Below, piece after piece: positions 1 to 64,000 of a DNA stretch of 64,000 nucleotides. Under the pieces are notes generated by a model. It was not told the DNA's origin. It ran no database searches and was given only the letters and a program-made list of their open reading frames with translations. The stretch covers positions 1 through 64,000 of the forward strand of contig JAHIRM010000050.1 in the NCBI GenBank assembly GCA_018818595.1, written 5' to 3'. Within the stretch, counting starts at the first letter, position 1; the number at the start of each line of letters is the position of its first letter. Made by a program: the position numbers and the translations under genes. This DNA comes from Bacillota bacterium. GTDB lineage: Bacteria; Bacillota_I; Bacilli_A; Izemoplasmatales; Hujiaoplasmataceae.

Positions 1-61
1 AAGAAGCTAAAGAGTAAATTAAAGAGACACTTAATGAAACTTTTATTATAAACCGCATAAC

Positions 62-80
62 AAAGCCCTTTGGGCTTTTT
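62..80 (+). terminator. intrinsic terminator of an upstream gene
   Basis: AAAGCCC and GGGCTTT form a 7-bp stem with a TTT loop, followed by T-rich sequence. It lies just after a short open reading tail that ends in TAA at 15-17, which may be the end of a plus-strand gene lying mostly outside the window. Confidence 0.75.
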
Positions 81-177
81 CTTTACGATAACATATCTTC
101 TGGAATTTCGAATGATTTTTGATAAAATTTATACATAAAGTAGTATTTCACATGATATAATTATAAAAAGGATGGTG

Positions 178-831
178 ATGACTTTGAGTAATATTCATAA
201 AACAATCAATTATCTATTGGAATTATTTGATAAAAGCAAGTATTTACTAGATAAACCTCAGTCAAAGCAATATAGATTAGAGCACACTTTTCGAGTAGCA
301 AGTATTGGAAAAGAGATTGCTTTAAAGGAAAATTTAGATGTTGATGCTACTACAATTGGATGTCTATTGCATGACATTAGTTATATTTATGAAATGAAAT
401 CGAAAGAAGATCATTTAGGGCACGGAAGAAAATCTGCTCAAATATGCAAAGAATTTGTGATGAGTTTGGATTTGGATGATAAACTAAAACACGAACTATT
501 ATTTGGTATTGCAATTCATGTGGATGATAGTGCAGATTTTGAAGGAGAAAAGACCCTTTTAGCTGAAACAATTGGAGAAGCTGATAACATTGATCGGTTT
601 GATCGATATAGGTTATATGAGAATTTAGTTCAATCAAATTTAGATAGTATGAGTTTAGAAGAACAATTAGAATTTGTTTTTAAAAAAATCACAAGATTAA
701 AAACTTTAAAAGATTATGTGTTTAAATCGAATACTTCAAATCAAATGTGGAATGAAAAAATAGAAATTCAAATCATATACTATACAGGGTTATTGTCTCA
801 ACTTCAAAGAGGAGACTACAAGAACTTATAA
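178..831 (+). CDS. HD-domain phosphohydrolase
   Basis: A single-domain HD-family protein of about 217 residues. The metal-binding signature is visible as an early His in RLEHTFRVA (about residue 36), the HD doublet in CLLHDIS (about residues 65-66), and a later HVDD segment. Such proteins are metal-dependent phosphohydrolases acting on nucleotides or other phosphoesters; the substrate cannot be read here. No signal peptide or membrane segment is seen, so it should be cytosolic. ATG codons at 172 and 178 both follow AAAAAGG; 178 has the better spacing and a TTG at 184 is also possible. A deaminase gene follows 40 bp downstream on the same strand, so the two may be co-transcribed and act in nucleotide salvage (inference). 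Confidence 0.8.
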   Translation: MTLSNIHKTINYLLELFDKSKYLLDKPQSKQYRLEHTFRVASIGKEIALKENLDVDATTIGCLLHDISYIYEMKSKEDHLGHGRKSAQICKEFVMSLDLDDKLKHELLFGIAIHVDDSADFEGEKTLLAETIGEADNIDRFDRYRLYENLVQSNLDSMSLEEQLEFVFKKITRLKTLKDYVFKSNTSNQMWNEKIEIQIIYYTGLLSQLQRGDYKNL

Positions 832-871
832 TATTCATATAAAAAAACAATCAAAGAAGCAGGAGATAATT

Positions 872-1513
872 ATGAACTATTTTAACAATTTGGAAAAACC
901 ATATCAAATAGCTTTTGAACTTGCATGGCAGTCATTTAATGAAAATATATTTCCAATTGGTGCAGTCATTGTTGATAAAGAAGGTAACGTGATTTCTTCT
1001 GGAAGGAATTTAGTTCAAGATAATAAAAACTTGTCCATACTATCAGAGACAAATATGGCACACGCTGAAATGATCGCCATGTCTCACTTGAAGAAATCCC
1101 AGCACAAGAATATTAGAGAATATAAGTTATATTCGACAATGGAGCCCTGTCCTATGTGTTTTGGAACAATCGTCATGATGAATATTATGAATATTAACTA
1201 TGCTTGTAAAGACGAGTATTGTGGTGCAGTAACGTTAAAAGACTCTATACCATATATTAAACAAAGAAATATGAAATTCAACCATACTGGTGGATACGAA
1301 GAAGTATTTCAATTAGTTATTCAAACGTTGTTTGAGTGTATAAACTATTCAAAAGATAGTGTTGTATTACAATCATTAAGAAATACAAATGAAGCAGCAA
1401 TATCTTTAGCTATACATTTGTTTGAATCTGAATTTCTTACTAATTTTCAACAAAACGCATCCGTCTCTTATATTTATAACGAAGTAATAAAAAAATACAT
1501 TGAATTTTCCTAG
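872..1513 (+). CDS. nucleoside/guanine-type deaminase (CDA fold)
   Basis: A cytidine-deaminase-fold zinc enzyme. The catalytic HAE motif is at about residues 64-66 and the zinc ligands PCPMC at 92-96, the pattern of guanine deaminases and tRNA adenosine deaminases. It has 213 residues, about 55 more than a minimal guanine deaminase; the extra C-terminal part (from about residue 155) looks helical and I do not recognise it. It probably hydrolytically deaminates a purine or pyrimidine base, nucleoside or related compound in the cytosol. The ATG is preceded by AGGAGA with good spacing. It follows the HD phosphohydrolase gene and is bounded downstream by a 16-bp perfect hairpin terminator. The exact substrate is uncertain. 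Confidence 0.8.
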   Translation: MNYFNNLEKPYQIAFELAWQSFNENIFPIGAVIVDKEGNVISSGRNLVQDNKNLSILSETNMAHAEMIAMSHLKKSQHKNIREYKLYSTMEPCPMCFGTIVMMNIMNINYACKDEYCGAVTLKDSIPYIKQRNMKFNHTGGYEEVFQLVIQTLFECINYSKDSVVLQSLRNTNEAAISLAIHLFESEFLTNFQQNASVSYIYNEVIKKYIEFS

Positions 1514-1644
1514 TTCTTATACTTTTCGTATATTGTTAATCAAGAAATTTTGAGTAGATTTTTTTAAGAAAGAAAAAATAATAAACAAACATTTATACAA
1601 CCTACGTTAGAAATCGCAATTGAATTAACTGTTCAAATATTAAT

Positions 1645-1677
1645 AAAGCACCATCAATTTTAAATTGATGGTGCTTT
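1645..1677. terminator. bidirectional intrinsic terminator
   Basis: A 16-bp perfect inverted repeat (1645-1660 with 1662-1677) with a one-base loop, A-rich on the left and T-rich on the right. It sits between two convergent genes and can end transcription from both. Confidence 0.9.
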
Positions 1678-1697
1678 ATATATATTTATATTTATTA

Positions 1698-2318
1698 TTA
1701 TCTCAAATAATCAATAATGCGTTTTACTGCCACTTTAACGATATCAATGGATTCAAAGACGTCATCAACCATTAATGAATGTCCTGCATTTTCAATAATA
1801 AGCAAGTTATCTTTCGGTCTTGATTTTAGTTCTTTAATGGTTGGTTCATCTAAGTATTCATCTTTTGTACTAGTAATAATTAATCCTGGGTATTTAGAGA
1901 TATATTCTAAGCCATCTATTGTTGGAGAAATATACGCGCTTTTAGCAACCATGTTTGGATATTCCATTTTAATTGCGTTTGAAACGATATTTCCAAAACT
2001 TTCACAAATATAATAAGTTTTCTCATAAATTTTAAACTCATTAACCTTTAGGATTGCTTCATTAAGTGCACATGTTATTTTTCCGATTATCACTTCATCT
2101 TTATCATCTTGTAAATAAATATTAGAGTATGAGATGCATAAAACGTCAGTTTGATGATCTAAATAATATTTTCTTAAAAAGGTTAAAACAGGTCGATCAC
2201 ATGAATTTCCTCCACCGGGGAAGAGTACTACTAATTTCGTTGCGTCATCTGTTTTATAGTGAATATGATTTGATGTTAAATCGTTTTTTGTAATCTTTAC
2301 ATAGGATGCTGAAATCAT
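1698..2318 (-). CDS. alpha/beta hydrolase-fold protein
   Basis: A 206-residue protein with the order of an alpha/beta hydrolase: an oxyanion-type segment LFPGGGNS (about residues 32-39), a nucleophile elbow CESFG with Ser107, an acidic residue in STKDEY (Asp153) and a late His in NAGHSLM (His180). The first Gly of the usual GxSxG elbow is Cys here. There is no signal peptide, so it is likely a cytosolic esterase or peptidase-like hydrolase of unknown substrate. The ATG is preceded by AAAGGAG on the minus strand. It is a single gene that converges with the deaminase gene across a shared terminator. Confidence 0.65.
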   Translation of the reverse strand: MISASYVKITKNDLTSNHIHYKTDDATKLVVLFPGGGNSCDRPVLTFLRKYYLDHQTDVLCISYSNIYLQDDKDEVIIGKITCALNEAILKVNEFKIYEKTYYICESFGNIVSNAIKMEYPNMVAKSAYISPTIDGLEYISKYPGLIITSTKDEYLDEPTIKELKSRPKDNLLIIENAGHSLMVDDVFESIDIVKVAVKRIIDYLR

Positions 2319-2402
2319 TAATTATGTTCTCCTTTAATAATATATGGTTTCTTTATTTGCATAGGTAATCACCTTCATTTATAGTATCATTAGAATATTT
2401 AA

Positions 2403-2783
2403 AAAACAAGTTATATTTTTAAACCAAAAAATTTTGTACGTGTATCATCTTTATTCAAGCCATTATCTCCATTAATTAAACTAGCGGTTGCTTGTAAAGA
2501 AGACCATAATAAAATATTATATGAGAAAAAGATGAGTAATGATGTATCTTCGAAAGATGTCCTTAATTTTCACAATGAAAAGTTAAAAGAAGAAAATGAA
2601 TGGCTTGGATTAGTATTAAGATTAAACAGTGGGTACCTGTTTTGACATATATAAAAATTACAAGTTGTAATTAAAATTGTTATGTCAAGCACTACCATAG
2701 ATGATTGTAAAGCATGCGATTGGTATCACAAAAAAAGTCCTTTGAATGGTTTTCCTATCAATGAAAATACAGAAGAAATTTAG
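2403..2783 (+). pseudogene. possible decayed gene remnant
   Basis: One reading frame stays open from 2403 to a TGA at 2643, has further stops to about 2675, then reopens from an ATG at 2682 to a TAG at 2781, all in the same phase. The pieces look protein-like (for example ENEWLGLVLRL, then CKACDWYHKKSPLNGF) but none has a good ribosome-binding site, except possibly the last 33-codon piece. I do not recognise a family. It could be a disabled gene or chance. Confidence 0.25.
2642..2672 (+). promoter_or_regulatory. TTGACA with an overlapping 17-bp palindrome
   Basis: TTGACA at 2642-2647 is followed by the perfect inverted repeat AATTACAA-G-TTGTAATT at 2656-2672, which would cover the -10 position. 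The layout is that of a repressor operator of MarR-like type, but only the decayed stretch lies immediately downstream. Confidence 0.4.
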
Positions 2784-2885
2784 AGAACTTTATTCTTAAA
2801 GAAGATCCATTTTTTTATCAAATCTGATTAAGGTATTTTTTTCTTCAAACCTGTTATGTGGGGTGTGGTTATATGTAATTATGTA

Positions 2886-2894
2886 TGGTATACT
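2886..2894 (+). promoter_or_regulatory. extended -10 promoter for the two-component operon
   Basis: TGGTATACT has the extended -10 form TGnTATAcT, about 60 bp before the regulator start. No good -35 is seen. Confidence 0.5.
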
Positions 2895-2955
2895 ATATAT
2901 AAAAATAATTTGTATTTCTAACTAATCATATTCTTAAATGATAGGAGATAAATAT

Positions 2956-3669
2956 ATGCGTATATGCTTAGTCGATGATGACTCAATACAACTTGAATAT
3001 TTAAATGTGCTAATAGGCAAGTGGTCTAGTAAACATAATGTCCACACAGAACTGAGTTTTTATCTCAGTGCGGAAGAAATGTTGTTTGAAAATAATGCAA
3101 CATATCCTTTTGATATGATTATTTTAGATATTCAAATGGGTAAAATCAATGGAATTGAACTTGCAAAAAAAATTAGACAAACCGATCAAAATGTAATAAT
3201 CGCTTTCATATCGGGAATGGCTGATTATGTATTTGAAGGTTATGAAGTTCAAGCTTTTAGGTATATATTAAAACCAGTTAAAGAGAATAAAATCTATGAA
3301 CTATTAGATTATGCGAACACATATAAAGAGAAAGAACATAAATATTTAATTATATCCGTATCTGGAGAAATGAAAAAAATCAAGTATGATGATATTATCT
3401 ATTTTGAATCAATGGGACACTATGTTGTATTTCATTTAGAAAACTTAGAATATGATTATAAATATAATATAAGCGAATTATGCCTTGAGTTATCTGAATC
3501 TGAATTTATAAGAACGCATCGATCTTATGTTGTGAATGTAAAATATATTGAAAAGATTACAAAGAATGAATGTCAACTCATCAATCATATAACAGTGCCT
3601 TTAAGCAGGCAATCCTATAAAGCAGTAAATGAGAAATTCATAAACTATTATAAAGGAAAAGGTGTGTAA
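2956..3669 (+). CDS. LytTR-family response regulator
   Basis: A 237-residue AgrA/LytR-type response regulator. The receiver domain (about 1-120) has the acidic pocket CLVDDDS (residues 4-10) and the phospho-acceptor Asp58 in MIILDIQMG. The C-terminal LytTR DNA-binding domain (about 135-235) contains FESMGHYVVFH and FIRTHRSYVVN. Members bind paired direct repeats and often control peptide signalling, bacteriocin or exporter genes. The ATG at 2956 follows AGGAGA; an upstream ATG at 2938 lacks a site. Its stop overlaps the kinase start (TAATG), so the pair is translationally coupled. The adjacent ABC exporter operon is the likely target (inference). Confidence 0.92.
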   Translation: MRICLVDDDSIQLEYLNVLIGKWSSKHNVHTELSFYLSAEEMLFENNATYPFDMIILDIQMGKINGIELAKKIRQTDQNVIIAFISGMADYVFEGYEVQAFRYILKPVKENKIYELLDYANTYKEKEHKYLIISVSGEMKKIKYDDIIYFESMGHYVVFHLENLEYDYKYNISELCLELSESEFIRTHRSYVVNVKYIEKITKNECQLINHITVPLSRQSYKAVNEKFINYYKGKGV

Positions 3670-4688
3670 TGGAATATTTGATATTCATTCCGATTTTTAT
3701 AGTGATTATGTATGGAATGTTTCTGTTTAAAAAACACCCTAAACTCAATTCTATAATGATAGGATCTTTTATCGCTTTGATTACAGTGATAGGTTTTTTT
3801 GTTTTGAAAAGTTTCTTGCCACTATCTAAAAATCTAGTGACAATTCTTGTGATTGATACACTAATCATTTTTTTCTTGTTGCGAATCGATCATAAAGTCA
3901 CAGTAATTTTTCTAATTCTTCATATCATATCAATTGGGTTACTCTTATTTCTTAGTTATCAATATCCAGACACTTCGATCTACTTTAGTTTTCTGATTTC
4001 AACGATTTTTTTATTAGCAGAAAACAATCAGATTTTTATGAGAAAATCATATGAGGAAGCCGCAACAGAATACCAAAATAAAATCTTAGATAAACAAGTA
4101 GAAGAAGTTCAAAACATATATGTTACGATGCGAAGTTGGAGACACGATTATCATAATCACCTTCAAAAACTAAAAGCTCATATTATGATGGGTCAAATAC
4201 AAGAAGCAAATCAATATCTAAATGAATTGGAAATTGATTTAGATAACGTAAACCAAATGGTTGAATCTGGGAATATTAATCTTGATGCAATTCTTAATTC
4301 TAAACTATCCTTGGCAAACAAAAACAATATTGAAATTAACTACAAAGCAATCGTTCCAAAGAAACTCACGATTTCCGATATTGATTTATGTGTATTAATC
4401 GGAAATCTTATAGACAATGCAGTAGAAGCTTGTCAAAAGATTACAGATAAAAGTCCAAAATTCATTAGACTCTATATTGGAATATTTAAACAGCAACTTT
4501 ATATTTCTGTCACGAATTCAACAAGCGAAATGATCAGGAAATTAGATGATGAATATATCTCAACAAAACGAGGCAATCACGGACATGGCTTGAAAAGAAT
4601 CAATAATATTGTTGATAAATATGGTGGATATATCAATCGCCAAAATGAACCAAAGGTATTTGTTTCAGAAGTGTTATTACCATTATAA
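3669..4688 (+). CDS. GHKL sensor histidine kinase, AgrC/ComD type
   Basis: A membrane sensor kinase of 339 residues. About five hydrophobic segments fill residues 1-115, followed by a coiled linker, the phospho-acceptor His159 in WRHDYHNH, and a GHKL ATPase domain with LIGNLIDNAVEAC (N box) and GNHGHGLKRI (G box). This is the HPK10 type that senses peptides or membrane-active compounds and phosphorylates the LytTR regulator encoded just upstream. No AgrB or AgrD-like gene is next to it, so the signal is unknown. The C-terminus runs directly into a terminator. Confidence 0.92.
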   Translation: MEYLIFIPIFIVIMYGMFLFKKHPKLNSIMIGSFIALITVIGFFVLKSFLPLSKNLVTILVIDTLIIFFLLRIDHKVTVIFLILHIISIGLLLFLSYQYPDTSIYFSFLISTIFLLAENNQIFMRKSYEEAATEYQNKILDKQVEEVQNIYVTMRSWRHDYHNHLQKLKAHIMMGQIQEANQYLNELEIDLDNVNQMVESGNINLDAILNSKLSLANKNNIEINYKAIVPKKLTISDIDLCVLIGNLIDNAVEACQKITDKSPKFIRLYIGIFKQQLYISVTNSTSEMIRKLDDEYISTKRGNHGHGLKRINNIVDKYGGYINRQNEPKVFVSEVLLPL

Positions 4689-4698
4689 ATAGCCACTG

Positions 4699-4735
4699 GT
4701 GTTCGAAATATTACATTTCGTGCACTTTTTTTTAC
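4699..4735 (+). terminator. intrinsic terminator after the kinase gene
   Basis: CGAAAT pairs with ATTTCG, extended by GTG/CAC across a small internal loop, followed by a run of T. It separates the two-component genes from the ABC genes. Confidence 0.7.
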
Positions 4736-4752
4736 GATTTGCGTTTTTGTTA

Positions 4753-4758
4753 TATAGT
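4753..4758 (+). promoter_or_regulatory. -10 box for the first ABC pair
   Basis: TATAGT at 4753-4758 lies 29 bp before the first ABC start. Its surroundings (TATAGTGgagtTGTAaG) resemble those of the promoter of the second ABC pair (TATAGTGtataTGTAgG at 9411), which hints at common control. No good -35 is visible. Confidence 0.45.
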
Positions 4759-4787
4759 GGAGTTGTAAGTTATTAGGAGGAAAACAA

Positions 4788-6626
4788 ATGAAAAGTAATA
4801 ACATTTTTAAAAATGCAATCTATGTGTATTCACAAGCAAATAAATTTAATAAAAAATATAAATACAGATTAGTATTTAATCTTTTACTTAAATTATTGAT
4901 TCCGATTTTCGCAACATTCATTCCTACAGTAGTTGTTTATTTGATTATTAATCAATATGAAATTAGCAGTTTTGCCTTAATTGTTGGGCTTATTGTACTG
5001 GCTTATGCCATTGTTCACTATGCATATTCATACTTTTCTCACATCCTATTTTTTGATAAGGTATTCATTAGAATGAATGCTTTTTTCGAGATATTAAGTA
5101 ATAAAGCTATGGGTACTGGATATGAAAACATTGAATTTGAAAAAGGCCGTGAGAAATTAATGAAAGCGGTAGGTTCCATAGAAGCGAACAGTGTAGGGGT
5201 TGAACTTTTATTACAAGTTTTTCCTGTTTTCATTACAAGTATTGTGGGTATATTATTGTATAGTTCATATGTTTTAACAATTAATTTTACAATAGTATTA
5301 GTGTTGATCGGTATGGCTATCATGAATTTATTATTAAATGCCTATGCACGTAATTATGAAAAACGAACGCAAAATGAGCTTAACATCTATCGAACGAAAC
5401 TGAAATATTATCAAGATGAAGCAAATAAATTATCTAACGCAAAAGATATTAGAATTTATAAACTTGAGGAATGGTTCTATAAAGGAATCAAATTATTTAC
5501 AAAAAAATTCTCCTCTACAACAATAAAACAAAAACTTCGTTATTCTTTTGCTAATTTATCTGATTCCATATTTTCTATCATTAGAAACTTGATTGCATAT
5601 ACAATATTAGTAACAATGGTAATAGAAGGCACGATTAATGTGGCTGAATTCACTTTTATGATTGGGATTGTAATTGGATTCTCTGTTTGGTTAAATCAAC
5701 TGTCTGAAAGTTACGGCAGATTAAAAGAAGCAAGCATTAGAATAGACAGTTTCAGAGATTATATGAATATGGATGATTGCATTAATTTGAATGAAGGAGA
5801 AGATGTTAAACCATTATTAAATAAAAAACTATCAATTGAATTTAAAGATGTTTCATTTACTTATCCAAACGCTGAAAAACCAACCATTGACAACCTTAAC
5901 CTTAGAATTGAACCAGGAGAAAAGATTGCGCTCGTAGGTGTAAACGGAGCTGGTAAAACAACACTTGTAAAACTATTAACTGGTTTATATAATCCAACTA
6001 AAGGAGAGATACTAATCAATGGCCTTCCGATTGATTCGTTTAATAGGTATGAATACTACAATTTATTTGGGGTTATATTCCAAGATATTAATACATTGCC
6101 ATTTACAATTGCTCAAAATATATCAGGAAGAATAGAAGAAGATACAGATTATGAAAAAGTTAGGATTGCATTAAAACAATCTGGATTAGCAGAAAAAGTA
6201 GCATCACTCCAAAAGAAAGAATATACTAATTTGACACAAGTAGTTGATGATAAAGGAATCATGTTGTCGGGCGGGGAATTACAGAAGTTAATGTTAGCAA
6301 GGGCGTTATACAAAGATTCACCAATTCTAGTCTTAGATGAACCTACCGCAGCACTCGATCCACTGGCAGAACAATCACTATACTTAAAATACAATTCACT
6401 AACAAAGAATAAAACTTCGCTATTTATTTCACATAGACTAGCATCTACTCAATTTTGTAATAAAATTATATATTTAGAAGATGGAGCCATTTTGGAAACA
6501 GGAAGTCATAAAGAGTTGATGAAAAAGAACGGGAAATACTTCGAGATGTTTGAAATTCAAAGTCAGTATTACAAAGAAAATAAGAAGGAGGAATTTGAAG
6601 ATGAAATCGAAACTCAAAGTATTTAA
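4788..6626 (+). CDS. ABC exporter half-transporter, subunit A of pair 1
   Basis: A 612-residue type IV ABC half-transporter: six membrane helices in about residues 25-320 and an ATPase domain from about 350. Walker A is GVNGAGKTT, the signature is LSGGELQK, Walker B is LVLDEPTAALDP with its catalytic Glu, and the H loop is ISHRLAS. All ATPase motifs are intact. The cytoplasmic-loop motif KDIRIYKL is shared by all four ABC proteins of this region. There is no N-terminal C39 peptidase, so it would not process a leader peptide itself. The gene overlaps the next ABC gene by 26 bp, pointing to a heterodimer. It may export a peptide, lipid or drug; the cargo is unknown. The ATG is preceded by TTAGGAGG. 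Confidence 0.92.
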   Translation: MKSNNIFKNAIYVYSQANKFNKKYKYRLVFNLLLKLLIPIFATFIPTVVVYLIINQYEISSFALIVGLIVLAYAIVHYAYSYFSHILFFDKVFIRMNAFFEILSNKAMGTGYENIEFEKGREKLMKAVGSIEANSVGVELLLQVFPVFITSIVGILLYSSYVLTINFTIVLVLIGMAIMNLLLNAYARNYEKRTQNELNIYRTKLKYYQDEANKLSNAKDIRIYKLEEWFYKGIKLFTKKFSSTTIKQKLRYSFANLSDSIFSIIRNLIAYTILVTMVIEGTINVAEFTFMIGIVIGFSVWLNQLSESYGRLKEASIRIDSFRDYMNMDDCINLNEGEDVKPLLNKKLSIEFKDVSFTYPNAEKPTIDNLNLRIEPGEKIALVGVNGAGKTTLVKLLTGLYNPTKGEILINGLPIDSFNRYEYYNLFGVIFQDINTLPFTIAQNISGRIEEDTDYEKVRIALKQSGLAEKVASLQKKEYTNLTQVVDDKGIMLSGGELQKLMLARALYKDSPILVLDEPTAALDPLAEQSLYLKYNSLTKNKTSLFISHRLASTQFCNKIIYLEDGAILETGSHKELMKKNGKYFEMFEIQSQYYKENKKEEFEDEIETQSI

Positions 6627-8448
6627 GGACATTGTTGATGTCATAAAAATATCAAACAAATCTGATAAATTATATTTTCCGCTTATTATTCTCAAATCTT
6701 TGGTCACAGCATCATTTCCTTTTGTTGGATTAATCTATAGCGCCCTAATTCTTGATGGATTCATTGATGGATTAGAAAAATCATCGATCATGTCTCTTGT
6801 TTATCAAATGATTATAATAAGCGCTCTACTCTTAATATCTAGAACAATTTTAAATTTCTTTTGTGAACAAAAAACAAATCTTATTAGTCTAAAGTTAAAT
6901 AGTGAAATTTCAAGAAAGACGTTAAACTTGGATTTCGAACAATTAGAGTCGCAAGAAATTAAAGATAAAATCTCAAGAGCAAATCAAGGTGTATTATTTT
7001 CAGGAGGAATCGGAACATTTATAAATATATTAGGATCATCAATTGAGAATATCATATCCTTTATATATTCACTTACTTTAATTGTAGCTTTATTTATCAG
7101 TGTAGATTTAAATAATCCGGATACTATCACAAAAATATTTAATAGTCCACTCATAGGGGTGGGGATAATAATATTAATTATTATTTCAATGTTGCTGAAT
7201 TTTAAAATTATCAAAAAAATTAATAAGTTACACTATGATATATACGAAGAGAACATTACTGTAAATCGGTTATTTCTATATTTACGTGATTCCTCAATGG
7301 ATTATAAGATAAGTAAAGATGTTAGATTGTTTCATATAGATGCATTACTAGCTAATAAAATCCAGGATACATGTTTTAGATTTGGTAAATCCTATGGGAA
7401 CATCGCAGTAAAAGCTGGAAGAATGACTGCACAAGGTGGAGTATTGAATAATATTGTATTATATACGGCATATGCAGTCATAGGAATTAAAGCATTATTA
7501 GGACTCATATCTGTAGGAAATGTTTTGTTGCTTGTTAGTGCAGTAACGGCATTTAGTACTGCAATAGTTCAAATTGTTGGTAATGTCTCTTCTGCATCAA
7601 CACAAACGAAGTACTTAGCTCTTTATAAACAATACTTAGATACAACGACAAAGTTGTATAAAGGAACATTGCCAATTGAAAAACGTGACGATGGGAATTA
7701 TGAATTTGAATTTAAAAATGTTACATTTCATTATCCGAATAATGACGATATCATATTAAACAATGTTTCATGGAAACTTGAAACGGGGAAAAAATTAGCT
7801 ATTGTTGGACCGAATGGAGCCGGAAAAACAACCTTTATAAAATTATTATGTAGGTTATACGATCCAACAGAAGGAGAAATCTTACTAAATGGAATTGATA
7901 TTAAAAAGTATGACCATAAAGAATATATCGACTTGATGTCTGTTGTCTTCCAAGATTTCAAATTATTCTCAACAACCATAAAAGAAAATATCAAATGTGG
8001 ACTAGATGGAAACAATGAACAAATTACCCAATATTTATACCAAGCTGGGTTGCGTGAACGTATAGATAATTTACCGAATGGTATGGATACATACTTATAC
8101 TCAAACTATGGTGAACAAGGTGTGGAAATTTCTGGTGGAGAAGCACAAAAAATAGCGATTGCCAGAGCATTATATAAAGATTCACCTTTCGTAATACTTG
8201 ATGAACCAACTTCAGCATTAGATCCAATCTCAGAATATGAGATCTATACAAAGTTTGACACATTGGTTGAAAATAAAACAGCAATCTATATCTCCCACAG
8301 AATGTCTTCTTGTAAATTTTGTGACACAATAATCGTTTTTGACAAAGGTGAAATTATTCAGTCAGGAACTCATGATCAATTATTAAGTAGCAATGAAGGT
8401 CTCTATTTTAATATGTGGTCTGCACAAGCAAAATACTATGTAGACTAA
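6601..8448 (+). CDS. ABC exporter half-transporter, subunit B of pair 1
   Basis: A 615-residue half-transporter with six membrane helices in about residues 20-330 and a complete ATPase domain: Walker A GPNGAGKTT, signature ISGGEAQK, Walker B VILDEPTSALDP and H loop ISHRMSS. The start at 6601 is chosen because AAGGAGG lies just before it; an upstream in-frame start lies deep inside the preceding gene. It should form a heterodimer with the protein of the overlapping upstream gene. It is closer in sequence to subunit B of the second pair than to its own partner (for example ISGGEAQKIAI in both), so the two operons look like duplicates of one ancestral pair. Confidence 0.92.
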   Translation: MKSKLKVFKDIVDVIKISNKSDKLYFPLIILKSLVTASFPFVGLIYSALILDGFIDGLEKSSIMSLVYQMIIISALLLISRTILNFFCEQKTNLISLKLNSEISRKTLNLDFEQLESQEIKDKISRANQGVLFSGGIGTFINILGSSIENIISFIYSLTLIVALFISVDLNNPDTITKIFNSPLIGVGIIILIIISMLLNFKIIKKINKLHYDIYEENITVNRLFLYLRDSSMDYKISKDVRLFHIDALLANKIQDTCFRFGKSYGNIAVKAGRMTAQGGVLNNIVLYTAYAVIGIKALLGLISVGNVLLLVSAVTAFSTAIVQIVGNVSSASTQTKYLALYKQYLDTTTKLYKGTLPIEKRDDGNYEFEFKNVTFHYPNNDDIILNNVSWKLETGKKLAIVGPNGAGKTTFIKLLCRLYDPTEGEILLNGIDIKKYDHKEYIDLMSVVFQDFKLFSTTIKENIKCGLDGNNEQITQYLYQAGLRERIDNLPNGMDTYLYSNYGEQGVEISGGEAQKIAIARALYKDSPFVILDEPTSALDPISEYEIYTKFDTLVENKTAIYISHRMSSCKFCDTIIVFDKGEIIQSGTHDQLLSSNEGLYFNMWSAQAKYYVD

Positions 8449-8609
8449 TCGCTAGAAAGCCTTATTATTAAAAGTCTCCATTTTAACTAAAAAACCACAA
8501 AAATATCTAGCAATAATTGCAAAATTGAATTAGAATAAAAGAAGGTTCAATTGTAATTAAATTTGCTAAAAAGGTTTTTGCACATATCAATTACTATTAA
8601 GGAGAAAAA

Positions 8610-9023
8610 ATGGATACTTTAATTAAAAAATATCGCAACAAAGATTTATACAGCTTAAACTGCTCTGAATCAATCGTTTTCGCTGCAAATGAATACTATA
8701 ACTTAAGATTATCAGAAAACGGATTAAGAATGGCATCAGGATTTGGTGGCGGAATATTTGAAAAACACTTATGTGGTATCGTCAGTGGAGCAGTTTGTGT
8801 GCTCGGAATATTGTTTAAAGGAAAAACGTTTGATAACAAGAACCTGCTTGAAATAAGTATTAATGAGTTTAAAGAAGAGTTTAGAAAAAACTATGACAAT
8901 TTAGAATGTAATTACTTGTTAGAACATTATCGCGTAGAAGAACAAGGATGCAATTTAATAATCTTTAAATCTGCAGATATATTGAAAAGAGTTATTGATA
9001 AATATATCAACAATACTATATGA
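8610..9023 (+). CDS. C_GCAxxG_C_C family protein, putative redox protein
   Basis: A 137-residue protein with spaced cysteines of the C_GCAxxG_C_C family: NCSES near residue 18, then GFGGG, HLCGIVSGAVCVLG (residues 51-64), and late Cys residues in LECNYLL and QGCNLI. The usual GCAxxG is altered to CGIVSG. Family members are small cytosolic proteins thought to act in redox chemistry or metal binding; the biochemical role is not established. The ATG follows AAGGAG. It lies between two ABC exporter pairs, 160 bp after the first and about 510 bp before the second, and may serve the same system. The gene ends in TGA. Confidence 0.7.
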   Translation: MDTLIKKYRNKDLYSLNCSESIVFAANEYYNLRLSENGLRMASGFGGGIFEKHLCGIVSGAVCVLGILFKGKTFDNKNLLEISINEFKEEFRKNYDNLECNYLLEHYRVEEQGCNLIIFKSADILKRVIDKYINNTI

Positions 9024-9147
9024 TATATTAAACTGAGATAAGGTAATTGTTTTAAAATCTGTTATTTACATAAGTTGTTACTATTTAAATATAACAGTTT
9101 CTACCGCCTCTCATTAAGCACTCAAAATGATTGCGCATAAATTCATG

Positions 9148-9165
9148 TTGGCAAAGCTTTGCCAA
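9148..9165. repeat. 18-bp perfect palindrome
   Basis: TTGGCAAAG joined to CTTTGCCAA is a perfect inverted repeat with no loop. It is in the gap between the redox protein and the second ABC pair. It may be a dimeric regulator site rather than a terminator, as no T run follows. Confidence 0.5.
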
Positions 9166-9177
9166 AATAATACTTAT

Positions 9178-9230
9178 AACCGAGGTTTTTGTAGTATTTA
9201 ATACACTACATATATAACCTCGGTTTTTGG
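9178..9230 (+). terminator. intrinsic terminator
   Basis: AACCGAGGTT (9178-9187) pairs perfectly with AACCTCGGTT (9216-9225), with an inner GTAGT/ACTAC hairpin, followed by T-rich sequence. It probably ends the transcript of the upstream redox gene. Confidence 0.8.
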
Positions 9231-9387
9231 TTTTAAAAAAACATTGAGAGAAGAATTAATTTGCTTTATACTTGAAATCTTCCAACGAATAAATCAGGGT
9301 TTGACTTAGAAAGTAATTATAATATAAATGTTCTTCAAGCTGCTTTCCAATTTTTTTCTATAAAATATATTTTTTATTAAAAAAAAC

Positions 9388-9416
9388 TTGCTCATTTTAA
9401 AATTAAATGGTATAGT
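9388..9416 (+). promoter_or_regulatory. promoter of the second ABC pair
   Basis: TTGCTC, a 17-bp spacer and TATAGT, with TGG just before the -10. The predicted start is near 9423, giving a leader of about 115 bases. Confidence 0.6.
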
Positions 9417-9430
9417 GTATATGTAGGAAC

Positions 9431-9473
9431 CATTCAACACACACTACCGTGCGTTGAATGAGGGAATATGCCC
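9431..9473 (+). promoter_or_regulatory. leader hairpin before the second ABC pair
   Basis: CATTCAAC (9431-9438) pairs with GTTGAATG (9453-9460), continued by CAC/GTG across one A-C mismatch, leaving the loop ACTACC. A smaller GGG/CCC hairpin at 9462-9473 is followed by a T run. This could be an attenuator or an RNA-level control element. It matches no riboswitch I know. Confidence 0.5.
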
Positions 9474-9537
9474 ATGCTTTTTTAAAAATTAGTATTTTTT
9501 GATCAAAAATTATTTTATGAGGAAATGAGGAAATGAA

Positions 9538-11346
9538 ATGAAACATTCTTTACTAGGAAATATGAGTTATGTTTATAGCGAATCAATTAAAAAATACCCT
9601 AAGGTAAAATGGTTTTTACTAGTAAATTTTTTTACTGAGCTTTTAGTTCCATTCTTAACGATTGTCATAACAACTATTTTAGTTTATTCATTAACTAATA
9701 ATATTGTTGTCGGAGATTATGTGCTAATTATATTGTGTATCATTATTGCAACATATCTTTTAGAAACATTGAGGTTTTGGTCTTTAACAAGATATACGTT
9801 TGAGAATACTTTTGCTAGAGTATCTACTTTTACGCTTAGATTATCTGAACATCAATTAAAGACGGACTATATTAATGTTGAAACGAAAGACAGAAGAAAT
9901 ATCATATCAAAAGCGTATGAAGCTATTAATAGTAACTATTTTGGTATCGAGATGTTACTAAGACAAACTCCTTTGTTATTTATCAATGCTGTTGGAATCA
10001 TCGTTTATGGAGTATTAATTGCTTTGTATGTTCCAATTGTGCTTTTGATACTTGTATTCATGACGATTATTAACTATTTATTAACAAAAAGGGCTAATCT
10101 ACATTTAAGCAAAATGAACACAAAGTTAAATGATGAATTTAGAGAAAAATATTATCTATCAAAGGATTCAACGAATCCAAATTATGGTAAAGATATTCGA
10201 ATATACAAGATTGGTGAATGGTTTGATAAACTGTTTGTCCGGTTAACAAAGAGCAGAAGAATGATTACAGAAGATATTGAAAAAAAGTTCTTTTTTGCAA
10301 ATGTATCAAATACAATCTTTTTATTCATAAGAGATTTTGCTGGTTACATACTGCTACTTGGATTAGTAGTGAATCATGAAATAAGTCTTACTACTTTCAC
10401 TTTCTTTATCGGTATTGTTACTGGTTTTTCTATGTGGTTAAATGGATTCACAAGAGCATTGAATGAATTAAGAAGTAGTAATATCAAAGTGAATGATTAT
10501 CGAGACTGTATTACTGTTGAAAATGAATATGACAAAATAGGAAAAATAAGGATTAGTGACCTTAAGTTGCCTTTATCGATTGAATTTGAAAATGTTACGT
10601 TTTCTTATCCAAATTCTGACACTCCAGTGATTGATAATTTGTCTTTTAAAATAAATCCGGAAGAAAAAGTGGCTTTAGTAGGCAATAATGGAGCGGGTAA
10701 AACTACGATAATTAAACTATTATGTGGTTTATACCGACCCGATAGTGGAGTGATACGAGTGGGGGGATATGACATTAAAGACTTTAATATTGCAGAGTAC
10801 ATGTCTTTATTATCCGTTGTTTTTCAAGATTCAGAGCCATTATCTTTTACAATTGAGAATAACATTACTTGTAAGGACAGTGAAGAAGTAGATAGTGAAA
10901 AACTGTGGGATGCAATCGAAAAAGCTGGTTTAAAAGAAAAAATTACATCACTTGAAAAGAAAGAAAAAACAAATATTACACAGATGTTTGATAAATCAGG
11001 AGTTAGATTAAGTGGTGGTGAAACACAAAAAATGATGTTAGCGAGATCCTTATATAAGAAAGCACCACTCTTAATACTGGATGAGCCTACAGCTGCTTTA
11101 GATCCTATTGCAGAAGAAGAAATGTATCTTAAATACAAGGAACTTGTTAAAAATACCACGTCAATCTTCATTTCTCATCGTTTATCTTCGACAAAATTCT
11201 GTGATTGGATTCTATTGCTTGATCATGGGAAAATCATTGAAAAAGGTACTCATCAAGAATTAATGAATTTATCGAAAGAATACAAAAGTATTTTTGACAC
11301 TCAAGCACAATACTATAAGGACGGTGGGAATTGTGAAGACAATTAG
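9538..11346 (+). CDS. ABC exporter half-transporter, subunit A of pair 2
   Basis: A 602-residue half-transporter with six membrane helices (about 22-315) and an intact ATPase domain: Walker A GNNGAGKTT, signature LSGGETQK, Walker B LILDEPTAALDP, H loop ISHRLSS. It is paralogous to the first gene of pair 1: both start with a short segment containing YVYS and carry KDIRIYK. The ATG follows two copies of GAGGAAAT. Its end overlaps the start of the next gene by 14 bp, so it very likely forms a heterodimer with that product. The cargo is unknown. Confidence 0.92.
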   Translation: MKHSLLGNMSYVYSESIKKYPKVKWFLLVNFFTELLVPFLTIVITTILVYSLTNNIVVGDYVLIILCIIIATYLLETLRFWSLTRYTFENTFARVSTFTLRLSEHQLKTDYINVETKDRRNIISKAYEAINSNYFGIEMLLRQTPLLFINAVGIIVYGVLIALYVPIVLLILVFMTIINYLLTKRANLHLSKMNTKLNDEFREKYYLSKDSTNPNYGKDIRIYKIGEWFDKLFVRLTKSRRMITEDIEKKFFFANVSNTIFLFIRDFAGYILLLGLVVNHEISLTTFTFFIGIVTGFSMWLNGFTRALNELRSSNIKVNDYRDCITVENEYDKIGKIRISDLKLPLSIEFENVTFSYPNSDTPVIDNLSFKINPEEKVALVGNNGAGKTTIIKLLCGLYRPDSGVIRVGGYDIKDFNIAEYMSLLSVVFQDSEPLSFTIENNITCKDSEEVDSEKLWDAIEKAGLKEKITSLEKKEKTNITQMFDKSGVRLSGGETQKMMLARSLYKKAPLLILDEPTAALDPIAEEEMYLKYKELVKNTTSIFISHRLSSTKFCDWILLLDHGKIIEKGTHQELMNLSKEYKSIFDTQAQYYKDGGNCEDN

Positions 11347-13180
11347 TTTAAAAGATAATTTGAAGAAAAGTATCAATGTTTTAAAAGTAATTAAGTCTTC
11401 ATCAAAAGGATTCTTTTACGTGTTTATTCTTCAAGCAATTGTCTTATCGATATTTCCTTATGTGGCAATATTCTTTACGTATTTAATCATTGATGGAATT
11501 GTTGAGGCATTACCTAAAGATGAATTACTAATATATGTCTATTTGATGATTGGAGTCAATCTTTTCCTTGGTATTTTAGGAAACATTTTAGATTATTATA
11601 ATCGAGTGTATTCTGTGGAATTGACTTACAACTTAGATAGCAAAATAGCAAATAAAACATTTGAGTTGGATTATGCCTTAGTAGAAGACAATGAAACAAT
11701 GAAAATGATTGAAATGGCAGAAGAAGGATGTAATGGTAATGGAGGGCCTAAATACTACTGTGAGTATGTCTTAAGTGGAATTTTATCGTCCATTCTAAGT
11801 GTTATATATGGAGGCGTATTATTGCTAGGACTTTTAACGGTTAAACAAACAACAAATACCTCAATTGTCGTACAAGTTTTAAACAGTCCTTGGAGTATTG
11901 TTGTCATCTTATTGGCTTTAATCATTCCAACCGCAATATCAAAACACGTAATGAATAAAAACAATGAAAAATCATATGACATCATGATGTTTAATATAGA
12001 AGGGAATCGTAAGCTTGGTTATTTCGGTCAAATTTGTTCTAACTATAAATATGGAAAAGATATAAGGCTTTATCAATTACAAGATATGTTTTTAAAAAAA
12101 ATGAAAGAAGTAAGAGATAGTGCAGATATTAGATGGAGAGAATTCTCTATATTTAAATCAAAAATGATGGCAATTTCAATTTCAAGTAATAAAGTCTTAT
12201 CATTAATTGCCTATTTATTTGTTGGACTTAAAGCGATGTATGGGTTGATCAGTGTAGGTAATGTAGTTGCATATGTTGCTGCAATCATTCTTTTATCACA
12301 AGCAATAACGACGATTGTTGAACGATATTCAAAATTGCATCTATTCAATAATTATTTAGAAAACTATTTTACATACTTAAATTTAAAATCAAGAAAAGAA
12401 TATGGAATGATTGACAAGATTGATACGGACAAACTGTCAATTACATTTTCAGATGTATCATTTAAATATCCTAATACAAACGATTATGTTCTTAAACACA
12501 TTAATCTCAAAATAGATTCTGGAACCAAACTAGCAATTGTTGGATTAAACGGCGCCGGGAAAACAACACTTGTCAAACTACTATGTAGACTCTATGAACC
12601 TACTGAAGGAGAAATACTTATAAACGATATACCGATTCAATCTTACAATAAAGAAGTCTGTTACAAACTATTCTCAGTTGTTTTTCAAGACTTTAAATTA
12701 TTTTCATATAGTATTAAGGATAATATTTCATCTGGACTTGATGGGGATGTAAATAAAGTAAAAGAAACGCTTGAAAAAACAGGAATGATGGATAGAGTAA
12801 ACAAAATGCACAAACAGATTGATACGGAAATCTATCAGAGGTCTAAAGAAGATGGTGTTGAAATTTCGGGAGGTGAAGCCCAAAAAATTGCTATATCAAG
12901 AGCTTTATACAAAGATTCACCTATTGTTATACTAGATGAACCTACAGCGGCTTTAGATCCAAAATCAGAAGCAGAGGTTTATGAAAAATTCAATGAACTT
13001 GTTAAAAATAAAACAGCCTTATTTATCTCTCATCGAATGAGTAGTTGTAAATTTTGTGATGAAGTAATCGTGATGGATCAAGGAGAAATTATTGAACAAG
13101 GACATCATAATATTTTGATTCAAAATAGTGGATTATATTCTAAAATGTGGAAAGCTCAAGCAAAATATTATTTACAATAA
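11333..13180 (+). CDS. ABC exporter half-transporter, subunit B of pair 2
   Basis: A 615-residue half-transporter: membrane domain about 20-330, then Walker A GLNGAGKTT, signature ISGGEAQK, Walker B VILDEPTAALDP and H loop ISHRMSS. A GTG at 11333 after GGTGGGA is the likely start; longer forms would lie inside the upstream gene. Length and motifs match subunit B of pair 1, so the two operons form a duplicated set of heterodimeric exporters. Nothing nearby looks like a precursor peptide or a modification enzyme. Confidence 0.9.
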   Translation: MKTISLKDNLKKSINVLKVIKSSSKGFFYVFILQAIVLSIFPYVAIFFTYLIIDGIVEALPKDELLIYVYLMIGVNLFLGILGNILDYYNRVYSVELTYNLDSKIANKTFELDYALVEDNETMKMIEMAEEGCNGNGGPKYYCEYVLSGILSSILSVIYGGVLLLGLLTVKQTTNTSIVVQVLNSPWSIVVILLALIIPTAISKHVMNKNNEKSYDIMMFNIEGNRKLGYFGQICSNYKYGKDIRLYQLQDMFLKKMKEVRDSADIRWREFSIFKSKMMAISISSNKVLSLIAYLFVGLKAMYGLISVGNVVAYVAAIILLSQAITTIVERYSKLHLFNNYLENYFTYLNLKSRKEYGMIDKIDTDKLSITFSDVSFKYPNTNDYVLKHINLKIDSGTKLAIVGLNGAGKTTLVKLLCRLYEPTEGEILINDIPIQSYNKEVCYKLFSVVFQDFKLFSYSIKDNISSGLDGDVNKVKETLEKTGMMDRVNKMHKQIDTEIYQRSKEDGVEISGGEAQKIAISRALYKDSPIVILDEPTAALDPKSEAEVYEKFNELVKNKTALFISHRMSSCKFCDEVIVMDQGEIIEQGHHNILIQNSGLYSKMWKAQAKYYLQ

Positions 13181-13304
13181 ATTTCTATCTACAGCATATA
13201 CTTACAATAATGTATTCATTTTTTAAAATACTATGCAATTATTAAACAGTAGCAAAATAAATTTCAAAAAACTTATGATCAAATAAAAACAAAAGAGGAT
13301 GAGA

Positions 13305-13805
13305 ATGATGTATTGTAGCCTTTGTGGAAAGAAATTAGAATTAAAAAACATTCATAATGAAGGGGAAATTCCTTTTTGTAAAGAGTGTCATAAACTCTAT
13401 TTTCCAAGAATTGATATTGCCATAATAGCAATCTTAACAAATGATAAAAGCGAAGTTTGCTTAACAAATCAAAATAAAGAAGGAAAATACAAAGTGTTAA
13501 TAGCTGGGTTTGTAAAACCAAATGAAACACTAGAAGAGTGTGTAATAAGAGAAATTAAAGAAGAAGTAGGAATTGATGTATTGTCTTGTAGTTATTTGAA
13601 TAGTTACCATTATGATACAAACAATGTATTGATGGTTGGATTTCATGCCAAAACTAGTCAAAGTGATTTTTTAATTGATAAAGAAGAAATAGATAATGCA
13701 GCTTGGTATGATTTGCATGATGTAATAGGAAGAATTAGAGAAGGATCCATTGCAGATTTATTATATAAACAGTTTTATCAATCAAAGGCAAAAATTGAAC
13801 TATAA
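13305..13805 (+). CDS. Nudix hydrolase with zinc ribbon, NudC-like
   Basis: A 166-residue protein. The N-terminus has a zinc ribbon (YCSLCGKK, then FCKECH) as in NADH pyrophosphatases. The Nudix box is complete: GFVKPNETLEECVIRE followed by IKEEVGI. It probably hydrolyses a nucleoside diphosphate linked to another moiety such as NAD(H), releasing nucleotide monophosphates in the cytosol. It is shorter than E. coli NudC because the N-terminal domain is missing. The ATG at 13305 has the best spacing from AAAGAGG; 13299 and 13308 are alternatives. It stands 125 bp after the ABC genes. Confidence 0.82.
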   Translation: MMYCSLCGKKLELKNIHNEGEIPFCKECHKLYFPRIDIAIIAILTNDKSEVCLTNQNKEGKYKVLIAGFVKPNETLEECVIREIKEEVGIDVLSCSYLNSYHYDTNNVLMVGFHAKTSQSDFLIDKEEIDNAAWYDLHDVIGRIREGSIADLLYKQFYQSKAKIEL

Positions 13806-13861
13806 AAGTAGATAAGACTTAAACAGATTATAAATAAATATATATGAATTGGAGAATTATT

Positions 13862-14698
13862 ATGAAGAATGAATCAAGTAACATTATAAAGTATTTCAGT
13901 ATTACATTTTTGATTTCATGGATTGCTTGGGCTCCATTTGTTTTATCTGGAATTGGGCTTTATGAAATGACAGACCTCTTGCAAAGCTTAATGATGCCAG
14001 CGATAATGATTGGAGCATTTAGTCCTATGATTTCTGCGATGATTTTACTTTACAAAAAGGGAAAATGGAAAGCCATTAAACAGTTTTTCAAAGAAAAATT
14101 AAATTTCCGAATAAAACCCATTTACTACGTGTTAGCAGTCTTAATTCCATTAGGAGTGACACTGTTTGCTCATTATTTTACCAATTTTACTGGAATTGAT
14201 TCATTACCAAACAACTTATTTCCTGAAGGGTTAAATGTACCAGTAATTGTATTGATATTACCTTACATACTTTTTATTGCAATCCTAGGTGGAGGACAAG
14301 AAGAATTTGGCTGGAGAGGATATGTTCAAGATCCACTTCAAAATCGTTTTGGCGTTTTAAAAGGAAGTGTCATATTAGGCTTTATGTGGGGACTTTGGCA
14401 TTTACCCTTATGGTTTATGCCAGGAGAAGGACATGAATATTATTCGTTTTTTGCATTCCTTCTATTCACCATAAGCTTTTCTGTTATTATTGGAATCATT
14501 TATAATGTAAGTGGGAAAAAAATGGTTGTGCCATGGATTATGCATACGATTAGCAATACCGCAGTACCGTTATTTCCTGTGTTATTCTTAGCATTTGTCC
14601 CACAACCAGGTTACTGGGTTTGGGTTGGAGTAAATATTTTGACCGCAATAGGACTATTCATTTGGTATAAGAAAAGAAATGGTATAGTAAAAGCCTAA
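13862..14698 (+). CDS. CPBP family intramembrane metalloprotease
   Basis: A 278-residue membrane protein with about seven hydrophobic segments and the CPBP/CAAX protease motifs: EEFGWRGYVQ (motif 1), HLPLW (motif 2) and IMHTISN (motif 3). Such proteins (Abi/Rce1-like) cut membrane substrates or protect against bacteriocins. The start at 13862 follows TTGGAGAA; an ATG at 13844 has no site. It is close to the ABC exporter region, so a role in self-protection or peptide maturation is possible but unproven. A strong terminator follows. Confidence 0.85.
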   Translation: MKNESSNIIKYFSITFLISWIAWAPFVLSGIGLYEMTDLLQSLMMPAIMIGAFSPMISAMILLYKKGKWKAIKQFFKEKLNFRIKPIYYVLAVLIPLGVTLFAHYFTNFTGIDSLPNNLFPEGLNVPVIVLILPYILFIAILGGGQEEFGWRGYVQDPLQNRFGVLKGSVILGFMWGLWHLPLWFMPGEGHEYYSFFAFLLFTISFSVIIGIIYNVSGKKMVVPWIMHTISNTAVPLFPVLFLAFVPQPGYWVWVGVNILTAIGLFIWYKKRNGIVKA

Positions 14699-14770
14699 GT
14701 ATTGAAGATACTCTGTCAATAGAATGGTTTTAGGTGTTTGTGTTGCGTTACTATAGAATAAATTAATGAG

Positions 14771-14806
14771 AAAAAGGGTATCAAGTTTGAACTTGATACC
14801 CTTTTT
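14771..14806. terminator. bidirectional intrinsic terminator
   Basis: A 17-bp perfect stem (14771-14787 with 14790-14806) with a 2-base loop, A-rich on the left and T-rich on the right. It ends both the protease gene and the convergent cyclase gene. Confidence 0.92.
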
Positions 14807-14829
14807 ACTATCAAAATGTTACTGAAATA

Positions 14830-16176
14830 TTAATCAATAATAGACATATTTCTTCCTGCGGTTTTTGCTTCATACATTCTAGAGTCCGCAAAAGCAATTA
14901 AGGATTCAATATTGACCTCTTCATGTTCTGGATAGGAAGTTCCACCAATACTAATTGTTACTTTGATAGATTGAGAATTATGTTTAATTTCCATATCTTC
15001 AACAATATGACGTATTTGTTCAGCTGATTTCATTAAATCCTCTTTTGAAGCTCCTGATAAAACAATGATAAATTCTTCTCCACCATATCGAAAGAAGACA
15101 TCGCCTTCTCTGACTGAACTTTTAACGGTTTTAGCAATTTCTTTTAATACTTTATCGCCTACGATGTGTCCATACGTATCATTGACAACTTTAAAATGAT
15201 CTATGTCAAACATTAAAATTCCTATAGGCATATCATAACGAATTGATCTTACAAATTCTTCTTTAAATCTTTGCATGCCAAAGCGTCTGTTTAAGATACC
15301 AGTCAATGGATCGTTTGCGGCAAGTTTTTGAAGTTGACTGTATGTAATTGAATTCTTAAAGGCTAAAGACATACTCTTAACGAATAAATTAAGCATTTTT
15401 TGATGATAATCAGTAAACGTAGAAGTACCGGCTAAGATGACCAAACCAAGTGTAACCTCTTTATAGAGAATCGGTTCCAAAAGAACAGTTTTTGGACGAA
15501 AATCAACAAGTAATCCATTTAACTCCAGATCTTCAGGAATATCAATTAAAATTTTTCCTGAATGTTTTAAACTATTCCATACTAGGTCACTTTTAAGAAG
15601 TTTTTCAGGATATAAAATTCCAGAAGAATAAAGAATTTCAAGTTCCCCTTCCTTTTCAATTAAGATGGCTCCGCCATTTGCATTCAAATCAAGCATTAAA
15701 TGTTGAAGAGATTCTTCTCCAAGCTTATTCAAATCAAGGTGAGTTGATAACATTTCAGTAAAAGATTTGGCTTTTTCTGATGATTGAAATTCTTTTGATA
15801 AAGATGAAACTAAAGAATTAAATGATTTTGCACTTTCGCCAAATTCATCTTCAGAATCGATTGGCAAGAAGCAATCTTCATCTAAACAATAATTAATATT
15901 AGCAGAATCTTTTCTTTGCATTATTCTTGTCTCAACTTGTTTCATATGTTGTGAAAGTTTTATGATTCTTTTTCCAACTATTTTTCTTGAGAGGAAAATA
16001 TTAAAGAAACCAACTAAAATTCCCGCAATGATACATAAAACAAAAAAGAGTGGAGTTAAAATGTACTCTGATGGTGTTCCTGTTATTAAAACAAAAAAAG
16101 GAAAAATCACGCCAATTACAACGCCAAATCCAATCATAAATATTGCTAAATCATTAAAAACTTTCTTGGTAATCAT
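14830..16176 (-). CDS. membrane diguanylate cyclase with GAF-like domain
   Basis: A 448-residue protein with two membrane helices (about 5-60), a HAMP-like linker, a GAF-like sensory region (about 130-275) and a C-terminal GGDEF domain. The active site is GGEEF at about 365, with an RxxD inhibitory site (REGD) exactly five residues before it, so product feedback is expected. The substrate-binding segment FDIDHFKVVND is intact. It should make cyclic di-GMP from two GTP in response to a cytoplasmic signal. The start at 16176 has AAGGAGG on the minus strand; a TTG 15 bp upstream overlaps that site. No PDE or c-di-GMP riboswitch was recognised in the window. Confidence 0.92.
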   Translation of the reverse strand: MITKKVFNDLAIFMIGFGVVIGVIFPFFVLITGTPSEYILTPLFFVLCIIAGILVGFFNIFLSRKIVGKRIIKLSQHMKQVETRIMQRKDSANINYCLDEDCFLPIDSEDEFGESAKSFNSLVSSLSKEFQSSEKAKSFTEMLSTHLDLNKLGEESLQHLMLDLNANGGAILIEKEGELEILYSSGILYPEKLLKSDLVWNSLKHSGKILIDIPEDLELNGLLVDFRPKTVLLEPILYKEVTLGLVILAGTSTFTDYHQKMLNLFVKSMSLAFKNSITYSQLQKLAANDPLTGILNRRFGMQRFKEEFVRSIRYDMPIGILMFDIDHFKVVNDTYGHIVGDKVLKEIAKTVKSSVREGDVFFRYGGEEFIIVLSGASKEDLMKSAEQIRHIVEDMEIKHNSQSIKVTISIGGTSYPEHEEVNIESLIAFADSRMYEAKTAGRNMSIID

Positions 16177-16354
16177 GAGGGCCTCCTTCAAATCACATTA
16201 AGACGAATTTTGATTTGTTAATTGTATTATATCATAAATAGGAAATGTATTTCTATGGGAACAGATTTATAGATTAATATTTGTTTTGCATTTATCTAAA
16301 TAGGATAAACTTAATCAGTCAAACAAGATTTGTTTAAAAAGCAAAGAATAATGT

Positions 16355-16383
16355 TTGACAATGTGTTACATTTAAAGTACTAT
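16355..16383 (+). promoter_or_regulatory. consensus sigma-A promoter
   Basis: TTGACA (16355-16360), a 17-bp spacer, and TACTAT (16378-16383). It is one of the best promoters in the window, but no coding gene follows for 500 bp; it drives the RNA candidate next to it. Confidence 0.8.
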
Positions 16384-16389
16384 GATGAA

Positions 16390-16600
16390 TAGGCTTGCCC
16401 CCAAGCGAGTCGTGAATTAAAACTGCTACTGCCAAGTAGCAAAACTTGTCCTAACGCGGAAGCGTTTGGACATTTTATTTTGGAAGTAGAGATATAGAAA
16501 GCAGACAGATTTAGAGCAACCTAATTAGCTCCCTACGATGGTTGTTGATAATTTGGCTAATCTAATACTGATAATTAAGAGAATCACCATAAAACGGAAT
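16390..16600 (+). ncRNA. structured non-coding RNA candidate
   Basis: Downstream of a consensus promoter lie three compact hairpins in a row: GCTTG/CAAGC (16393-16406), GCTACT/AGTAGC (16425-16440), and a 10-position stem at 16448-16471 closed by a GGAA tetraloop with one U-U mismatch. Further on, CAACC (16517-16521), ATTAGC (16524-16529), GGTTG (16540-16544) and GCTAAT (16556-16561) are ordered so that they could form an H-type pseudoknot. No reading frame fits. The size of about 200 bases and the pseudoknot would suit a large conserved RNA such as the raiA motif, but I cannot assign a family. The 3' end is unclear: no T-run terminator was found. Confidence 0.6.
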
Positions 16601-16624
16601 TATTGCGACTTGTGAATGAATATG

Positions 16625-16633
16625 TGGTATAAT
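16625..16633 (+). promoter_or_regulatory. extended -10 promoter
   Basis: TGGTATAAT, an extended -10, about 260 bp before the DUF2188-type gene. No clear -35. Confidence 0.5.
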
Positions 16634-16894
16634 TATATTGTGAAAATAATGGAATTTAATTTTATAAATTAAATCAGATTTAATAATTACTAAGTCGTAT
16701 AATCGTGATTGATATTATTTAAATTTTAATTTTAGGAAAAGAAACCAAAAAAAACGATATTGATTGGAGTTTTAGAGAGAAAAATAATTCAGATAGTATT
16801 CTTTGCATACTGGTGTACACATTTATTGATCTTTTACAAAATCATAAGAATTCTATATCTATTAAATAATAAATATAGGAAGGAGGTTTTGAGA

Positions 16895-17113
16895 ATGGCA
16901 CTGATGAGTAATTATACTGTCTTTTTAGATGAAACAACAAATAAATGGGTTGTAAGAAGACACGGTTCTGTAAAACAATCTGATGCTTTTGATACTCAAG
17001 CAGAAGCAGTTGAGAGAGCGAAATTCTTGGCAGGTAAGACAGTTGGAAAAGTAAATATCATGAATAAAGAAGGAAAAGTAAGAGCACAAGCCTTAAAATC
17101 AAATAAGAAATAA
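16895..17113 (+). CDS. small DUF2188-like protein
   Basis: A 72-residue protein whose pattern (YTVFLDETTNKWVVRR, then Ala/Glu-rich helix DAFDTQAEAVERAKFLA and a final strand) matches the DUF2188 fold of small proteins of unknown role. The C-terminus is basic. The start at 16895 has a near-perfect AGGAGG; longer in-frame starts upstream lack one. A terminator follows. No partner gene is adjacent. Confidence 0.8.
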   Translation: MALMSNYTVFLDETTNKWVVRRHGSVKQSDAFDTQAEAVERAKFLAGKTVGKVNIMNKEGKVRAQALKSNKK

Positions 17114-17163
17114 AAAAATGTTAAGTGTAGGAAACATTTTTAAAATAAGCTGAAATTATTAGA

Positions 17164-17200
17164 AAAAAGAAAACATTTTTAACAAAGAGGTTTTCTTTTT
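17164..17200 (+). terminator. intrinsic terminator
   Basis: AAAAAGAAAAC (17164-17174) pairs with GTTTTCTTTTT (17190-17200); it ends the DUF2188-like gene. Confidence 0.75.
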
Positions 17201-17576
17201 TATTTTAATGGTTGCTTGAGGTTTTGATATAACATTTATTGATGATTTTCGTTCTTTATAATAAAATAAATAAAATAATTAGCAGAAATATATAATACTC
17301 ACATAAGAAATTTAATAAGTAATTGCATCAAAAATTATGCATAGCATAACAAAGCTATTTGCAATACAAATATTCACAAAGAGTGAAATGGAATGCACAT
17401 CTTTAAAAGGATGAAGGCATGAGAAATTGAACATGAACTGTGTTTTTGTGGTATAATGAGTCAGCAAGAGAAGCATTAGGAATAAAGTGTTTTCGATTTT
17501 TATTAAATAATAATTGAACGTATTTACGTAATTAAAATCAATATTTATTATGATATTAGAAAAGGAGAGTGAAATT
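17201..17576 (+). other. intergenic region with one promoter element
   Basis: Noncoding, very AT-rich. The only clear signal is the extended -10 TGGTATAAT at 17449-17457, about 120 bp before the next gene. Nothing else is recognisable. Confidence 0.5.
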
Positions 17577-17930
17577 ATGTTATTATCCATTGCTCAAGTC
17601 GTTGTCGCAGTATTTGCATTAATTGTAATGTACTTTGCGTATTTCAAAAACAATACATTAGGAAAATTATCTGCATTTGTAATTTTAACTGCAATACTAT
17701 TGATACAAGTATTTAATGGTCTTGCAGGCGTTATTGCAGGCGCTGATTTTCTAAATTTCTTAGAAAGCATTTTTAAAGGAATTGCAGGTCTTATTATATA
17801 CGTTGAATTAGCAGCATTAATTATTCTTACGTTTTTTAGTAAATTTAAGACGAAAGTTGCATTATTGAAATGGTCTATAGTAGGGTATGTTATTTTATCC
17901 TTGCTAATTGAATTTCATGTATTTAGCTAA
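17577..17930 (+). CDS. small membrane protein of unknown function
   Basis: A 117-residue protein made of four hydrophobic segments with few charged residues, so an integral membrane protein. I do not recognise a family. The start at 17577 is chosen because AAAGGAGAG lies just upstream; an ATT/ATG-type start further upstream lacks a site. It is transcribed alone from a promoter at about 17450 and ends at a terminator. Confidence 0.7.
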   Translation: MLLSIAQVVVAVFALIVMYFAYFKNNTLGKLSAFVILTAILLIQVFNGLAGVIAGADFLNFLESIFKGIAGLIIYVELAALIILTFFSKFKTKVALLKWSIVGYVILSLLIEFHVFS

Positions 17931-17970
17931 TTAAAATTAATACAAACAAAGATATTATTATTTAAAACAA

Positions 17971-18000
17971 AAAAAGCCGGTTAAAAAACCGACTTTTTTT
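17971..18000. terminator. bidirectional intrinsic terminator
   Basis: AAAAAGCCGGTT (17971-17982) pairs with AACCGACTTTTT (17987-17998) with one mismatch, followed by T residues. It sits between convergent genes. Confidence 0.8.
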
Positions 18001-18045
18001 ATATAAATAATTCATATACATCTATGATAGTAAAACTTTATTTCA

Positions 18046-18498
18046 TTACTTTTTATAGGTGAGTCTGTATAAACATAAGAATGCTCCCATTGATGATAAA
18101 ATTCCTGCAATGATCAAGCCATAGGAAAGAATCCAATCAAATTCAATTTCTGTAACGATACTCAATATAGTAACAGTAGTTGTTGTATATAAAGGTAACG
18201 TAAATAATAAAACAGCACCTACTGTGAACAATAGTAAAGAAATAATTGAACTTTTCTTAAAATATAACATAACAAGACTCGCGATTAAAGGTAATAGATA
18301 TGCTAATACTCCCCAAAAGCTCCAAACGATTTGTAAAGAATCTAAATAGAAGAACTCAGTACCAAATACTACTTCATAGCCTAAAAAAGATGAATCTGAA
18401 TTTTGAAAAGACAAAGCCGGAAAGAAAATCATTACGGCAACCGCAATTCCTATAAACGTTATGATAAAAGAAAACAAACTCTCTGTATTTTTTTTCAT
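18046..18498 (-). CDS. hypothetical membrane protein
   Basis: A 150-residue protein with four predicted membrane helices, short loops and a basic C-terminal end (YRLTYKK). No family is recognised. The ATG has GGAG just upstream on the minus strand. It is followed at the 3' side by the terminator shared with the convergent gene; the small GlsB-like gene lies upstream in the same direction, about 50 bp away, so they may form a two-gene operon. Confidence 0.7.
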   Translation of the reverse strand: MKKNTESLFSFIITFIGIAVAVMIFFPALSFQNSDSSFLGYEVVFGTEFFYLDSLQIVWSFWGVLAYLLPLIASLVMLYFKKSSIISLLLFTVGAVLLFTLPLYTTTTVTILSIVTEIEFDWILSYGLIIAGILSSMGAFLCLYRLTYKK

Positions 18499-18547
18499 TA
18501 TTTTTTCTCCTTAAGATAAAATATCTATAATTCTATGAATCTATAAC

Positions 18548-18808
18548 TTAATAACGTCTTCTACCACTGAAAAAATTAATCACCCAAAGTAATAAGACAG
18601 CTCCTAAAACTGCGAAACAAAAGCCCCAAAAACTAAATGTTGAAATTGTAGCGAGATCTAAAGAATAAGCAATTCCTCCTCCAATTACTGACCCAAGCAA
18701 ACCAACAACAATATTAGCGAGCAACCCAATTCTTCTGTTATTTCGACTTAGAATGCTTGCAATCCATCCAACGATTGCTCCAAATAATATCCATAATAGT
18801 AAATACAT
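18548..18808 (-). CDS. GlsB/YeaQ/YmgE family membrane protein
   Basis: An 86-residue protein with three hydrophobic segments and the family pattern WILFGAIVGWIAS, GLLANIVVGLLGSVIGG and a basic C-terminus (SGRRRY). These transglycosylase-associated proteins are small stress-induced membrane proteins of unknown chemistry. The ATG at 18808 is preferred, as GGAGG lies 8 bp upstream; a GTG nine bases earlier overlaps that site. It is encoded upstream of a membrane protein gene in the same direction. Confidence 0.85.
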   Translation of the reverse strand: MYLLLWILFGAIVGWIASILSRNNRRIGLLANIVVGLLGSVIGGGIAYSLDLATISTFSFWGFCFAVLGAVLLLWVINFFSGRRRY

Positions 18809-19005
18809 ATAGTACACCTCCTCTCAAAAATCAAACATTTCTAAATATAACATTATAAAACGAAAAACTTTTTCTATTGATATTTAAAGATGAATGCTTA
18901 TAAACTATACACTTTCAATAATCCTTTATTTTTTAAGAAGATACCCTTAAATGTAATCTTATACGTTTTAATGCTGGAATCTAGCCTTAACTAATGTGCG
19001 AAAAT

Positions 19006-19108
19006 ATATGAAAATATAGTTTGTAAATATAATATAACGCAAAATGAAGTAAAATGCAATACCGTATATGAAAATAATGTTGACAATATGAAAATAAAGG
19101 CGTATAAT
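19006..19108 (+). promoter_or_regulatory. consensus promoter with three phased direct repeats
   Basis: TTGACA (19080-19085), 17-bp spacer, TATAAT (19103-19108): a consensus promoter for the ice-binding protein gene. ATATGAAAATA occurs three times in the same direction, at 19006, 19066 and 19086, i.e. 60 and 20 bp apart, roughly whole helical turns; the last copy fills the promoter spacer. This looks like an activator or repressor site, though AT-rich DNA makes chance possible. The rest of the gap back to 18809 shows nothing. Confidence 0.65.
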
Positions 19109-19161
19109 GAAATTAGCTAGGATCAAATCAGACACGAGTATCACGAATGGAGAACAACTAT

Positions 19162-20280
19162 ATGAATAATAATAAAATTTTTATCGCATTAAAAGTAATA
19201 TCACTTATGCTATTTGCAGGAATAGGATTGACACTTGTTGCATGCAACACAACGACAACAACAACGTCAGCGATATCAACTTCTGCAACAACCACTACTA
19301 CTACGAGCACAAACGCCACGACTACAACAACTGAAGAACCAGTCATTTTGAATGCAACATTGACCGATCTTAGTATTGATGGAACAACCGTAATGGGATT
19401 TAGTCCATCAACAAATGATTATGTTTTGGTTTTATCTTCAGATGTGACTGAAACACCTACCGTCGAAGCAGTGAAATATGCAGCTGAGTCTACAGTTGTC
19501 ATTGTAGATGCAGTTAATATCGAATCAGAAGAAGCAAGTGACAGAACGACGACAATAACTGTTACCACAGAAGACGAATTGACAGTAAATGTATATACAG
19601 TCTTATTTGAATCAACTATCGCGCCTGTTTCATTAGGAACAGCAGATGATTTTGTACTATTAGCAAAAACAGGAATCGATACTGCAACTAGTTCAATAGT
19701 TACAGGAGATATTGGTGTAAGTCCAGCAGCGGCTACTTATATTACCGGATTTTCGTTGATTTTAGATAGTACAACTACATTTTCAACTTCAATTCAAGTC
19801 GTAGGCCAAGTTTTTGCCAGTGATTATACTTCACCAACAGGAACGATTCTTACTACAGCAATTTCAGATATGGAAACAGCATATATTGAAGCTGCAGGAA
19901 GAGCAGCAAATTACAACGAATTATACGCAGGTGATTTAAGCGGAAAAACTTTAACCACTGGAGTATACAAATGGAGTAATAGTGTATTAATTAACACAGA
20001 TCTTACTTTAACCGGAAGTGCAACAGACGTTTGGATCTTTCAAATTGCTGGAACATTAACACAAGCTTCAGGAATAAACATTACATTAGCTGGCGGAGCA
20101 GTAGCTGAAAACATTGTTTGGCAAGTTGCTGACACAGTAGCCATTGGAACAGGAGCTCATTTTCAAGGTACGCTTCTTGCAATGACAAACATCGTTTGTG
20201 AAACGAGTGCCTCAATTGATGGAAGTCTTTATTCTCAAACAGCAATTACACTTGATGCATGTACAGTTACAAAACCTTAA
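19162..20280 (+). CDS. ice-binding-like (DUF3494) lipoprotein with cadherin-like domain
   Basis: A secreted lipoprotein of about 372 residues. It has a signal peptide ending in the lipobox LTLVAC, a long Thr/Ser linker (about residues 30-60), a cadherin-like beta-sandwich (about 65-150: LTDLSIDG, GFSPSTNDYVL) and a C-terminal DUF3494 ice-binding-type beta-solenoid (about 155-372: GDIGVSPAAA, AGDLSGKTLTTGVYKW, VWQVADTVAIGTGAHFQG). Family members bind ice or act as adhesins at the cell surface. The start at 19162 has GGAG nine bases upstream; ATG 19147 has no site. It has its own consensus promoter and terminator, so it is monocistronic. Thr-rich linkers recur in the lipoprotein at 32678. Confidence 0.9.
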   Translation: MNNNKIFIALKVISLMLFAGIGLTLVACNTTTTTTSAISTSATTTTTTSTNATTTTTEEPVILNATLTDLSIDGTTVMGFSPSTNDYVLVLSSDVTETPTVEAVKYAAESTVVIVDAVNIESEEASDRTTTITVTTEDELTVNVYTVLFESTIAPVSLGTADDFVLLAKTGIDTATSSIVTGDIGVSPAAATYITGFSLILDSTTTFSTSIQVVGQVFASDYTSPTGTILTTAISDMETAYIEAAGRAANYNELYAGDLSGKTLTTGVYKWSNSVLINTDLTLTGSATDVWIFQIAGTLTQASGINITLAGGAVAENIVWQVADTVAIGTGAHFQGTLLAMTNIVCETSASIDGSLYSQTAITLDACTVTKP

Positions 20281-20325
20281 ATCAAAGTAATAAAAAGAAA
20301 TAAATTGATTTTAAAAAAACTAAAT

Positions 20326-20366
20326 ATATAGCTCTTTATGTTATTTAAAATAAGGAGCTATATTAG
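20326..20366 (+). terminator. intrinsic terminator
   Basis: ATATAGCTC (20326-20334) pairs with GAGCTATAT (20355-20363); a weak T run follows. It ends the ice-binding protein gene. Confidence 0.65.
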
Positions 20367-20498
20367 TTTAAAAACATTAACAATTATTTTACTAGAAGTT
20401 GTATTGATTTTAAATTTTCATGTAGCATATTATGCATACTGAATATTTAAGGTAAACAACAAATATTAATGTAAATCATTACGAAAGAGATGAATTTT

Positions 20499-20678
20499 GT
20501 GGAAGAGTTTACGCTTTATACAATCGAACAAATTTCAGATATACTCAAGGTTACGAAAAGAACAATTTATAACTATATTAAAAGCAACGATTTAAAAGCA
20601 GTTAAATTTGGAAAATACTGGAGAGTTAAGCACTTTGATTTTCAAGAATTCATAGACAATGGTACCAACAAAAAATAA
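20499..20678 (+). CDS. excisionase-type HTH DNA-binding protein
   Basis: A 59-residue protein that is almost entirely one helix-turn-helix domain of the excisionase/MerR-like type: YTIEQISDILKVTKRT, then TIYNYIKSNDLKAVKFG and KYWRV. Such proteins are found as recombination directionality factors or small regulators. A GTG at 20499 is preferred, since AAAGAG lies nine bases upstream; ATG 20490 overlaps that site. No integrase or transposase is nearby, so it may be a stand-alone regulator. A terminator follows at 20792. Confidence 0.85.
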   Translation: MEEFTLYTIEQISDILKVTKRTIYNYIKSNDLKAVKFGKYWRVKHFDFQEFIDNGTNKK

Positions 20679-21061
20679 GGCTTTAACAATCGTTCTAGCC
20701 CTTAATATCTATGAGGATTATCAAGATATATCTGAGAAAATTTTCATTTGTTCTATTTAAAACATTTATTAAATCAATTTCATTTTTTATTAGGCATGCG
20801 CTATTTTGAGCATGCCTTTTTTCGTTTTAAGAAGACAGTGATAATAGATATAAATGTTATAGCAATTACAAAAAATAATGTTTTTTTTTTTAAAATAGTT
20901 ACTTTTATATCAGAGTAAGATATGATATGATTTACCATATATGAATTTATTTTTGTTTTTTGAGTAATAATGATTTAGTCTATTTTTTCAAATTCAAATA
21001 TTTAAGTATTATTATTCAATCTTTACATAATTTATTCTGACTTTAGGAGGATTTTTGAAAT
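20679..21061 (+). other. intergenic region with a terminator
   Basis: Apart from the hairpin at 20792-20823, it is AT-rich noncoding DNA with a long T run near 20880; no gene or convincing promoter is seen. Confidence 0.5.
20792..20823 (+). terminator. intrinsic terminator
   Basis: AGGCATGC (20792-20799) pairs with GCATGCCT (20810-20817), followed by TTTTTT. Confidence 0.85.
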
Positions 21062-21991
21062 ATGCTACATAGTAGAAAAGGATTTGTATTTGGTTCTTTG
21101 CTTGTTGCTATTTTTTTGGTTATTTGGACGTTTAAAGTTTCTCTTGAGGGTGGACGATTAAGTCTTCTCCCTGGAGGAATCATCCTGATTTATATGGTAA
21201 TCCATTTTTTCTTTTTTTGGATTAGGATTATAGCTGGGAAAAGAAAAGGATGGATTAGTTTTATTCCGTCTCTCCCATCCGGAATAATAATGATAATTTT
21301 ATTTTATCAATGGATAAAATATAAGGCATATTTAGGTTGTCCTGATGGAGGAATATGTGAAGATACTTTATCACCATTTTTATTTATTACTACAGGAATT
21401 ACACTTTTTTGTGTTATCTATTCTTTGATTTTTGAGTTGACGTTAAAATATATTCCAATTGATAACCAAATTAATAACACTCCTTTACCTGCAAATCCAA
21501 ATGAACAAGATTTAACTATTGAGACAGACCAAATTGGAATTCCTCAAAAAATTACAAACAACCGTATATTTAATCGTACTAATTGGATTCAAGTTATAAT
21601 AGTTATCGGAGGGGGACTACTTTCATTTGGAGCAGTCTATTTAGTGTATGCATTAATTGATTTTTTAATTGGATGGACAGGATTGAATATTCTTCCTTGG
21701 ATTTTATTACTGATATACTCCTTTGTTTTAACCATATTATTTTTGCTTTCTGAACGTACAAAATGGCCATCATCTGTGAAGGCTGCAATGTTTACAGCTC
21801 TCATCGTTATTTGGATTGGAACGTTTGAAGAGATTGAATTTAGTAGTAATAATATAAGTCATCTTGTCTACTTCCTTTCAATAGCAGTTCCAATTGGAGC
21901 TATAGTTTATGTATTCTTTTTAAAAAAACCGTGGGTGTATTACATTGCCATCATTTTTTCAGTACTTTTAGGATTTACTTTATTTAACTAA
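21062..21991 (+). CDS. hypothetical polytopic membrane protein
   Basis: A 309-residue protein with three or four hydrophobic segments in the first 130 residues, a polar cytosolic-type linker (about 140-175: NPNEQDLTIETDQ), and four more in the C-terminal half. A CPDGGICEDTL loop could carry a disulfide or bind metal. No family recognised. The ATG is preceded by AGGAGGA. The flavoprotein gene follows 43 bp downstream and may be in the same transcript. Confidence 0.7.
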   Translation: MLHSRKGFVFGSLLVAIFLVIWTFKVSLEGGRLSLLPGGIILIYMVIHFFFFWIRIIAGKRKGWISFIPSLPSGIIMIILFYQWIKYKAYLGCPDGGICEDTLSPFLFITTGITLFCVIYSLIFELTLKYIPIDNQINNTPLPANPNEQDLTIETDQIGIPQKITNNRIFNRTNWIQVIIVIGGGLLSFGAVYLVYALIDFLIGWTGLNILPWILLLIYSFVLTILFLLSERTKWPSSVKAAMFTALIVIWIGTFEEIEFSSNNISHLVYFLSIAVPIGAIVYVFFLKKPWVYYIAIIFSVLLGFTLFN

Positions 21992-22034
21992 CTAACTTTG
22001 TTTTATCATTTGATGTTTATGGAGATGATTTGTT

Positions 22035-22706
22035 ATGAAGGCTCAAGAATATACAATAAAACTTTTGAAAATAGAACATTTGGATAAAGAATATTATAGT
22101 TTCGATTTTTCAAAACCAGAAGGATTCGAATTTGTTGAAGGACAATTCGGAGTATTTACTCACGTGAACAAAGTGATGGAAGGGAAACCATTTAGAGCGT
22201 TTAGTATTGCCTCTACCAATGAAGAACCCTTCCTAAAAATAGCTACAAAAATCACTTCATCTCCCAGCGAATTTAAACAAAGACTCTTAAATTTGGCGTT
22301 AGGTGAAGAAGTGATTTTACGTGCACCCATGGGTGATTTTAAATATGACGAAACACAAAAGGCAGTTTTTATTGCTGGAGGGATTGGCATTACTCCAATT
22401 AGAAGCATTATACTTTCAATGAAAAGACTAAATGAAAATCGTCTTGACACATTAATCTATTCAGAATTAGAGAGTACTTATCCATTTAGCAGTGAACTTG
22501 AAAGCACAAAAAAGCTAGAAGTCTTTTATTCTGCCGATATTGAACCCACTCAAAAATTAATCACTGATACGATAAATATTTATCAAAATAAAGCATTATA
22601 TTACCTTTCTGGAAGTCCTGGATTTGTGAAAGGAATAACGGAATTATTAAAAGTCCACGGAATACTCGAAACGAAAATCATCTATGATGTTTTTGTTGGA
22701 TACTAA
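22035..22706 (+). CDS. FAD/NAD(P)-binding oxidoreductase, ferredoxin-reductase-like
   Basis: A 223-residue protein of the ferredoxin-NADP reductase superfamily without an attached iron-sulfur domain. The N-terminal FAD barrel contains FRAFSIAS (about residues 54-61), the family RxYS-type site, and the C-terminal nucleotide domain contains IAGGIGITPIRS (about 115-126) and a late SGSPGFV motif. It probably passes electrons between NAD(P)H and a separate redox partner in the cytosol; the partner is unknown. The upstream membrane protein gene could supply a membrane anchor (inference). Confidence 0.82.
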   Translation: MKAQEYTIKLLKIEHLDKEYYSFDFSKPEGFEFVEGQFGVFTHVNKVMEGKPFRAFSIASTNEEPFLKIATKITSSPSEFKQRLLNLALGEEVILRAPMGDFKYDETQKAVFIAGGIGITPIRSIILSMKRLNENRLDTLIYSELESTYPFSSELESTKKLEVFYSADIEPTQKLITDTINIYQNKALYYLSGSPGFVKGITELLKVHGILETKIIYDVFVGY

Positions 22707-22776
22707 TTTTCACATACTTGAATTCACAATTATTAATTGATTATAATCGTTCAATCTAGACTGTTAAGGAGCCAAA

Positions 22777-23622
22777 ATGAAAAAAATAACAACGTTGATT
22801 TTGATAGTGCTTTTGCAGTTAACAGTCTCAGGTTGTGTATATCGTCAAAAAGATAGTCTTTTAAAATGGTTTGATGTTACCAAATTTAATCAAGAATTAA
22901 TTGATATGTGCTCTGGAGATGGATATGAAAACATTATAAAAGGTGATCCATACTATTGTCCGTTATACACTCAAGAAGATTTAGATCCTAAATTAGAACT
23001 GTATATGGAAGAGTTAAGCTTGACGTTTGTAAAGGGCTTAGGAGTTAGTAATGTTTATACCGCTTTAGAACAACTTAAAATTGATTTTGAAGAGCCAATC
23101 TCAGATAATGAAGTGCTTTTAAGAGTGGACTTTGTTAATTTCTATACTTGTATTGCTTTAGATGAATATCAAAATGAAAAAATTGTGTATCTAGCCGCTC
23201 ATACCCCAAAAGGTATTGACAAAAATGCATACATTTATGATAATCCTCTTGAACTTACCTACAAAAAATTAGAAGATATTATTGAAACTCATCAAGGAGA
23301 AAGTTTTGAATTTACGATATCGTATAGCAATGGGTTTGTTCAAACCTATAAAGTATATCTAAACGACGAATTATTTAATAACATATTTTTTGCAAAAGAT
23401 TCAAATCTGTTTTTAGGAGAACTGTTTTACGAGTGTACCTTGTGTACTTATGTACTAGTAGAAGAAGAGTGGATACTTGCTGATAACAATCTTTATACTC
23501 CAATTATCTTCTACATTCTTTATGAAGATGATTTAATGAAAGGCTATTACCATAAAGGATTTACCGATTATGGTGCTTCCATATATGAGACAGCTTTTGA
23601 GTTGGCTGTAAATCTTGACTAA
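22777..23622 (+). CDS. hypothetical lipoprotein
   Basis: A 281-residue exported protein: signal peptide with basic start (MKKITT), hydrophobic stretch and lipobox TVSGC (Cys20), then an acidic globular region with two Cys pairs (YYCPLY, FYECTLCTY). No family recognised. The ATG follows AAGGAG. It sits alone between the flavoprotein and the cupin gene, with no strong terminator on either side. Confidence 0.7.
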   Translation: MKKITTLILIVLLQLTVSGCVYRQKDSLLKWFDVTKFNQELIDMCSGDGYENIIKGDPYYCPLYTQEDLDPKLELYMEELSLTFVKGLGVSNVYTALEQLKIDFEEPISDNEVLLRVDFVNFYTCIALDEYQNEKIVYLAAHTPKGIDKNAYIYDNPLELTYKKLEDIIETHQGESFEFTISYSNGFVQTYKVYLNDELFNNIFFAKDSNLFLGELFYECTLCTYVLVEEEWILADNNLYTPIIFYILYEDDLMKGYYHKGFTDYGASIYETAFELAVNLD

Positions 23623-23689
23623 CAATCTTAGTACCATAGGCTGAATCAATTCAATAAAGAAAATATCAATTTTTAGGAGGATAACCAAA

Positions 23690-24037
23690 ATGGTAGGTCA
23701 CACAAATCAAATTAGTGCAATAGAAATCAAATCAAAAGAATCAAAAAACGCCTTTATGAAAGTATTAATTTCACCTAATGAAGGTTGGGAAGATTACGTT
23801 ATGAGAGTAATAGAAGTGAAAGAAGAAGGGGTTACACCGCTTCATAGTCATCCTTGGCCACATATCAATTACATTATTGAAGGAAAGGGACAATTAATGA
23901 TACAAGGCGAAACAAACATTGTGACTTCTGGGTCTTATGCGTTTGTTCCAAGTAATACGTTACATCAATTTAAAAACATTGGTAAAGAGACATTTAAGTT
24001 TATCTGTATTGTTCCCAAAAAAGGGCACATCATTTAA
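23690..24037 (+). CDS. cupin-domain protein
   Basis: A 115-residue single cupin. Metal-binding motif 1 is HSHPWPHINYIIEG (His at about residues 47-53) and motif 2 is PSNTLHQFKNIG. Such small cupins bind a metal and act as sensors, isomerases or dioxygenases; the substrate is not visible. The ATG follows AGGAGG. A strong hairpin terminator follows. Confidence 0.85.
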   Translation: MVGHTNQISAIEIKSKESKNAFMKVLISPNEGWEDYVMRVIEVKEEGVTPLHSHPWPHINYIIEGKGQLMIQGETNIVTSGSYAFVPSNTLHQFKNIGKETFKFICIVPKKGHII

Positions 24038-24077
24038 AACTATTTTTATTATAAAAAATGAATTAAATGAATTTTTA

Positions 24078-24108
24078 AAAAAGCGTCTACTACTGGACGC
24101 TTTTTCTT
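24078..24108 (+). terminator. intrinsic terminator
   Basis: AAAAAGCGTC (24078-24087) pairs with GACGCTTTTT (24096-24105), followed by CTTTT. Confidence 0.9.
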
Positions 24109-24233
24109 TTATTACATTAAAATGTATTTGAAGTTATAGATTCCTTCGTATAAATTGTGGTAAAATAGAATCACAATCATTTATTAAAACAGTAAACATA
24201 TATATAAATCAATAAAAAAAGGAAGTTTTATTT

Positions 24234-25106
24234 TTGAAAGAAGCCATTCTTTATCAAAAACTTGATTTTGACAAAGTCCAATGTAAAGTATGTAATCATT
24301 ACTGCAAGATTTCAGAAGGAAAAAGAGGAATTTGTGGAGTAAGAGAAAATATTCATGGAGTATTATTTTCTCTCAATTACGGAAAAACAATCGCAAGAGC
24401 GATTGACCCCATCGAAAAAAAACCTCTATATCATTTCATGCCAAAATCAAAGATCTATTCTTTTGCGACTGTGGGATGTAATTTTCACTGCGAATGGTGT
24501 CAAAATTATGACATTTCTCAAAGCTCAAAACAATATAATTACATATTAGGAGAGATGATTTCACCAGAAGAACATGTACAAAAAGCAATTGATTCTAGAT
24601 GCCCTTCCATAGCTTATACCTATTCAGAACCAACCATCTTTTTAGAATATGCCCTAGACACAATGAAACGAGCAAAAGAAAAAGGATTAAAGAACGTTTG
24701 GGTAACAAACGGTTATATGAGTAAAGAGACCTTAGAGTTGATTTTACCGTATTTAGACGCAGTAAATGTGGATTTTAAGGGACCTGATGATGAAGTGTAT
24801 CAAAAGTATTGTGGAGGAAGTGCAACGACTGTAATGGATAACTTAATTGCCTTTCAAAAAGCTGGAGTTCATCTTGAAATCACAACGTTAATTATCCCAG
24901 GAATAAATGATAAACAAATTCAGCTTGAAAAAATCGCGTTTTTTATTGCTTCGAAACTAGGAAAGAATATTCCATGGCATCTCTCAAGATTCTTTCCGGC
25001 TTGGAAAATGTTAGATAAAACAATTACCCCAAGAGATACATTAGAAATGGCAAAAACGTTAGGTAAAATCGCGGGATTAAATCATATCTATTTGGGTAAT
25101 GTATAA
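24234..25106 (+). CDS. amrS: AmmeMemoRadiSam system radical SAM enzyme
   Basis: A 290-residue radical SAM protein. The cluster motif is CNFHCEWC (Cys82, Cys86, Cys89). An N-terminal Cys/His-rich segment (CKVCNHYC, then GICG) may bind another metal. The order and length match the AmrS family, related to pyruvate formate-lyase activating enzymes. It uses a [4Fe-4S] cluster to cleave S-adenosylmethionine; the natural reaction is not settled. The start is a TTG preceded by AAAGGAAG. The gene is followed 36 bp later by the fused MEMO-AMMECR1 gene, the constant partner of this system. An extended -10 (TGGTAAAAT) lies near 24158-24166. Confidence 0.9.
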   Translation: MKEAILYQKLDFDKVQCKVCNHYCKISEGKRGICGVRENIHGVLFSLNYGKTIARAIDPIEKKPLYHFMPKSKIYSFATVGCNFHCEWCQNYDISQSSKQYNYILGEMISPEEHVQKAIDSRCPSIAYTYSEPTIFLEYALDTMKRAKEKGLKNVWVTNGYMSKETLELILPYLDAVNVDFKGPDDEVYQKYCGGSATTVMDNLIAFQKAGVHLEITTLIIPGINDKQIQLEKIAFFIASKLGKNIPWHLSRFFPAWKMLDKTITPRDTLEMAKTLGKIAGLNHIYLGNV

Positions 25107-25142
25107 TTGAATTTTTATATTTCAGTTAGGAGATGAAAAAAC

Positions 25143-26528
25143 ATGTCACTTATTGGAGCATTTGTAGTTCCACATCCCCCTTTAATTGTTCCAGAAATTG
25201 GAAAGGGAGAACAATCACGTATTCAAAAAACGATTGATTCTTATAAGGCAATTGCCAAAAAAATCGCTTTATTAAAACCAGAGACGATTATCATTACAAC
25301 GCCACATTCTGTTCTATATTCAGATTATATACATATTTCACCAGAACCCAAAGCAAAAGGAAGTTTTAAAGACTTTGGTGCGCCTTCAATTCAATTTGAA
25401 GTTGATTATGACGAAACCTTGATAAAAATGATTTCATCTCTTGCGACTTCAAAGAATATAGCGGCAGGGACCAAAGGAGAAAAAAGTACAGTATTAGATC
25501 ACGCAACAATGGTTCCACTTTATTTTGTTAATCAATATTACAATAACTTCAAATTAGTAAGAATATCACTTTCTGGTCTATCAGATTCAACTCACTATCA
25601 ATTTGGAATGTGCATTAATGAAGCAGTTCAACAATCTAAAAAAAGAGTTGTTCTAATATCTAGCGGAGACCTTTCACATAAATTAACAGAAGATGGCCCT
25701 TATGGCTTTGCAAAAGAAGGACCTATCTTTGATAAAAAAGTAACCAATGCTTTATCAAATGGAGATTTTATGGAATTATTTTCTTTTGATGAGGATTTCT
25801 TAGAAAAAACAGCAGAATGTGGATTAAGATCGTTTCTAATGTTAGCGGGAGCGCTAGATGGAAAATCAATTGAATCCGAGTTACTCTCCTATGAAGGACC
25901 TTTTGGTGTGGGGTATGCTATTGCGTCATTTAAAATTTTAAAAGAAGACAAATCAAGACAATTTGGTCTGCTATTTGAAAAACAGGAAAGCTCAAAATTG
26001 CGCCTTTTAAGAGAAAAAGAAGATTCCTTTGTAAAATTAGCAAGAAAATCGCTAGAATATTATATTCACACTCATAAAAAACTTGATTGTCCTATAAATC
26101 TTGAAGAAGAACTTTTAAAAGAAAAAGCAGGAGTATTTGTCTCTTTAAAAATGGATAATAGATTAAGAGGTTGTATTGGTACAATTTATCCTACAACGAA
26201 ATGTATTGCTTATGAAATTATTCAAAATGCAATCAGTGCAGGAACTCAAGATCCTCGATTTCCTCCAGTATTAGCAAGCGAACTTTCCAAATTAGTCATA
26301 AGCGTCGATGTTCTTGGAAAAAAAGAAGCCATTTCTTCGTTAGAAGAATTAGATGTTTTGCGTTATGGAGTAATCGTTTCTTCAAAAGGCAAATCAGGAC
26401 TTCTTTTACCAAATCTAAGCGGAATCACAACTCCTTTCATGCAAGTTCAGATTGCTTTGCAAAAAGCTGGAATCAACAAGGAAGAATCATATTCTATGGA
26501 AAGATTTGAAGTAATAAGACATCATTAA
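25143..26528 (+). CDS. fused MEMO/LigB-like and AMMECR1 protein
   Basis: A 461-residue fusion. Residues about 1-270 are a MEMO/LigB-type class III dioxygenase-fold domain (VVPHPPLIVPEIG, TTPHSV, SSGDLSH with conserved His residues). Residues about 285-461 are an AMMECR1 domain with its hallmark LRGCIGT. Together with the upstream radical SAM gene it forms the AmmeMemoRadiSam system, widespread in anaerobes and archaea, with no firmly known pathway. The ATG follows TTAGGAGA. The fusion tells that the two domains work in the same complex or reaction. Confidence 0.92.
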   Translation: MSLIGAFVVPHPPLIVPEIGKGEQSRIQKTIDSYKAIAKKIALLKPETIIITTPHSVLYSDYIHISPEPKAKGSFKDFGAPSIQFEVDYDETLIKMISSLATSKNIAAGTKGEKSTVLDHATMVPLYFVNQYYNNFKLVRISLSGLSDSTHYQFGMCINEAVQQSKKRVVLISSGDLSHKLTEDGPYGFAKEGPIFDKKVTNALSNGDFMELFSFDEDFLEKTAECGLRSFLMLAGALDGKSIESELLSYEGPFGVGYAIASFKILKEDKSRQFGLLFEKQESSKLRLLREKEDSFVKLARKSLEYYIHTHKKLDCPINLEEELLKEKAGVFVSLKMDNRLRGCIGTIYPTTKCIAYEIIQNAISAGTQDPRFPPVLASELSKLVISVDVLGKKEAISSLEELDVLRYGVIVSSKGKSGLLLPNLSGITTPFMQVQIALQKAGINKEESYSMERFEVIRHH

Positions 26529-26721
26529 ATGTAAGAGTTTATATAAAACGATAATCTTTTTAACGAGTAAAAAACGATATAACAAATAAAAATTTATTTG
26601 AACATCCAATTTACTTTAGTGATTTTAAATAGTATAATTTAATTATATTGGTTGAAGCTATTTTATAATATTTTCTTTAGAATCAACTTATAAAAGCTTT
26701 ACATCCATAGGAGGAGATTAA

Positions 26722-27537
26722 ATGTTTAAAAAAATACTGTATTTTTTCGTTGCAAGTTTTCTAATTCTTTCTCTATTTGCTTGTTCTGAAGCATTTTACT
26801 CACAAACAGCTGAAACCAATTCGGCTTTATCAAGTATTGTTCAATTAGCAGATGAAACAACTCCAGAACGCAAAATCATGTACGAAGTAGATATTTCCTT
26901 TGATGTTGAGGATTTAGAGGAATCTTCTGATTTTTTAAAAGCAGCAATGGATTCAGATGAATGGTTTGATCAAGAACTAATTACAACGAGCTTACATTCG
27001 TATGTTATTCGGATTAGAACCGATCATTTAGATGCTTTTATTCAAACTCTTCAAGATGAATTTATGCTTCGTTCATATAAGAAAATTGGGACAGATATTT
27101 CTATAATGTATCAAGATACTTCCAATCAAATTCTATCTCTTGAAGCACAGTTAGAAAGACTAGTTGAACTATACGACCAATCAACGCTTTCTGAAATGAT
27201 CATCATTAACGAACAAATTTCTGACATTGAAGTCGAACTGGCAACTCTTCAAGGAATTGTGAATCAATATGATAGTTTAGTAGATTACAGCACGGTAACT
27301 CTTAAATTCTATGGTAGTACTATTGTTACTAAATCTCCTTTTTTTAACAGATTAGGAAATGCCTTTGTGGATGGATTTGATGCACTATTACTATTTTTTG
27401 ATGGATTATTTATTGTTTTAGCTACAATTTTCCCATTCTTAATCGTTATAGCTATTGGAGTATTTACCGGTTTCTATATTTATAAAAGAAAAAAGAACAA
27501 GAAAAAGGCGATAGATCAGCCAAAGATTGATAAATAG
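26722..27537 (+). CDS. DUF4349 lipoprotein
   Basis: A 271-residue lipoprotein: signal peptide with lipobox LFAC (Cys21), a beta-rich region, a coiled-coil helix pair (about 130-195: SLEAQLERLVELY, ISDIEVELATLQG) and one membrane helix near the C-terminus (about 230-255) followed by a Lys-rich tail. This is the DUF4349 layout; the role is unknown, maybe envelope stress sensing. The ATG has AGGAGGAG. It converges with the next gene across a shared terminator. Confidence 0.85.
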   Translation: MFKKILYFFVASFLILSLFACSEAFYSQTAETNSALSSIVQLADETTPERKIMYEVDISFDVEDLEESSDFLKAAMDSDEWFDQELITTSLHSYVIRIRTDHLDAFIQTLQDEFMLRSYKKIGTDISIMYQDTSNQILSLEAQLERLVELYDQSTLSEMIIINEQISDIEVELATLQGIVNQYDSLVDYSTVTLKFYGSTIVTKSPFFNRLGNAFVDGFDALLLFFDGLFIVLATIFPFLIVIAIGVFTGFYIYKRKKNKKKAIDQPKIDK

Positions 27538-27560
27538 ATTATTTACAGAATATTTTAAAA

Positions 27561-27624
27561 AAAAGACTATGATTCTCTTATAACTTTGTAATAAAGAAAG
27601 TTGTTATAAGGAAAATAGTCTTTT
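27561..27624. terminator. bidirectional terminator with a long stem
   Basis: AAAAGACTAT (27561-27570) pairs with ATAGTCTTTT (27615-27624), and CTTATAAC pairs inside with GTTATAAG. It lies between convergent genes. Confidence 0.85.
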
Positions 27625-27658
27625 ATTTATAATTGATAAATATTTCAATGAGTATGTA

Positions 27659-28570
27659 TTATTTTTCGGGGTCATTATTGAAGATGGCAAGTTGAACAAT
27701 CATGTGTTTGTCATCATCAAATGGCCAAACTAACCAATGGTGCTTTTTTAAATCAATCATCTTTTTAAGAGAAAGTAGACCATAATCGCCTAAACCATAG
27801 CCAAAATTGTGAACATAATCAGAATGCATTTGATCCATTTTTGTTAGATTTTGAATAGAGGTTAGAACATTTTGGTAAAATGAAGAATTAATTTCACTTT
27901 GGAAAATATCTGATAATACAATTAATGTTGCGTGTTTTTTTAATAAAAAAAGAATATTCTTGTTAAAAGCATCAATAATTAAAGGCATTATATCTAACAT
28001 GGAAGTTTCAATGAATTTAAGAAGATTTTCTGAAATGTCAGATTCTCTTAATTGATTTGTAAGAGACAAAACTTGATTGTAAATTAATTGAGTATAAATG
28101 GGAGAAATAACAATTAAATCAAAATAGCCGATATACTCCTTTAAGAAAGAAGACTCAGAAATATCTTTCATTTTGTGGTCTATAAATGATTTAATAGATT
28201 CTTTTGTTTGAATAGAAGACATTAAATATATAAGGTCATTAAAAAAATTGTTATTTTCAAATCCAGTAAATTCTACTTTCAAAATTCCAGTAACTTTTTC
28301 AAAAATTCTTTGTTTCTTTAATCCTAATTGTACATTTTCTACATCAATATCGGCAATAAATATTTGATTAAAGAGTTTTGTGAAGGACCCTATATTTAAA
28401 TCATCACAATTTCCAGCACCAACAAGGAGTACACGATCGTGAATGTTTTTAGTAAGAACCAAATAATTTTTAGTAATCTCGTCGATTTGATTTCGATAGT
28501 TTTCCCATTTAGCAAATCGATTAATTGACGAATTATTAATGTCTTTATTAAACTGTTCAATGTGCTTCAT
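27659..28570 (-). CDS. putative class I SAM-methyltransferase-like protein
   Basis: A 303-residue cytosolic protein. A Rossmann-type glycine motif, VLLVGAGNCDDL (about residues 48-59), is followed by IFIADID (about 71-77), the layout of motifs I and II in class I methyltransferases. The rest is helical with a late segment WLVWPFDDD. I do not recognise the family, and no substrate can be proposed. The ATG is preceded by AAAGGGTGA on the minus strand. It is a single gene between terminators. Confidence 0.6.
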   Translation of the reverse strand: MKHIEQFNKDINNSSINRFAKWENYRNQIDEITKNYLVLTKNIHDRVLLVGAGNCDDLNIGSFTKLFNQIFIADIDVENVQLGLKKQRIFEKVTGILKVEFTGFENNNFFNDLIYLMSSIQTKESIKSFIDHKMKDISESSFLKEYIGYFDLIVISPIYTQLIYNQVLSLTNQLRESDISENLLKFIETSMLDIMPLIIDAFNKNILFLLKKHATLIVLSDIFQSEINSSFYQNVLTSIQNLTKMDQMHSDYVHNFGYGLGDYGLLSLKKMIDLKKHHWLVWPFDDDKHMIVQLAIFNNDPEK

Positions 28571-28696
28571 ACCGTCACCCTTTCTACTTAATTACATTGT
28601 ATCCGAAACAAACGTTGTCTACAAGAAATAAATTAGTTTTTGAATATAAAAATACAAGATGTGTTATTGAATAGAAGAACAACACTTTTTATGAAA

Positions 28697-28728
28697 AAAA
28701 GTAGAAAGTCTAAAAACTCTCTACTTTT
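28697..28728 (-). terminator. intrinsic terminator (minus strand)
   Basis: AAAAGTAGA (28697-28705) pairs with TCTACTTTT (28720-28728); read on the minus strand it is followed by a T run. It ends the small lipoprotein gene. Confidence 0.85.
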
Positions 28729-28743
28729 ATCTGTTTATTTTGG

Positions 28744-29049
28744 TTATTCAGCTGGCTCCACGTAATCTGTGAAGGTACAAACGTCAGGTTGAAAAGTAGT
28801 ATCAATGTATTCTCTTACCGTTCCAATTGCATCTACAGAAGATTGAACTACAGCTAACATATCATCGTTTTGTAAAACGCTATCCGAATAGAACTCATAC
28901 ACTACATCATCTTTGTAAATATATTGAAAAGTATTTCCTTGTACGCAGACAGCCACCACAGCTCCATCTGGTATTCCCTCTTCATTATTACATCCTACAA
29001 GTAATAATGAAGTCATAATAACCATACATAAAACAAACAATTTTTTCAT
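28744..29049 (-). CDS. small hypothetical lipoprotein
   Basis: A 101-residue protein with a signal peptide (MKKLFVLCMVIMTS) and lipobox LLVGC, then an acidic region with one further Cys pair-like set (CVQG, VCTF). No family recognised. The start at 29049 is preferred to one four codons upstream because the signal peptide then begins with MKK. It is divergent from the Rieske protein gene. Confidence 0.7.
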   Translation of the reverse strand: MKKLFVLCMVIMTSLLLVGCNNEEGIPDGAVVAVCVQGNTFQYIYKDDVVYEFYSDSVLQNDDMLAVVQSSVDAIGTVREYIDTTFQPDVCTFTDYVEPAE

Positions 29050-29236
29050 AATTTCCCCCAAATACTAGATTTTTAAAAATAAAATGCATAAAATAATGAT
29101 AAAGTATAGTATATTTTACAATTTTATAGTGATTATTACAATTGGATTTTGATTTTTTTTAAAAAATGATATAATATAGGTATAACACAAGTATAAATAA
29201 TGACAGAAAAATTCTTTAAAGTAAGGAGTAAATCAT

Positions 29237-29566
29237 ATGAACTATTTTGTAACTGAATGGAAACATTTACTTGAAAAAAAGAAAATCAGAATTAAAATTG
29301 AAGCGAGATCTATCATTGTATTTGTAGTAGATGAACTGCCGTATGCTCTGCTAGATAAATGTCCTCATCAAGGATTTCCGCTATTTAATGGCAGGTTTGA
29401 ATCAGGAATAATTCAATGCAAAGAACATGGACTTGAAATTGATGTAAGAACAGGGGTTGTCATCAATTTGGTAAAAGCGAATTATTTAGATTTAAGTGAA
29501 TCAGATCGCGTTGTAAAGACGTTTCCAGCTTTCGTTGAACGTGATAAAGTATATGTAGTTCTTTAG
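29237..29566 (+). CDS. Rieske [2Fe-2S] domain protein
   Basis: A 109-residue soluble Rieske ferredoxin-like protein. The cluster ligands are visible as CPHQG (about residues 42-46) and CKEHG (about 60-64). No oxygenase or reductase domain is attached. It would act as a small electron carrier, as in the ferredoxins of Rieske systems, but no partner gene is adjacent. The ATG is preceded by AAGGAG. A -10-like TATAAT lies at about 29170. It converges with the gamma-glutamyltransferase gene across a strong terminator. Confidence 0.85.
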   Translation: MNYFVTEWKHLLEKKKIRIKIEARSIIVFVVDELPYALLDKCPHQGFPLFNGRFESGIIQCKEHGLEIDVRTGVVINLVKANYLDLSESDRVVKTFPAFVERDKVYVVL

Positions 29567-29590
29567 TGAATTTATGTTCAAAATATTATG

Positions 29591-29636
29591 AAGACGCACT
29601 TTTTCCTTTCAAAATTCAAGGAAATTAGTGCGTCTT
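29591..29636. terminator. bidirectional intrinsic terminator
   Basis: AAGACGCACT (29591-29600) pairs with AGTGCGTCTT (29627-29636) with an inner TCCTT/AAGGA pairing. Confidence 0.88.
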
Positions 29637-29644
29637 TTCTATTT

Positions 29645-31258
29645 TTACCAACAAGCAATTGAACTGTCAGTTCGAGGATCTGTTCCTCCAACTAAAATAC
29701 CAGTCTCTGAATTTCTCCAAATGATTTGACCTCTTCCAAAATGAGACAGCTGTGGTTCAATTTGAACAATATGTCCTAATTTTTGAAGACCTAAAATGAT
29801 ATTAGAAGGCATTTGAGATTCGACAATTATTTTCTTGCCTTCCATCCATTGCCATCGTGGAGCGTCTAAAGTTGCCTGTGGATTTAAATGAAAATCAATC
29901 GCATTCATAATAACTTGAACATGGCCTTGTGGTTGCATAAATCCACCCATCACTCCAAAAGGACCAATTGCCTTTTGATCTTTGGTTAAGAATCCGGGAA
30001 TAATAGTGTGATATGGTTTTTTTCCTGGCAAGATAACGTTTGGATGGCTTTTATTCATACTGAAATTATGACCTCGGTTTTGCAAAGCAATTCCAGTTCC
30101 CGGAACAACTAAACCCGAACCAAATCCCATATAATTGCTTTGAATGTAGGAAACCATATTTCCTTCTCCATCTGCAGTAGCAAGATAGACTGTTCCACTT
30201 TCATAAGGCTTTCCATTGCTTGGTAAAGAAGCATTTTCATTTATTAATTTTCGTCTAGAATCTGAATAAGATTCACTTAATAAATCAGATGAAGAATATG
30301 GCATAGAAGATGGTTCAGTAATATAAGCCATCCCATCAGAAAAAGCGAGTTTCAATGCTTCGATTTGTAAATGATAGGTTCTGATGGTATCTTTTTCCTC
30401 GAAAGTGAATCCTTTTAAAATGTTTAAGGCTTGTAAGGCAATTAACCCTTGACCGTTAGGAGGAATCTCCCAAACATTATATCCTCTATAATTAATAGAA
30501 ATTGGTTCAACCCAAGAAGGATTGTAATTCATTAAATCAGATTTTCTGATAAATCCATTATATTGTTGAGAAAACGCATCAATTTTATCTGCTAATTCGC
30601 CTTTATAAAACGCGTCAGCATTCGTTTTTCCAATTTTTTCCAAAGTATCTGCATGATCTTTTGAAAACCAAAGTTCACCTTCAAATGGTGCTCTTCCTAA
30701 CGGAGCAAACGTCTTGAACCACGATTCATATTCTTCGCCTTTTAAATTTTTTTCATATAATTTAAAGGCATTATTCCAGTGATATGCTAATGTAGGAGAA
30801 AGAGGGTATCCTTTTCTAGCATACTCAATTGCAGGAAGTAAACATTCAAGAAGAGGTAGTTTACCAAAACGTTTTGAAAGTTCTCTCCATGCAGAAGGAA
30901 TTCCTGGCACTGTAACCGGAATAAAGCCAAAACGAGGTATTTCATTATATCCTCTATCTTTAATTGCATCCACGGAAATGCTGTTTGGAGCAACGCCACT
31001 TGCATTCAATCCATATAATTTATCTTTGACAAAAACCAATGCAAAAGCATCTCCACCAATGCCATTTGAAGTAGGTTCAGTAACTGTAAGACAAGCAGCT
31101 GTGGCAATAGCAGCGTCTATAGCATTTCCACCTTTTTTTAAGATATCAAGACCTGCTTGAGCTGCCAAAGGTTGACTTGTTGCGACCATTCCTTTTTGAG
31201 AATAGGTGACATTTCTTTTCGAAGCGTAAGGATAAGAATTTGAAAATGGGATGAACAT
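29645..31258 (-). CDS. ggt: gamma-glutamyltransferase family protein
   Basis: A 537-residue Ntn-hydrolase of the gamma-glutamyltransferase family. N-terminal part: GMVATSQPLAAQAGLDIL and GGNAIDAAIATA; the maturation site should be the Thr of SGTVYLATAD (about residues 353-361), followed by GGFMQPQGHVQ. Family members cut the gamma-glutamyl bond of glutathione-like compounds after self-cleavage at the Thr. No signal peptide is visible, so unlike many relatives it may stay in the cytosol and act on another amide. It is the last gene after the two ChrA genes (20 bp apart) on the minus strand, so the three may be one operon. Confidence 0.9.
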   Translation of the reverse strand: MFIPFSNSYPYASKRNVTYSQKGMVATSQPLAAQAGLDILKKGGNAIDAAIATAACLTVTEPTSNGIGGDAFALVFVKDKLYGLNASGVAPNSISVDAIKDRGYNEIPRFGFIPVTVPGIPSAWRELSKRFGKLPLLECLLPAIEYARKGYPLSPTLAYHWNNAFKLYEKNLKGEEYESWFKTFAPLGRAPFEGELWFSKDHADTLEKIGKTNADAFYKGELADKIDAFSQQYNGFIRKSDLMNYNPSWVEPISINYRGYNVWEIPPNGQGLIALQALNILKGFTFEEKDTIRTYHLQIEALKLAFSDGMAYITEPSSMPYSSSDLLSESYSDSRRKLINENASLPSNGKPYESGTVYLATADGEGNMVSYIQSNYMGFGSGLVVPGTGIALQNRGHNFSMNKSHPNVILPGKKPYHTIIPGFLTKDQKAIGPFGVMGGFMQPQGHVQVIMNAIDFHLNPQATLDAPRWQWMEGKKIIVESQMPSNIILGLQKLGHIVQIEPQLSHFGRGQIIWRNSETGILVGGTDPRTDSSIACW

Positions 31259-31277
31259 ACATAGCCCTCATTTCGTT

Positions 31278-31811
31278 TTATAAGAATAACATTCCAAGAA
31301 TGGCGCCAATAACAATGACAAGCCATGGAAGTTTTTTGAGAAGTTTAAAGATGACGGTTAAAACAAGAAGTAATAGTAAGGCTATCCAATCGATACTAAA
31401 GACTGGATCAACTGATATAACAGTAATTAAAACGACCTTAACAAACGCATAACCAATTAGTCCAATAATTCCAGCTTTTATAAAATAAAACCAATTGATT
31501 ACAAGACTTGAAGAACGGTGTTTTCTTAATAAATTTGCCAAAGAAGAAACAATCAAAAATGAAGGTAAGACAAACCCAAACGTTGCAGCGATAGCTCCTA
31601 ATATACCAAAATGTTCAAATCCAACATAGGTAGCAACATTTATTCCGATTGGACCAGGAGTTGATTGTGCAATCGCAACCATTGAAATAAATTCATTTAA
31701 TGTGAGCCACCCTCTTGCAACAACCTCTTGTTGGATTAATGGAATAGCAACCATTCCTCCACCAATTGTAAATAAACCGACATAGATAAATAGCAAAATA
31801 AGTTCAATCAT
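31278..31811 (-). CDS. chrA: chromate transporter family protein, second half (ChrA-like)
   Basis: A 177-residue membrane protein equal to one CHR domain: FTIGGGMVAIPLIQQEV near the start, GWLTLNEF, and AQSTPGPIGINVATYVG, then several helices. In this short ChrA type two half-size proteins pair to form the transporter for chromate or another oxyanion. The start overlaps the stop of the other half by 4 bp (ATGA), so the two are translationally coupled. The ggt gene follows 20 bp later. Confidence 0.88.
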   Translation of the reverse strand: MIELILLFIYVGLFTIGGGMVAIPLIQQEVVARGWLTLNEFISMVAIAQSTPGPIGINVATYVGFEHFGILGAIAATFGFVLPSFLIVSSLANLLRKHRSSSLVINWFYFIKAGIIGLIGYAFVKVVLITVISVDPVFSIDWIALLLLLVLTVIFKLLKKLPWLVIVIGAILGMLFL

Positions 31812-32359
31812 AATTTTTTCCTCGCTTTCTTGGCTAAAATGAAAGCGCGAAGAGTACCTAAAACAAACGAAAGTAAAATGACGAGTGTTGTAGGGACATC
31901 AAGAAAAAAAACTAAGCTAAAACAAAGTAAAGCATATAGCAAAGTAATAATGTCTTTTATCGCATTTTTTCCGATATCAAAAATCGCAAAGGCAAGCAAA
32001 ATGACTACAACCAAAGTTATTCCTTTTAAAGCACTTACCACAATTGGAATTTCAGCAAATTCTTTTAACCCAGTCGCAATCAACATAATTACAACTAAAG
32101 AAGGCAGTACAATTCCTAAAACAGCAAAAAAAGCACCTTTCCATTTTCGAAGGTGCATACCAACAAGCGTTGCAATGTTTACCGCAATCATTCCAGGTGC
32201 GGTTTGGGAGACAGCGATATAATCAGCAAGCTCTTCTTCAGAAATCCATCCTCTTGAGACAAGTTCTCTCTTGATGATAGGAATCATTGCTAAACCACCA
32301 CCAAAAGTGAAAGCCCCAATTTTTAAGAACACAAGAAAGATTTGAATAATACTAACCAT
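31808..32359 (-). CDS. chrA: chromate transporter family protein, first half (ChrA-like)
   Basis: A 183-residue membrane protein, one CHR domain: FTFGGGLAMIPIIKREL, GWISEEEL and AVSQTAPGMIAVNIATLVG. It pairs with the product of the overlapping downstream gene. The true substrate need not be chromate; many members have unknown cargo. No strong Shine-Dalgarno site is seen before the ATG (only GAGTG). Confidence 0.88.
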   Translation of the reverse strand: MVSIIQIFLVFLKIGAFTFGGGLAMIPIIKRELVSRGWISEEELADYIAVSQTAPGMIAVNIATLVGMHLRKWKGAFFAVLGIVLPSLVVIMLIATGLKEFAEIPIVVSALKGITLVVVILLAFAIFDIGKNAIKDIITLLYALLCFSLVFFLDVPTTLVILLSFVLGTLRAFILAKKARKKL

Positions 32360-32677
32360 AGTTTTACACTCACAAATCTATTTTAATTTAATTTCAATTT
32401 AAATTGAAATCATAGATAATTCTATTATACTATTTTGCCATAAAACATCATCTTTATCAAGGATAAGAACATTCTTTTTCAAAATACATGAAAATATATT
32501 TAAAACAATAAAATGGTAATTACCTGACTATAAATCATAGAAATATATACAATGCAATAAAAATAAGGTAATCCAAAAAGAATAATAAATCAATTGAAAT
32601 AAAACTTGAAATCAAATAGCAATAAAAAAAGATTATTTATCGAAATAATCCTTTTTTCATTTAATTAAATAGAATTA
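32360..32677. other. intergenic region
   Basis: AT-rich noncoding DNA between two minus-strand genes. AATTTCAATTTAAATTG around 32391-32407 is a partial inverted repeat near the presumed promoter of the ChrA genes. The terminator at 32624-32657 is the only firm element. Confidence 0.45.
32624..32657 (-). terminator. intrinsic terminator (minus strand)
   Basis: Two arms (32624-32638 and 32643-32657) pair with one mismatch around the loop ATCG; the minus-strand side ends in a T run. It ends the cytochrome-b5-like lipoprotein gene. Confidence 0.8.
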
Positions 32678-33142
32678 TTAATTTCCAAGTGATCCAACGA
32701 TTGGTAATGTACTTAAAATAGAAGCTGTGTGAGGACTGCCAGCAAAAGCAAGTGTTGCGTCGGTACCTGCAAGATGCATTCCTTGATGCCATCCATTGTT
32801 CCACTCTGGATCGTTAGACACATCGTAAACAACTCCACTAACTGCCATATATGCAGTAGTACCGTTGTCACCATTATACGTAGCTAATTCTACTAAAGTA
32901 AATACACGAAGAGTTGATATAGTAGTTGTAGAAGTTGATGCAGTAGTTAACGTTGAGGTTGTAGTGCCGGTAGTTGTATCTGTTGATGCTGTAGTCACAG
33001 AGGTATCTGAGGTTGAAGTCGCAGTAGTTGTTGTAGTAGTAACTTCTGTATTTGAAGTTGTTGATGTTAAGGAAGTATCACAAGATACCAAAAACATTGC
33101 AAGCATAATTACAAATACAGATATATATTTTTTTAAAAACAT
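32678..33142 (-). CDS. lipoprotein with Thr/Ser linker and cytochrome b5-like domain
   Basis: A 154-residue lipoprotein: signal peptide with lipobox LVSC (Cys21), a Thr/Ser-rich linker (about 24-78), and a cytochrome-b5-like heme/steroid-binding domain (about 80-150: FTLVELATYNG, MAVSGVVYDVSND, WNNGWHQGMHLAGTDAT). The GTDAT-type segment and the nearby His residues suit heme or a related ligand. It is anchored outside the membrane. The ATG follows AAGAAGGTG on the minus strand. Its linker is similar in composition to that of the ice-binding lipoprotein, suggesting a common surface-display style. Confidence 0.85.
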   Translation of the reverse strand: MFLKKYISVFVIMLAMFLVSCDTSLTSTTSNTEVTTTTTTATSTSDTSVTTASTDTTTGTTTSTLTTASTSTTTISTLRVFTLVELATYNGDNGTTAYMAVSGVVYDVSNDPEWNNGWHQGMHLAGTDATLAFAGSPHTASILSTLPIVGSLGN

Positions 33143-33317
33143 TTTTTCACCTTCTTTGTTACTTCATTATACATTGGTTTTTAAAGAAGACAAAATGATA
33201 TGCTTACAAATTGCATCCAACTAGTAAAAAGGGCTTTAAGGATTCTTAACATATTTTCAAATTATACATTGACAAGAACCAAAAATGTTATTATCATAGA
33301 CGAAAGAGGTGAATCTG

Positions 33318-34157
33318 ATGGAATCTATAGCCGTTTTAGGACCAATTGGTACATTCAGTGATGAAGCAAAAAATCAATTTCAAATCATTGTTAAACACTC
33401 ATACGATTCACTTTATTGTTCCACAATGGAAGAAGTAATTAATGCGGTTAAAACAAAAGCCATATTAGCGATTGTCCCCATTGAAAACACATTAGATGGA
33501 TACGTTCAAAGGAATTTAGATTTATTACTTCAATCTGAAGTATCCGTTATTGGAGAATTAACCATTCCGATTCAATTTTCAATGGTTGCTAATGCAAAAA
33601 ATATAAAAGATGTAAATAAAATTTTTGTTCAATATGTAGCAAAAGGACAATGCAATGAGTTTTTTAAAACCATTCCAAATGTAAAAATAATCACAACAGA
33701 AAGCAATTCTGAATCTTTTCAACTATTTTCAAAAGGAATTGATCACGAAGGAGCTATTATTCCTTTTCATCTTTTCAATTCACAACCAATTAAATTTGGA
33801 ATCGAGAATGTGACGGATTCTTTTCATAATGAAACAAGATTTTTAATTGTAAAAAAAGGATCTTTTGATCAAAATCTAAATATTTTAGATAAAAAAAATC
33901 AATTAAAAGTTTCTTTGGTTGTAAAAGAAGCAGACGATAAACCAGGTGTGTTATTTTCTATTCTTGAAGAATTTTCAAAAAGAAAAATAAATCTTATTTC
34001 TATTATGTCAAGACCCACAAAAGAACATATGGGTAAATACAATTTTTTCATTGAATTGGTAGCCACCCTTGAAGATCAAGAAATCATCTTTTTGACGATT
34101 CAACAATTATCAGTAAAGTACTTCATAAAAGTGTTAGGAATTTATCCGAAAATCTAA
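33318..34157 (+). CDS. pheA: prephenate dehydratase
   Basis: A 279-residue enzyme with the prephenate dehydratase domain (about 1-180: VLGPIGTFSDEA, AIVPIENTLDGYVQ, and TRFLIV) and a C-terminal ACT domain (about 195-275: DDKPGVLFSILEEF, NLISIMSRP) for phenylalanine feedback. It converts prephenate to phenylpyruvate. The usual catalytic TRF motif is present. The start at 33318 has AGAGG eight bases upstream. No other aromatic amino acid gene is nearby. Confidence 0.9.
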   Translation: MESIAVLGPIGTFSDEAKNQFQIIVKHSYDSLYCSTMEEVINAVKTKAILAIVPIENTLDGYVQRNLDLLLQSEVSVIGELTIPIQFSMVANAKNIKDVNKIFVQYVAKGQCNEFFKTIPNVKIITTESNSESFQLFSKGIDHEGAIIPFHLFNSQPIKFGIENVTDSFHNETRFLIVKKGSFDQNLNILDKKNQLKVSLVVKEADDKPGVLFSILEEFSKRKINLISIMSRPTKEHMGKYNFFIELVATLEDQEIIFLTIQQLSVKYFIKVLGIYPKI

Positions 34158-34236
34158 ATATATGTTATAATTTTACTAAATCAATATTTTGACGATTTCA
34201 TTTACATCTTTTGTATAGGAAGGAATAGATACAATC

Positions 34237-34950
34237 ATGAAAAAACTACAAAATTTCTTAAAGAGTTATCCCAAATCAAGAATATTAGATATTGGAACAG
34301 GAACAGGAACTTTTATAAAAACGATTATTAGTTTAGATGATAATTATTTGGAAATCATTGGTATTGATGTTTTAGAGAATGCTATAAGTGCATCCACGAA
34401 AAATTTTGAAGGAAATAAAAGAATTCACTTTGAGAAAATGGATGCTTTACATTTAACGTTTGAAGAGCACTCTTTTGATATTGTTTGTTTGTCCAACTCA
34501 CTTCATCACCTAGAAGATATTGGTAAAACAATTAAAGAAATGGAAAGAATGCTTAAACCAAATGGGGCTCTTTTGTTTAATGAAATGATAAGCAATGGAT
34601 TATCTAACGCACAAATAAGCCACAAATTTCTTCATCATTTTGCAGCAGAAATTGATCGAGAAAACGGATTAATTCATTACGATACTTTTGATGGATCTAA
34701 AATATTGAGTTTGCTAAAAAAACACAGCACATTATCAGTCCAAGAAAATTGGGTCATGTTATATGAAAGACAAGAACATAATTCAAAAGAAGAAATTGAC
34801 TTTTTATTTCAAACAATGGATCGTTTAATTGAAAAAGTCAAATCCGAAAAAAAAGTGAAGTATTTTACAAGAAAAGCGGAAGACATAAAGAAATATATTT
34901 CGAAATATGGCTTTGATTCTGCAACTCAAAAACTATTTGTTTTAAAATAG
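34237..34950 (+). CDS. class I SAM-dependent methyltransferase
   Basis: A 237-residue methyltransferase of the UbiE/Methyltransf_11 type. Motif I is LDIGTGTGTF (about residues 17-26), followed by EIIGIDV (motif II), FEKMDAL and FDIVCLSNSLHHLED. The substrate is unknown. It stands 80 bp after the prephenate dehydratase gene on the same strand and ends at a strong terminator. Confidence 0.85.
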   Translation: MKKLQNFLKSYPKSRILDIGTGTGTFIKTIISLDDNYLEIIGIDVLENAISASTKNFEGNKRIHFEKMDALHLTFEEHSFDIVCLSNSLHHLEDIGKTIKEMERMLKPNGALLFNEMISNGLSNAQISHKFLHHFAAEIDRENGLIHYDTFDGSKILSLLKKHSTLSVQENWVMLYERQEHNSKEEIDFLFQTMDRLIEKVKSEKKVKYFTRKAEDIKKYISKYGFDSATQKLFVLK

Positions 34951-34975
34951 TGTTGCTAATTATGATATAACAGAT

Positions 34976-35008
34976 AAAAGGATTGTCTAGACGACAATCC
35001 TTTTTGTA
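34976..35008. terminator. bidirectional intrinsic terminator
   Basis: AAAAGGATTGTC (34976-34987) pairs with GACAATCCTTTT (34993-35004), loop of five; it ends two convergent genes. Confidence 0.92.
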
Positions 35009-35023
35009 TATTAGAATAGAAAA

Positions 35024-36151
35024 TCAAAGGTTCTTTAAATACGATTTGCAAATCTTGTCCATTGTGTTTTTCAAATGTATTGGAGTCTGCAAAATGGCGT
35101 CTTCAAGTGTAATAATATCTGGATTGATTTGAAAAACGGTTGTTAAGCCTAAGGGATAATCTTTCATCGAAACTTCATCTATTTCCCCTACAAGCGAAAT
35201 TAAAGGAATTCTTTTCTCATAAGTATACTTTAAAATTCCAGATAGAACTTTTCCATTAAAACTTTGGAAATCTAATTTACCCTCTCCAGTCAATACGACA
35301 TCACACTCTTCAAGTGATTTTTCAAAATGAATCAATTCAAGAAATGTGTCAATTCCATTTTGAATGTCAGATTGTAAAAATAGTTTTGTAGCTACAGTGG
35401 CTCCCCCTGCCGCTCCAGCACCTTCAAAATCAGTATCAAACTGAAATATCTTTTTTAATAAATTAGAATACCTTTCCATATTTTGATCTAAAAGATTAAT
35501 CATTTTAAGGTCAGCGCCCTTTTGCTTTGCAAAAATATTAGAAGCGCCATTTATGCCATAAAACGTATTCTTTACATCACATAAAGTAATAAATGATACA
35601 TTCTTAATTTCAGGAAATACGTTATCAATATTAATCGATTGAATCAAATGAAGAGTAGCTCCCGTTGGTACAAACGAATGTTGGAATTGATCAAAAAACC
35701 GTACTCCAAGTGCACAAACAAGTCCACATCCAGCATCATTTGTTGCACTTCCTCCTAGAGTAATATATATTTTTTTTGCCCCAGATTGAATTGCATGTAA
35801 AATTAATTGTCCAACTCCAAAGGTGGAAGTAATTGCTGGATTTGGATTGTTTTTTACAAAAGACAAACCTGCGCAAGCAGCCAATTCAACGATGGCTATA
35901 TCGTTATCTAGCTTTCCATAAAAACTTGGAATAATTTTACCATAGGGATCCTGAACCAAAACGCTTATTTTTTCTCCATCTAAGACAGAAAGAAAAAAAT
36001 CAACTGTTCCTTCCCCCCCATCGGCTATAGGAATTTTAATTATGTCACATTTTGGAAAATTCTTTAGAATAGATTGTTCCATAATGTTGATGACTTCTTT
36101 GCTAGATAAACTGCCCTTAAAAGAATCTGGAATCAGGATAACTTTCTTCAT
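35024..36151 (-). CDS. glxK: glycerate kinase
   Basis: A 375-residue glycerate kinase of the GlxK/GarK family: PDSFKGSLSSKEV (about 8-20), IADGGEGTVDF, GQLILHAIQSGAKK, ITLGGSATNDAGCG, and late VVLTGEGKLDFQS. It phosphorylates D-glycerate, giving 2-phosphoglycerate in most bacterial members. The start overlaps the end of the upstream C69 peptidase gene by 4 bp, so they form an operon. It could serve glycerate from allantoin or glyoxylate routes, but no gcl or glxR gene is in the window. Confidence 0.92.
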   Translation of the reverse strand: MKKVILIPDSFKGSLSSKEVINIMEQSILKNFPKCDIIKIPIADGGEGTVDFFLSVLDGEKISVLVQDPYGKIIPSFYGKLDNDIAIVELAACAGLSFVKNNPNPAITSTFGVGQLILHAIQSGAKKIYITLGGSATNDAGCGLVCALGVRFFDQFQHSFVPTGATLHLIQSINIDNVFPEIKNVSFITLCDVKNTFYGINGASNIFAKQKGADLKMINLLDQNMERYSNLLKKIFQFDTDFEGAGAAGGATVATKLFLQSDIQNGIDTFLELIHFEKSLEECDVVLTGEGKLDFQSFNGKVLSGILKYTYEKRIPLISLVGEIDEVSMKDYPLGLTTVFQINPDIITLEDAILQTPIHLKNTMDKICKSYLKNL

Positions 36152-37392
36152 TTTTGATTTCTATCCGCAAAATTCGTTTTAAAAACATTTTTTCCTAAGG
36201 AATGAGTTAATTTATTCCATGGCTTCTTGAGAAAATCAGGATTTTCCTTCACCTGATTGATGACATCTAAATATTGATTGACAAACGATTGCTCCTCAAT
36301 ACTACACTTTTTTGCAAATTCTTTTAACTCAGATTTTGTAGGAGTAGATTTAAATAACGTATTCTCTTCTTTGACAAATTGAAGTTGTAAAGCATTCAAT
36401 TGTTGTTTATAGGTATCTTCATCGATTATTTTAGAAAAGATAGCCCTAACAAGATATTCTCTTTCTAACCAATAAGCCAAACTTTTTTCTTTGCTTGTAA
36501 AGACTGGAGGAATACATATTCCAAAAAAAGTAGGTTTATAAATGGATAAACAAGGAGTAGAAGACCCCGTTAGCCAAATGGTATCGATAGAAGGTCTTGA
36601 ATGAACAATCATGCTAGCAGTCGTTTGATCTCCTAAGAAGCTTTTATGCATACATACACTTTTAAGACTTCCTTTAGTGTAAAGAGATTTGGTATCTTTT
36701 TCATAATGACTTCTTAAAATAGTCATCATTTTTGATTCGTCAAAAGAATCTTGAGACTTCAGTTGACTTGAAGCCATGCAAGATCTGTGAAATGATCCTG
36801 AAAAATGCGTAAAAATTGGTTCTGAATTTCTTTTCGCAAAAGAATCATTGTTTATAGACAATCGATTACTAATGTTTCCAAAATCGGATACTTCTTTTAC
36901 AATAAATGATTTCCCGCTCGTTTCTAAAATGTAAGAACTAGTCTTATCTGATATCAAATAGGAATTATCATAGTAGAAATGCTTGTCAAAGCCACAATTT
37001 CCTCCTTGACCGTATTTTTCAAGTAAATCGACAATAATAGTTATGGCTTCTTTTGCAGTGCTTGAACGTTCTAAAGCAAGCCTTAAAAAGTCCATGCCGA
37101 TTAATGTTTCCTTTTTCTTTCCTTTTGATTTTGTAAAAACAGCTTCATTTCCAATCATTACACCTTGATCGTTAATTCCCATCTCGGCTCCCCACATCCA
37201 ACTAGGACAAGAAAGTACTAATCCATAAGAATGTTTAATTTGATCGACCTGAATGTAAGTGCATTTTAATTTCGTTTTTAGATGGTCTTTTGGTTCGACA
37301 AATAAGGATAAATTAGGTTCATTTGGACTTCTGTCGCTATTTTTTCCAAAAAACAGTGAATGAGACGTTCTTTTAACTAAAGTGTCACACAT
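36148..37392 (-). CDS. C69 family dipeptidase, secernin-like
   Basis: A 414-residue Ntn-hydrolase of peptidase family C69. The N-terminus is MCDT, so Cys2 is the expected nucleophile after Met removal, and FFGKNSDRSPNEP is the typical follow-on motif. It should cleave dipeptides or related amides in the cytosol; no signal peptide is present. The ATG follows GAGGTGA on the minus strand. It overlaps the glycerate kinase gene by 4 bp, an unusual pairing with no obvious biochemical link. Confidence 0.88.
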   Translation of the reverse strand: MCDTLVKRTSHSLFFGKNSDRSPNEPNLSLFVEPKDHLKTKLKCTYIQVDQIKHSYGLVLSCPSWMWGAEMGINDQGVMIGNEAVFTKSKGKKKETLIGMDFLRLALERSSTAKEAITIIVDLLEKYGQGGNCGFDKHFYYDNSYLISDKTSSYILETSGKSFIVKEVSDFGNISNRLSINNDSFAKRNSEPIFTHFSGSFHRSCMASSQLKSQDSFDESKMMTILRSHYEKDTKSLYTKGSLKSVCMHKSFLGDQTTASMIVHSRPSIDTIWLTGSSTPCLSIYKPTFFGICIPPVFTSKEKSLAYWLEREYLVRAIFSKIIDEDTYKQQLNALQLQFVKEENTLFKSTPTKSELKEFAKKCSIEEQSFVNQYLDVINQVKENPDFLKKPWNKLTHSLGKNVFKTNFADRNQK

Positions 37393-37535
37393 TTTGGGTC
37401 ACCTCGCCTTTTTATCAAAATTATGTGATATTTGTTCTTTGATAACAGTTTAAAGAAAAATAAACTAATTGTCAATGCCCTCTAATTCAAAAGGTTCTAT
37501 TTGGATATATTTGGCGTGTAAAACAAAGATAAAAG

Positions 37536-37544
37536 TGGTATAAT
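37536..37544 (+). promoter_or_regulatory. extended -10 promoter
   Basis: TGGTATAAT, about 80 bp before the membrane protein gene. No good -35 is seen. Confidence 0.5.
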
Positions 37545-37621
37545 TATAAAAGAATTAAAAATGAAATGACATTTAGAATTTGATTTTTGAATATTTATTT
37601 GTTTTAAAAGAAGGTATAAAA

Positions 37622-38227
37622 ATGAAACGGAAAATAAAGAAGCAGTTAAGACTTAGTCAAATCTATCAATATCTCGAAAATGATGAGTTGTATTTGGTTC
37701 AAATCTCACTTGATAATTATGATGAACTTTTTAATGGATGGGATGCTACTCCTTTAAAAAGAAGAGATTTAGAACCTGAACTTCTTGATTTTATTGAGCA
37801 AGTTGGATACGATATCCCATTAAAGGAAAAAGTTAAATTAAGCTTTCAGCTCCCAAATGCTAAATTTGACAAGCAAAAGGAAGAACGAAGCAAAGAAGCA
37901 ATTTATAATAACTTCACTATGGTGATTCATTACATTAATAAATCACTTGTGAAAAATAATCGCAAAATTATTTCCTACATAGCGATTGGATTATTATTTT
38001 TGATTTTCGCTTATTTTCTTCGTAGCTCGAGTATGCTACCTGTTCCGTTATCCATTCTATCTGAAGGGTTATTTATCGGAGGATGGGTCATGTTTTGGGA
38101 AGCATTTTCACTGTTTTTCTTTGTGAGTTACGACTCAAGAGCAAGAAGAAAACGATTTTTAAGGTTTGCGACTTCTGATATTGATTTTGATTATCATGAT
38201 GAACAAAATCAATATCCAGTAGAATAA
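37622..38227 (+). CDS. hypothetical protein with two membrane helices
   Basis: A 201-residue protein: a basic N-terminus (MKRKIKKQLRL), an acidic soluble region, two hydrophobic helices (about 118-160) separated by a short loop, and an acidic C-terminal tail ending in DYHDEQNQY. No family recognised. The start at 37622 follows AGAAGG; an upstream start would lack a site. It is 27 bp before the hemolysin III gene and probably in one operon with it. Confidence 0.7.
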   Translation: MKRKIKKQLRLSQIYQYLENDELYLVQISLDNYDELFNGWDATPLKRRDLEPELLDFIEQVGYDIPLKEKVKLSFQLPNAKFDKQKEERSKEAIYNNFTMVIHYINKSLVKNNRKIISYIAIGLLFLIFAYFLRSSSMLPVPLSILSEGLFIGGWVMFWEAFSLFFFVSYDSRARRKRFLRFATSDIDFDYHDEQNQYPVE

Positions 38228-38254
38228 ATAAAATAATATAAAAGGAATGAAAAC

Positions 38255-38908
38255 ATGACGATAAGAAATAGAAAAGAAGGAGCTTTATATTCCATCTCAG
38301 AAGAAATTGCAAATGCTATCTCTCATGGAATTGGAGCATTTTTATCAGTTTTAGGTTTAATAATTTTATTAATGGACGCAATTCCTCAACACGATGTATG
38401 GAAAATCGTTAGTGTATCTATATATGGGGCAAGCATGATTACTTTATTTAGTATGTCAACAATGTATCATTCTTTGACACACAAAAAAGCGAAAAAGGTT
38501 TTTCGTATCTTTGATCATACTTCAATTTCGATTTTAATTGCTGGGACCTATACACCTTTTACTTTAGTGCTTTTAAGAGGAACCATGGGGTGGATTATTT
38601 TTGGAGTTGTTTGGACAGCCAGCATTGTAAATATTGTTTTAAATAGTATAAGCATTAATAAATTTAAAACTGTATCAATGATAAGTTATGTTGCAAGTGG
38701 ATGGGTAGCTGTTTTTGCAATTGTACCTATTATTAAAACTATGCCAGCTTTAGGAATTATTTTGCTTTTCCTTGGAGGCATTATGTATACAGGTGGACTT
38801 ATATTTTATCGTAAAAAGAATATTAAATACATGCATTTTATATGGCATTTATTTGTTTTAGCAGGTGCTATATTACACTTTTTCTGCATTCTTTTCTATG
38901 TTATTTAA
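38255..38908 (+). CDS. hemolysin III family protein (TrhA/HlyIII)
   Basis: A 217-residue protein with seven membrane helices. Family motifs are visible: EEIANAISHGIGA near the N-terminus, MSTMYHSLTHKKAK, FDHTSISILIAGTYTPF, and a late HFIWHLFVLAGAILHF. These His residues bind zinc in the related PAQR proteins. The function in bacteria is membrane homeostasis, and a hemolytic role is doubtful. It is probably co-transcribed with the gene upstream. Confidence 0.92.
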   Translation: MTIRNRKEGALYSISEEIANAISHGIGAFLSVLGLIILLMDAIPQHDVWKIVSVSIYGASMITLFSMSTMYHSLTHKKAKKVFRIFDHTSISILIAGTYTPFTLVLLRGTMGWIIFGVVWTASIVNIVLNSISINKFKTVSMISYVASGWVAVFAIVPIIKTMPALGIILLFLGGIMYTGGLIFYRKKNIKYMHFIWHLFVLAGAILHFFCILFYVI

Positions 38909-38940
38909 GAAAAGCATAAAGATAATTGATTGAATCAAGT

Positions 38941-38969
38941 AGAATATCATAACTGATATTCTTTTTTTT
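38941..38969 (+). terminator. intrinsic terminator
   Basis: AGAATATCA (38941-38949) pairs with TGATATTCT (38954-38962), followed by seven T. Confidence 0.92.
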
Positions 38970-39086
38970 ATTTTTTAATAAAAATATTAAATATTAGTTA
39001 GCCAAAGTGAATACTTTGTGATATTATTTGAATGTCAAACTATTTGATACTCAAAATAAAAAAATAATCCAAGGGGGATCTTGATT

Positions 39087-40718
39087 TTGAAAAAAACCAA
39101 TTTAGTTATTACGATAATCGTTGTTTCAATCAGTTTGTTTTTAAGTTTATTTGTTCTCTTTACTCCTATTCCACAAAATAGTGAAACAGAGTTTAGCGCT
39201 GTAAAAGCAGCGGAATACATAAGCGTTCTTTCAAATGATCCGCATTCTGTACTTGACGAAGAAGCTCATGAAGAAGTTCGGCTATATATTAAAAATCAGT
39301 TAATTGAATTTGTGGGAGTGAGTAATGTCGAAGAAATGAATTATACCAAAGAAGAATTAGGTGAAGATACTGATTACGGAATTCAAAATCTACTAGCAAC
39401 CATTCCAGGAAATTCGGAAACGGGAATATTACTTGTGGCTCATTATGATTCAAGAGGAAACATTGGAAGAGATGGGGAACTCGGAAGATCTTATGGAGCA
39501 GCAGATGATGGATACGGATTAGCTGTTTTACTAGAAGTGGCTCGTTTGTTCGCAGATCAAACTCTTGAAAATTCCATATATATTTTAGTCACAGATGCAG
39601 AAGAAGTAGGACTATATGGAGCGGTGATGGCTGCACAAGAACAAGAATTAATGGATAAAATTGGATTTGTGATAAACATTGAAGCAAGAGGAACTGAAGG
39701 CGCAGCTTATATGTTTGAAACTAGCAGAAACAATGAATTAGTCATTGATTTTTATCGTAATGCAAATTTGCCTGTAACGTACAGTGTTGCGACTGCAGTT
39801 TATGCTGTCATGCCTAATTCAACGGATTTTAGTGAGTTTTTAAAAGCAGATAAACAAGGTGCGAATTTTGCAGTATTGGATGGGTTTTATAATTACCATA
39901 CCCCACTTGATAACTATACAAATATTAGTTTAACAAGCATTCAACATTATGGGGAACAAATCATACCGCTTGTCAGTGAATTTACATCTAATACTATCTA
40001 TTCAGATGTAAATTATTTTGTTGGAACTCAAGATCAAGTATTCTTTACAATCCTTCCAAACGTATTAATTGCTTATACAGACACATTTGGAACCGTTATG
40101 AATATCATTTTAATCGTCGCTTTTATTGCTTTAATTGTAGTATTACAAAAGAAAAAACAAATAATACCTATGAAAATCCTTAAATACACTGGTGTCATTT
40201 TCCTCTTCATTGTAGTAGCAGTAATCATTGGACTAGTAGTAAGTCAAATTGCTGCATTTTTAGGGAAAACAACTTGGAATGTCACATACGTTAGAATGCA
40301 AGGTACCGAAATTCCAACTTTACTTTCAATGGTTGGGGTCATCACACTTTTTGCTTTTATATTCAAAAAGAAATATGTTTTAAAAGAAGATAAAATGGCT
40401 TTCATGCTTGCAGGAATTGGAATAAATTTAGTATTTGCGCTACTTACTGGACTTGTATTAAGTGGAGCTTCTTTCTTATTCTTTGTGCCAGCGTTATTTG
40501 GTTTGATATCATTGTACGTGCTTTCATTTGTTAAAAATAGGACTTTAAATACCATTACGTTAAGTCAAAATATTATTTGGAATATATTAATTTTTGTACC
40601 ATTACTTTACTCTTTATTTTTAGCACTTACAATAGGAGGATTGCTTGCTTTATTATTGCTTTTAGTGATTGCACTAAGCGTCGTGATTCCTTCTGTATTT
40701 ATCCAACTTAATCTTTAA
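39087..40718 (+). CDS. M28 family membrane metallopeptidase
   Basis: A 543-residue protein. After a short N-terminal membrane helix comes an M28 zinc aminopeptidase domain (about 40-300) with its metal ligands: AHYDSRG (His-Asp), GAADDGYG (Asp), TDAEEVG (catalytic Glu pair), and late YHTPLDNY (His). The C-terminal half (about 330-543) has seven or eight hydrophobic helices, as in the Fxna-like members. The peptidase domain is probably outside. The start is a TTG at 39087, nine bases after AAGGGGG; a TTG at 39081 is too close. Confidence 0.9.
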   Translation: MKKTNLVITIIVVSISLFLSLFVLFTPIPQNSETEFSAVKAAEYISVLSNDPHSVLDEEAHEEVRLYIKNQLIEFVGVSNVEEMNYTKEELGEDTDYGIQNLLATIPGNSETGILLVAHYDSRGNIGRDGELGRSYGAADDGYGLAVLLEVARLFADQTLENSIYILVTDAEEVGLYGAVMAAQEQELMDKIGFVINIEARGTEGAAYMFETSRNNELVIDFYRNANLPVTYSVATAVYAVMPNSTDFSEFLKADKQGANFAVLDGFYNYHTPLDNYTNISLTSIQHYGEQIIPLVSEFTSNTIYSDVNYFVGTQDQVFFTILPNVLIAYTDTFGTVMNIILIVAFIALIVVLQKKKQIIPMKILKYTGVIFLFIVVAVIIGLVVSQIAAFLGKTTWNVTYVRMQGTEIPTLLSMVGVITLFAFIFKKKYVLKEDKMAFMLAGIGINLVFALLTGLVLSGASFLFFVPALFGLISLYVLSFVKNRTLNTITLSQNIIWNILIFVPLLYSLFLALTIGGLLALLLLLVIALSVVIPSVFIQLNL

Positions 40719-40757
40719 TATTATATTTTTCTATTTTTAAAAAATACATTTGTAGAG

Positions 40758-40800
40758 GTCTAAAAGAGAAAGATTGAATTTCTTTTAGACTTCTATTTTT
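40758..40800 (+). terminator. intrinsic terminator
   Basis: GTCTAAAAGA (40758-40767) pairs with TCTTTTAGAC (40781-40790), followed by T-rich DNA. Confidence 0.85.
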
Positions 40801-40858
40801 TGAATAAATTTTTATAATAAAAAGGATTCATTTATTTCTTTATCTCGCAAAACATACG

Positions 40859-40867
40859 TGATATAAT
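40859..40867 (+). promoter_or_regulatory. extended -10 promoter
   Basis: TGATATAAT, an extended -10, 35 bp before the CorA start. The -35 is weak. Confidence 0.5.
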
Positions 40868-40901
40868 GGTATTAAGAGAAATCAGAAAAGGAGATGATAA
40901 A

Positions 40902-41891
40902 ATGATTACGGTATATTACACAAATCAAAACTCAGAGTTATTGATTTATAAAAGTATAAATGAAGAAAACATTTATGATAAAATCATACCTAAAAGTTGG
41001 ATATACTTAACCGAGCCTACAGAAGAGGAAATTGCAAAAGTTAGTCAAATCACAGGGATTAATGATGCAATCATTCGAAGTACATTAGATGAAGAAGAAT
41101 CCGCACATATTGATATTGATGATGATGTAACATTAGTAGTTGTTGATACTCCCGTTGTAAAAGTGGATGACTTTTATCCAGACATTCATCATTTTTTCAC
41201 TACTCCACTTGGAATTCTCTTTAATAAAGATTATTTTCTTACGACTTGTTTTAAAAAAGATTTAGTGATTCCAAGTTTAATAAACCGATTAATGAAGAAT
41301 TTCTCGACACATAAGCACATTAAATTAACCATTCAAATTCTTTATCGAAATGCAGCTAATTTTGTTACAATGTTAAAACTACTAGATAAAGACTCCGAGC
41401 ATGTGCAAAAGAAACTTCATGAAGCCTTAAAAAACATTGAATTGTTTGAATTAATGAATTTAGGAAAATCTTTAGTCTATTTATCGACTGGATTAAATGC
41501 GGACATCTTAGTATTAGAAAAAATTAAACGAGTAGAAATGTTTAGACAATATGAAGATGACTTAGATTTAATTGATGATGCGATTGTAGAAAATCGCCAA
41601 GCAATGGAAATGTGTAGTATTCATAGAGATATCTTAAATGGAACGATGGATGCTTATGCCTCAATTATTTCCAATAATGTGAATACCGTTATGAAAACAT
41701 TGACTGTTGTGACGATTGTTCTTACGATACCTACCTTAGTAGCAAGTATTTTTGGAATGAATTTCGATCTTCCTTTCCAACAAAATGGATTTTGGGTCGC
41801 TATTATCATTTCAATTATTTTGGCTTCTGTTGGGGGTTATTTTCTAGCGAGATATACTAGTAAAACAAAAAACAAACGAACAAAAAAATAG
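40902..41891 (+). CDS. corA: CorA family magnesium/divalent cation transporter
   Basis: A 329-residue CorA-type channel: a large cytosolic domain with long helices (about 1-260), two C-terminal membrane helices (about 265-320), and the pore motif GMN in IFGMNFDLPF. The tail is strongly basic (KTKNKRTKK). It forms a pentamer for Mg2+ or other divalent cation uptake. The start at 40902 has AAAGGAG; an upstream ATG at 40866 lies inside the promoter. Confidence 0.92.
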   Translation: MITVYYTNQNSELLIYKSINEENIYDKIIPKSWIYLTEPTEEEIAKVSQITGINDAIIRSTLDEEESAHIDIDDDVTLVVVDTPVVKVDDFYPDIHHFFTTPLGILFNKDYFLTTCFKKDLVIPSLINRLMKNFSTHKHIKLTIQILYRNAANFVTMLKLLDKDSEHVQKKLHEALKNIELFELMNLGKSLVYLSTGLNADILVLEKIKRVEMFRQYEDDLDLIDDAIVENRQAMEMCSIHRDILNGTMDAYASIISNNVNTVMKTLTVVTIVLTIPTLVASIFGMNFDLPFQQNGFWVAIIISIILASVGGYFLARYTSKTKNKRTKK

Positions 41892-41908
41892 AATTAATGA
41901 AATGAATC

Positions 41909-41938
41909 CCCCATTTAGAAATGAATGGGGTTTTCTTT
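41909..41938 (+). terminator. intrinsic terminator
   Basis: CCCCATT (41909-41915) pairs with AATGGGG (41924-41930), followed by TTTTCTTT. Confidence 0.85.
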
Positions 41939-42046
41939 AAAGAATAAAAGAAGTTTAATAAAACGGTATTTGCAATTTATCTTGAAAGACATATAATGAA
42001 GTAAGAAGTAGTATATATTATGAAATTAATATCCTGGAGGTGCTTT

Positions 42047-44011
42047 ATGATTTATGAGAAAAAGTATTTAGAGTTATTAAGTAAAGATTTTCCTACCGTT
42101 CAAATGGTAAGTAGTGAATTAATTAACCTAAATGCCATTTTAAATTTACCAAAAGGGACAGAAATATTTATCACTGATATTCATGGAGAATATGATGCAT
42201 TCAATCATTACTTAAAAAATGCATCAGGAATTATTAAAGAAAAAATTGATTTAATTTTTCCTCATCTTTTAAAAGAAGAGAAAAATCAACTAGCTTTCTT
42301 TATTTATTATCCAACGGATATGCTAAATAAATATCAAGAACTTTTGCCTGTTGAAACATTTCAAATTCTTGTAAAAAAAACACTATATTTGATGATAGAT
42401 CTTTGTAAACACATTGCAACAAAGTATACAAAGAGCAAAGTTCAAAAAACACTTCCTGAAGAATTTTCTTATATAATTCAAGAACTATTATATGAATCAA
42501 ATAGCCATGAAGACAAAGAAAGATATTATGAAGCCATAATTGAAGCGATTTTTGAAACAAAAAGAGAAAACAAGTTTATCTTACAGATTAGTAGATTTAT
42601 TCGAAATTTAGCCATTGATAGACTTCATATTGTTGGAGACATCTTTGATCGAGGACCAAAACCGCATTTAGTAATGGAAAAATTGATGAAAAAGAACAAT
42701 GTTGACATTCAATGGGGAAATCATGATATTAGTTTTTTAGGAGCAGCAAGTGGTTCCAAAGTTATGGTAGCGAACGTCATAAGAATTGCTGCAAGATATA
42801 ATAATCTAGATTGTTTTGAAGATGGATATGGAATCAATTTAATTCCACTAACGAGACTTGCCTATAAGTATTATCAAAACGATCCTTGTCTATTATTTAT
42901 TCCTAAAGGAGAAAAAGCGACGTTCCAGCAAGAAGAAGATTTGAGCTTTGTTGCAAAAATTCATAAAGCAATCACAATTATTCAATTTAAATTAGAACAA
43001 TCCGTTATCTTAAGAAATCCAATGTTTAAACTCGAAGATCGATTATTGCTTGATAAAATTAATCCGCTTGAAAAGACCATTACAATTGAAGGAGTAAAAT
43101 ATTCATTACGAGATGAACTTTTTCCAACAATCGATTTTACCAAAAACCCTTACCAATTAAATGCGGATGAAAAAGAAGTGATTGATCATTTAACTCAACT
43201 TTTTTTACATAACGAAATGCTTCAAAATCATGCAAGATACATGTTTCAAAAAGGAAGTATGTACCTAAAATATAATAATAATCTATTATTTCATGCCGCA
43301 ATTCCACTTACAAAAGACGGAGAATTTTTATCTCAAATAATTGACTCAAAATCGTATTTCGGGAAAAGTTTGTTTGAAGCATATGAAAGGAAACTTCGAC
43401 ACGCTTACTTAAATCGATACGAAAAGCACAATCACGATCACGACTATTTTATGATGCTTTGGCAAGGAAGTACCTCTCCTCTTTTTGGAAAAAACACCAT
43501 GAAAACATTTGAAAGATATTTTATAAACGACAAACAAGCTCACTTTGAAATGCAAAACCCTTATTATCAATTGCGAATGGAAGAATCGACGTTAAAGAAA
43601 ATATATAAAGAGTTCGACCTAGATTTTGAACGTTCCAAAATGATCAATGGACATGTGCCTATGGACATCACAAAAGGTGCTCAAGTGATTTTAGCTCATA
43701 ATAAGATTTATAGCATCGACGGTGGAATGAGTAAAGAATATGCTCAAGAAACATCTATGGGAGGATATAGTTTGATTAGTGACTCTCATGCATATTTTTT
43801 GGTATCTCATGAACGGTTTGAATCTTACATGCAACTGATTGAAACAGAAAAAGATATTATTTCTGTGACAAGGAGCGAAGAATTAAATTCAAGAAGAACA
43901 TATATCTATGACACGGATAAAGGTGAAGAATTAAAAGAAAAAATTAGAGATTTAACAAAATTACTCCATGCATATCGAGAAGGAACCATTAAAGAGAAAG
44001 CACTTCAGTAA
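42047..44011 (+). CDS. fbp: fructose-1,6-bisphosphatase class III
   Basis: A 654-residue enzyme of the low-GC Gram-positive class III FBPase family with a metallophosphoesterase core: TDIHGEYDAF (about residues 44-53), VGDIFDRGPKPH (about 197-208), WGNHDISFLG, and late NGHVPMD and SIDGGMSKEY. It hydrolyses fructose-1,6-bisphosphate to fructose-6-phosphate in gluconeogenesis. The length matches the family (about 640-670). The ATG at 42047 follows TGGAGGTG; ATG 42020 would place that site inside the gene. The PfkB gene follows after 27 bp. Confidence 0.93.
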   Translation: MIYEKKYLELLSKDFPTVQMVSSELINLNAILNLPKGTEIFITDIHGEYDAFNHYLKNASGIIKEKIDLIFPHLLKEEKNQLAFFIYYPTDMLNKYQELLPVETFQILVKKTLYLMIDLCKHIATKYTKSKVQKTLPEEFSYIIQELLYESNSHEDKERYYEAIIEAIFETKRENKFILQISRFIRNLAIDRLHIVGDIFDRGPKPHLVMEKLMKKNNVDIQWGNHDISFLGAASGSKVMVANVIRIAARYNNLDCFEDGYGINLIPLTRLAYKYYQNDPCLLFIPKGEKATFQQEEDLSFVAKIHKAITIIQFKLEQSVILRNPMFKLEDRLLLDKINPLEKTITIEGVKYSLRDELFPTIDFTKNPYQLNADEKEVIDHLTQLFLHNEMLQNHARYMFQKGSMYLKYNNNLLFHAAIPLTKDGEFLSQIIDSKSYFGKSLFEAYERKLRHAYLNRYEKHNHDHDYFMMLWQGSTSPLFGKNTMKTFERYFINDKQAHFEMQNPYYQLRMEESTLKKIYKEFDLDFERSKMINGHVPMDITKGAQVILAHNKIYSIDGGMSKEYAQETSMGGYSLISDSHAYFLVSHERFESYMQLIETEKDIISVTRSEELNSRRTYIYDTDKGEELKEKIRDLTKLLHAYREGTIKEKALQ

Positions 44012-44038
44012 CTACTTTAATCTTGGAGGTAAAAAACA

Positions 44039-44926
44039 TTGAAATCGATTGTGATAGGTGGAGTATCTTACGACACCATTGTACAATTAAGTGAATTACC
44101 AAGCCCCATATCTCAAACTATTTTTTCAAGTCAAACCTACGATATGATAGGCTCGACTGGTTCAGGGAAAGCCATAGCTTTAAAAAAGCTAGGGTTTGAC
44201 GTGAAATTACAAGGTGTGATTGGGCAAGATGAATACGGAAAAAAACTAAGAATTCGGTTTGAAAATGAACAAATTCCTTTTCTGTACGAAATTGATAAGT
44301 CAAAAACAGAAAGACATTTGAATTTAATGGATAACCAAGGAAAAAGAATTTCAATTTTTCTTTCAAACATTTCCTTTGAACAGGAATTTGATTATAATCA
44401 ACTATCACCTTTCATTCAAGAAGCTGATTATGTCATTTTAAATATCATAAATTATTGTAGAAATTACATTCCAATTATTAGAAAACTACATAAAGACATT
44501 TGGTGTGATTTACATGATTATGATGGTAAAAATCCTTATTACCAGGATTTCATTGATGCCGCAGACTATATCTTTTTTAGTTCAGACCTCGTTGAAGATT
44601 ATAAACCCATAATGTCTTCATGGATTTTAAAAGGAAAGAAACTAGTCATTTGTACTCATGGGAATAAAGGGGCTTCTTGTTTAACTAATAATGATATATG
44701 GTATGAAGAACCAATTAATTCTTCGTTTCAACTTGTAGATTCAAATGGAGCAGGAGATAATTTTTTTGCAGGATTCTTATAGGCACATTCAAAAAATTAT
44801 TCCATCGATAAATGTTTAAAAATAGCTTCAATCGTTGCTGGATCTTGTATAGCATCCAAAGAAATCTCAAGTCCACTTTTAAGTGAAAAATGGGTAGAAG
44901 GTTTATTTGATGAGTATTTTAATTAG
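44039..44926 (+). pseudogene. PfkB-family sugar/nucleoside kinase interrupted by a TAG
   Basis: A PfkB (ribokinase-type) carbohydrate kinase split by one nonsense codon. The frame runs from a TTG at 44039 (GGAGG nine bases upstream) to TAG at 44780. Reading on in the same frame gives 47 more codons to TAG at 44924, and these fit the family's C-terminal helices (AHSKNYSIDKCLKIASIVAG). The break falls right after the catalytic GAGD motif (SNGAGDNFFAGFL). TAG may replace TAT or TAC (Tyr) by a single base. The truncated 247-residue product would lack the last helices that pack on the active site. The full 295 codons match usual PfkB lengths. It may be inactive, a readthrough case or a sequence error. 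Confidence 0.85.
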
Positions 44927-44959
44927 ATGACAAAATCTAATTAAAAGTGTATGATATAA

Positions 44960-46552
44960 GTGAAAGATTCATATTCGAAAGAAGATGATATTTTGGATAG
45001 AACATTTAAAATTAGAATTCTATTTACAAGCGACTCACATGGTTCATTGCTGGATTTAAACTACTCAAACAATCAATTAGTAGATTATGGAATGGTCAAA
45101 ATTGCATCATTGATAAAGAAATATCGAACAAAATCAACGGTATTAATTGATGGTGGAGATACCATACAAGGTAGTCCTTTGCTCTATTACCATCAATTAC
45201 ATAGAAACAACTTTAGCCACCCCGTTGCGACCATTTTTAATCAATTAAAATATGATTTCTTTGTTCCAGGAAATCATGATTTTAATTATGGGATTGATTA
45301 TTTAAATCAATTTACAAGAGAGTTACATTCGACAACTCTTTGTGCTAATATCTTAACAAAAGAACATAATCTATATTTTGATAAAGCTTATGAAATAAGG
45401 AATTATCCGCATGGAGTTAAGGTAGCTTTTATTGGATTAACGACCCAATACATTCCTAATTGGGAACAACCATCTAATATAAAAGACTTGGAATTTGTAA
45501 ATGTTATCGATAAATTAAAAGAAGTACTAGCAGAAATTAAATCAACCTATTCAGTCCAAGGAATCGTTGTCATTTACCATGGAGGATTTGAAAAAGAGTT
45601 AGATACTCTAAAAGATTATGTAAGCGATACTGGTGAAAATTTAGGATCCAAAATTCTTGAAACTTTCCCTGAAATTAATGTACTACTTACGGGGCATCAA
45701 CACCGGCTGATTTCTCAAAATGTAAAACAAACAACCGTTATTCAACCAGGGTCATATGGTAAATATTTAGGTTTAATTGATATTTCATTTTCCAAAAATA
45801 AAACTTGGTCATTAGACAAAATTGAGTCACAAATATTAAGTAGTCAAGGAGTATTATCAGATAGAAACCTAGCTTTCACGATTAGCGATATAGAAGATGC
45901 TACTCAACTCTTTTTAGATCAAACAATCGGAACAGTTCCTAATAACGATTTAAAAATTGAGGATTTATTCCAAGCAAGACTTCATAAGCATAAAATTGTA
46001 ACCTTCATCAATCAAGTTCAGCTTTTAGCAAGCAAAGCAGATATCAGTTGTACTTCTTTAGGAAATGCCATAACTGGATTTGATAAAGAAATAACAGTAC
46101 GAAACGTTCTTAGCACTTATATTTATCCGAACACATTGACTGTCATTCAAATTACAGGAGAAAAATTAAGGAAAGCTCTAGAAAAAAATGCAGAATATTT
46201 TGTGATTGAAAACAATGAAATAGTTGCAAACCCGAAATATTCCTATCCAAAACTCGAACACTATAATTATGATATGTTTGATGGAATTGATTATGAATTT
46301 GATATATCAAAGGAATTTGGATTTCGAGTGATATCAATGACTTTTAAGAAAAAAGACATTAAAGATGAAGATGTATTTACGTTAGTCATGAATAATTATC
46401 GTGCAACGGGTGGAGGCGAATTTGAAATGTATAAAGGACTTCCAATTCTGAAAGAAATGCAATTTGATATTGCAGAACTTTTAATTAATTATATTCGAGA
46501 ACATAAAGAATTGGTTATCCCAGATATTCATAATATCCATATCCATAAATAG
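44960..46552 (+). CDS. 5'-nucleotidase/UDP-sugar hydrolase family metallophosphatase
   Basis: A 530-residue protein with an N-terminal metallophosphoesterase domain (TSDSHGSLLDL, LIDGGDTIQGSPL, VPGNHDFNYG, YHGG, LTGHQHR) and a C-terminal 5'-nucleotidase domain (about 330-520: IRNVLSTYIYPNTL, RATGGGEFEMY). There is no signal peptide, so unlike many relatives it should be cytosolic. It hydrolyses nucleotides to nucleosides or other phosphomonoesters. GTG 44960 has no Shine-Dalgarno; TTG at 44993, after AAGAAG, is an alternative giving 519 residues. It ends at a terminator just before the molybdenum hydroxylase cluster, so it may feed purine breakdown (inference). Confidence 0.9.
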   Translation: MKDSYSKEDDILDRTFKIRILFTSDSHGSLLDLNYSNNQLVDYGMVKIASLIKKYRTKSTVLIDGGDTIQGSPLLYYHQLHRNNFSHPVATIFNQLKYDFFVPGNHDFNYGIDYLNQFTRELHSTTLCANILTKEHNLYFDKAYEIRNYPHGVKVAFIGLTTQYIPNWEQPSNIKDLEFVNVIDKLKEVLAEIKSTYSVQGIVVIYHGGFEKELDTLKDYVSDTGENLGSKILETFPEINVLLTGHQHRLISQNVKQTTVIQPGSYGKYLGLIDISFSKNKTWSLDKIESQILSSQGVLSDRNLAFTISDIEDATQLFLDQTIGTVPNNDLKIEDLFQARLHKHKIVTFINQVQLLASKADISCTSLGNAITGFDKEITVRNVLSTYIYPNTLTVIQITGEKLRKALEKNAEYFVIENNEIVANPKYSYPKLEHYNYDMFDGIDYEFDISKEFGFRVISMTFKKKDIKDEDVFTLVMNNYRATGGGEFEMYKGLPILKEMQFDIAELLINYIREHKELVIPDIHNIHIHK

Positions 46553-46580
46553 AACACTTTCAAAATCAATTTATGAAAGA

Positions 46581-46612
46581 AAAACACTCATTATTTGAGT
46601 GTTTTATTTTAC
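46581..46612 (+). terminator. intrinsic terminator
   Basis: AAAACACTCA (46581-46590) pairs with TGAGTGTTTT (46596-46605), followed by ATTTT. It isolates the purine cluster from upstream transcription. Confidence 0.9.
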
Positions 46613-46662
46613 CTATTTTCTCCCTTTTTTCTAAAAAAGTCGTAGTAAATGTAGCCAAAACA

Positions 46663-46671
46663 TGATATAAT
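46663..46671 (+). promoter_or_regulatory. extended -10 promoter of the molybdenum hydroxylase cluster
   Basis: TGATATAAT, an extended -10, about 128 bp before mocA. The -35 is poor, which would fit an activator-dependent promoter. The long leader (46680-46795) is AT-rich and shows no riboswitch that I recognise. Confidence 0.5.
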
Positions 46672-46798
46672 AAACGTTACAATTTAATTCAAAACATGTT
46701 TTTTTGTAGATGATTGTGCTAAATTTGTTCTGATTAATTCATGGTTTAACGTATTTTTTTTATCACGATGATGAAAGCGCTTGAAAAGGAGTGACAAT

Positions 46799-47362
46799 AT
46801 GACTCAAGGAATTATTTTAGCTGGAGGTTATTCTTCTAGACAACACCAAAACAAAATGAGTTTACTCTATCAAAACAAAGAATTGATTTTACATGTTATT
46901 GAAACAATGAACGATTTTGTGGATAAAATCATTGTCGTAACAGGACATTTCCATCAAGAAATTTACGATTTAATTTCAAACACTCCAAAAGTTGAAATTA
47001 TTCAAAATTTCAACTACGATTTGGGAATGTTTAAATCCATTCAATGTGCCGTAACAGAAACTAGTGAGGATTTTTTCTTAATCCCTGGAGATTATCCTTT
47101 CGTAAAAAAAAGCACGTATCAAGCACTGTTAAAAGAAAAAGGAGAATTTATTGTACCAAGCTTTAACAATAAGCTTGGACATCCTTTATTAATTTCAAAA
47201 TTGATGCGTCAAGAAATTTTACAAGAAAATTGTTTATCTAATTTAAAAATAATACGAAATAGACATCAAATAACCTATGTGAATGTTCAAGATGAAGGCA
47301 TTTTAATCGATATTGATACCGTACAAGATTATGAATTATTTATTCGAAATCGAAAGGACTGA
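46799..47362 (+). CDS. mocA: MocA-like molybdenum cofactor nucleotidyltransferase
   Basis: A 187-residue MobA/MocA-type NTP transferase. The N-terminal nucleotide-binding motif is ILAGGYSSRQHQNKM, where the usual RxGxxK is changed to RQHQNK, and the later metal motif is LIPGDYPFV. It should add CMP (or another nucleotide) to molybdopterin to make the dinucleotide cofactor of molybdenum hydroxylases, a job that fits the two such enzymes encoded downstream. The ATG at 46799 is preceded by AAAGGAG; an upstream TTG at 46781 overlaps the site. It is the first gene of the cluster, 4 bp before the next. Confidence 0.85.
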   Translation: MTQGIILAGGYSSRQHQNKMSLLYQNKELILHVIETMNDFVDKIIVVTGHFHQEIYDLISNTPKVEIIQNFNYDLGMFKSIQCAVTETSEDFFLIPGDYPFVKKSTYQALLKEKGEFIVPSFNNKLGHPLLISKLMRQEILQENCLSNLKIIRNRHQITYVNVQDEGILIDIDTVQDYELFIRNRKD

Positions 47363-47366
47363 AATA

Positions 47367-48170
47367 ATGAAAGTTCAACAATATTATAATGCTTCCTCTT
47401 TAGAAGAAGCCTATCAAATGCTTTTGTTAAGCAATAAGAATATGATTATTGCTGGGGGAGCTTGGCTTAAATTATCCGTAAAATCAGTTGATACTTTGCT
47501 TGGACTTGAGCATCTTGGACTCGACGAAATCGTTGAAAACAAAGCTCAAATTGAAATTGGATCAATGGTTCCTTTAAGACAAATCGAAACAAACCCTGCA
47601 TTAATTGAACTTGCAAGTGGAATCCTTCCATTCGCCATTCATAATGTCATGGGAGTTCCCATTCGAAATGTGGCAACTCTTGGTGGTACTGTCATGGGGA
47701 AGTATGGGTTTTCTGATATATTGACCGCTTTACTCGTAATGAACGCTCGTTTAGTTTTTTATCATCTTGGAGAAGTCTCTTTAGAAGAGCACCTAAATTC
47801 ATCAAGAAAAGATAAAGACATTCTTTTAAAAATCATCATCCCAAAATCAAAGATGTCTGGTTTCTTTAAGAAAGTCGCCATTACAGCGTTGGATTTTGCG
47901 ATAATCAATGTTGCATTATCATACTCCTCAGATAAAATAATGATTTCTGTCGGAGCAAGACCCGCACTAGCAAGTCTTGCAAAAGAAGCCATGGCGTATT
48001 TTAATTCTCAATCTAATATAACTGATGACGTAATTGAAACGTGTGCAAATATTGTGATAAACGAATTGTCATTTGGTAGTAACAGCCGTTCTTCTGCAGA
48101 ATACCGAAAAAATCTTGCAAAAGTCTATATAAGTCGAGGATTGAAAGAGGTGACGTCTTATGAAAATTAA
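47367..48170 (+). CDS. molybdenum hydroxylase 1, FAD-binding subunit
   Basis: A 267-residue FAD subunit of the xanthine dehydrogenase/CO dehydrogenase medium-chain family. The first FAD motif is IIAGGAWLKLS and the second is NVATLGGTVMGKYGFSD. Both differ from the standard AGGTDL and TIGGN and match the clostridial type in which the Thr-Asp is replaced by a Trp-Leu. It passes electrons from the iron-sulfur subunit to an acceptor. The start is ATG 47367, with GAAAGGA just upstream. It overlaps the iron-sulfur gene by 11 bp. The order FAD, Fe-S, Mo is reverse to that of the second hydroxylase. Confidence 0.9.
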   Translation: MKVQQYYNASSLEEAYQMLLLSNKNMIIAGGAWLKLSVKSVDTLLGLEHLGLDEIVENKAQIEIGSMVPLRQIETNPALIELASGILPFAIHNVMGVPIRNVATLGGTVMGKYGFSDILTALLVMNARLVFYHLGEVSLEEHLNSSRKDKDILLKIIIPKSKMSGFFKKVAITALDFAIINVALSYSSDKIMISVGARPALASLAKEAMAYFNSQSNITDDVIETCANIVINELSFGSNSRSSAEYRKNLAKVYISRGLKEVTSYEN

Positions 48171-48612
48171 TCTTGTCATTAATAACATCAAAAAAGAATT
48201 TAATGTAGATCCAAGTGAATATTTACTAGATACGTTACGAAACAATCATTATTTAAGTGTGAAAAGAGGATGTGATTCCACAAGTTGTGGAGTTTGCACG
48301 GTCTTACTCGATGGAAAACCTGTCCCATCTTGTTCCATTTTAAGCGTAAGAGCCACGGGACATGAAATTACAACGGTTGAAGGTATCCAAAAAGAAGCTG
48401 AAAAATTAAGCGGATATTTTGGGCTTGAAGGTGCCGATCAATGTGGATATTGTAATCCTTCTATGGCGCTCGCTGTTTATGCCTTAAAAAACGAATTAGA
48501 GAACCCAACCGATGATCAAATAAGAGAATATTTAGTTGGAAATCTTTGTAGATGTACAGGCTACGTCTCTCAACATAAAGCCATAAAAAAGTATTTAGGT
48601 GATAAAGCATGA
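48160..48612 (+). CDS. molybdenum hydroxylase 1, [2Fe-2S] subunit
   Basis: A 150-residue subunit with two [2Fe-2S] clusters. The plant-type site is GCDSTSCGVC plus a later SC; the second is CGYC with CRCTGY. The first has DSTSCGVC where the usual is GEGxCGAC, and the second CGYCNPS where CGFCTPG is common. These are the family's clostridial variants. It links the Mo site to the FAD subunit. It overlaps the FAD gene by 11 bp and the Mo gene by 4 bp. Confidence 0.93.
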   Translation: MKINLVINNIKKEFNVDPSEYLLDTLRNNHYLSVKRGCDSTSCGVCTVLLDGKPVPSCSILSVRATGHEITTVEGIQKEAEKLSGYFGLEGADQCGYCNPSMALAVYALKNELENPTDDQIREYLVGNLCRCTGYVSQHKAIKKYLGDKA

Positions 48613-50936
48613 AAGTTGTAAACCAAAAACTTCCATCCATAGATGGAAAAGGATTAATGATGGGTCGTCCTGCTTACACAGACGATTTAGCTGAAAAGAA
48701 TTCCTTAATTGTCAAAGTATTAAGAAGTCCATATGCTTACGCAAAAATTAAAAGCATCGATACATCTAAAGCAAAACATTTAGAAGGAATTGAACTGGTT
48801 TTAACCTATCAAGATTTTAAAAGAATTCCTTATACCAGAGCAGGGCAAGGATATCCTGAGCCTTCACCGCATGATAAGTTTATTTTAGATGAATTTGTAA
48901 GATATATAGGCGATGAAGTATGCGCAGTTGCTGGACATACAAATGAAATATGCGAAGAAGCTCTTTCTTTAATCGAAGTAGAATATGAAGTGTTAGAACC
49001 TGTTTTAGATTTTGAAAAAGCGATGAATCATAAAAGCATCATTCATCCAGAACCAGAGATCCATGAAATGTTTCCGATTGGATTTGAACCTCTTAAAAAC
49101 ATAGCCGCAAGCTATCAAATGAATGTAGGAGATGTTTCAAAATCTCTAAAAGAATCAGAAGTTACAATCGAACAATCTTTTTATACACAAGCACAGTCTC
49201 ATGCAATGTTAGAACCACATACAGTAAACGCAAGAATTGACTTTCAAAACCGTTTGGTTTTATATTCTGCGACACAAACTCCTTTTCATGTGAGAAGAAT
49301 TATATCTCAAACTCTAGAAATTCCTTTAAGTAAAATTAGAGTCATAAAACCAAGAGTTGGTGGAGGTTTTGGTGGAAAACAAGCTATTCATGGTGAAATG
49401 TTAGTTTCTTTTGTTACTTTAAAAACAGGAAAACCTTCAAAGATGGTTTACACGAGAAAAGAAGTATTTGAATCCGCATATACAAGACATCCTATGCGAA
49501 TAGATTTAAAACTTGGAGCGATGAAAGATGGCACATTAAAAGCCATTGATTGTTATATTTTATCCGATACAGGAGCGTACGGAGAACATGCGTTAACGGT
49601 CTTTATGGTTGCGGGATCGAAAGTACTGCCACTTTACAATAAAGTAGATTCTGTTCGTTTTCATGGACACGTGGTTTATACAAACCATACTTCAGCTGGA
49701 GCTTTTAGAGGATATGGAGCCATTCAAGGAAATTTTGCTTTAGAATCGGCCATCGACATGCTCTGTCATAAACTGAAGATGGATCCTATCTATTTCAGAC
49801 AAAAAAACATGATTTTAGAAGGAGAAACTTCACCAATCTTTTCCATTATGGGTGAAGGTACAGAAGGAACCGCTATGAACATGGAGTCTTGTAAATTAGA
49901 CTTTTGTGTGAAGCGAGGTATGGAATTAATTAACTGGAAGAACAAGTATCCAAATATTCAATTATCTCCTTCAAAAGTAAAAGCAGTTGGAATGGCTATT
50001 GCGATGCAAGGAAGTGGAATTCCTTATATCGATATGGGATCGGCAACTCTTAAATTAAATGATGATGGTTTTTATAATTTGCTAATAGGAGCAACGGATA
50101 TTGGGCAAGGAAGTGACACTATTCTTGCACAAATAGCAGCAGAAGAATTACAAACAACATTAGATAAAATTATTGTTTATTCTTCCGATACTGATTTAAC
50201 CCCATTTGATACTGGAGCTTATGCGTCCAGTACGACTTATGTATCTGGAAACGCTGTTTTACTTGCCGCTAAAAAAATGAAGAATTCATTGTTTGTTGAA
50301 GCTTCAAGAATATTAAAAACATCAAAAGAAGAGATTTTATTTGATGGAGAAATCTTTCAAGACCAAGTAAGTTTACGAAAAATTAGTTTTAAAGAATTAT
50401 CCAATCAAATTACGTATAACGAAGATCAAAAACAATTAATGGTCACTTCAAGTTATGTTGGACACAAATCACCACCACCTTTTATGGCTGGTTTCATTGA
50501 AATTAATGTTGACAACCAAACAGGAGAAGTCGAGATATGTAATTACGTAAGTGTTGTGGATTGTGGGACAACTATTAATCCAAAACTTGCTAGAGGACAA
50601 GTGGAAGGTGGAATCGTTCAAGGACTAGGTATGGCGATGTATGAAGACGTTAAATCAACTTCTAAAGGGAAATTAATCACAAATGATTTTTTGACCTATA
50701 AAATTCCTACTAGACTTGAAATCAAACACTTAACGACTGAATTTGCGGATAGTTATGAGGAATCAGGTCCTTTTGGAGCAAAATCGGTTGGCGAAATTGG
50801 AATTGATACTCCTCCTGCCGCGCTGGCAAATGCTTTATATAATGCACTTGGAATTCGGATTACCTCTTTACCAATTACACCAGAAATTATATTAAAGAAA
50901 ATACAAGAAAAGGAGTTGTTAAATAATGAAAAATAA
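48609..50936 (+). CDS. molybdenum hydroxylase 1, molybdopterin-binding subunit
   Basis: The 775-residue catalytic subunit of a xanthine-dehydrogenase-type hydroxylase. Cofactor motifs are RVGGGFGGKQ, AGAFRGYGAIQ (the substrate Arg), DIGQGSDTILAQ, and GAKSVGEIG with the catalytic Glu. It hydroxylates an N-heterocycle such as a purine. Which substrate cannot be read from sequence: the subfamily includes enzymes for xanthine, nicotinate and similar compounds. A labile selenium is known in some relatives, but no Sec codon or selD is seen here. The gene overlaps its neighbours on both sides (4 and 11 bp). Confidence 0.93.
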   Translation: MKVVNQKLPSIDGKGLMMGRPAYTDDLAEKNSLIVKVLRSPYAYAKIKSIDTSKAKHLEGIELVLTYQDFKRIPYTRAGQGYPEPSPHDKFILDEFVRYIGDEVCAVAGHTNEICEEALSLIEVEYEVLEPVLDFEKAMNHKSIIHPEPEIHEMFPIGFEPLKNIAASYQMNVGDVSKSLKESEVTIEQSFYTQAQSHAMLEPHTVNARIDFQNRLVLYSATQTPFHVRRIISQTLEIPLSKIRVIKPRVGGGFGGKQAIHGEMLVSFVTLKTGKPSKMVYTRKEVFESAYTRHPMRIDLKLGAMKDGTLKAIDCYILSDTGAYGEHALTVFMVAGSKVLPLYNKVDSVRFHGHVVYTNHTSAGAFRGYGAIQGNFALESAIDMLCHKLKMDPIYFRQKNMILEGETSPIFSIMGEGTEGTAMNMESCKLDFCVKRGMELINWKNKYPNIQLSPSKVKAVGMAIAMQGSGIPYIDMGSATLKLNDDGFYNLLIGATDIGQGSDTILAQIAAEELQTTLDKIIVYSSDTDLTPFDTGAYASSTTYVSGNAVLLAAKKMKNSLFVEASRILKTSKEEILFDGEIFQDQVSLRKISFKELSNQITYNEDQKQLMVTSSYVGHKSPPPFMAGFIEINVDNQTGEVEICNYVSVVDCGTTINPKLARGQVEGGIVQGLGMAMYEDVKSTSKGKLITNDFLTYKIPTRLEIKHLTTEFADSYEESGPFGAKSVGEIGIDTPPAALANALYNALGIRITSLPITPEIILKKIQEKELLNNEK

Positions 50937-51558
50937 CAAATTAAATAAGATTTCTACCATTTTATTTTATGGAGCTATCTGGGGGATTCTAGAAGCTTCT
51001 TTGGGATATGTATTGCATTTTGTCCCTACGTTTATTGCCGGAACAATTATGTTTCCAATCGTGTCAGTTCTTTTAGTGAGAGCTTACGCAAAAACAAACT
51101 CAAAAGCATCGCTTGTTTTCATCGGATTGGTTGCCTCTTTTATAAAAGGAATTAATTTATTTATGCCTCAATATAGTATTTGGAAAACGATAAATCCAAT
51201 GATTTCCATCGTTGTTGAATCAATACTAGTGCTTGCAGTCATTCAAATAATCAGCAAAGATAAACCACTTCAAACTTTTGTAGCTTTACCACTTGTAAGC
51301 ATTGGCTGGAGAGTATTGTTCCTTGCTAATCTTGGAATTCAGTTTCTTGCTAATGGATACCTTGCTACTCAAATTTCTGGTATTTATCCTGCATTTGAAT
51401 TTGTAATCTTAAGTGGAATTGTAAGTGGAGTTATCGGTGTTTCCTTATTGGTAATCAATTCTCTTTGGAATAAGAAGATTAAGTTAAGTGTTTCCATTAA
51501 ACCTGTATTATCTTTTATCACGTTTGCTTTAGCGATTGTCATTACGATTTTACTATAA
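50926..51558 (+). CDS. hypothetical membrane protein in the Mo hydroxylase cluster
   Basis: A 210-residue protein with six hydrophobic segments (for example ILFYGAIWGILEASLGY, ISIVVESILVLAVI, FITFALAIVITILL). Its size and layout resemble an ECF-transporter S component (a substrate-binding membrane protein), so it may take up a purine, molybdate or cofactor; this is inference only. The start overlaps the Mo subunit stop by 11 bp, with AAGGAG just before. A terminator-like hairpin follows at 51566. Confidence 0.7.
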   Translation: MKNNKLNKISTILFYGAIWGILEASLGYVLHFVPTFIAGTIMFPIVSVLLVRAYAKTNSKASLVFIGLVASFIKGINLFMPQYSIWKTINPMISIVVESILVLAVIQIISKDKPLQTFVALPLVSIGWRVLFLANLGIQFLANGYLATQISGIYPAFEFVILSGIVSGVIGVSLLVINSLWNKKIKLSVSIKPVLSFITFALAIVITILL

Positions 51559-51565
51559 ATTTATG

Positions 51566-51600
51566 CCAAGGGGTAAGACATTAATCCCTTGGTTTTATTC
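51566..51600 (+). terminator. intrinsic terminator within the purine cluster
   Basis: CCAAGGG (51566-51572) pairs with CCCTTGG (51586-51592), followed by TTTTATTCT. It would end a first transcript (mocA to the membrane protein) or reduce expression of the downstream genes. Confidence 0.8.
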
Positions 51601-51627
51601 TCTACCCACAGAAAAAGAGGTGAAATA

Positions 51628-52470
51628 ATGCTTTCAATTTATGAGAAAATTCTCGATTTTAAAAAAAGAGGAATTCCTTCCATCGTTGTAACTGCGGTAA
51701 AAAAGCAAGATGCAGGTCCTGTAGAAGTTGGCAAGAAAATGATTGTTGCTATTACGGGTGAAGCGTTTGGAACCGTAGGAGGCGGAGCAATTGAATATTA
51801 TGCCAGAGAAAAATGCAAAACCTTATTACTATCAAGGGAAAATTTATTAGAAGAATATTTACTAAGTGAAGGAGAAGTTCTTCCAAATACCAAAACCTTA
51901 CCCATGGTTTGTGGAGGAGTGGTTACTTTATTTTATGAATACATTGGATCGAAAGAAATGATTTATATTTTTGGAGCTGGTCATGTTAGTCAAGCTCTCG
52001 TAAATATTTTAAAAACAATGGATTACCATGTTACGGTTATCGATGAACGCAAAAATGTCATTGATTCGTTTTTACAAGCTGACATAAGAATCAACATGCC
52101 TTTTGTTGAATACATCGAACAAAATCCTATTCCTGATGATTCTTTCATTGTGGTTTGTACTCCAAGTCATAAACATGATTATCATGTCATTAATAAAGTA
52201 ATCGAGTTAAACATAAAACCAAAATACATGGGGATGCTTTGTTCTCCTGATAAGTTAAAAGATTATCTTGAAAAAACCTATGATTTATTTGGCAAAGACG
52301 TTGATTTATCTCATTTTTATTCGCCCATTGGACTTGATTTAGGTGGAGGTTCTCCTGAAGAAATCGCCATTTCAATCACCTCAGAAATACTTGCCGTATC
52401 CAATCATAAAACAGGACACAAACATTTAAGAGAGGCAATTGATGGTAAGGATTGTTACTGGAAAGATTAA
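51628..52470 (+). CDS. xdhC: XdhC family molybdenum hydroxylase maturation protein
   Basis: A 280-residue XdhC/CoxI protein, with the N-terminal XdhC domain (about 1-100: GTVGGGAIEYYA) and a C-terminal Rossmann domain (about 112-270: YIFGAGHVSQALV, CTPSHKHDYHV, GLDLGGGSPEEIAISI). XdhC proteins bind molybdenum cofactor and help to put a sulfido ligand on Mo before insertion into the enzyme. It should serve one or both hydroxylases here. The ATG at 51628 follows AAAGAGG; a start 13 codons earlier would cover the terminator hairpin. It overlaps the NTPase gene by 29 bp. Confidence 0.92.
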   Translation: MLSIYEKILDFKKRGIPSIVVTAVKKQDAGPVEVGKKMIVAITGEAFGTVGGGAIEYYAREKCKTLLLSRENLLEEYLLSEGEVLPNTKTLPMVCGGVVTLFYEYIGSKEMIYIFGAGHVSQALVNILKTMDYHVTVIDERKNVIDSFLQADIRINMPFVEYIEQNPIPDDSFIVVCTPSHKHDYHVINKVIELNIKPKYMGMLCSPDKLKDYLEKTYDLFGKDVDLSHFYSPIGLDLGGGSPEEIAISITSEILAVSNHKTGHKHLREAIDGKDCYWKD

Positions 52471-52918
52471 TTCTTTCAAAACAACCAAAATGATTGAATT
52501 GTATAAAAAAATCCAAAAAGGCGATGGATTTGTTTCTTTAAAAATAATGATCAAGGATAAGGTTCATAGTTACAATGCACTTCATCTTTTGACAAACGAA
52601 ACATTTCCTTTGATCATTCGAAAAGAATTCAATGATTCTTCAAAAGAAGTCATTTGTCAAATAGGTGAGTATCATTTTTTAAAAGATACAGTTTTATTGA
52701 TAGAAAACACAATTGAAAAGATGATAAAAGCAAAGGTTTCACCTATTTTTTTAGATGAAATTGGAAATTTAGAATTACAAGAAAAAGGATTTCATCAAAT
52801 TCTAAAAAAAATGATTTCTTCTAAACTTGATTTGTATTTATCAATTAGAGCTGACTTAGTGGATGAAATCATAAAAAAATATAACATAGAAGAATTCGAG
52901 ATAATTTCCTTATCGTAA
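52442..52918 (+). CDS. THEP1-like P-loop NTPase with altered Walker A
   Basis: A 158-residue protein similar to the NTPase_1/THEP1 family. The Walker A motif reads GKINSFKTT, where the second Gly is Phe (the usual GxxxxGK[ST]); Walker B is clear as IFLDEIGNLEL. A homologous NTPase accompanies molybdenum hydroxylase clusters and may regulate cofactor insertion. With the altered P-loop, nucleotide hydrolysis is uncertain. ATG 52442 is preceded by AGAGG; a TTG just upstream gives one more residue. It overlaps the xdhC gene by 29 bp. Confidence 0.75.
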   Translation: MVRIVTGKINSFKTTKMIELYKKIQKGDGFVSLKIMIKDKVHSYNALHLLTNETFPLIIRKEFNDSSKEVICQIGEYHFLKDTVLLIENTIEKMIKAKVSPIFLDEIGNLELQEKGFHQILKKMISSKLDLYLSIRADLVDEIIKKYNIEEFEIISLS

Positions 52919-52928
52919 GGAGGACCAC

Positions 52929-54236
52929 ATGATATATGACACTTGCATTCAAAATGGAATGGTATTTGTTGATGATGCGTTTGTAAAAACAAATCTTTAT
53001 ATCTTAGATGGAAAAATCGCTTTGATTAGTAAGGCTGTTTTGACATCTGTTTTGACGATTAACGCCATCAATCAGTATGTCATTCCAGGAATCATTGATC
53101 CTCATGTTCATTTCAATTTAGATTTAGGCAAAACGCATTCAAAAGATGATTTTTATAACGGAAGCATATGCGCAAGTTTTGGAGGTGTCACAACCTTTAT
53201 TGACTTTTTAGACCCTGTGGATAATCCAATTGATTTAGAAAAAGCATATTTGAAACGTCTAGAAGAAGCAAAATTATCTGTAATAGATTATAAATTTCAT
53301 GCGACGATTAAAAACCCTACTTGTGATTTAGAAGAATTTGTTCAAAAGATGTTATCTCTTGGAATTACTTCTTTAAAACTGTTTACTACGTATTCTAATT
53401 CTGGCAGAAGAACGTTTGATGCTCAAATTATTGAATTAATAAAATTATCTGAAAAATATCGTTTCACTCTACTCGCTCATATTGAAAACGATGAACTCAT
53501 TGATTTAAATAGTGCTTTTACATTTTGTGACTTATCCAAAAGTCGTCCAACCATTTCTGAAACAAAAGAAGCATTAAAACTTGCCTCGTTTGTAAGAAAA
53601 TATGGTGGAACACTTTATATGGTTCATCTAAGTAGTGGAGATACTTTAGAACGGTTAACTTTAGATTTTCCGGATATTTTGCATCAAAATTTTTTTGTTG
53701 AAAGTTGTCCTCACTATTTTTTGTTTTCTGATGAAGTTCTGCAAAGAAAAGATGGGTATCTGTATACACTTGCTCCCCCACTTAGAAGCTTTTTAGAAAA
53801 AGAAAAATTAAAATCTTTGTATTCTCACATTGATACAATAGGTACAGACCACTGTTCTTTTTTTACAAGCGAAAAGAAACAAGAGTTTCTCAATCAACTT
53901 CCTTTAGGAATTGGAGGAATTGAACATTCTTTTGAAGTGATGCATTCTCTTTTTCAGACAGATTCCATTATCAAATTAACAAAAAACGTTGCCACAATTC
54001 ATAACCTAAAAACAAAAGGGACGATTGAAGTAGGAAAAGATGCAGATCTTTGTATTTTTGAGAAGATGGATGGATTTATTCATGAAGATCACTCTACATC
54101 TGATTACTGTGTTTATATTGGAATCAAAAAAGATTTAAACATCGTTTCAACCATTTCAAGAGGTAAATTTATTGTAAAAGATAAAGTGTTTGTTGGAGGA
54201 TTTGGAACGTTTTTAAAAGGAAGTGACATTTCATGA
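52929..54236 (+). CDS. dihydropyrimidinase/hydantoinase-type amidohydrolase
   Basis: A 435-residue cyclic amidohydrolase. The binuclear metal site is HVHF (His59, His61), the carbamylated Lys150 in TSLKLF, His184 in LLAHIEND, His233 in MVHLSSG and the catalytic Asp307 in GTDHC. It opens a cyclic amide: hydantoin, dihydropyrimidine or allantoin. In this cluster a product of purine or pyrimidine ring reduction is the likely target. AAGGAGG lies just before the ATG. It overlaps ssnA by 4 bp. Confidence 0.92.
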   Translation: MIYDTCIQNGMVFVDDAFVKTNLYILDGKIALISKAVLTSVLTINAINQYVIPGIIDPHVHFNLDLGKTHSKDDFYNGSICASFGGVTTFIDFLDPVDNPIDLEKAYLKRLEEAKLSVIDYKFHATIKNPTCDLEEFVQKMLSLGITSLKLFTTYSNSGRRTFDAQIIELIKLSEKYRFTLLAHIENDELIDLNSAFTFCDLSKSRPTISETKEALKLASFVRKYGGTLYMVHLSSGDTLERLTLDFPDILHQNFFVESCPHYFLFSDEVLQRKDGYLYTLAPPLRSFLEKEKLKSLYSHIDTIGTDHCSFFTSEKKQEFLNQLPLGIGGIEHSFEVMHSLFQTDSIIKLTKNVATIHNLKTKGTIEVGKDADLCIFEKMDGFIHEDHSTSDYCVYIGIKKDLNIVSTISRGKFIVKDKVFVGGFGTFLKGSDIS

Positions 54237-55528
54237 AAGCATTTATAAATGCCCGAATTTACGATTTTCATACTTTTAGAGAAAACAGTTATGTTCTCTT
54301 TGATGAACAAATCATAGAAATTGGAAAGATGTCTGATTTTACTATTAAAGGCATTGAACAAATTGATTGTGAAGGACAAATTCTAATGCCTTCACTTGTG
54401 TGTGGACATTCACACATCTATTCCACTTTTGCAAGAGGAATGAATGTAGAATTTCATCCTCAGAATTTTATGGAAATTTTGACTCAACTTTGGTGGAAAA
54501 TGGATTATCATATTACAAACGATATCACCTATGCATCAGGAATTGTGGCTTCGGTTGATTTTATTAAAAATGGCGTCACAACCTTAATAGACCATCACGC
54601 TTCTAAAGAGATTATTGGCTCTTTAGAACAATTAAAAAAAGCAGTTTGTGAAGACGCATCTTTGCGAGGAATCTTTGCTTTTGAAACAAGTGATCGCTTT
54701 AATGTAGAAGAAGCCATTCAAGAAAACATACAGTTTATACAAAACGAACACTCTTCTTTTACACAAGGGTTATTTGGACTTCATGCTTCTTTAAGTTTAT
54801 CAGATGATACACTTTTAAACGTTTCAAAAAATCTCCAAAACAATCCAATCCATATCCACGTAGCTGAAAGTAAAATGGATGAACAAGATTCCATTTCAAA
54901 TTATGGATTACGCGTCATAAATCGATTGGATCAATTTAAACTCATCCAAAAAAACAGTATTTTAGTTCATGCTCTTTATGTTAATGATGCAGAACTTACT
55001 ATTATTAAAGAAAGAGAAGCAGTTGTAGCGTTAAACATCTCTTCGAACATGAATAACGGTGTTGGGCTTCCTAATTATAATGCACTTAAAGAGAAAGGAA
55101 TAAAAGTCATCATTGGAAATGATGGACTGTCTTCTTCCATGACGCTAGAATATTTATATCTTTATTATTCTATGCATTTGAAAGAGGAATCACCTCTAGC
55201 TTTTTCACTTGAAGATTTACGTAAAATCATCTTAGATACTTATGAATTTGCAAGTAATCGGTTTAACATAAAAATGGGTAAAATTGAAAAGGGATATGTC
55301 GCAGATTTGTTAACAATTCCATACATAGAGCCCACTCCTTTAAACAAAGACAATGTTTTAAGTCACTTGTTTTTTGGATTGTTTCCTCAATTTAAACCTA
55401 AAAATGTATTTGTTGCAGGAAAACAAGTTTTAACTAATTATCACGTATCACCTGCTTTAGAAGCTTCCTATCTTTTGGCAAAAACAAAAGCCTCAAAGTT
55501 ATGGGAAGAAATCAAGAAAGAAGGTTAA
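54233..55528 (+). CDS. ssnA: SsnA-type putative aminohydrolase
   Basis: A 431-residue metal-dependent amidohydrolase of the SsnA family. The N-terminal HxH type is CGHSHIYSTFARGMNVE (about residues 59-75), then a His-rich LIDHHAS, GLHASLSL, HVAESK with the conserved Glu, VHALYV and IGNDGLSSSM with the catalytic Asp. E. coli SsnA is in the same purine cluster as the xdh genes; its substrate is not settled. It probably deaminates or opens an N-heterocycle. It overlaps the hydantoinase gene by 4 bp and is 4 bp from the next gene. Confidence 0.9.
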   Translation: MKAFINARIYDFHTFRENSYVLFDEQIIEIGKMSDFTIKGIEQIDCEGQILMPSLVCGHSHIYSTFARGMNVEFHPQNFMEILTQLWWKMDYHITNDITYASGIVASVDFIKNGVTTLIDHHASKEIIGSLEQLKKAVCEDASLRGIFAFETSDRFNVEEAIQENIQFIQNEHSSFTQGLFGLHASLSLSDDTLLNVSKNLQNNPIHIHVAESKMDEQDSISNYGLRVINRLDQFKLIQKNSILVHALYVNDAELTIIKEREAVVALNISSNMNNGVGLPNYNALKEKGIKVIIGNDGLSSSMTLEYLYLYYSMHLKEESPLAFSLEDLRKIILDTYEFASNRFNIKMGKIEKGYVADLLTIPYIEPTPLNKDNVLSHLFFGLFPQFKPKNVFVAGKQVLTNYHVSPALEASYLLAKTKASKLWEEIKKEG

Positions 55529-55532
55529 TGAA

Positions 55533-56609
55533 ATGAACTTAAAAACATCGTTTGATGGATTGACTTTAAAAAATCCATTAATGCCAGCTTCTGGTCCTTT
55601 AGTTGGAGATCTTGAAAAATTAATATATATGGTAAATCAAGATTGTGGAGCAATAGTAACCAAAACCATTTCTACAAAAGAACCTCACATTCCAAAGCCT
55701 TGTATCTATGGAGACAAAGAGTTTATCATGAATAGCGAACTTTGGAGTGAATATTCAAAAGAAGTTTGGGTTGAAGAAATTTTGCCTGCTTTTATGAAAG
55801 AAAAAGATCGACCATTAATTATAAGCGTTGGCTATTCAAAAGAAGATATGGAACTTTTAATTCCAATTTTAGATCCATTTGCTGATGCGTTTGAAGTATC
55901 AACTCATTATGTTGGAAAAGATTTATCGGTAATTGCTGAGACTGTAAAAACCATAAGAAAACATACACTTAAACCTGTATATATGAAAATAAGCCCACAC
56001 ATTCCTAGTCCTGAAGATTTTGCAAGAACGGTAAGAGATGCTGGAGCTAGTGGAATTGTTGCAATAAATTCTCTTGGACCTACTTTAAAAATAGATATTG
56101 AAACAAGATCCATCGTTTATGGAAATGATTCAGGGTTTGTATGGACGAGTGGGCCTTCGATTAAACCTGTTGCTTTAGCCATTATTTATAAGATTAAAAA
56201 AGCATTACCCGATTTCACCGTTATTGGTGTTGGGGGTATTAAAAGCGCAGAAGATGTAATTGAATTTTTGCTTGCAGGAGCGTCAGCCGTTCAAATGTTA
56301 TCAGGAGCACTTTTAAAAGGGAAAGATTTATATTCAAAAATCATATCAGATTTACCGAAAGTTCTTCAAAAATATGGTTTTTCTAGCGTTGAAGAAGTTA
56401 TTCAAACAACGCTTACTAATTCTGTGAAATATAGCGCAAGTCTTCCACACTTAATTGAAGACAAATGCATTAAGTGTATGATTTGCATGAAGATATGTCC
56501 CTATTTTGCAATTGATTTCAAAGACAAAATTACGTTTAATTCTAAAAAATGTTTTGAATGTGGCTTATGCGTTTCAAAATGCCCAACTGCTGCAATAGTG
56601 ATGGACTAA
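55533..56609 (+). CDS. PreA/DHOD-like flavoprotein with ferredoxin tail
   Basis: A 358-residue protein: a dihydroorotate dehydrogenase-type FMN barrel (about 1-300: NPLMPASGP, TKTIS, MKISPHI, IGVGGIKSAEDV, GASAVQMLSGAL) and a C-terminal bacterial ferredoxin domain with two sets of Cys ligands (Cys312, 315, 318, 322 and 340, 343, 346, 350). This is the layout of PreA dihydropyrimidine dehydrogenase. The usual N-x-SCPN catalytic Cys segment is replaced by EVSTHYVGKD (residues 121-130), with no Cys, so the reaction may differ. In this cluster it may reduce a ring for opening by the hydantoinase. Confidence 0.88.
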   Translation: MNLKTSFDGLTLKNPLMPASGPLVGDLEKLIYMVNQDCGAIVTKTISTKEPHIPKPCIYGDKEFIMNSELWSEYSKEVWVEEILPAFMKEKDRPLIISVGYSKEDMELLIPILDPFADAFEVSTHYVGKDLSVIAETVKTIRKHTLKPVYMKISPHIPSPEDFARTVRDAGASGIVAINSLGPTLKIDIETRSIVYGNDSGFVWTSGPSIKPVALAIIYKIKKALPDFTVIGVGGIKSAEDVIEFLLAGASAVQMLSGALLKGKDLYSKIISDLPKVLQKYGFSSVEEVIQTTLTNSVKYSASLPHLIEDKCIKCMICMKICPYFAIDFKDKITFNSKKCFECGLCVSKCPTAAIVMD

Positions 56610-56625
56610 ATCAAGGAGGTATCTT

Positions 56626-58722
56626 ATGAAAGATATAAGTGTTTCAATTCCAAAAGTAGATAATCTTGAAAAAACATCAGGTAGTGCTTTGTATGTGAAT
56701 GATTATGATATGGAAGGCATGCTTTATGCTAAAACACTTCGTTCGACGATTTCAAAAGGAAAAATTAAAGAAATAGAAATCCCTTACCTTCCTTTCGGAT
56801 ACGAGATTGTTGATTACAAAGATGTTCCTGGACAAAATATTGTGAAAGTCATCTTTGACGATATGCCAGTATTTGCCAAAAATGAAGTAACCTATAAAGG
56901 CGAGCCTATCTTGCTTATTGTGGGAGAAGATAAAGTTGTTATTGATGAAATCTTAAAACAAATAAAAGTCATCTATATTGAAGAAACACCTACATATGAA
57001 TGGAAAAATAGTTGTTGCCATTATCACTTCACGAAGGGAAATCCAATTTCTGTTTTTAATATGGCAAGTCGAGTAATCACTTATGATTATGAAACTGGTT
57101 ATCAAGAACAAGCCTACATTGAGCCTCAAGGATTTTTAGGTTATCCAGAAGGGAAAAAGATTACCTTAATCGGGTCCATTCAATGCCCTTATTACGTTAA
57201 AAACGCAGTTATAATGGCTCTTGGAGTACCATTTGATGAAGTTAGAATTATTCAAGCATCCGTTGGTGGAGCCTTTGGCGGAAAAGAAGAATTTCCTTCA
57301 TTAATCGGATGTCAATTAGCCGTTGCAGTTGCTAAAATTCAAAAACCAATTAAACTCATTTATGAAAGAGAAGAAGATATGATTTCTTCTACGAAACGTC
57401 ATCCTTCCAAAATTACAATGAGTGCAGCTATAAATGACAAAAAAGAATTAATAGGAATTAAGGCAAAAGTCGGAATTGATGCTGGAGCAACCATTGGCTT
57501 AAGTGGAGTGGTTTTATCAAGAGCATTAATTGCTTCAACCGGAGCTTATACCATTCCAAATTTAGAAGTGAATGGAGATGTTTATTTAACCAATACAGTT
57601 CCAAATGGGGCATTTAGAGGCTTTGGAGCTCCGCAAATGTTGTTTGCCATCGAAATGTTTATGGAACACATCGCAAAAGATTTGTCAGAAGATCCTTTTT
57701 TGTATCGTTTAAAATATCTTGCAAAACAAGGAGATCCTACTTCAACAAATGGGTTATTTCGAGACCCAATTATTATGAAACAAATGATTGAAAAAGCGAT
57801 GGTAGTCTCAGATTACTCTAAAAAAATAAAAGAATTTTCTACAGATAATTCCTTTAGAGGAATCGGTATGAGTTGGTTTTTACATGGATGTGGATTTACC
57901 GGAAGTGGTGAATCAACTCATATTCATGCAAAAGTTAAATTAAGAAAAGACAAACAAAATAAGGTACATATTCTAATTGCTGCTGTAGATATGGGGCAAG
58001 GCGTTAAAACGACAATGAGAAAAGTAGTTTCAGATATTCTAAATTTGCCAATTGATCAAGTAATTTATAATAATCCTGATACGGATTTTGTTCCAGATTC
58101 TGGACCAACAGTTGCCTCTAGAACAATGATGATTGTTGGCGGACTTGTCGCAAGATGTGCCCTTCAATTGAAAGAAAAATGGATCGATTTGGAAGAAATT
58201 ATTTGTGAAGAAAATTACAGTCAACCAGATTATATTAAATGGGATGAATCTACTTTTACAGGAGATGCATATCCTGCATATTCTTGGGGAGTAAATGTTG
58301 TTGAAGTGAAAGTTAATAAAGCAACATATATGACTGATATTGCTGGTGTATGGAGCGTATACGATCTTGGAAAAGCCATAGATGAAAGGATTGTCTTAGG
58401 CCAAGCCGATGGAGGAATCGCTCAAGGCATCGCTTATGGATATTTAGAAGTCATGGAAGTAAAAAACGGAAAAATAATGCAAAAGAATTTTACAGACTAT
58501 ATGATTCCAACCGCATCTGATGTAGGTCAAATGGAAACTTATATTATGGATAATCCTTATCCTTTAGGACCTTATGGGGCAAAAGGCGTGGGAGAATTGA
58601 CCTTAGTAGGTGGAGCACCAGCAGTAGCAAAAGCAATTGAAAATGCAATAAATAGAAAAGTTTTAAAAATTCCTGCAACACCAGAATTGATAATGGAGTT
58701 GATTGAAAATGGCAAACATTAA
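56626..58722 (+). CDS. molybdenum hydroxylase 2, molybdopterin-binding subunit
   Basis: The 698-residue catalytic subunit of a second hydroxylase of the xanthine dehydrogenase family. Motifs: SVGGAFGGKEE, NGAFRGFGAPQ (conserved Arg), DMGQGVKTTMRK, and GAKGVGELT with the catalytic Glu. It is shorter than the first subunit (775) and only distantly alike, so it likely has another substrate. CAAGGAGG precedes the ATG. It overlaps the Fe-S gene by 14 bp. Confidence 0.92.
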   Translation: MKDISVSIPKVDNLEKTSGSALYVNDYDMEGMLYAKTLRSTISKGKIKEIEIPYLPFGYEIVDYKDVPGQNIVKVIFDDMPVFAKNEVTYKGEPILLIVGEDKVVIDEILKQIKVIYIEETPTYEWKNSCCHYHFTKGNPISVFNMASRVITYDYETGYQEQAYIEPQGFLGYPEGKKITLIGSIQCPYYVKNAVIMALGVPFDEVRIIQASVGGAFGGKEEFPSLIGCQLAVAVAKIQKPIKLIYEREEDMISSTKRHPSKITMSAAINDKKELIGIKAKVGIDAGATIGLSGVVLSRALIASTGAYTIPNLEVNGDVYLTNTVPNGAFRGFGAPQMLFAIEMFMEHIAKDLSEDPFLYRLKYLAKQGDPTSTNGLFRDPIIMKQMIEKAMVVSDYSKKIKEFSTDNSFRGIGMSWFLHGCGFTGSGESTHIHAKVKLRKDKQNKVHILIAAVDMGQGVKTTMRKVVSDILNLPIDQVIYNNPDTDFVPDSGPTVASRTMMIVGGLVARCALQLKEKWIDLEEIICEENYSQPDYIKWDESTFTGDAYPAYSWGVNVVEVKVNKATYMTDIAGVWSVYDLGKAIDERIVLGQADGGIAQGIAYGYLEVMEVKNGKIMQKNFTDYMIPTASDVGQMETYIMDNPYPLGPYGAKGVGELTLVGGAPAVAKAIENAINRKVLKIPATPELIMELIENGKH

Positions 58723-59182
58723 TTTTAAATTAAATGGAGAATTTGTCTCAATTGAGGCAAATCCCGGACAACGATTACTCGATGTTTTACGAAATGAATT
58801 CAAATTAACTGGTGTAAAGGAAGGATGCGGAGAAGGAGAATGCGGAGCTTGTGCAGTCTTAATAAACAACGAGATTGTTAACTCTTGTTCCATTCCTCTT
58901 GCAAACATTGATGGATCAGAAATTATAACCATCGAAGGATTTTCAAAGACAAAACAATTTGAAGTGTTACAACATTCTTTTGAAGAAGAAGGAGCCGTGC
59001 AGTGTGGCTTTTGTACACCAGGAATGATCATTGCCTCTGAAAGTTTGCTCCACAAAAATCCTCATCCAACTACTGAAGAAATCAAAATTGGATTATCTGG
59101 AAATCTATGTCGTTGTACTGGATATAACATGATTATTAAAGCTGTTCAAAAAGCTTCGAAGGATGGCGATGGATTATGGTAA
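58709..59182 (+). CDS. molybdenum hydroxylase 2, [2Fe-2S] subunit
   Basis: A 157-residue subunit. The plant-type cluster is GCGEGECGACAV, with a later SC; the second is CGFCTPG with CRCTGY. All eight Cys are present and the motifs are of the standard type, unlike those of the first hydroxylase. Start choice: ATG 58709, 11 bases after GGAG; a TTG at 58703 adds two residues. It overlaps the FAD gene by 7 bp. Confidence 0.92.
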   Translation: MANINFKLNGEFVSIEANPGQRLLDVLRNEFKLTGVKEGCGEGECGACAVLINNEIVNSCSIPLANIDGSEIITIEGFSKTKQFEVLQHSFEEEGAVQCGFCTPGMIIASESLLHKNPHPTTEEIKIGLSGNLCRCTGYNMIIKAVQKASKDGDGLW

Positions 59183-60015
59183 AACAAGTAATTGCAAAAA
59201 CACTTATTGAAGCGTTAAATTACTTAAATGAAGAACCCTATCAAGTTCTAGCCGGAGGAACTGATTTAATGATTCAAAACAGGTCTTCTGCGGATACTCC
59301 TGTCGCATTTAAAAAGAATATTTTATACGTGTCTTCTATTGAAGAATTAAAATACATTAAAAAAAAGAAAAATCAAATTTTAATTGGAGCGCTTACTCCG
59401 CTTGAAACCATAATGAATCACGAGTTAACGCCTGCAATTTTAAAAGAAACAATCTCTGAAATGGCGTCTCCTGCAATAAGACATATCGCAACTCTTTCAG
59501 GAAATATAGGAAATGCTTCTCCAGCTGGAGACAGTTTAGTGCCTTTATATCTTCTCGATTGTAAAGTAAAACTGGCTTCAAAAGATAAAGAGAGACTGAT
59601 TTTTCTTAAAGATTTAATTGTAGGCCCTCGAATTACTTTATTAGAAGAAAATGAAATGATTACCGAAATCCAAATTTCATGTTTGGATTTTACAAAATCT
59701 TCTTTTGTAAAGGTAGGTGGCAGAAAAGCCGATGCCATTTCAAAAGTATCATTTGCTGGAGCTGTTCTTATCAAAGAAAAAATGATTGTCGATCTTAGAT
59801 TTGTATTTGGAAGTGTTTATAAAACGGTTGTTCGTCTTCCAGAAATTGAACAAAAATATAAAGATTGGACCATTTCTGAATTAAAAGATGCATTAGAAGA
59901 TGTGCTACAAGATTACGAAAAATATATCTTGCCAATTGATGATCAACGTTCAACTAGTGTTTACCGAAAAAAAGTAGCTCTTAATCTATTATCAGATTTT
60001 ATAGAAAATTTGTAA
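59176..60015 (+). CDS. molybdenum hydroxylase 2, FAD-binding subunit
   Basis: A 279-residue FAD subunit with the standard motifs LAGGTDLMIQ (about residues 21-30) and HIATLSGNIGNASPAGD (the usual TIGGN). It accepts electrons from the Fe-S subunit and passes them to an acceptor such as NAD or ferredoxin. The three genes are in the order Mo, Fe-S, FAD, each overlapping the next. Confidence 0.92.
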   Translation: MVKQVIAKTLIEALNYLNEEPYQVLAGGTDLMIQNRSSADTPVAFKKNILYVSSIEELKYIKKKKNQILIGALTPLETIMNHELTPAILKETISEMASPAIRHIATLSGNIGNASPAGDSLVPLYLLDCKVKLASKDKERLIFLKDLIVGPRITLLEENEMITEIQISCLDFTKSSFVKVGGRKADAISKVSFAGAVLIKEKMIVDLRFVFGSVYKTVVRLPEIEQKYKDWTISELKDALEDVLQDYEKYILPIDDQRSTSVYRKKVALNLLSDFIENL

Positions 60016-60044
60016 AAACACACTTTAAGAAAAGAGGCGATTCT

Positions 60045-61769
60045 ATGAATCATAAAGATTTATCTCTTCGCTCAAGAGGAATTGAGTTATCATCTTTGGT
60101 ATTGAAAAACGCTCGTATCATTAACGTGTTTAATGGATTAATCGAAGATGCAGATATTGCCATTGAAGATGGAATTATTGTAGGTATTGGATCTTATAGC
60201 GGAAAAACCGAAATTGATCTATTTCATCAATATGTCTCTCCAGGATTTATCGATGGGCATGTTCACATTGAATCCTCTATGCTTGTACCATCTGAATTTG
60301 CAAAAATCGTCATGCCAAAAGGAACCACCTCTGTTATAGCTGATCCTCATGAAATTGCTAACGTTTGTGGCTTAGATGGAATACGATTTATGATTGAATC
60401 AAGCAAGAAAGTTCCGCTTGATTGTTTTATGATGATTCCATCTTGCGTGCCTTCGACTCCTTATGAAACTTCTGGAGCTAAAATTGATGCAAAAGATCTA
60501 TCTGCTTTTTTAAAAGAAGAAAATATTTTAGGTCTAGGCGAAGTAATGGATTACCCTGGAGTGATTTTAGGTAAAGACGATATCTACGATAAAATTAATA
60601 TCATGAAAAACCATCCAATAGATGGACATTCTCCTGGAATTTATGGGAAAGAGTTAAATGCTTACATTATGTCTGGAATTCAAACTGACCACGAAGCCAC
60701 TTCACCTTTGGAATTAATGGAAAAAGTATCAAGAGGAATGTACATTCATCTAAGAGAAGGTTCAGCCACAAGGAACGTAAAAGCCTTATCTGTCGCTGTT
60801 AATCCCCTTAATTCTCATCGATTGCTTTTTTGTACAGATGACAAACACCCAGAAGACATTAAAAAAGAAGGTCACATTAATTACAATATCAATCTAGCTA
60901 TTGAAAATGGAGTTGATCCCATTTGTGCGATTCAAATGGCAACCATTAACGTTGCCACTTGTTATCAATTAAAAGGGTATGGTGCTATTGCACCTGGGTA
61001 TGTTGCAGATCTAGTTGTTTTCGATAACCTTTTGTATATTGAACCCAAAATGGTATATAAGAAAGGCACTCTTGTTGCTAAAAACAATATTTCTCTCTTT
61101 GAATCTGATACGGCTTTAAATGATTCCGTTTTAAACACAGTTCATATCAAAACAGAAGATATTTCTTTTCAAATCCCTTTAAAAAGTGATAAAGTGAATG
61201 TCATTGGATTAATTAAAAACAATGTTACAACTTTAAAAATAATTGAAAAAGTAAAAGTTGTAAACGGTTTTTACGAACAAGAAGATTCATCGGATTTATT
61301 AAAACTTGCAGTAATCGAAAGACATCACTTCACAGGTAATATAGGACTTGCCCTTGTGAAAGGGTATGGATTAAAAAAAGGAGCAATTGCTTTAACCATT
61401 GCTCATGATTCTCATAATTTAATGATTTTATCGGATAACGATATCGATATGAAAATTGCAATGGACAAAATCATTGAAATTGGTGGAGGAATTGTTTTAG
61501 TAAAAGAAGGAAAAGTCATGCATTCTTTGACATTAGAAGTAGGTGGAATCATGACTTCTAAAGGGAGCGCTCATGTAGAAGATCTTCTTTATAAAATGGA
61601 AAGAGATATTCGAAAAATGGGTGTAAAAGATGAAATAGATGATCCTTTCTTATCTCTTGCCTTTTTATCTCTTCCTGTAATACCTGAATTAAAATGTACT
61701 GATTTTGGATTATTTGATGTTAATTCATTTCAAATTATTCCTTTAGAAGTAGAGGGAGGAGTTCTATGA
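60045..61769 (+). CDS. ade: adenine deaminase
   Basis: A 574-residue amidohydrolase that converts adenine to hypoxanthine and ammonia. The metal site is FIDGHVHIESSM (about residues 67-78) and TSVIADPHEIANV; a C-terminal domain (from about 360) has EVGGIMTSKG. The size matches known Ade proteins (570-600). Its place after two hydroxylases supports a purine route: hypoxanthine is the normal feed for a xanthine dehydrogenase. The ATG follows AAGAGGCG. It overlaps the threonine synthase-like gene by 4 bp. Confidence 0.93.
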   Translation: MNHKDLSLRSRGIELSSLVLKNARIINVFNGLIEDADIAIEDGIIVGIGSYSGKTEIDLFHQYVSPGFIDGHVHIESSMLVPSEFAKIVMPKGTTSVIADPHEIANVCGLDGIRFMIESSKKVPLDCFMMIPSCVPSTPYETSGAKIDAKDLSAFLKEENILGLGEVMDYPGVILGKDDIYDKINIMKNHPIDGHSPGIYGKELNAYIMSGIQTDHEATSPLELMEKVSRGMYIHLREGSATRNVKALSVAVNPLNSHRLLFCTDDKHPEDIKKEGHINYNINLAIENGVDPICAIQMATINVATCYQLKGYGAIAPGYVADLVVFDNLLYIEPKMVYKKGTLVAKNNISLFESDTALNDSVLNTVHIKTEDISFQIPLKSDKVNVIGLIKNNVTTLKIIEKVKVVNGFYEQEDSSDLLKLAVIERHHFTGNIGLALVKGYGLKKGAIALTIAHDSHNLMILSDNDIDMKIAMDKIIEIGGGIVLVKEGKVMHSLTLEVGGIMTSKGSAHVEDLLYKMERDIRKMGVKDEIDDPFLSLAFLSLPVIPELKCTDFGLFDVNSFQIIPLEVEGGVL

Positions 61770-63016
61770 AATACGTAAAAGGATATGAGTGTAGTCTTTG
61801 TCATAAATTTTTTCCAATTCAAGAAGAATTATTTACTTGTCCTGATTGTGGCGAAAAAGGAATTTTAGATATCATCTATGATTATGAAGCTATGAAAAAG
61901 GAAGTTACAAAAGAATATTTCTTAAAGAATTCTGAAAAATCGATGTGGCGCTATCATTTGCTTATGAGTGTCAATGAAGAACTACTTGAAAAGACCTTAA
62001 AAGTAGGAAATACTCCACTTTATACGTCTTTTAATTTAGCTTCAATCATTAACGTAAAGACACTTTACATAAAAGATGAAGGATTAAATCCAACTCAATC
62101 ATTAAAAGATAGAGCATCCGCAGTGGCGGTTATAAAAGCTATGGAAAAGAACCAAACAACTCTTGCTTGTTCTTCAACTGGAAACGCTGCTTCAAGTCTT
62201 GCAGGTAATGCAGCTAGAATGGGTCTAAATACAGTTATTTTTGTACCGAAAAGAGCTCCAGTTGGTAAATTAACACAATTGTTATATTATGGAGCGACCG
62301 TTATTAAAGTAGATGGAGACTATAAAGATGCTTTTCAATTATCTAAACTAGCAATCAATCATTATAAGTGGTATAATCGGAATGCTGCCATTAATCCTCA
62401 TTTAGTTGAAGGGAAAAAAACAGTAGCTTTCGAAATTGCAGAACAGCTACAATTTAAACCAACGGATTGGGTTGTAGTATCAGTGGGAGATGGGTGTACC
62501 ATAGCCGGCGTGTACAAAGGATTTTATGATTTGTTTCGTCTTGGACTTATCGATAAAATCCCGAAATTATTAGGAGTACAAAGTGAAGGTTGCTCTCCTT
62601 TCGTTGAGGCTTACGAAAGTGGATTACCTCTTGCAGAAGCTGAAGAATTAACCATTGCAGATTCGATTGCAGTTGGAATTCCAAGGAATCCTATTAAGGC
62701 CATTAATGCTGTTAAACTTTCTTTGGGTTCATGGATGAAAGTATCAGATAAACTTATACTAGATTCAATGGTTTTACTTGGAAAAACAGAAGGAATTTTT
62801 GCGGAACCCGCAGCTGCAGCTTCGCTTGCGGGCCTGATTCAAGCTAGAAAACAAAATGTAATTACAAAAGAAGATTCTGTTACAATTATTGTGACAGGAA
62901 ATGGATTAAAAGATACCCAAAATGCATTAAAAGCGATTCAAGAACCGCCTACTTTAAAACCAAATTTAAGCGAATTAATAAATTATTTAAAGACTAGAGG
63001 AGAAAACGATGAGTAA
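61766..63016 (+). CDS. threonine synthase-like PLP enzyme with zinc ribbon
   Basis: A 416-residue fold-type II PLP enzyme. The N-terminal zinc ribbon (CSLC at residues 9-12, CPDC at 25-28) is followed by the PLP-binding Lys114 in TQSLKDRAS, the phosphate site SSTGNAASSLA, and a late GNGLKDT. Its closest type is threonine synthase, but it is not near any threonine genes (hom or thrB). In the purine cluster it may act as a lyase on a diamino or amino acid such as the YgeX enzyme does; that is inference. It overlaps ade by 4 bp and the next PLP gene by 8 bp. Confidence 0.88.
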   Translation: MKYVKGYECSLCHKFFPIQEELFTCPDCGEKGILDIIYDYEAMKKEVTKEYFLKNSEKSMWRYHLLMSVNEELLEKTLKVGNTPLYTSFNLASIINVKTLYIKDEGLNPTQSLKDRASAVAVIKAMEKNQTTLACSSTGNAASSLAGNAARMGLNTVIFVPKRAPVGKLTQLLYYGATVIKVDGDYKDAFQLSKLAINHYKWYNRNAAINPHLVEGKKTVAFEIAEQLQFKPTDWVVVSVGDGCTIAGVYKGFYDLFRLGLIDKIPKLLGVQSEGCSPFVEAYESGLPLAEAEELTIADSIAVGIPRNPIKAINAVKLSLGSWMKVSDKLILDSMVLLGKTEGIFAEPAAAASLAGLIQARKQNVITKEDSVTIIVTGNGLKDTQNALKAIQEPPTLKPNLSELINYLKTRGENDE

Positions 63017-64000
63017 AATACCATTTGGACCTACCTATGAAGAGATGTTACATCCGAATAAGCTTGATCCAAGCATTAGAAAAGAAGCTTTAGAAAATAT
63101 TAAAAACGAATTAAATCCCATAAATTTATTTAACATTACTTGGAAAAACGAATTAGGTGAAGTAAATAAAATTGTACTGCCAAAAGAATTAACAGGAGTT
63201 GAAGCAAACATTGTTGTACTTCTTGGAACCTATTTTCCATCTGGTTCACACAAGGTAGGACCTGCTTATTTTACCTTAATTGAAGGATGCGTTGATCAAA
63301 CCATTATTCCAGGAGAACACACTATTTTAGGACCATCTACTGGTAATTTTGGAATTGGAGTATCTTATATCTGTAATCTTATGAAATTTGATTCGATTGT
63401 AATCATGCCTGATAATATGAGTAAAGAACGTTACGATCGCATCAAAAAATATGGAGCGAAATTAGATTTAACTCCAGGAACTGAATCTGATGTAATCTTA
63501 ACATTAGAAAGAACCTTTGAATTGAAAAAAGACCCTAAAAACCGATCTTTAGCACAATTTGAACTTCTTCCTAATTATCGCTTTCATCGTCATGTGACAG
63601 GTTCTAGTTGTGTTGAAGCAGTAAAAGGAATCGGCAATTCAAGAATTGCTTGTTTTACTTCGGCTCCAGGAAGTGCTGGAACACTTGCAGCAGGAGATCA
63701 AATCAAAGCAGCTTTTCCTGAAGCAAAAGTTGTTGCACTCGAACCTTATGAATGTTCTACTTTAATGAATGGTGGAAGAGGTCAACATCGAATTGAAGGC
63801 ATTGGTGACAAAATGTGCACTTTGATTCATAACGTGTTAAACACTGACTTTATTGCATTGATCAAAGATGACGATTCGGTAAGAGGATTAAAGATTATTC
63901 ATGATGGAATCAATATTTTAATCGAACAAGGTGTGCCTAAAGACGTGGCACAATCAATGAAAGATTTATTTGGTGTATCAGGAATTTGTAATATCATTGG
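63009..64000 (+). CDS. PLP-dependent fold-type II enzyme (partial)
   Basis: The first 330 residues of a PLP enzyme cut by the window end. The presumed PLP Lys82 is in SGSHKVGPA, and the phosphate-binding loop is GPSTGNFGIG (about residues 108-117), a layout like cysteine synthase or TrpB-like enzymes. The segment TSAPGSAGTLAAGDQI is also typical. It begins 8 bp inside the previous PLP gene, so the two are coupled. The substrate is unknown; the context suggests the last steps of purine-derived carbon and nitrogen release. Confidence 0.85.
   Translation, partial: MSKIPFGPTYEEMLHPNKLDPSIRKEALENIKNELNPINLFNITWKNELGEVNKIVLPKELTGVEANIVVLLGTYFPSGSHKVGPAYFTLIEGCVDQTIIPGEHTILGPSTGNFGIGVSYICNLMKFDSIVIMPDNMSKERYDRIKKYGAKLDLTPGTESDVILTLERTFELKKDPKNRSLAQFELLPNYRFHRHVTGSSCVEAVKGIGNSRIACFTSAPGSAGTLAAGDQIKAAFPEAKVVALEPYECSTLMNGGRGQHRIEGIGDKMCTLIHNVLNTDFIALIKDDDSVRGLKIIHDGINILIEQGVPKDVAQSMKDLFGVSGICNII

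Follow-up and report, generated by a model that had tools for sequence, protein, structure and literature searches.

The window that we analysed, a 64,000-nucleotide stretch of DNA, comes from an uncultured relative of Acholeplasma, and the candidate RNA described here occupies a spacer between two of its genes. The divergent neighbour on the minus strand (14830-16191) encodes a membrane-anchored GGDEF protein, a diguanylate cyclase (Pfam PF00990). Downstream, on the plus strand, lies a gene for a DUF2188 protein (16895-17113; PF09954) with a strong ribosome-binding site. No open reading frame (ORF) of at least 60 amino acids was found within 16201-16760 on either strand, and the reading frames that cross the candidate RNA unit are only fragments of 20-33 amino acids. 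The unit has a G+C content of 0.42-0.45 (0.45 at 16389-16481 and 0.42-0.43 at 16390-16509), whereas most of the spacer around it lies at 0.16-0.23. Long, G+C-enriched spacers are the typical setting of structured RNA genes (PMC8632094).

At the 5' side of the unit, a sigma-70-type promoter was read directly from the plus strand at 16355-16383, in which TTGACA (16355-16360) is separated by a 17-base spacer from TACTAT (16378-16383). The initial annotation had described this promoter as one without a gene behind it, and both our reading of its elements and the ORF scan bear this out. The promoter matches the consensus at 10 of 12 positions; its -10 box agrees at four of six and lacks the extended TG. 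Promoter-like sites matching at 10 or more positions number 49 on the two strands of the window, and nine of these carry TTGACA without a mismatch. Taken alone, the promoter is not exceptional.

Three successive hairpins, one with a GGAA tetraloop, had also been noted behind the promoter, and all three could be located on the plus strand. In H1 (16392-16411), GGCTTGC (16392-16398) pairs with GCGAGTC (16405-16411) around a C-rich loop, with GCTTG-CCCC-CAAGC as an alternative register. H2 (16424-16441) is predicted to fold as TGCTACT-GCCA-AGTAGCA, with its arms at 16424-16430 and 16435-16441. H3 (16447-16472), TGTCC-T-AACGC-GGAA-GCGTT-T-GGACA, carries the GGAA loop and a single T-T mismatch between arms at 16447-16457 and 16462-16472, and its energy is -13.9 kcal/mol. 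The fold of 16389-16482 reaches -33.5 kcal/mol (z = -5.13), a value equalled by none of 1000 shuffled sequences, and H1 and H2 without H3 give z = -4.08. The three-hairpin part exceeds chance. Among sliding windows on the plus strand, 16390-16509 was prominent (z = -4.22), and one AT-rich window, 16590-16709, scored similarly (z = -4.3); the latter holds an AT-rich hairpin, in the region of GAATTTAATTT-TATA-AATTAAATC, in the 5' leader of the DUF2188 gene.

The U-tract TTTTATTTT (16473-16481) begins immediately after H3, and the two together (16447-16481, plus strand) score as an intrinsic terminator with d = 13.4 on a d'Aubenton-type scale. This value ranks sixth among the 17 terminator sites scored on both strands of the 64 kb. 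When these sites were compared with the ORF list, 13 lay just behind genes and three within coding sequence (d = 12.7, 3.7 and 0.6); the H3 terminator was the sole one neither behind nor inside a gene. In a shuffled control, twelve windows yielded five sites with d of at least 13, or 0.42 per window, and since the window holds 49 promoter-like sites, our arithmetic gives about 0.02 promoter-terminator pairs at most 150 nt apart as expected by chance. A consensus terminator scan did not list H3, probably because of the T-T mismatch in its stem. On the minus strand, the same scan picked up a terminator-like stem at H2, which we rejected as a candidate; it is absent from the d-score list and has no promoter nearby.

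Because H3, which runs directly into TTTTATTTT, has the score of an intrinsic terminator, the unit is best read as a small RNA (sRNA) of about 92 nt, 16389-16481 on the plus strand, its start placed from the -10 box and its 3' end from the terminator. The U-tract had been overlooked in the initial annotation, and the single RNA that it drew over 16390-16600 is probably too wide; a length of about 200 bases, near that of the raiA motif or 6S RNA, gives way to an apparent 3' end at about 92 nt. That a structured non-coding RNA lies behind the promoter is, in contrast, well supported by the fold z-score, the G+C island and the pairing of the promoter with an orphan terminator. The case carries a lesson about boundaries: a plain consensus scan missed a terminator, probably because of a T-T mismatch in its stem, and once that terminator is recognised, a supposed 200-nt pseudoknotted RNA becomes an ordinary sRNA.

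We put a probability of roughly 0.6 on the reading that 16389-16481 is a free-standing sRNA gene whose product is most likely a trans-acting regulator. The basis is sequence computation, which yields a promoter, hairpins, a terminator, no reading frame and no known family; own promoter, own terminator and lack of an ORF are features of such sRNAs, and the unit shows all three. A small RNA gene, though of an ordinary kind, is probably real. The housekeeping-type promoter would start an RNA of about 92 nt, which would fold into the two hairpins H1 and H2, and transcription would stop near the end of the U-tract behind H3. Such an RNA could pair in trans with target mRNAs through the C-rich loop of H1 and the A/U-rich linker at 16412-16423. 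The candidate resembles the intergenic trans-acting sRNAs of low-G+C Gram-positives and Mollicutes in having its own promoter, a length within 85-170 nt, a few hairpins, an intrinsic terminator as the last of these, and a C-rich loop; it differs from them in being known from sequence alone and in having no sequence relative in our searches. Predictions for Mollicutes include sRNAs of 85-167 bp (PMC5088518). If transcribed, the candidate would add one more orphan sRNA gene to a little-studied Acholeplasma-like lineage.

A promoter, a terminator and then a gene on the same strand is also the layout of an attenuator, and the DUF2188 gene at 16895 lies on the same strand as the unit, with no other plus-strand terminator scored ahead of it. 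The unit might then be the 5' part of the DUF2188 transcript; termination at H3 would be regulated, and the pseudoknot further on would belong to the read-through mRNA. Yet the gene starts 414 nt past the terminator and apparently has a promoter of its own, a possible extended -10 promoter, TGGTATAAT, read from the sequence at 16605-16634 on the plus strand; it probably serves this gene, and the consensus scan lists an overlapping site at 16610-16639. Nor did we find a good antiterminator, since blocking the 5' strand of H3 would cost 13.8 kcal/mol, and no known riboswitch family in Rfam matches. Moreover, the RNA is missing beside the two close orthologues of DUF2188 (74-76% identity). We therefore regard a leader or attenuator, one of the two main rivals of the sRNA reading, as unlikely.

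The remaining part of the initial annotation concerned elements ordered as an H-type pseudoknot. The four segments do occur in that order, with CAACC at 16517-16521, ATTAGC at 16524-16529, GGTTG at 16540-16544 and GCTAAT at 16556-16561, but they lie 3' of the terminator, and a pseudoknot integral to the RNA is not supported. The helices can be extended to 7 + 7 bp, AGCAACC/GGTTGTT (16515-16521/16540-16546) and ATTAGCT/GGCTAAT (16524-16530/16555-16561), and the possible pseudoknot then spans 16515-16561 on the plus strand. Its loops of 2, 9 and 8 nt have the proportions of a classical H-type pseudoknot. In a simple stacking-energy search, an equally good pseudoknot arose in 1% of 300 shuffles of a 138-nt sequence and in 3.5% of 200 shuffles of a 211-nt sequence. 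The complementarity is modestly unusual, which is suggestive but weak, given that the pseudoknot was picked post hoc. Nested folds place these bases preferentially in a longer stem, CAGATT/AATTTG, whose use of loop 3 puts it in competition with the pseudoknot. Furthermore, the motif CTAAT/ATTAG is repeated in this region, including in the DNA palindrome CTAATTAG, and these repeats could instead be operator repeats in the DNA. Under the terminator model, the pseudoknot would be present in read-through RNA only. A marginally significant pseudoknot to which it assigns no role is, conversely, a point against the sRNA model, as are the imperfect -10 box and the failure of our searches to return a homologue from the sampled relatives, which leaves cross-species selection without a sign.

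The pseudoknot would be accounted for if the RNA were a structured one of about 200-230 nt, with H3 internal and the pseudoknot integral, or if read-through gave rise to short and long isoforms. The fold of 16390-16600 (z = -3.28), the classical loop lengths and the shuffle p values of 0.01-0.035 are in line with this, and isoforms have a precedent in C. difficile, where ModT/raiA occurs in a short and a long form of 215 and 260 nt that differ at the 3' end (PMC11706538). However, a U-tract directly after H3 is hard to reconcile with an internal hairpin, the segment 3' of the terminator (16483-16600) is not unusually stable (nested-fold z = -0.61), and there is no apparent 3' end near 16600. 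A possible helix closing the 5' and 3' parts appeared in one minimum-energy fold only, its register being our own reading of that fold, and pair probabilities gave it no support; the possible operator repeats argue in the same direction. This longer RNA, the other main rival, seems to us quite improbable. It is very unlikely that the locus represents a new, lineage-confined class of structured RNA of about 230 nt, for which termination would give a short form and read-through a long one that carries the H-type pseudoknot.

The initial annotation had proposed a comparison with Rfam and had named the lack of a match among the outcomes that would speak against its candidate. Rfam gave no match at gathering score anywhere in the 64-kb window, and at E ≤ 10 nothing credible within 16200-16900, where only two chance snoRNA matches appeared. 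ARAGORN detected no tRNA or tmRNA in the window. Neither of the two RNAs to which the candidate had been likened matched by covariance model. The raiA motif has a core of about 210 nt with two pseudoknots and stems P1-P8, and 6S RNA is a long rod-shaped hairpin with a central bubble. The raiA model (RF03072) found nothing in the window at gathering score, nothing in 16200-16900 at E ≤ 10 and nothing in the genome at E ≤ 0.001; the genome search is weak alone, as 14 control genomes also gave no match, and the exclusion is therefore carried by the searches of the window. Like raiA/ModT, which has pseudoknots, the candidate would be a free-standing RNA behind a housekeeping promoter (PMC11706538). 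Unlike it, the candidate is probably less than half as long, with its hairpins in a row and at most a single pseudoknot, past the terminator, and we rejected this identity. The 6S model (RF00013) matched neither the window nor the genome, while it did match in five control genomes; 6S RNA is likewise free-standing and of intergenic origin, but the three separate hairpins of the candidate contrast with its one long rod, and this identity was rejected too. A divergent copy of tmRNA, RNase P RNA or SRP RNA was excluded because each of these was found elsewhere in the genome, all above the cut-offs. A loose resemblance had also suggested a tracrRNA; the window has no Cas9-sized ORF, and this reading was set aside.

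To look for relatives, we ran BLAST over 61 related genomes. Besides the window itself, it returned just short and weak matches, with no homologue among those inspected; of three that were read, none was an RNA homologue, and two apparently fell in coding sequence. Phage and plasmid sequences gave one marginal match of 25-26 bases each, and viral contigs contained no exact H1 or H2 pattern. Covariance models built from the single sequence, R1 (181 nt) and R2 (96 nt), were run with fast prefilters, R1 over genomes from the order (90), the phylum (392) and the family (34), and R2 over 40 relatives. No homologue appeared among the matches inspected, which were part of the weak ones, and models of this type reach only fairly close homologues. 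The best matches in two relatives proved to be real terminators that end convergent genes and align to H3 and its U-tract, which favours the reading of H3 as a terminator. Others that we opened and rejected were a terminator after a stop codon and an apparent valS. The RNA was also missing from the regions upstream of GGDEF orthologues (41-70% identical; L041-L046 and L074), among them the 60% identical locus of an Acholeplasmataceae MAG (L074), and upstream of the DUF2188 orthologues (L052 and L053). Lack of homologues in these searches, together with an unexceptional promoter, would suit an AT-rich spacer in which the hairpins arose by chance or are what is left of some other, decayed element; the z-score of -5.13, the G+C island and the rarity of such promoter-terminator pairs make a non-functional origin doubtful, and we hold it to be of low probability. 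A lineage-specific regulatory sRNA is our best reading of the sequence.

The nearest relatives of the DUF2188 protein, at 74-76% identity, are encoded in two genomes from another family of the order, and matches within its own family reach just about 30-36%; this cross-family pattern points to possible horizontal transfer of the gene. For the GGDEF protein, close relatives (40-48% identity) turned up in MAGs that carry the labels Desulfobulbaceae, Desulfomonile and Chromatiales, which would reflect either misbinned contigs or horizontal transfer. Further along the window, 19147-20280 encodes a protein with an ice-binding-like domain (PF11999) after a threonine-rich stretch, and a perfect promoter, TTGACA-N17-TATAAT, lies upstream of it at 19080. 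On the other side of the locus, 14771-14806 holds a two-way terminator between convergent genes, in which a perfect inverted repeat of 17 bp is accompanied by A and T tracts.
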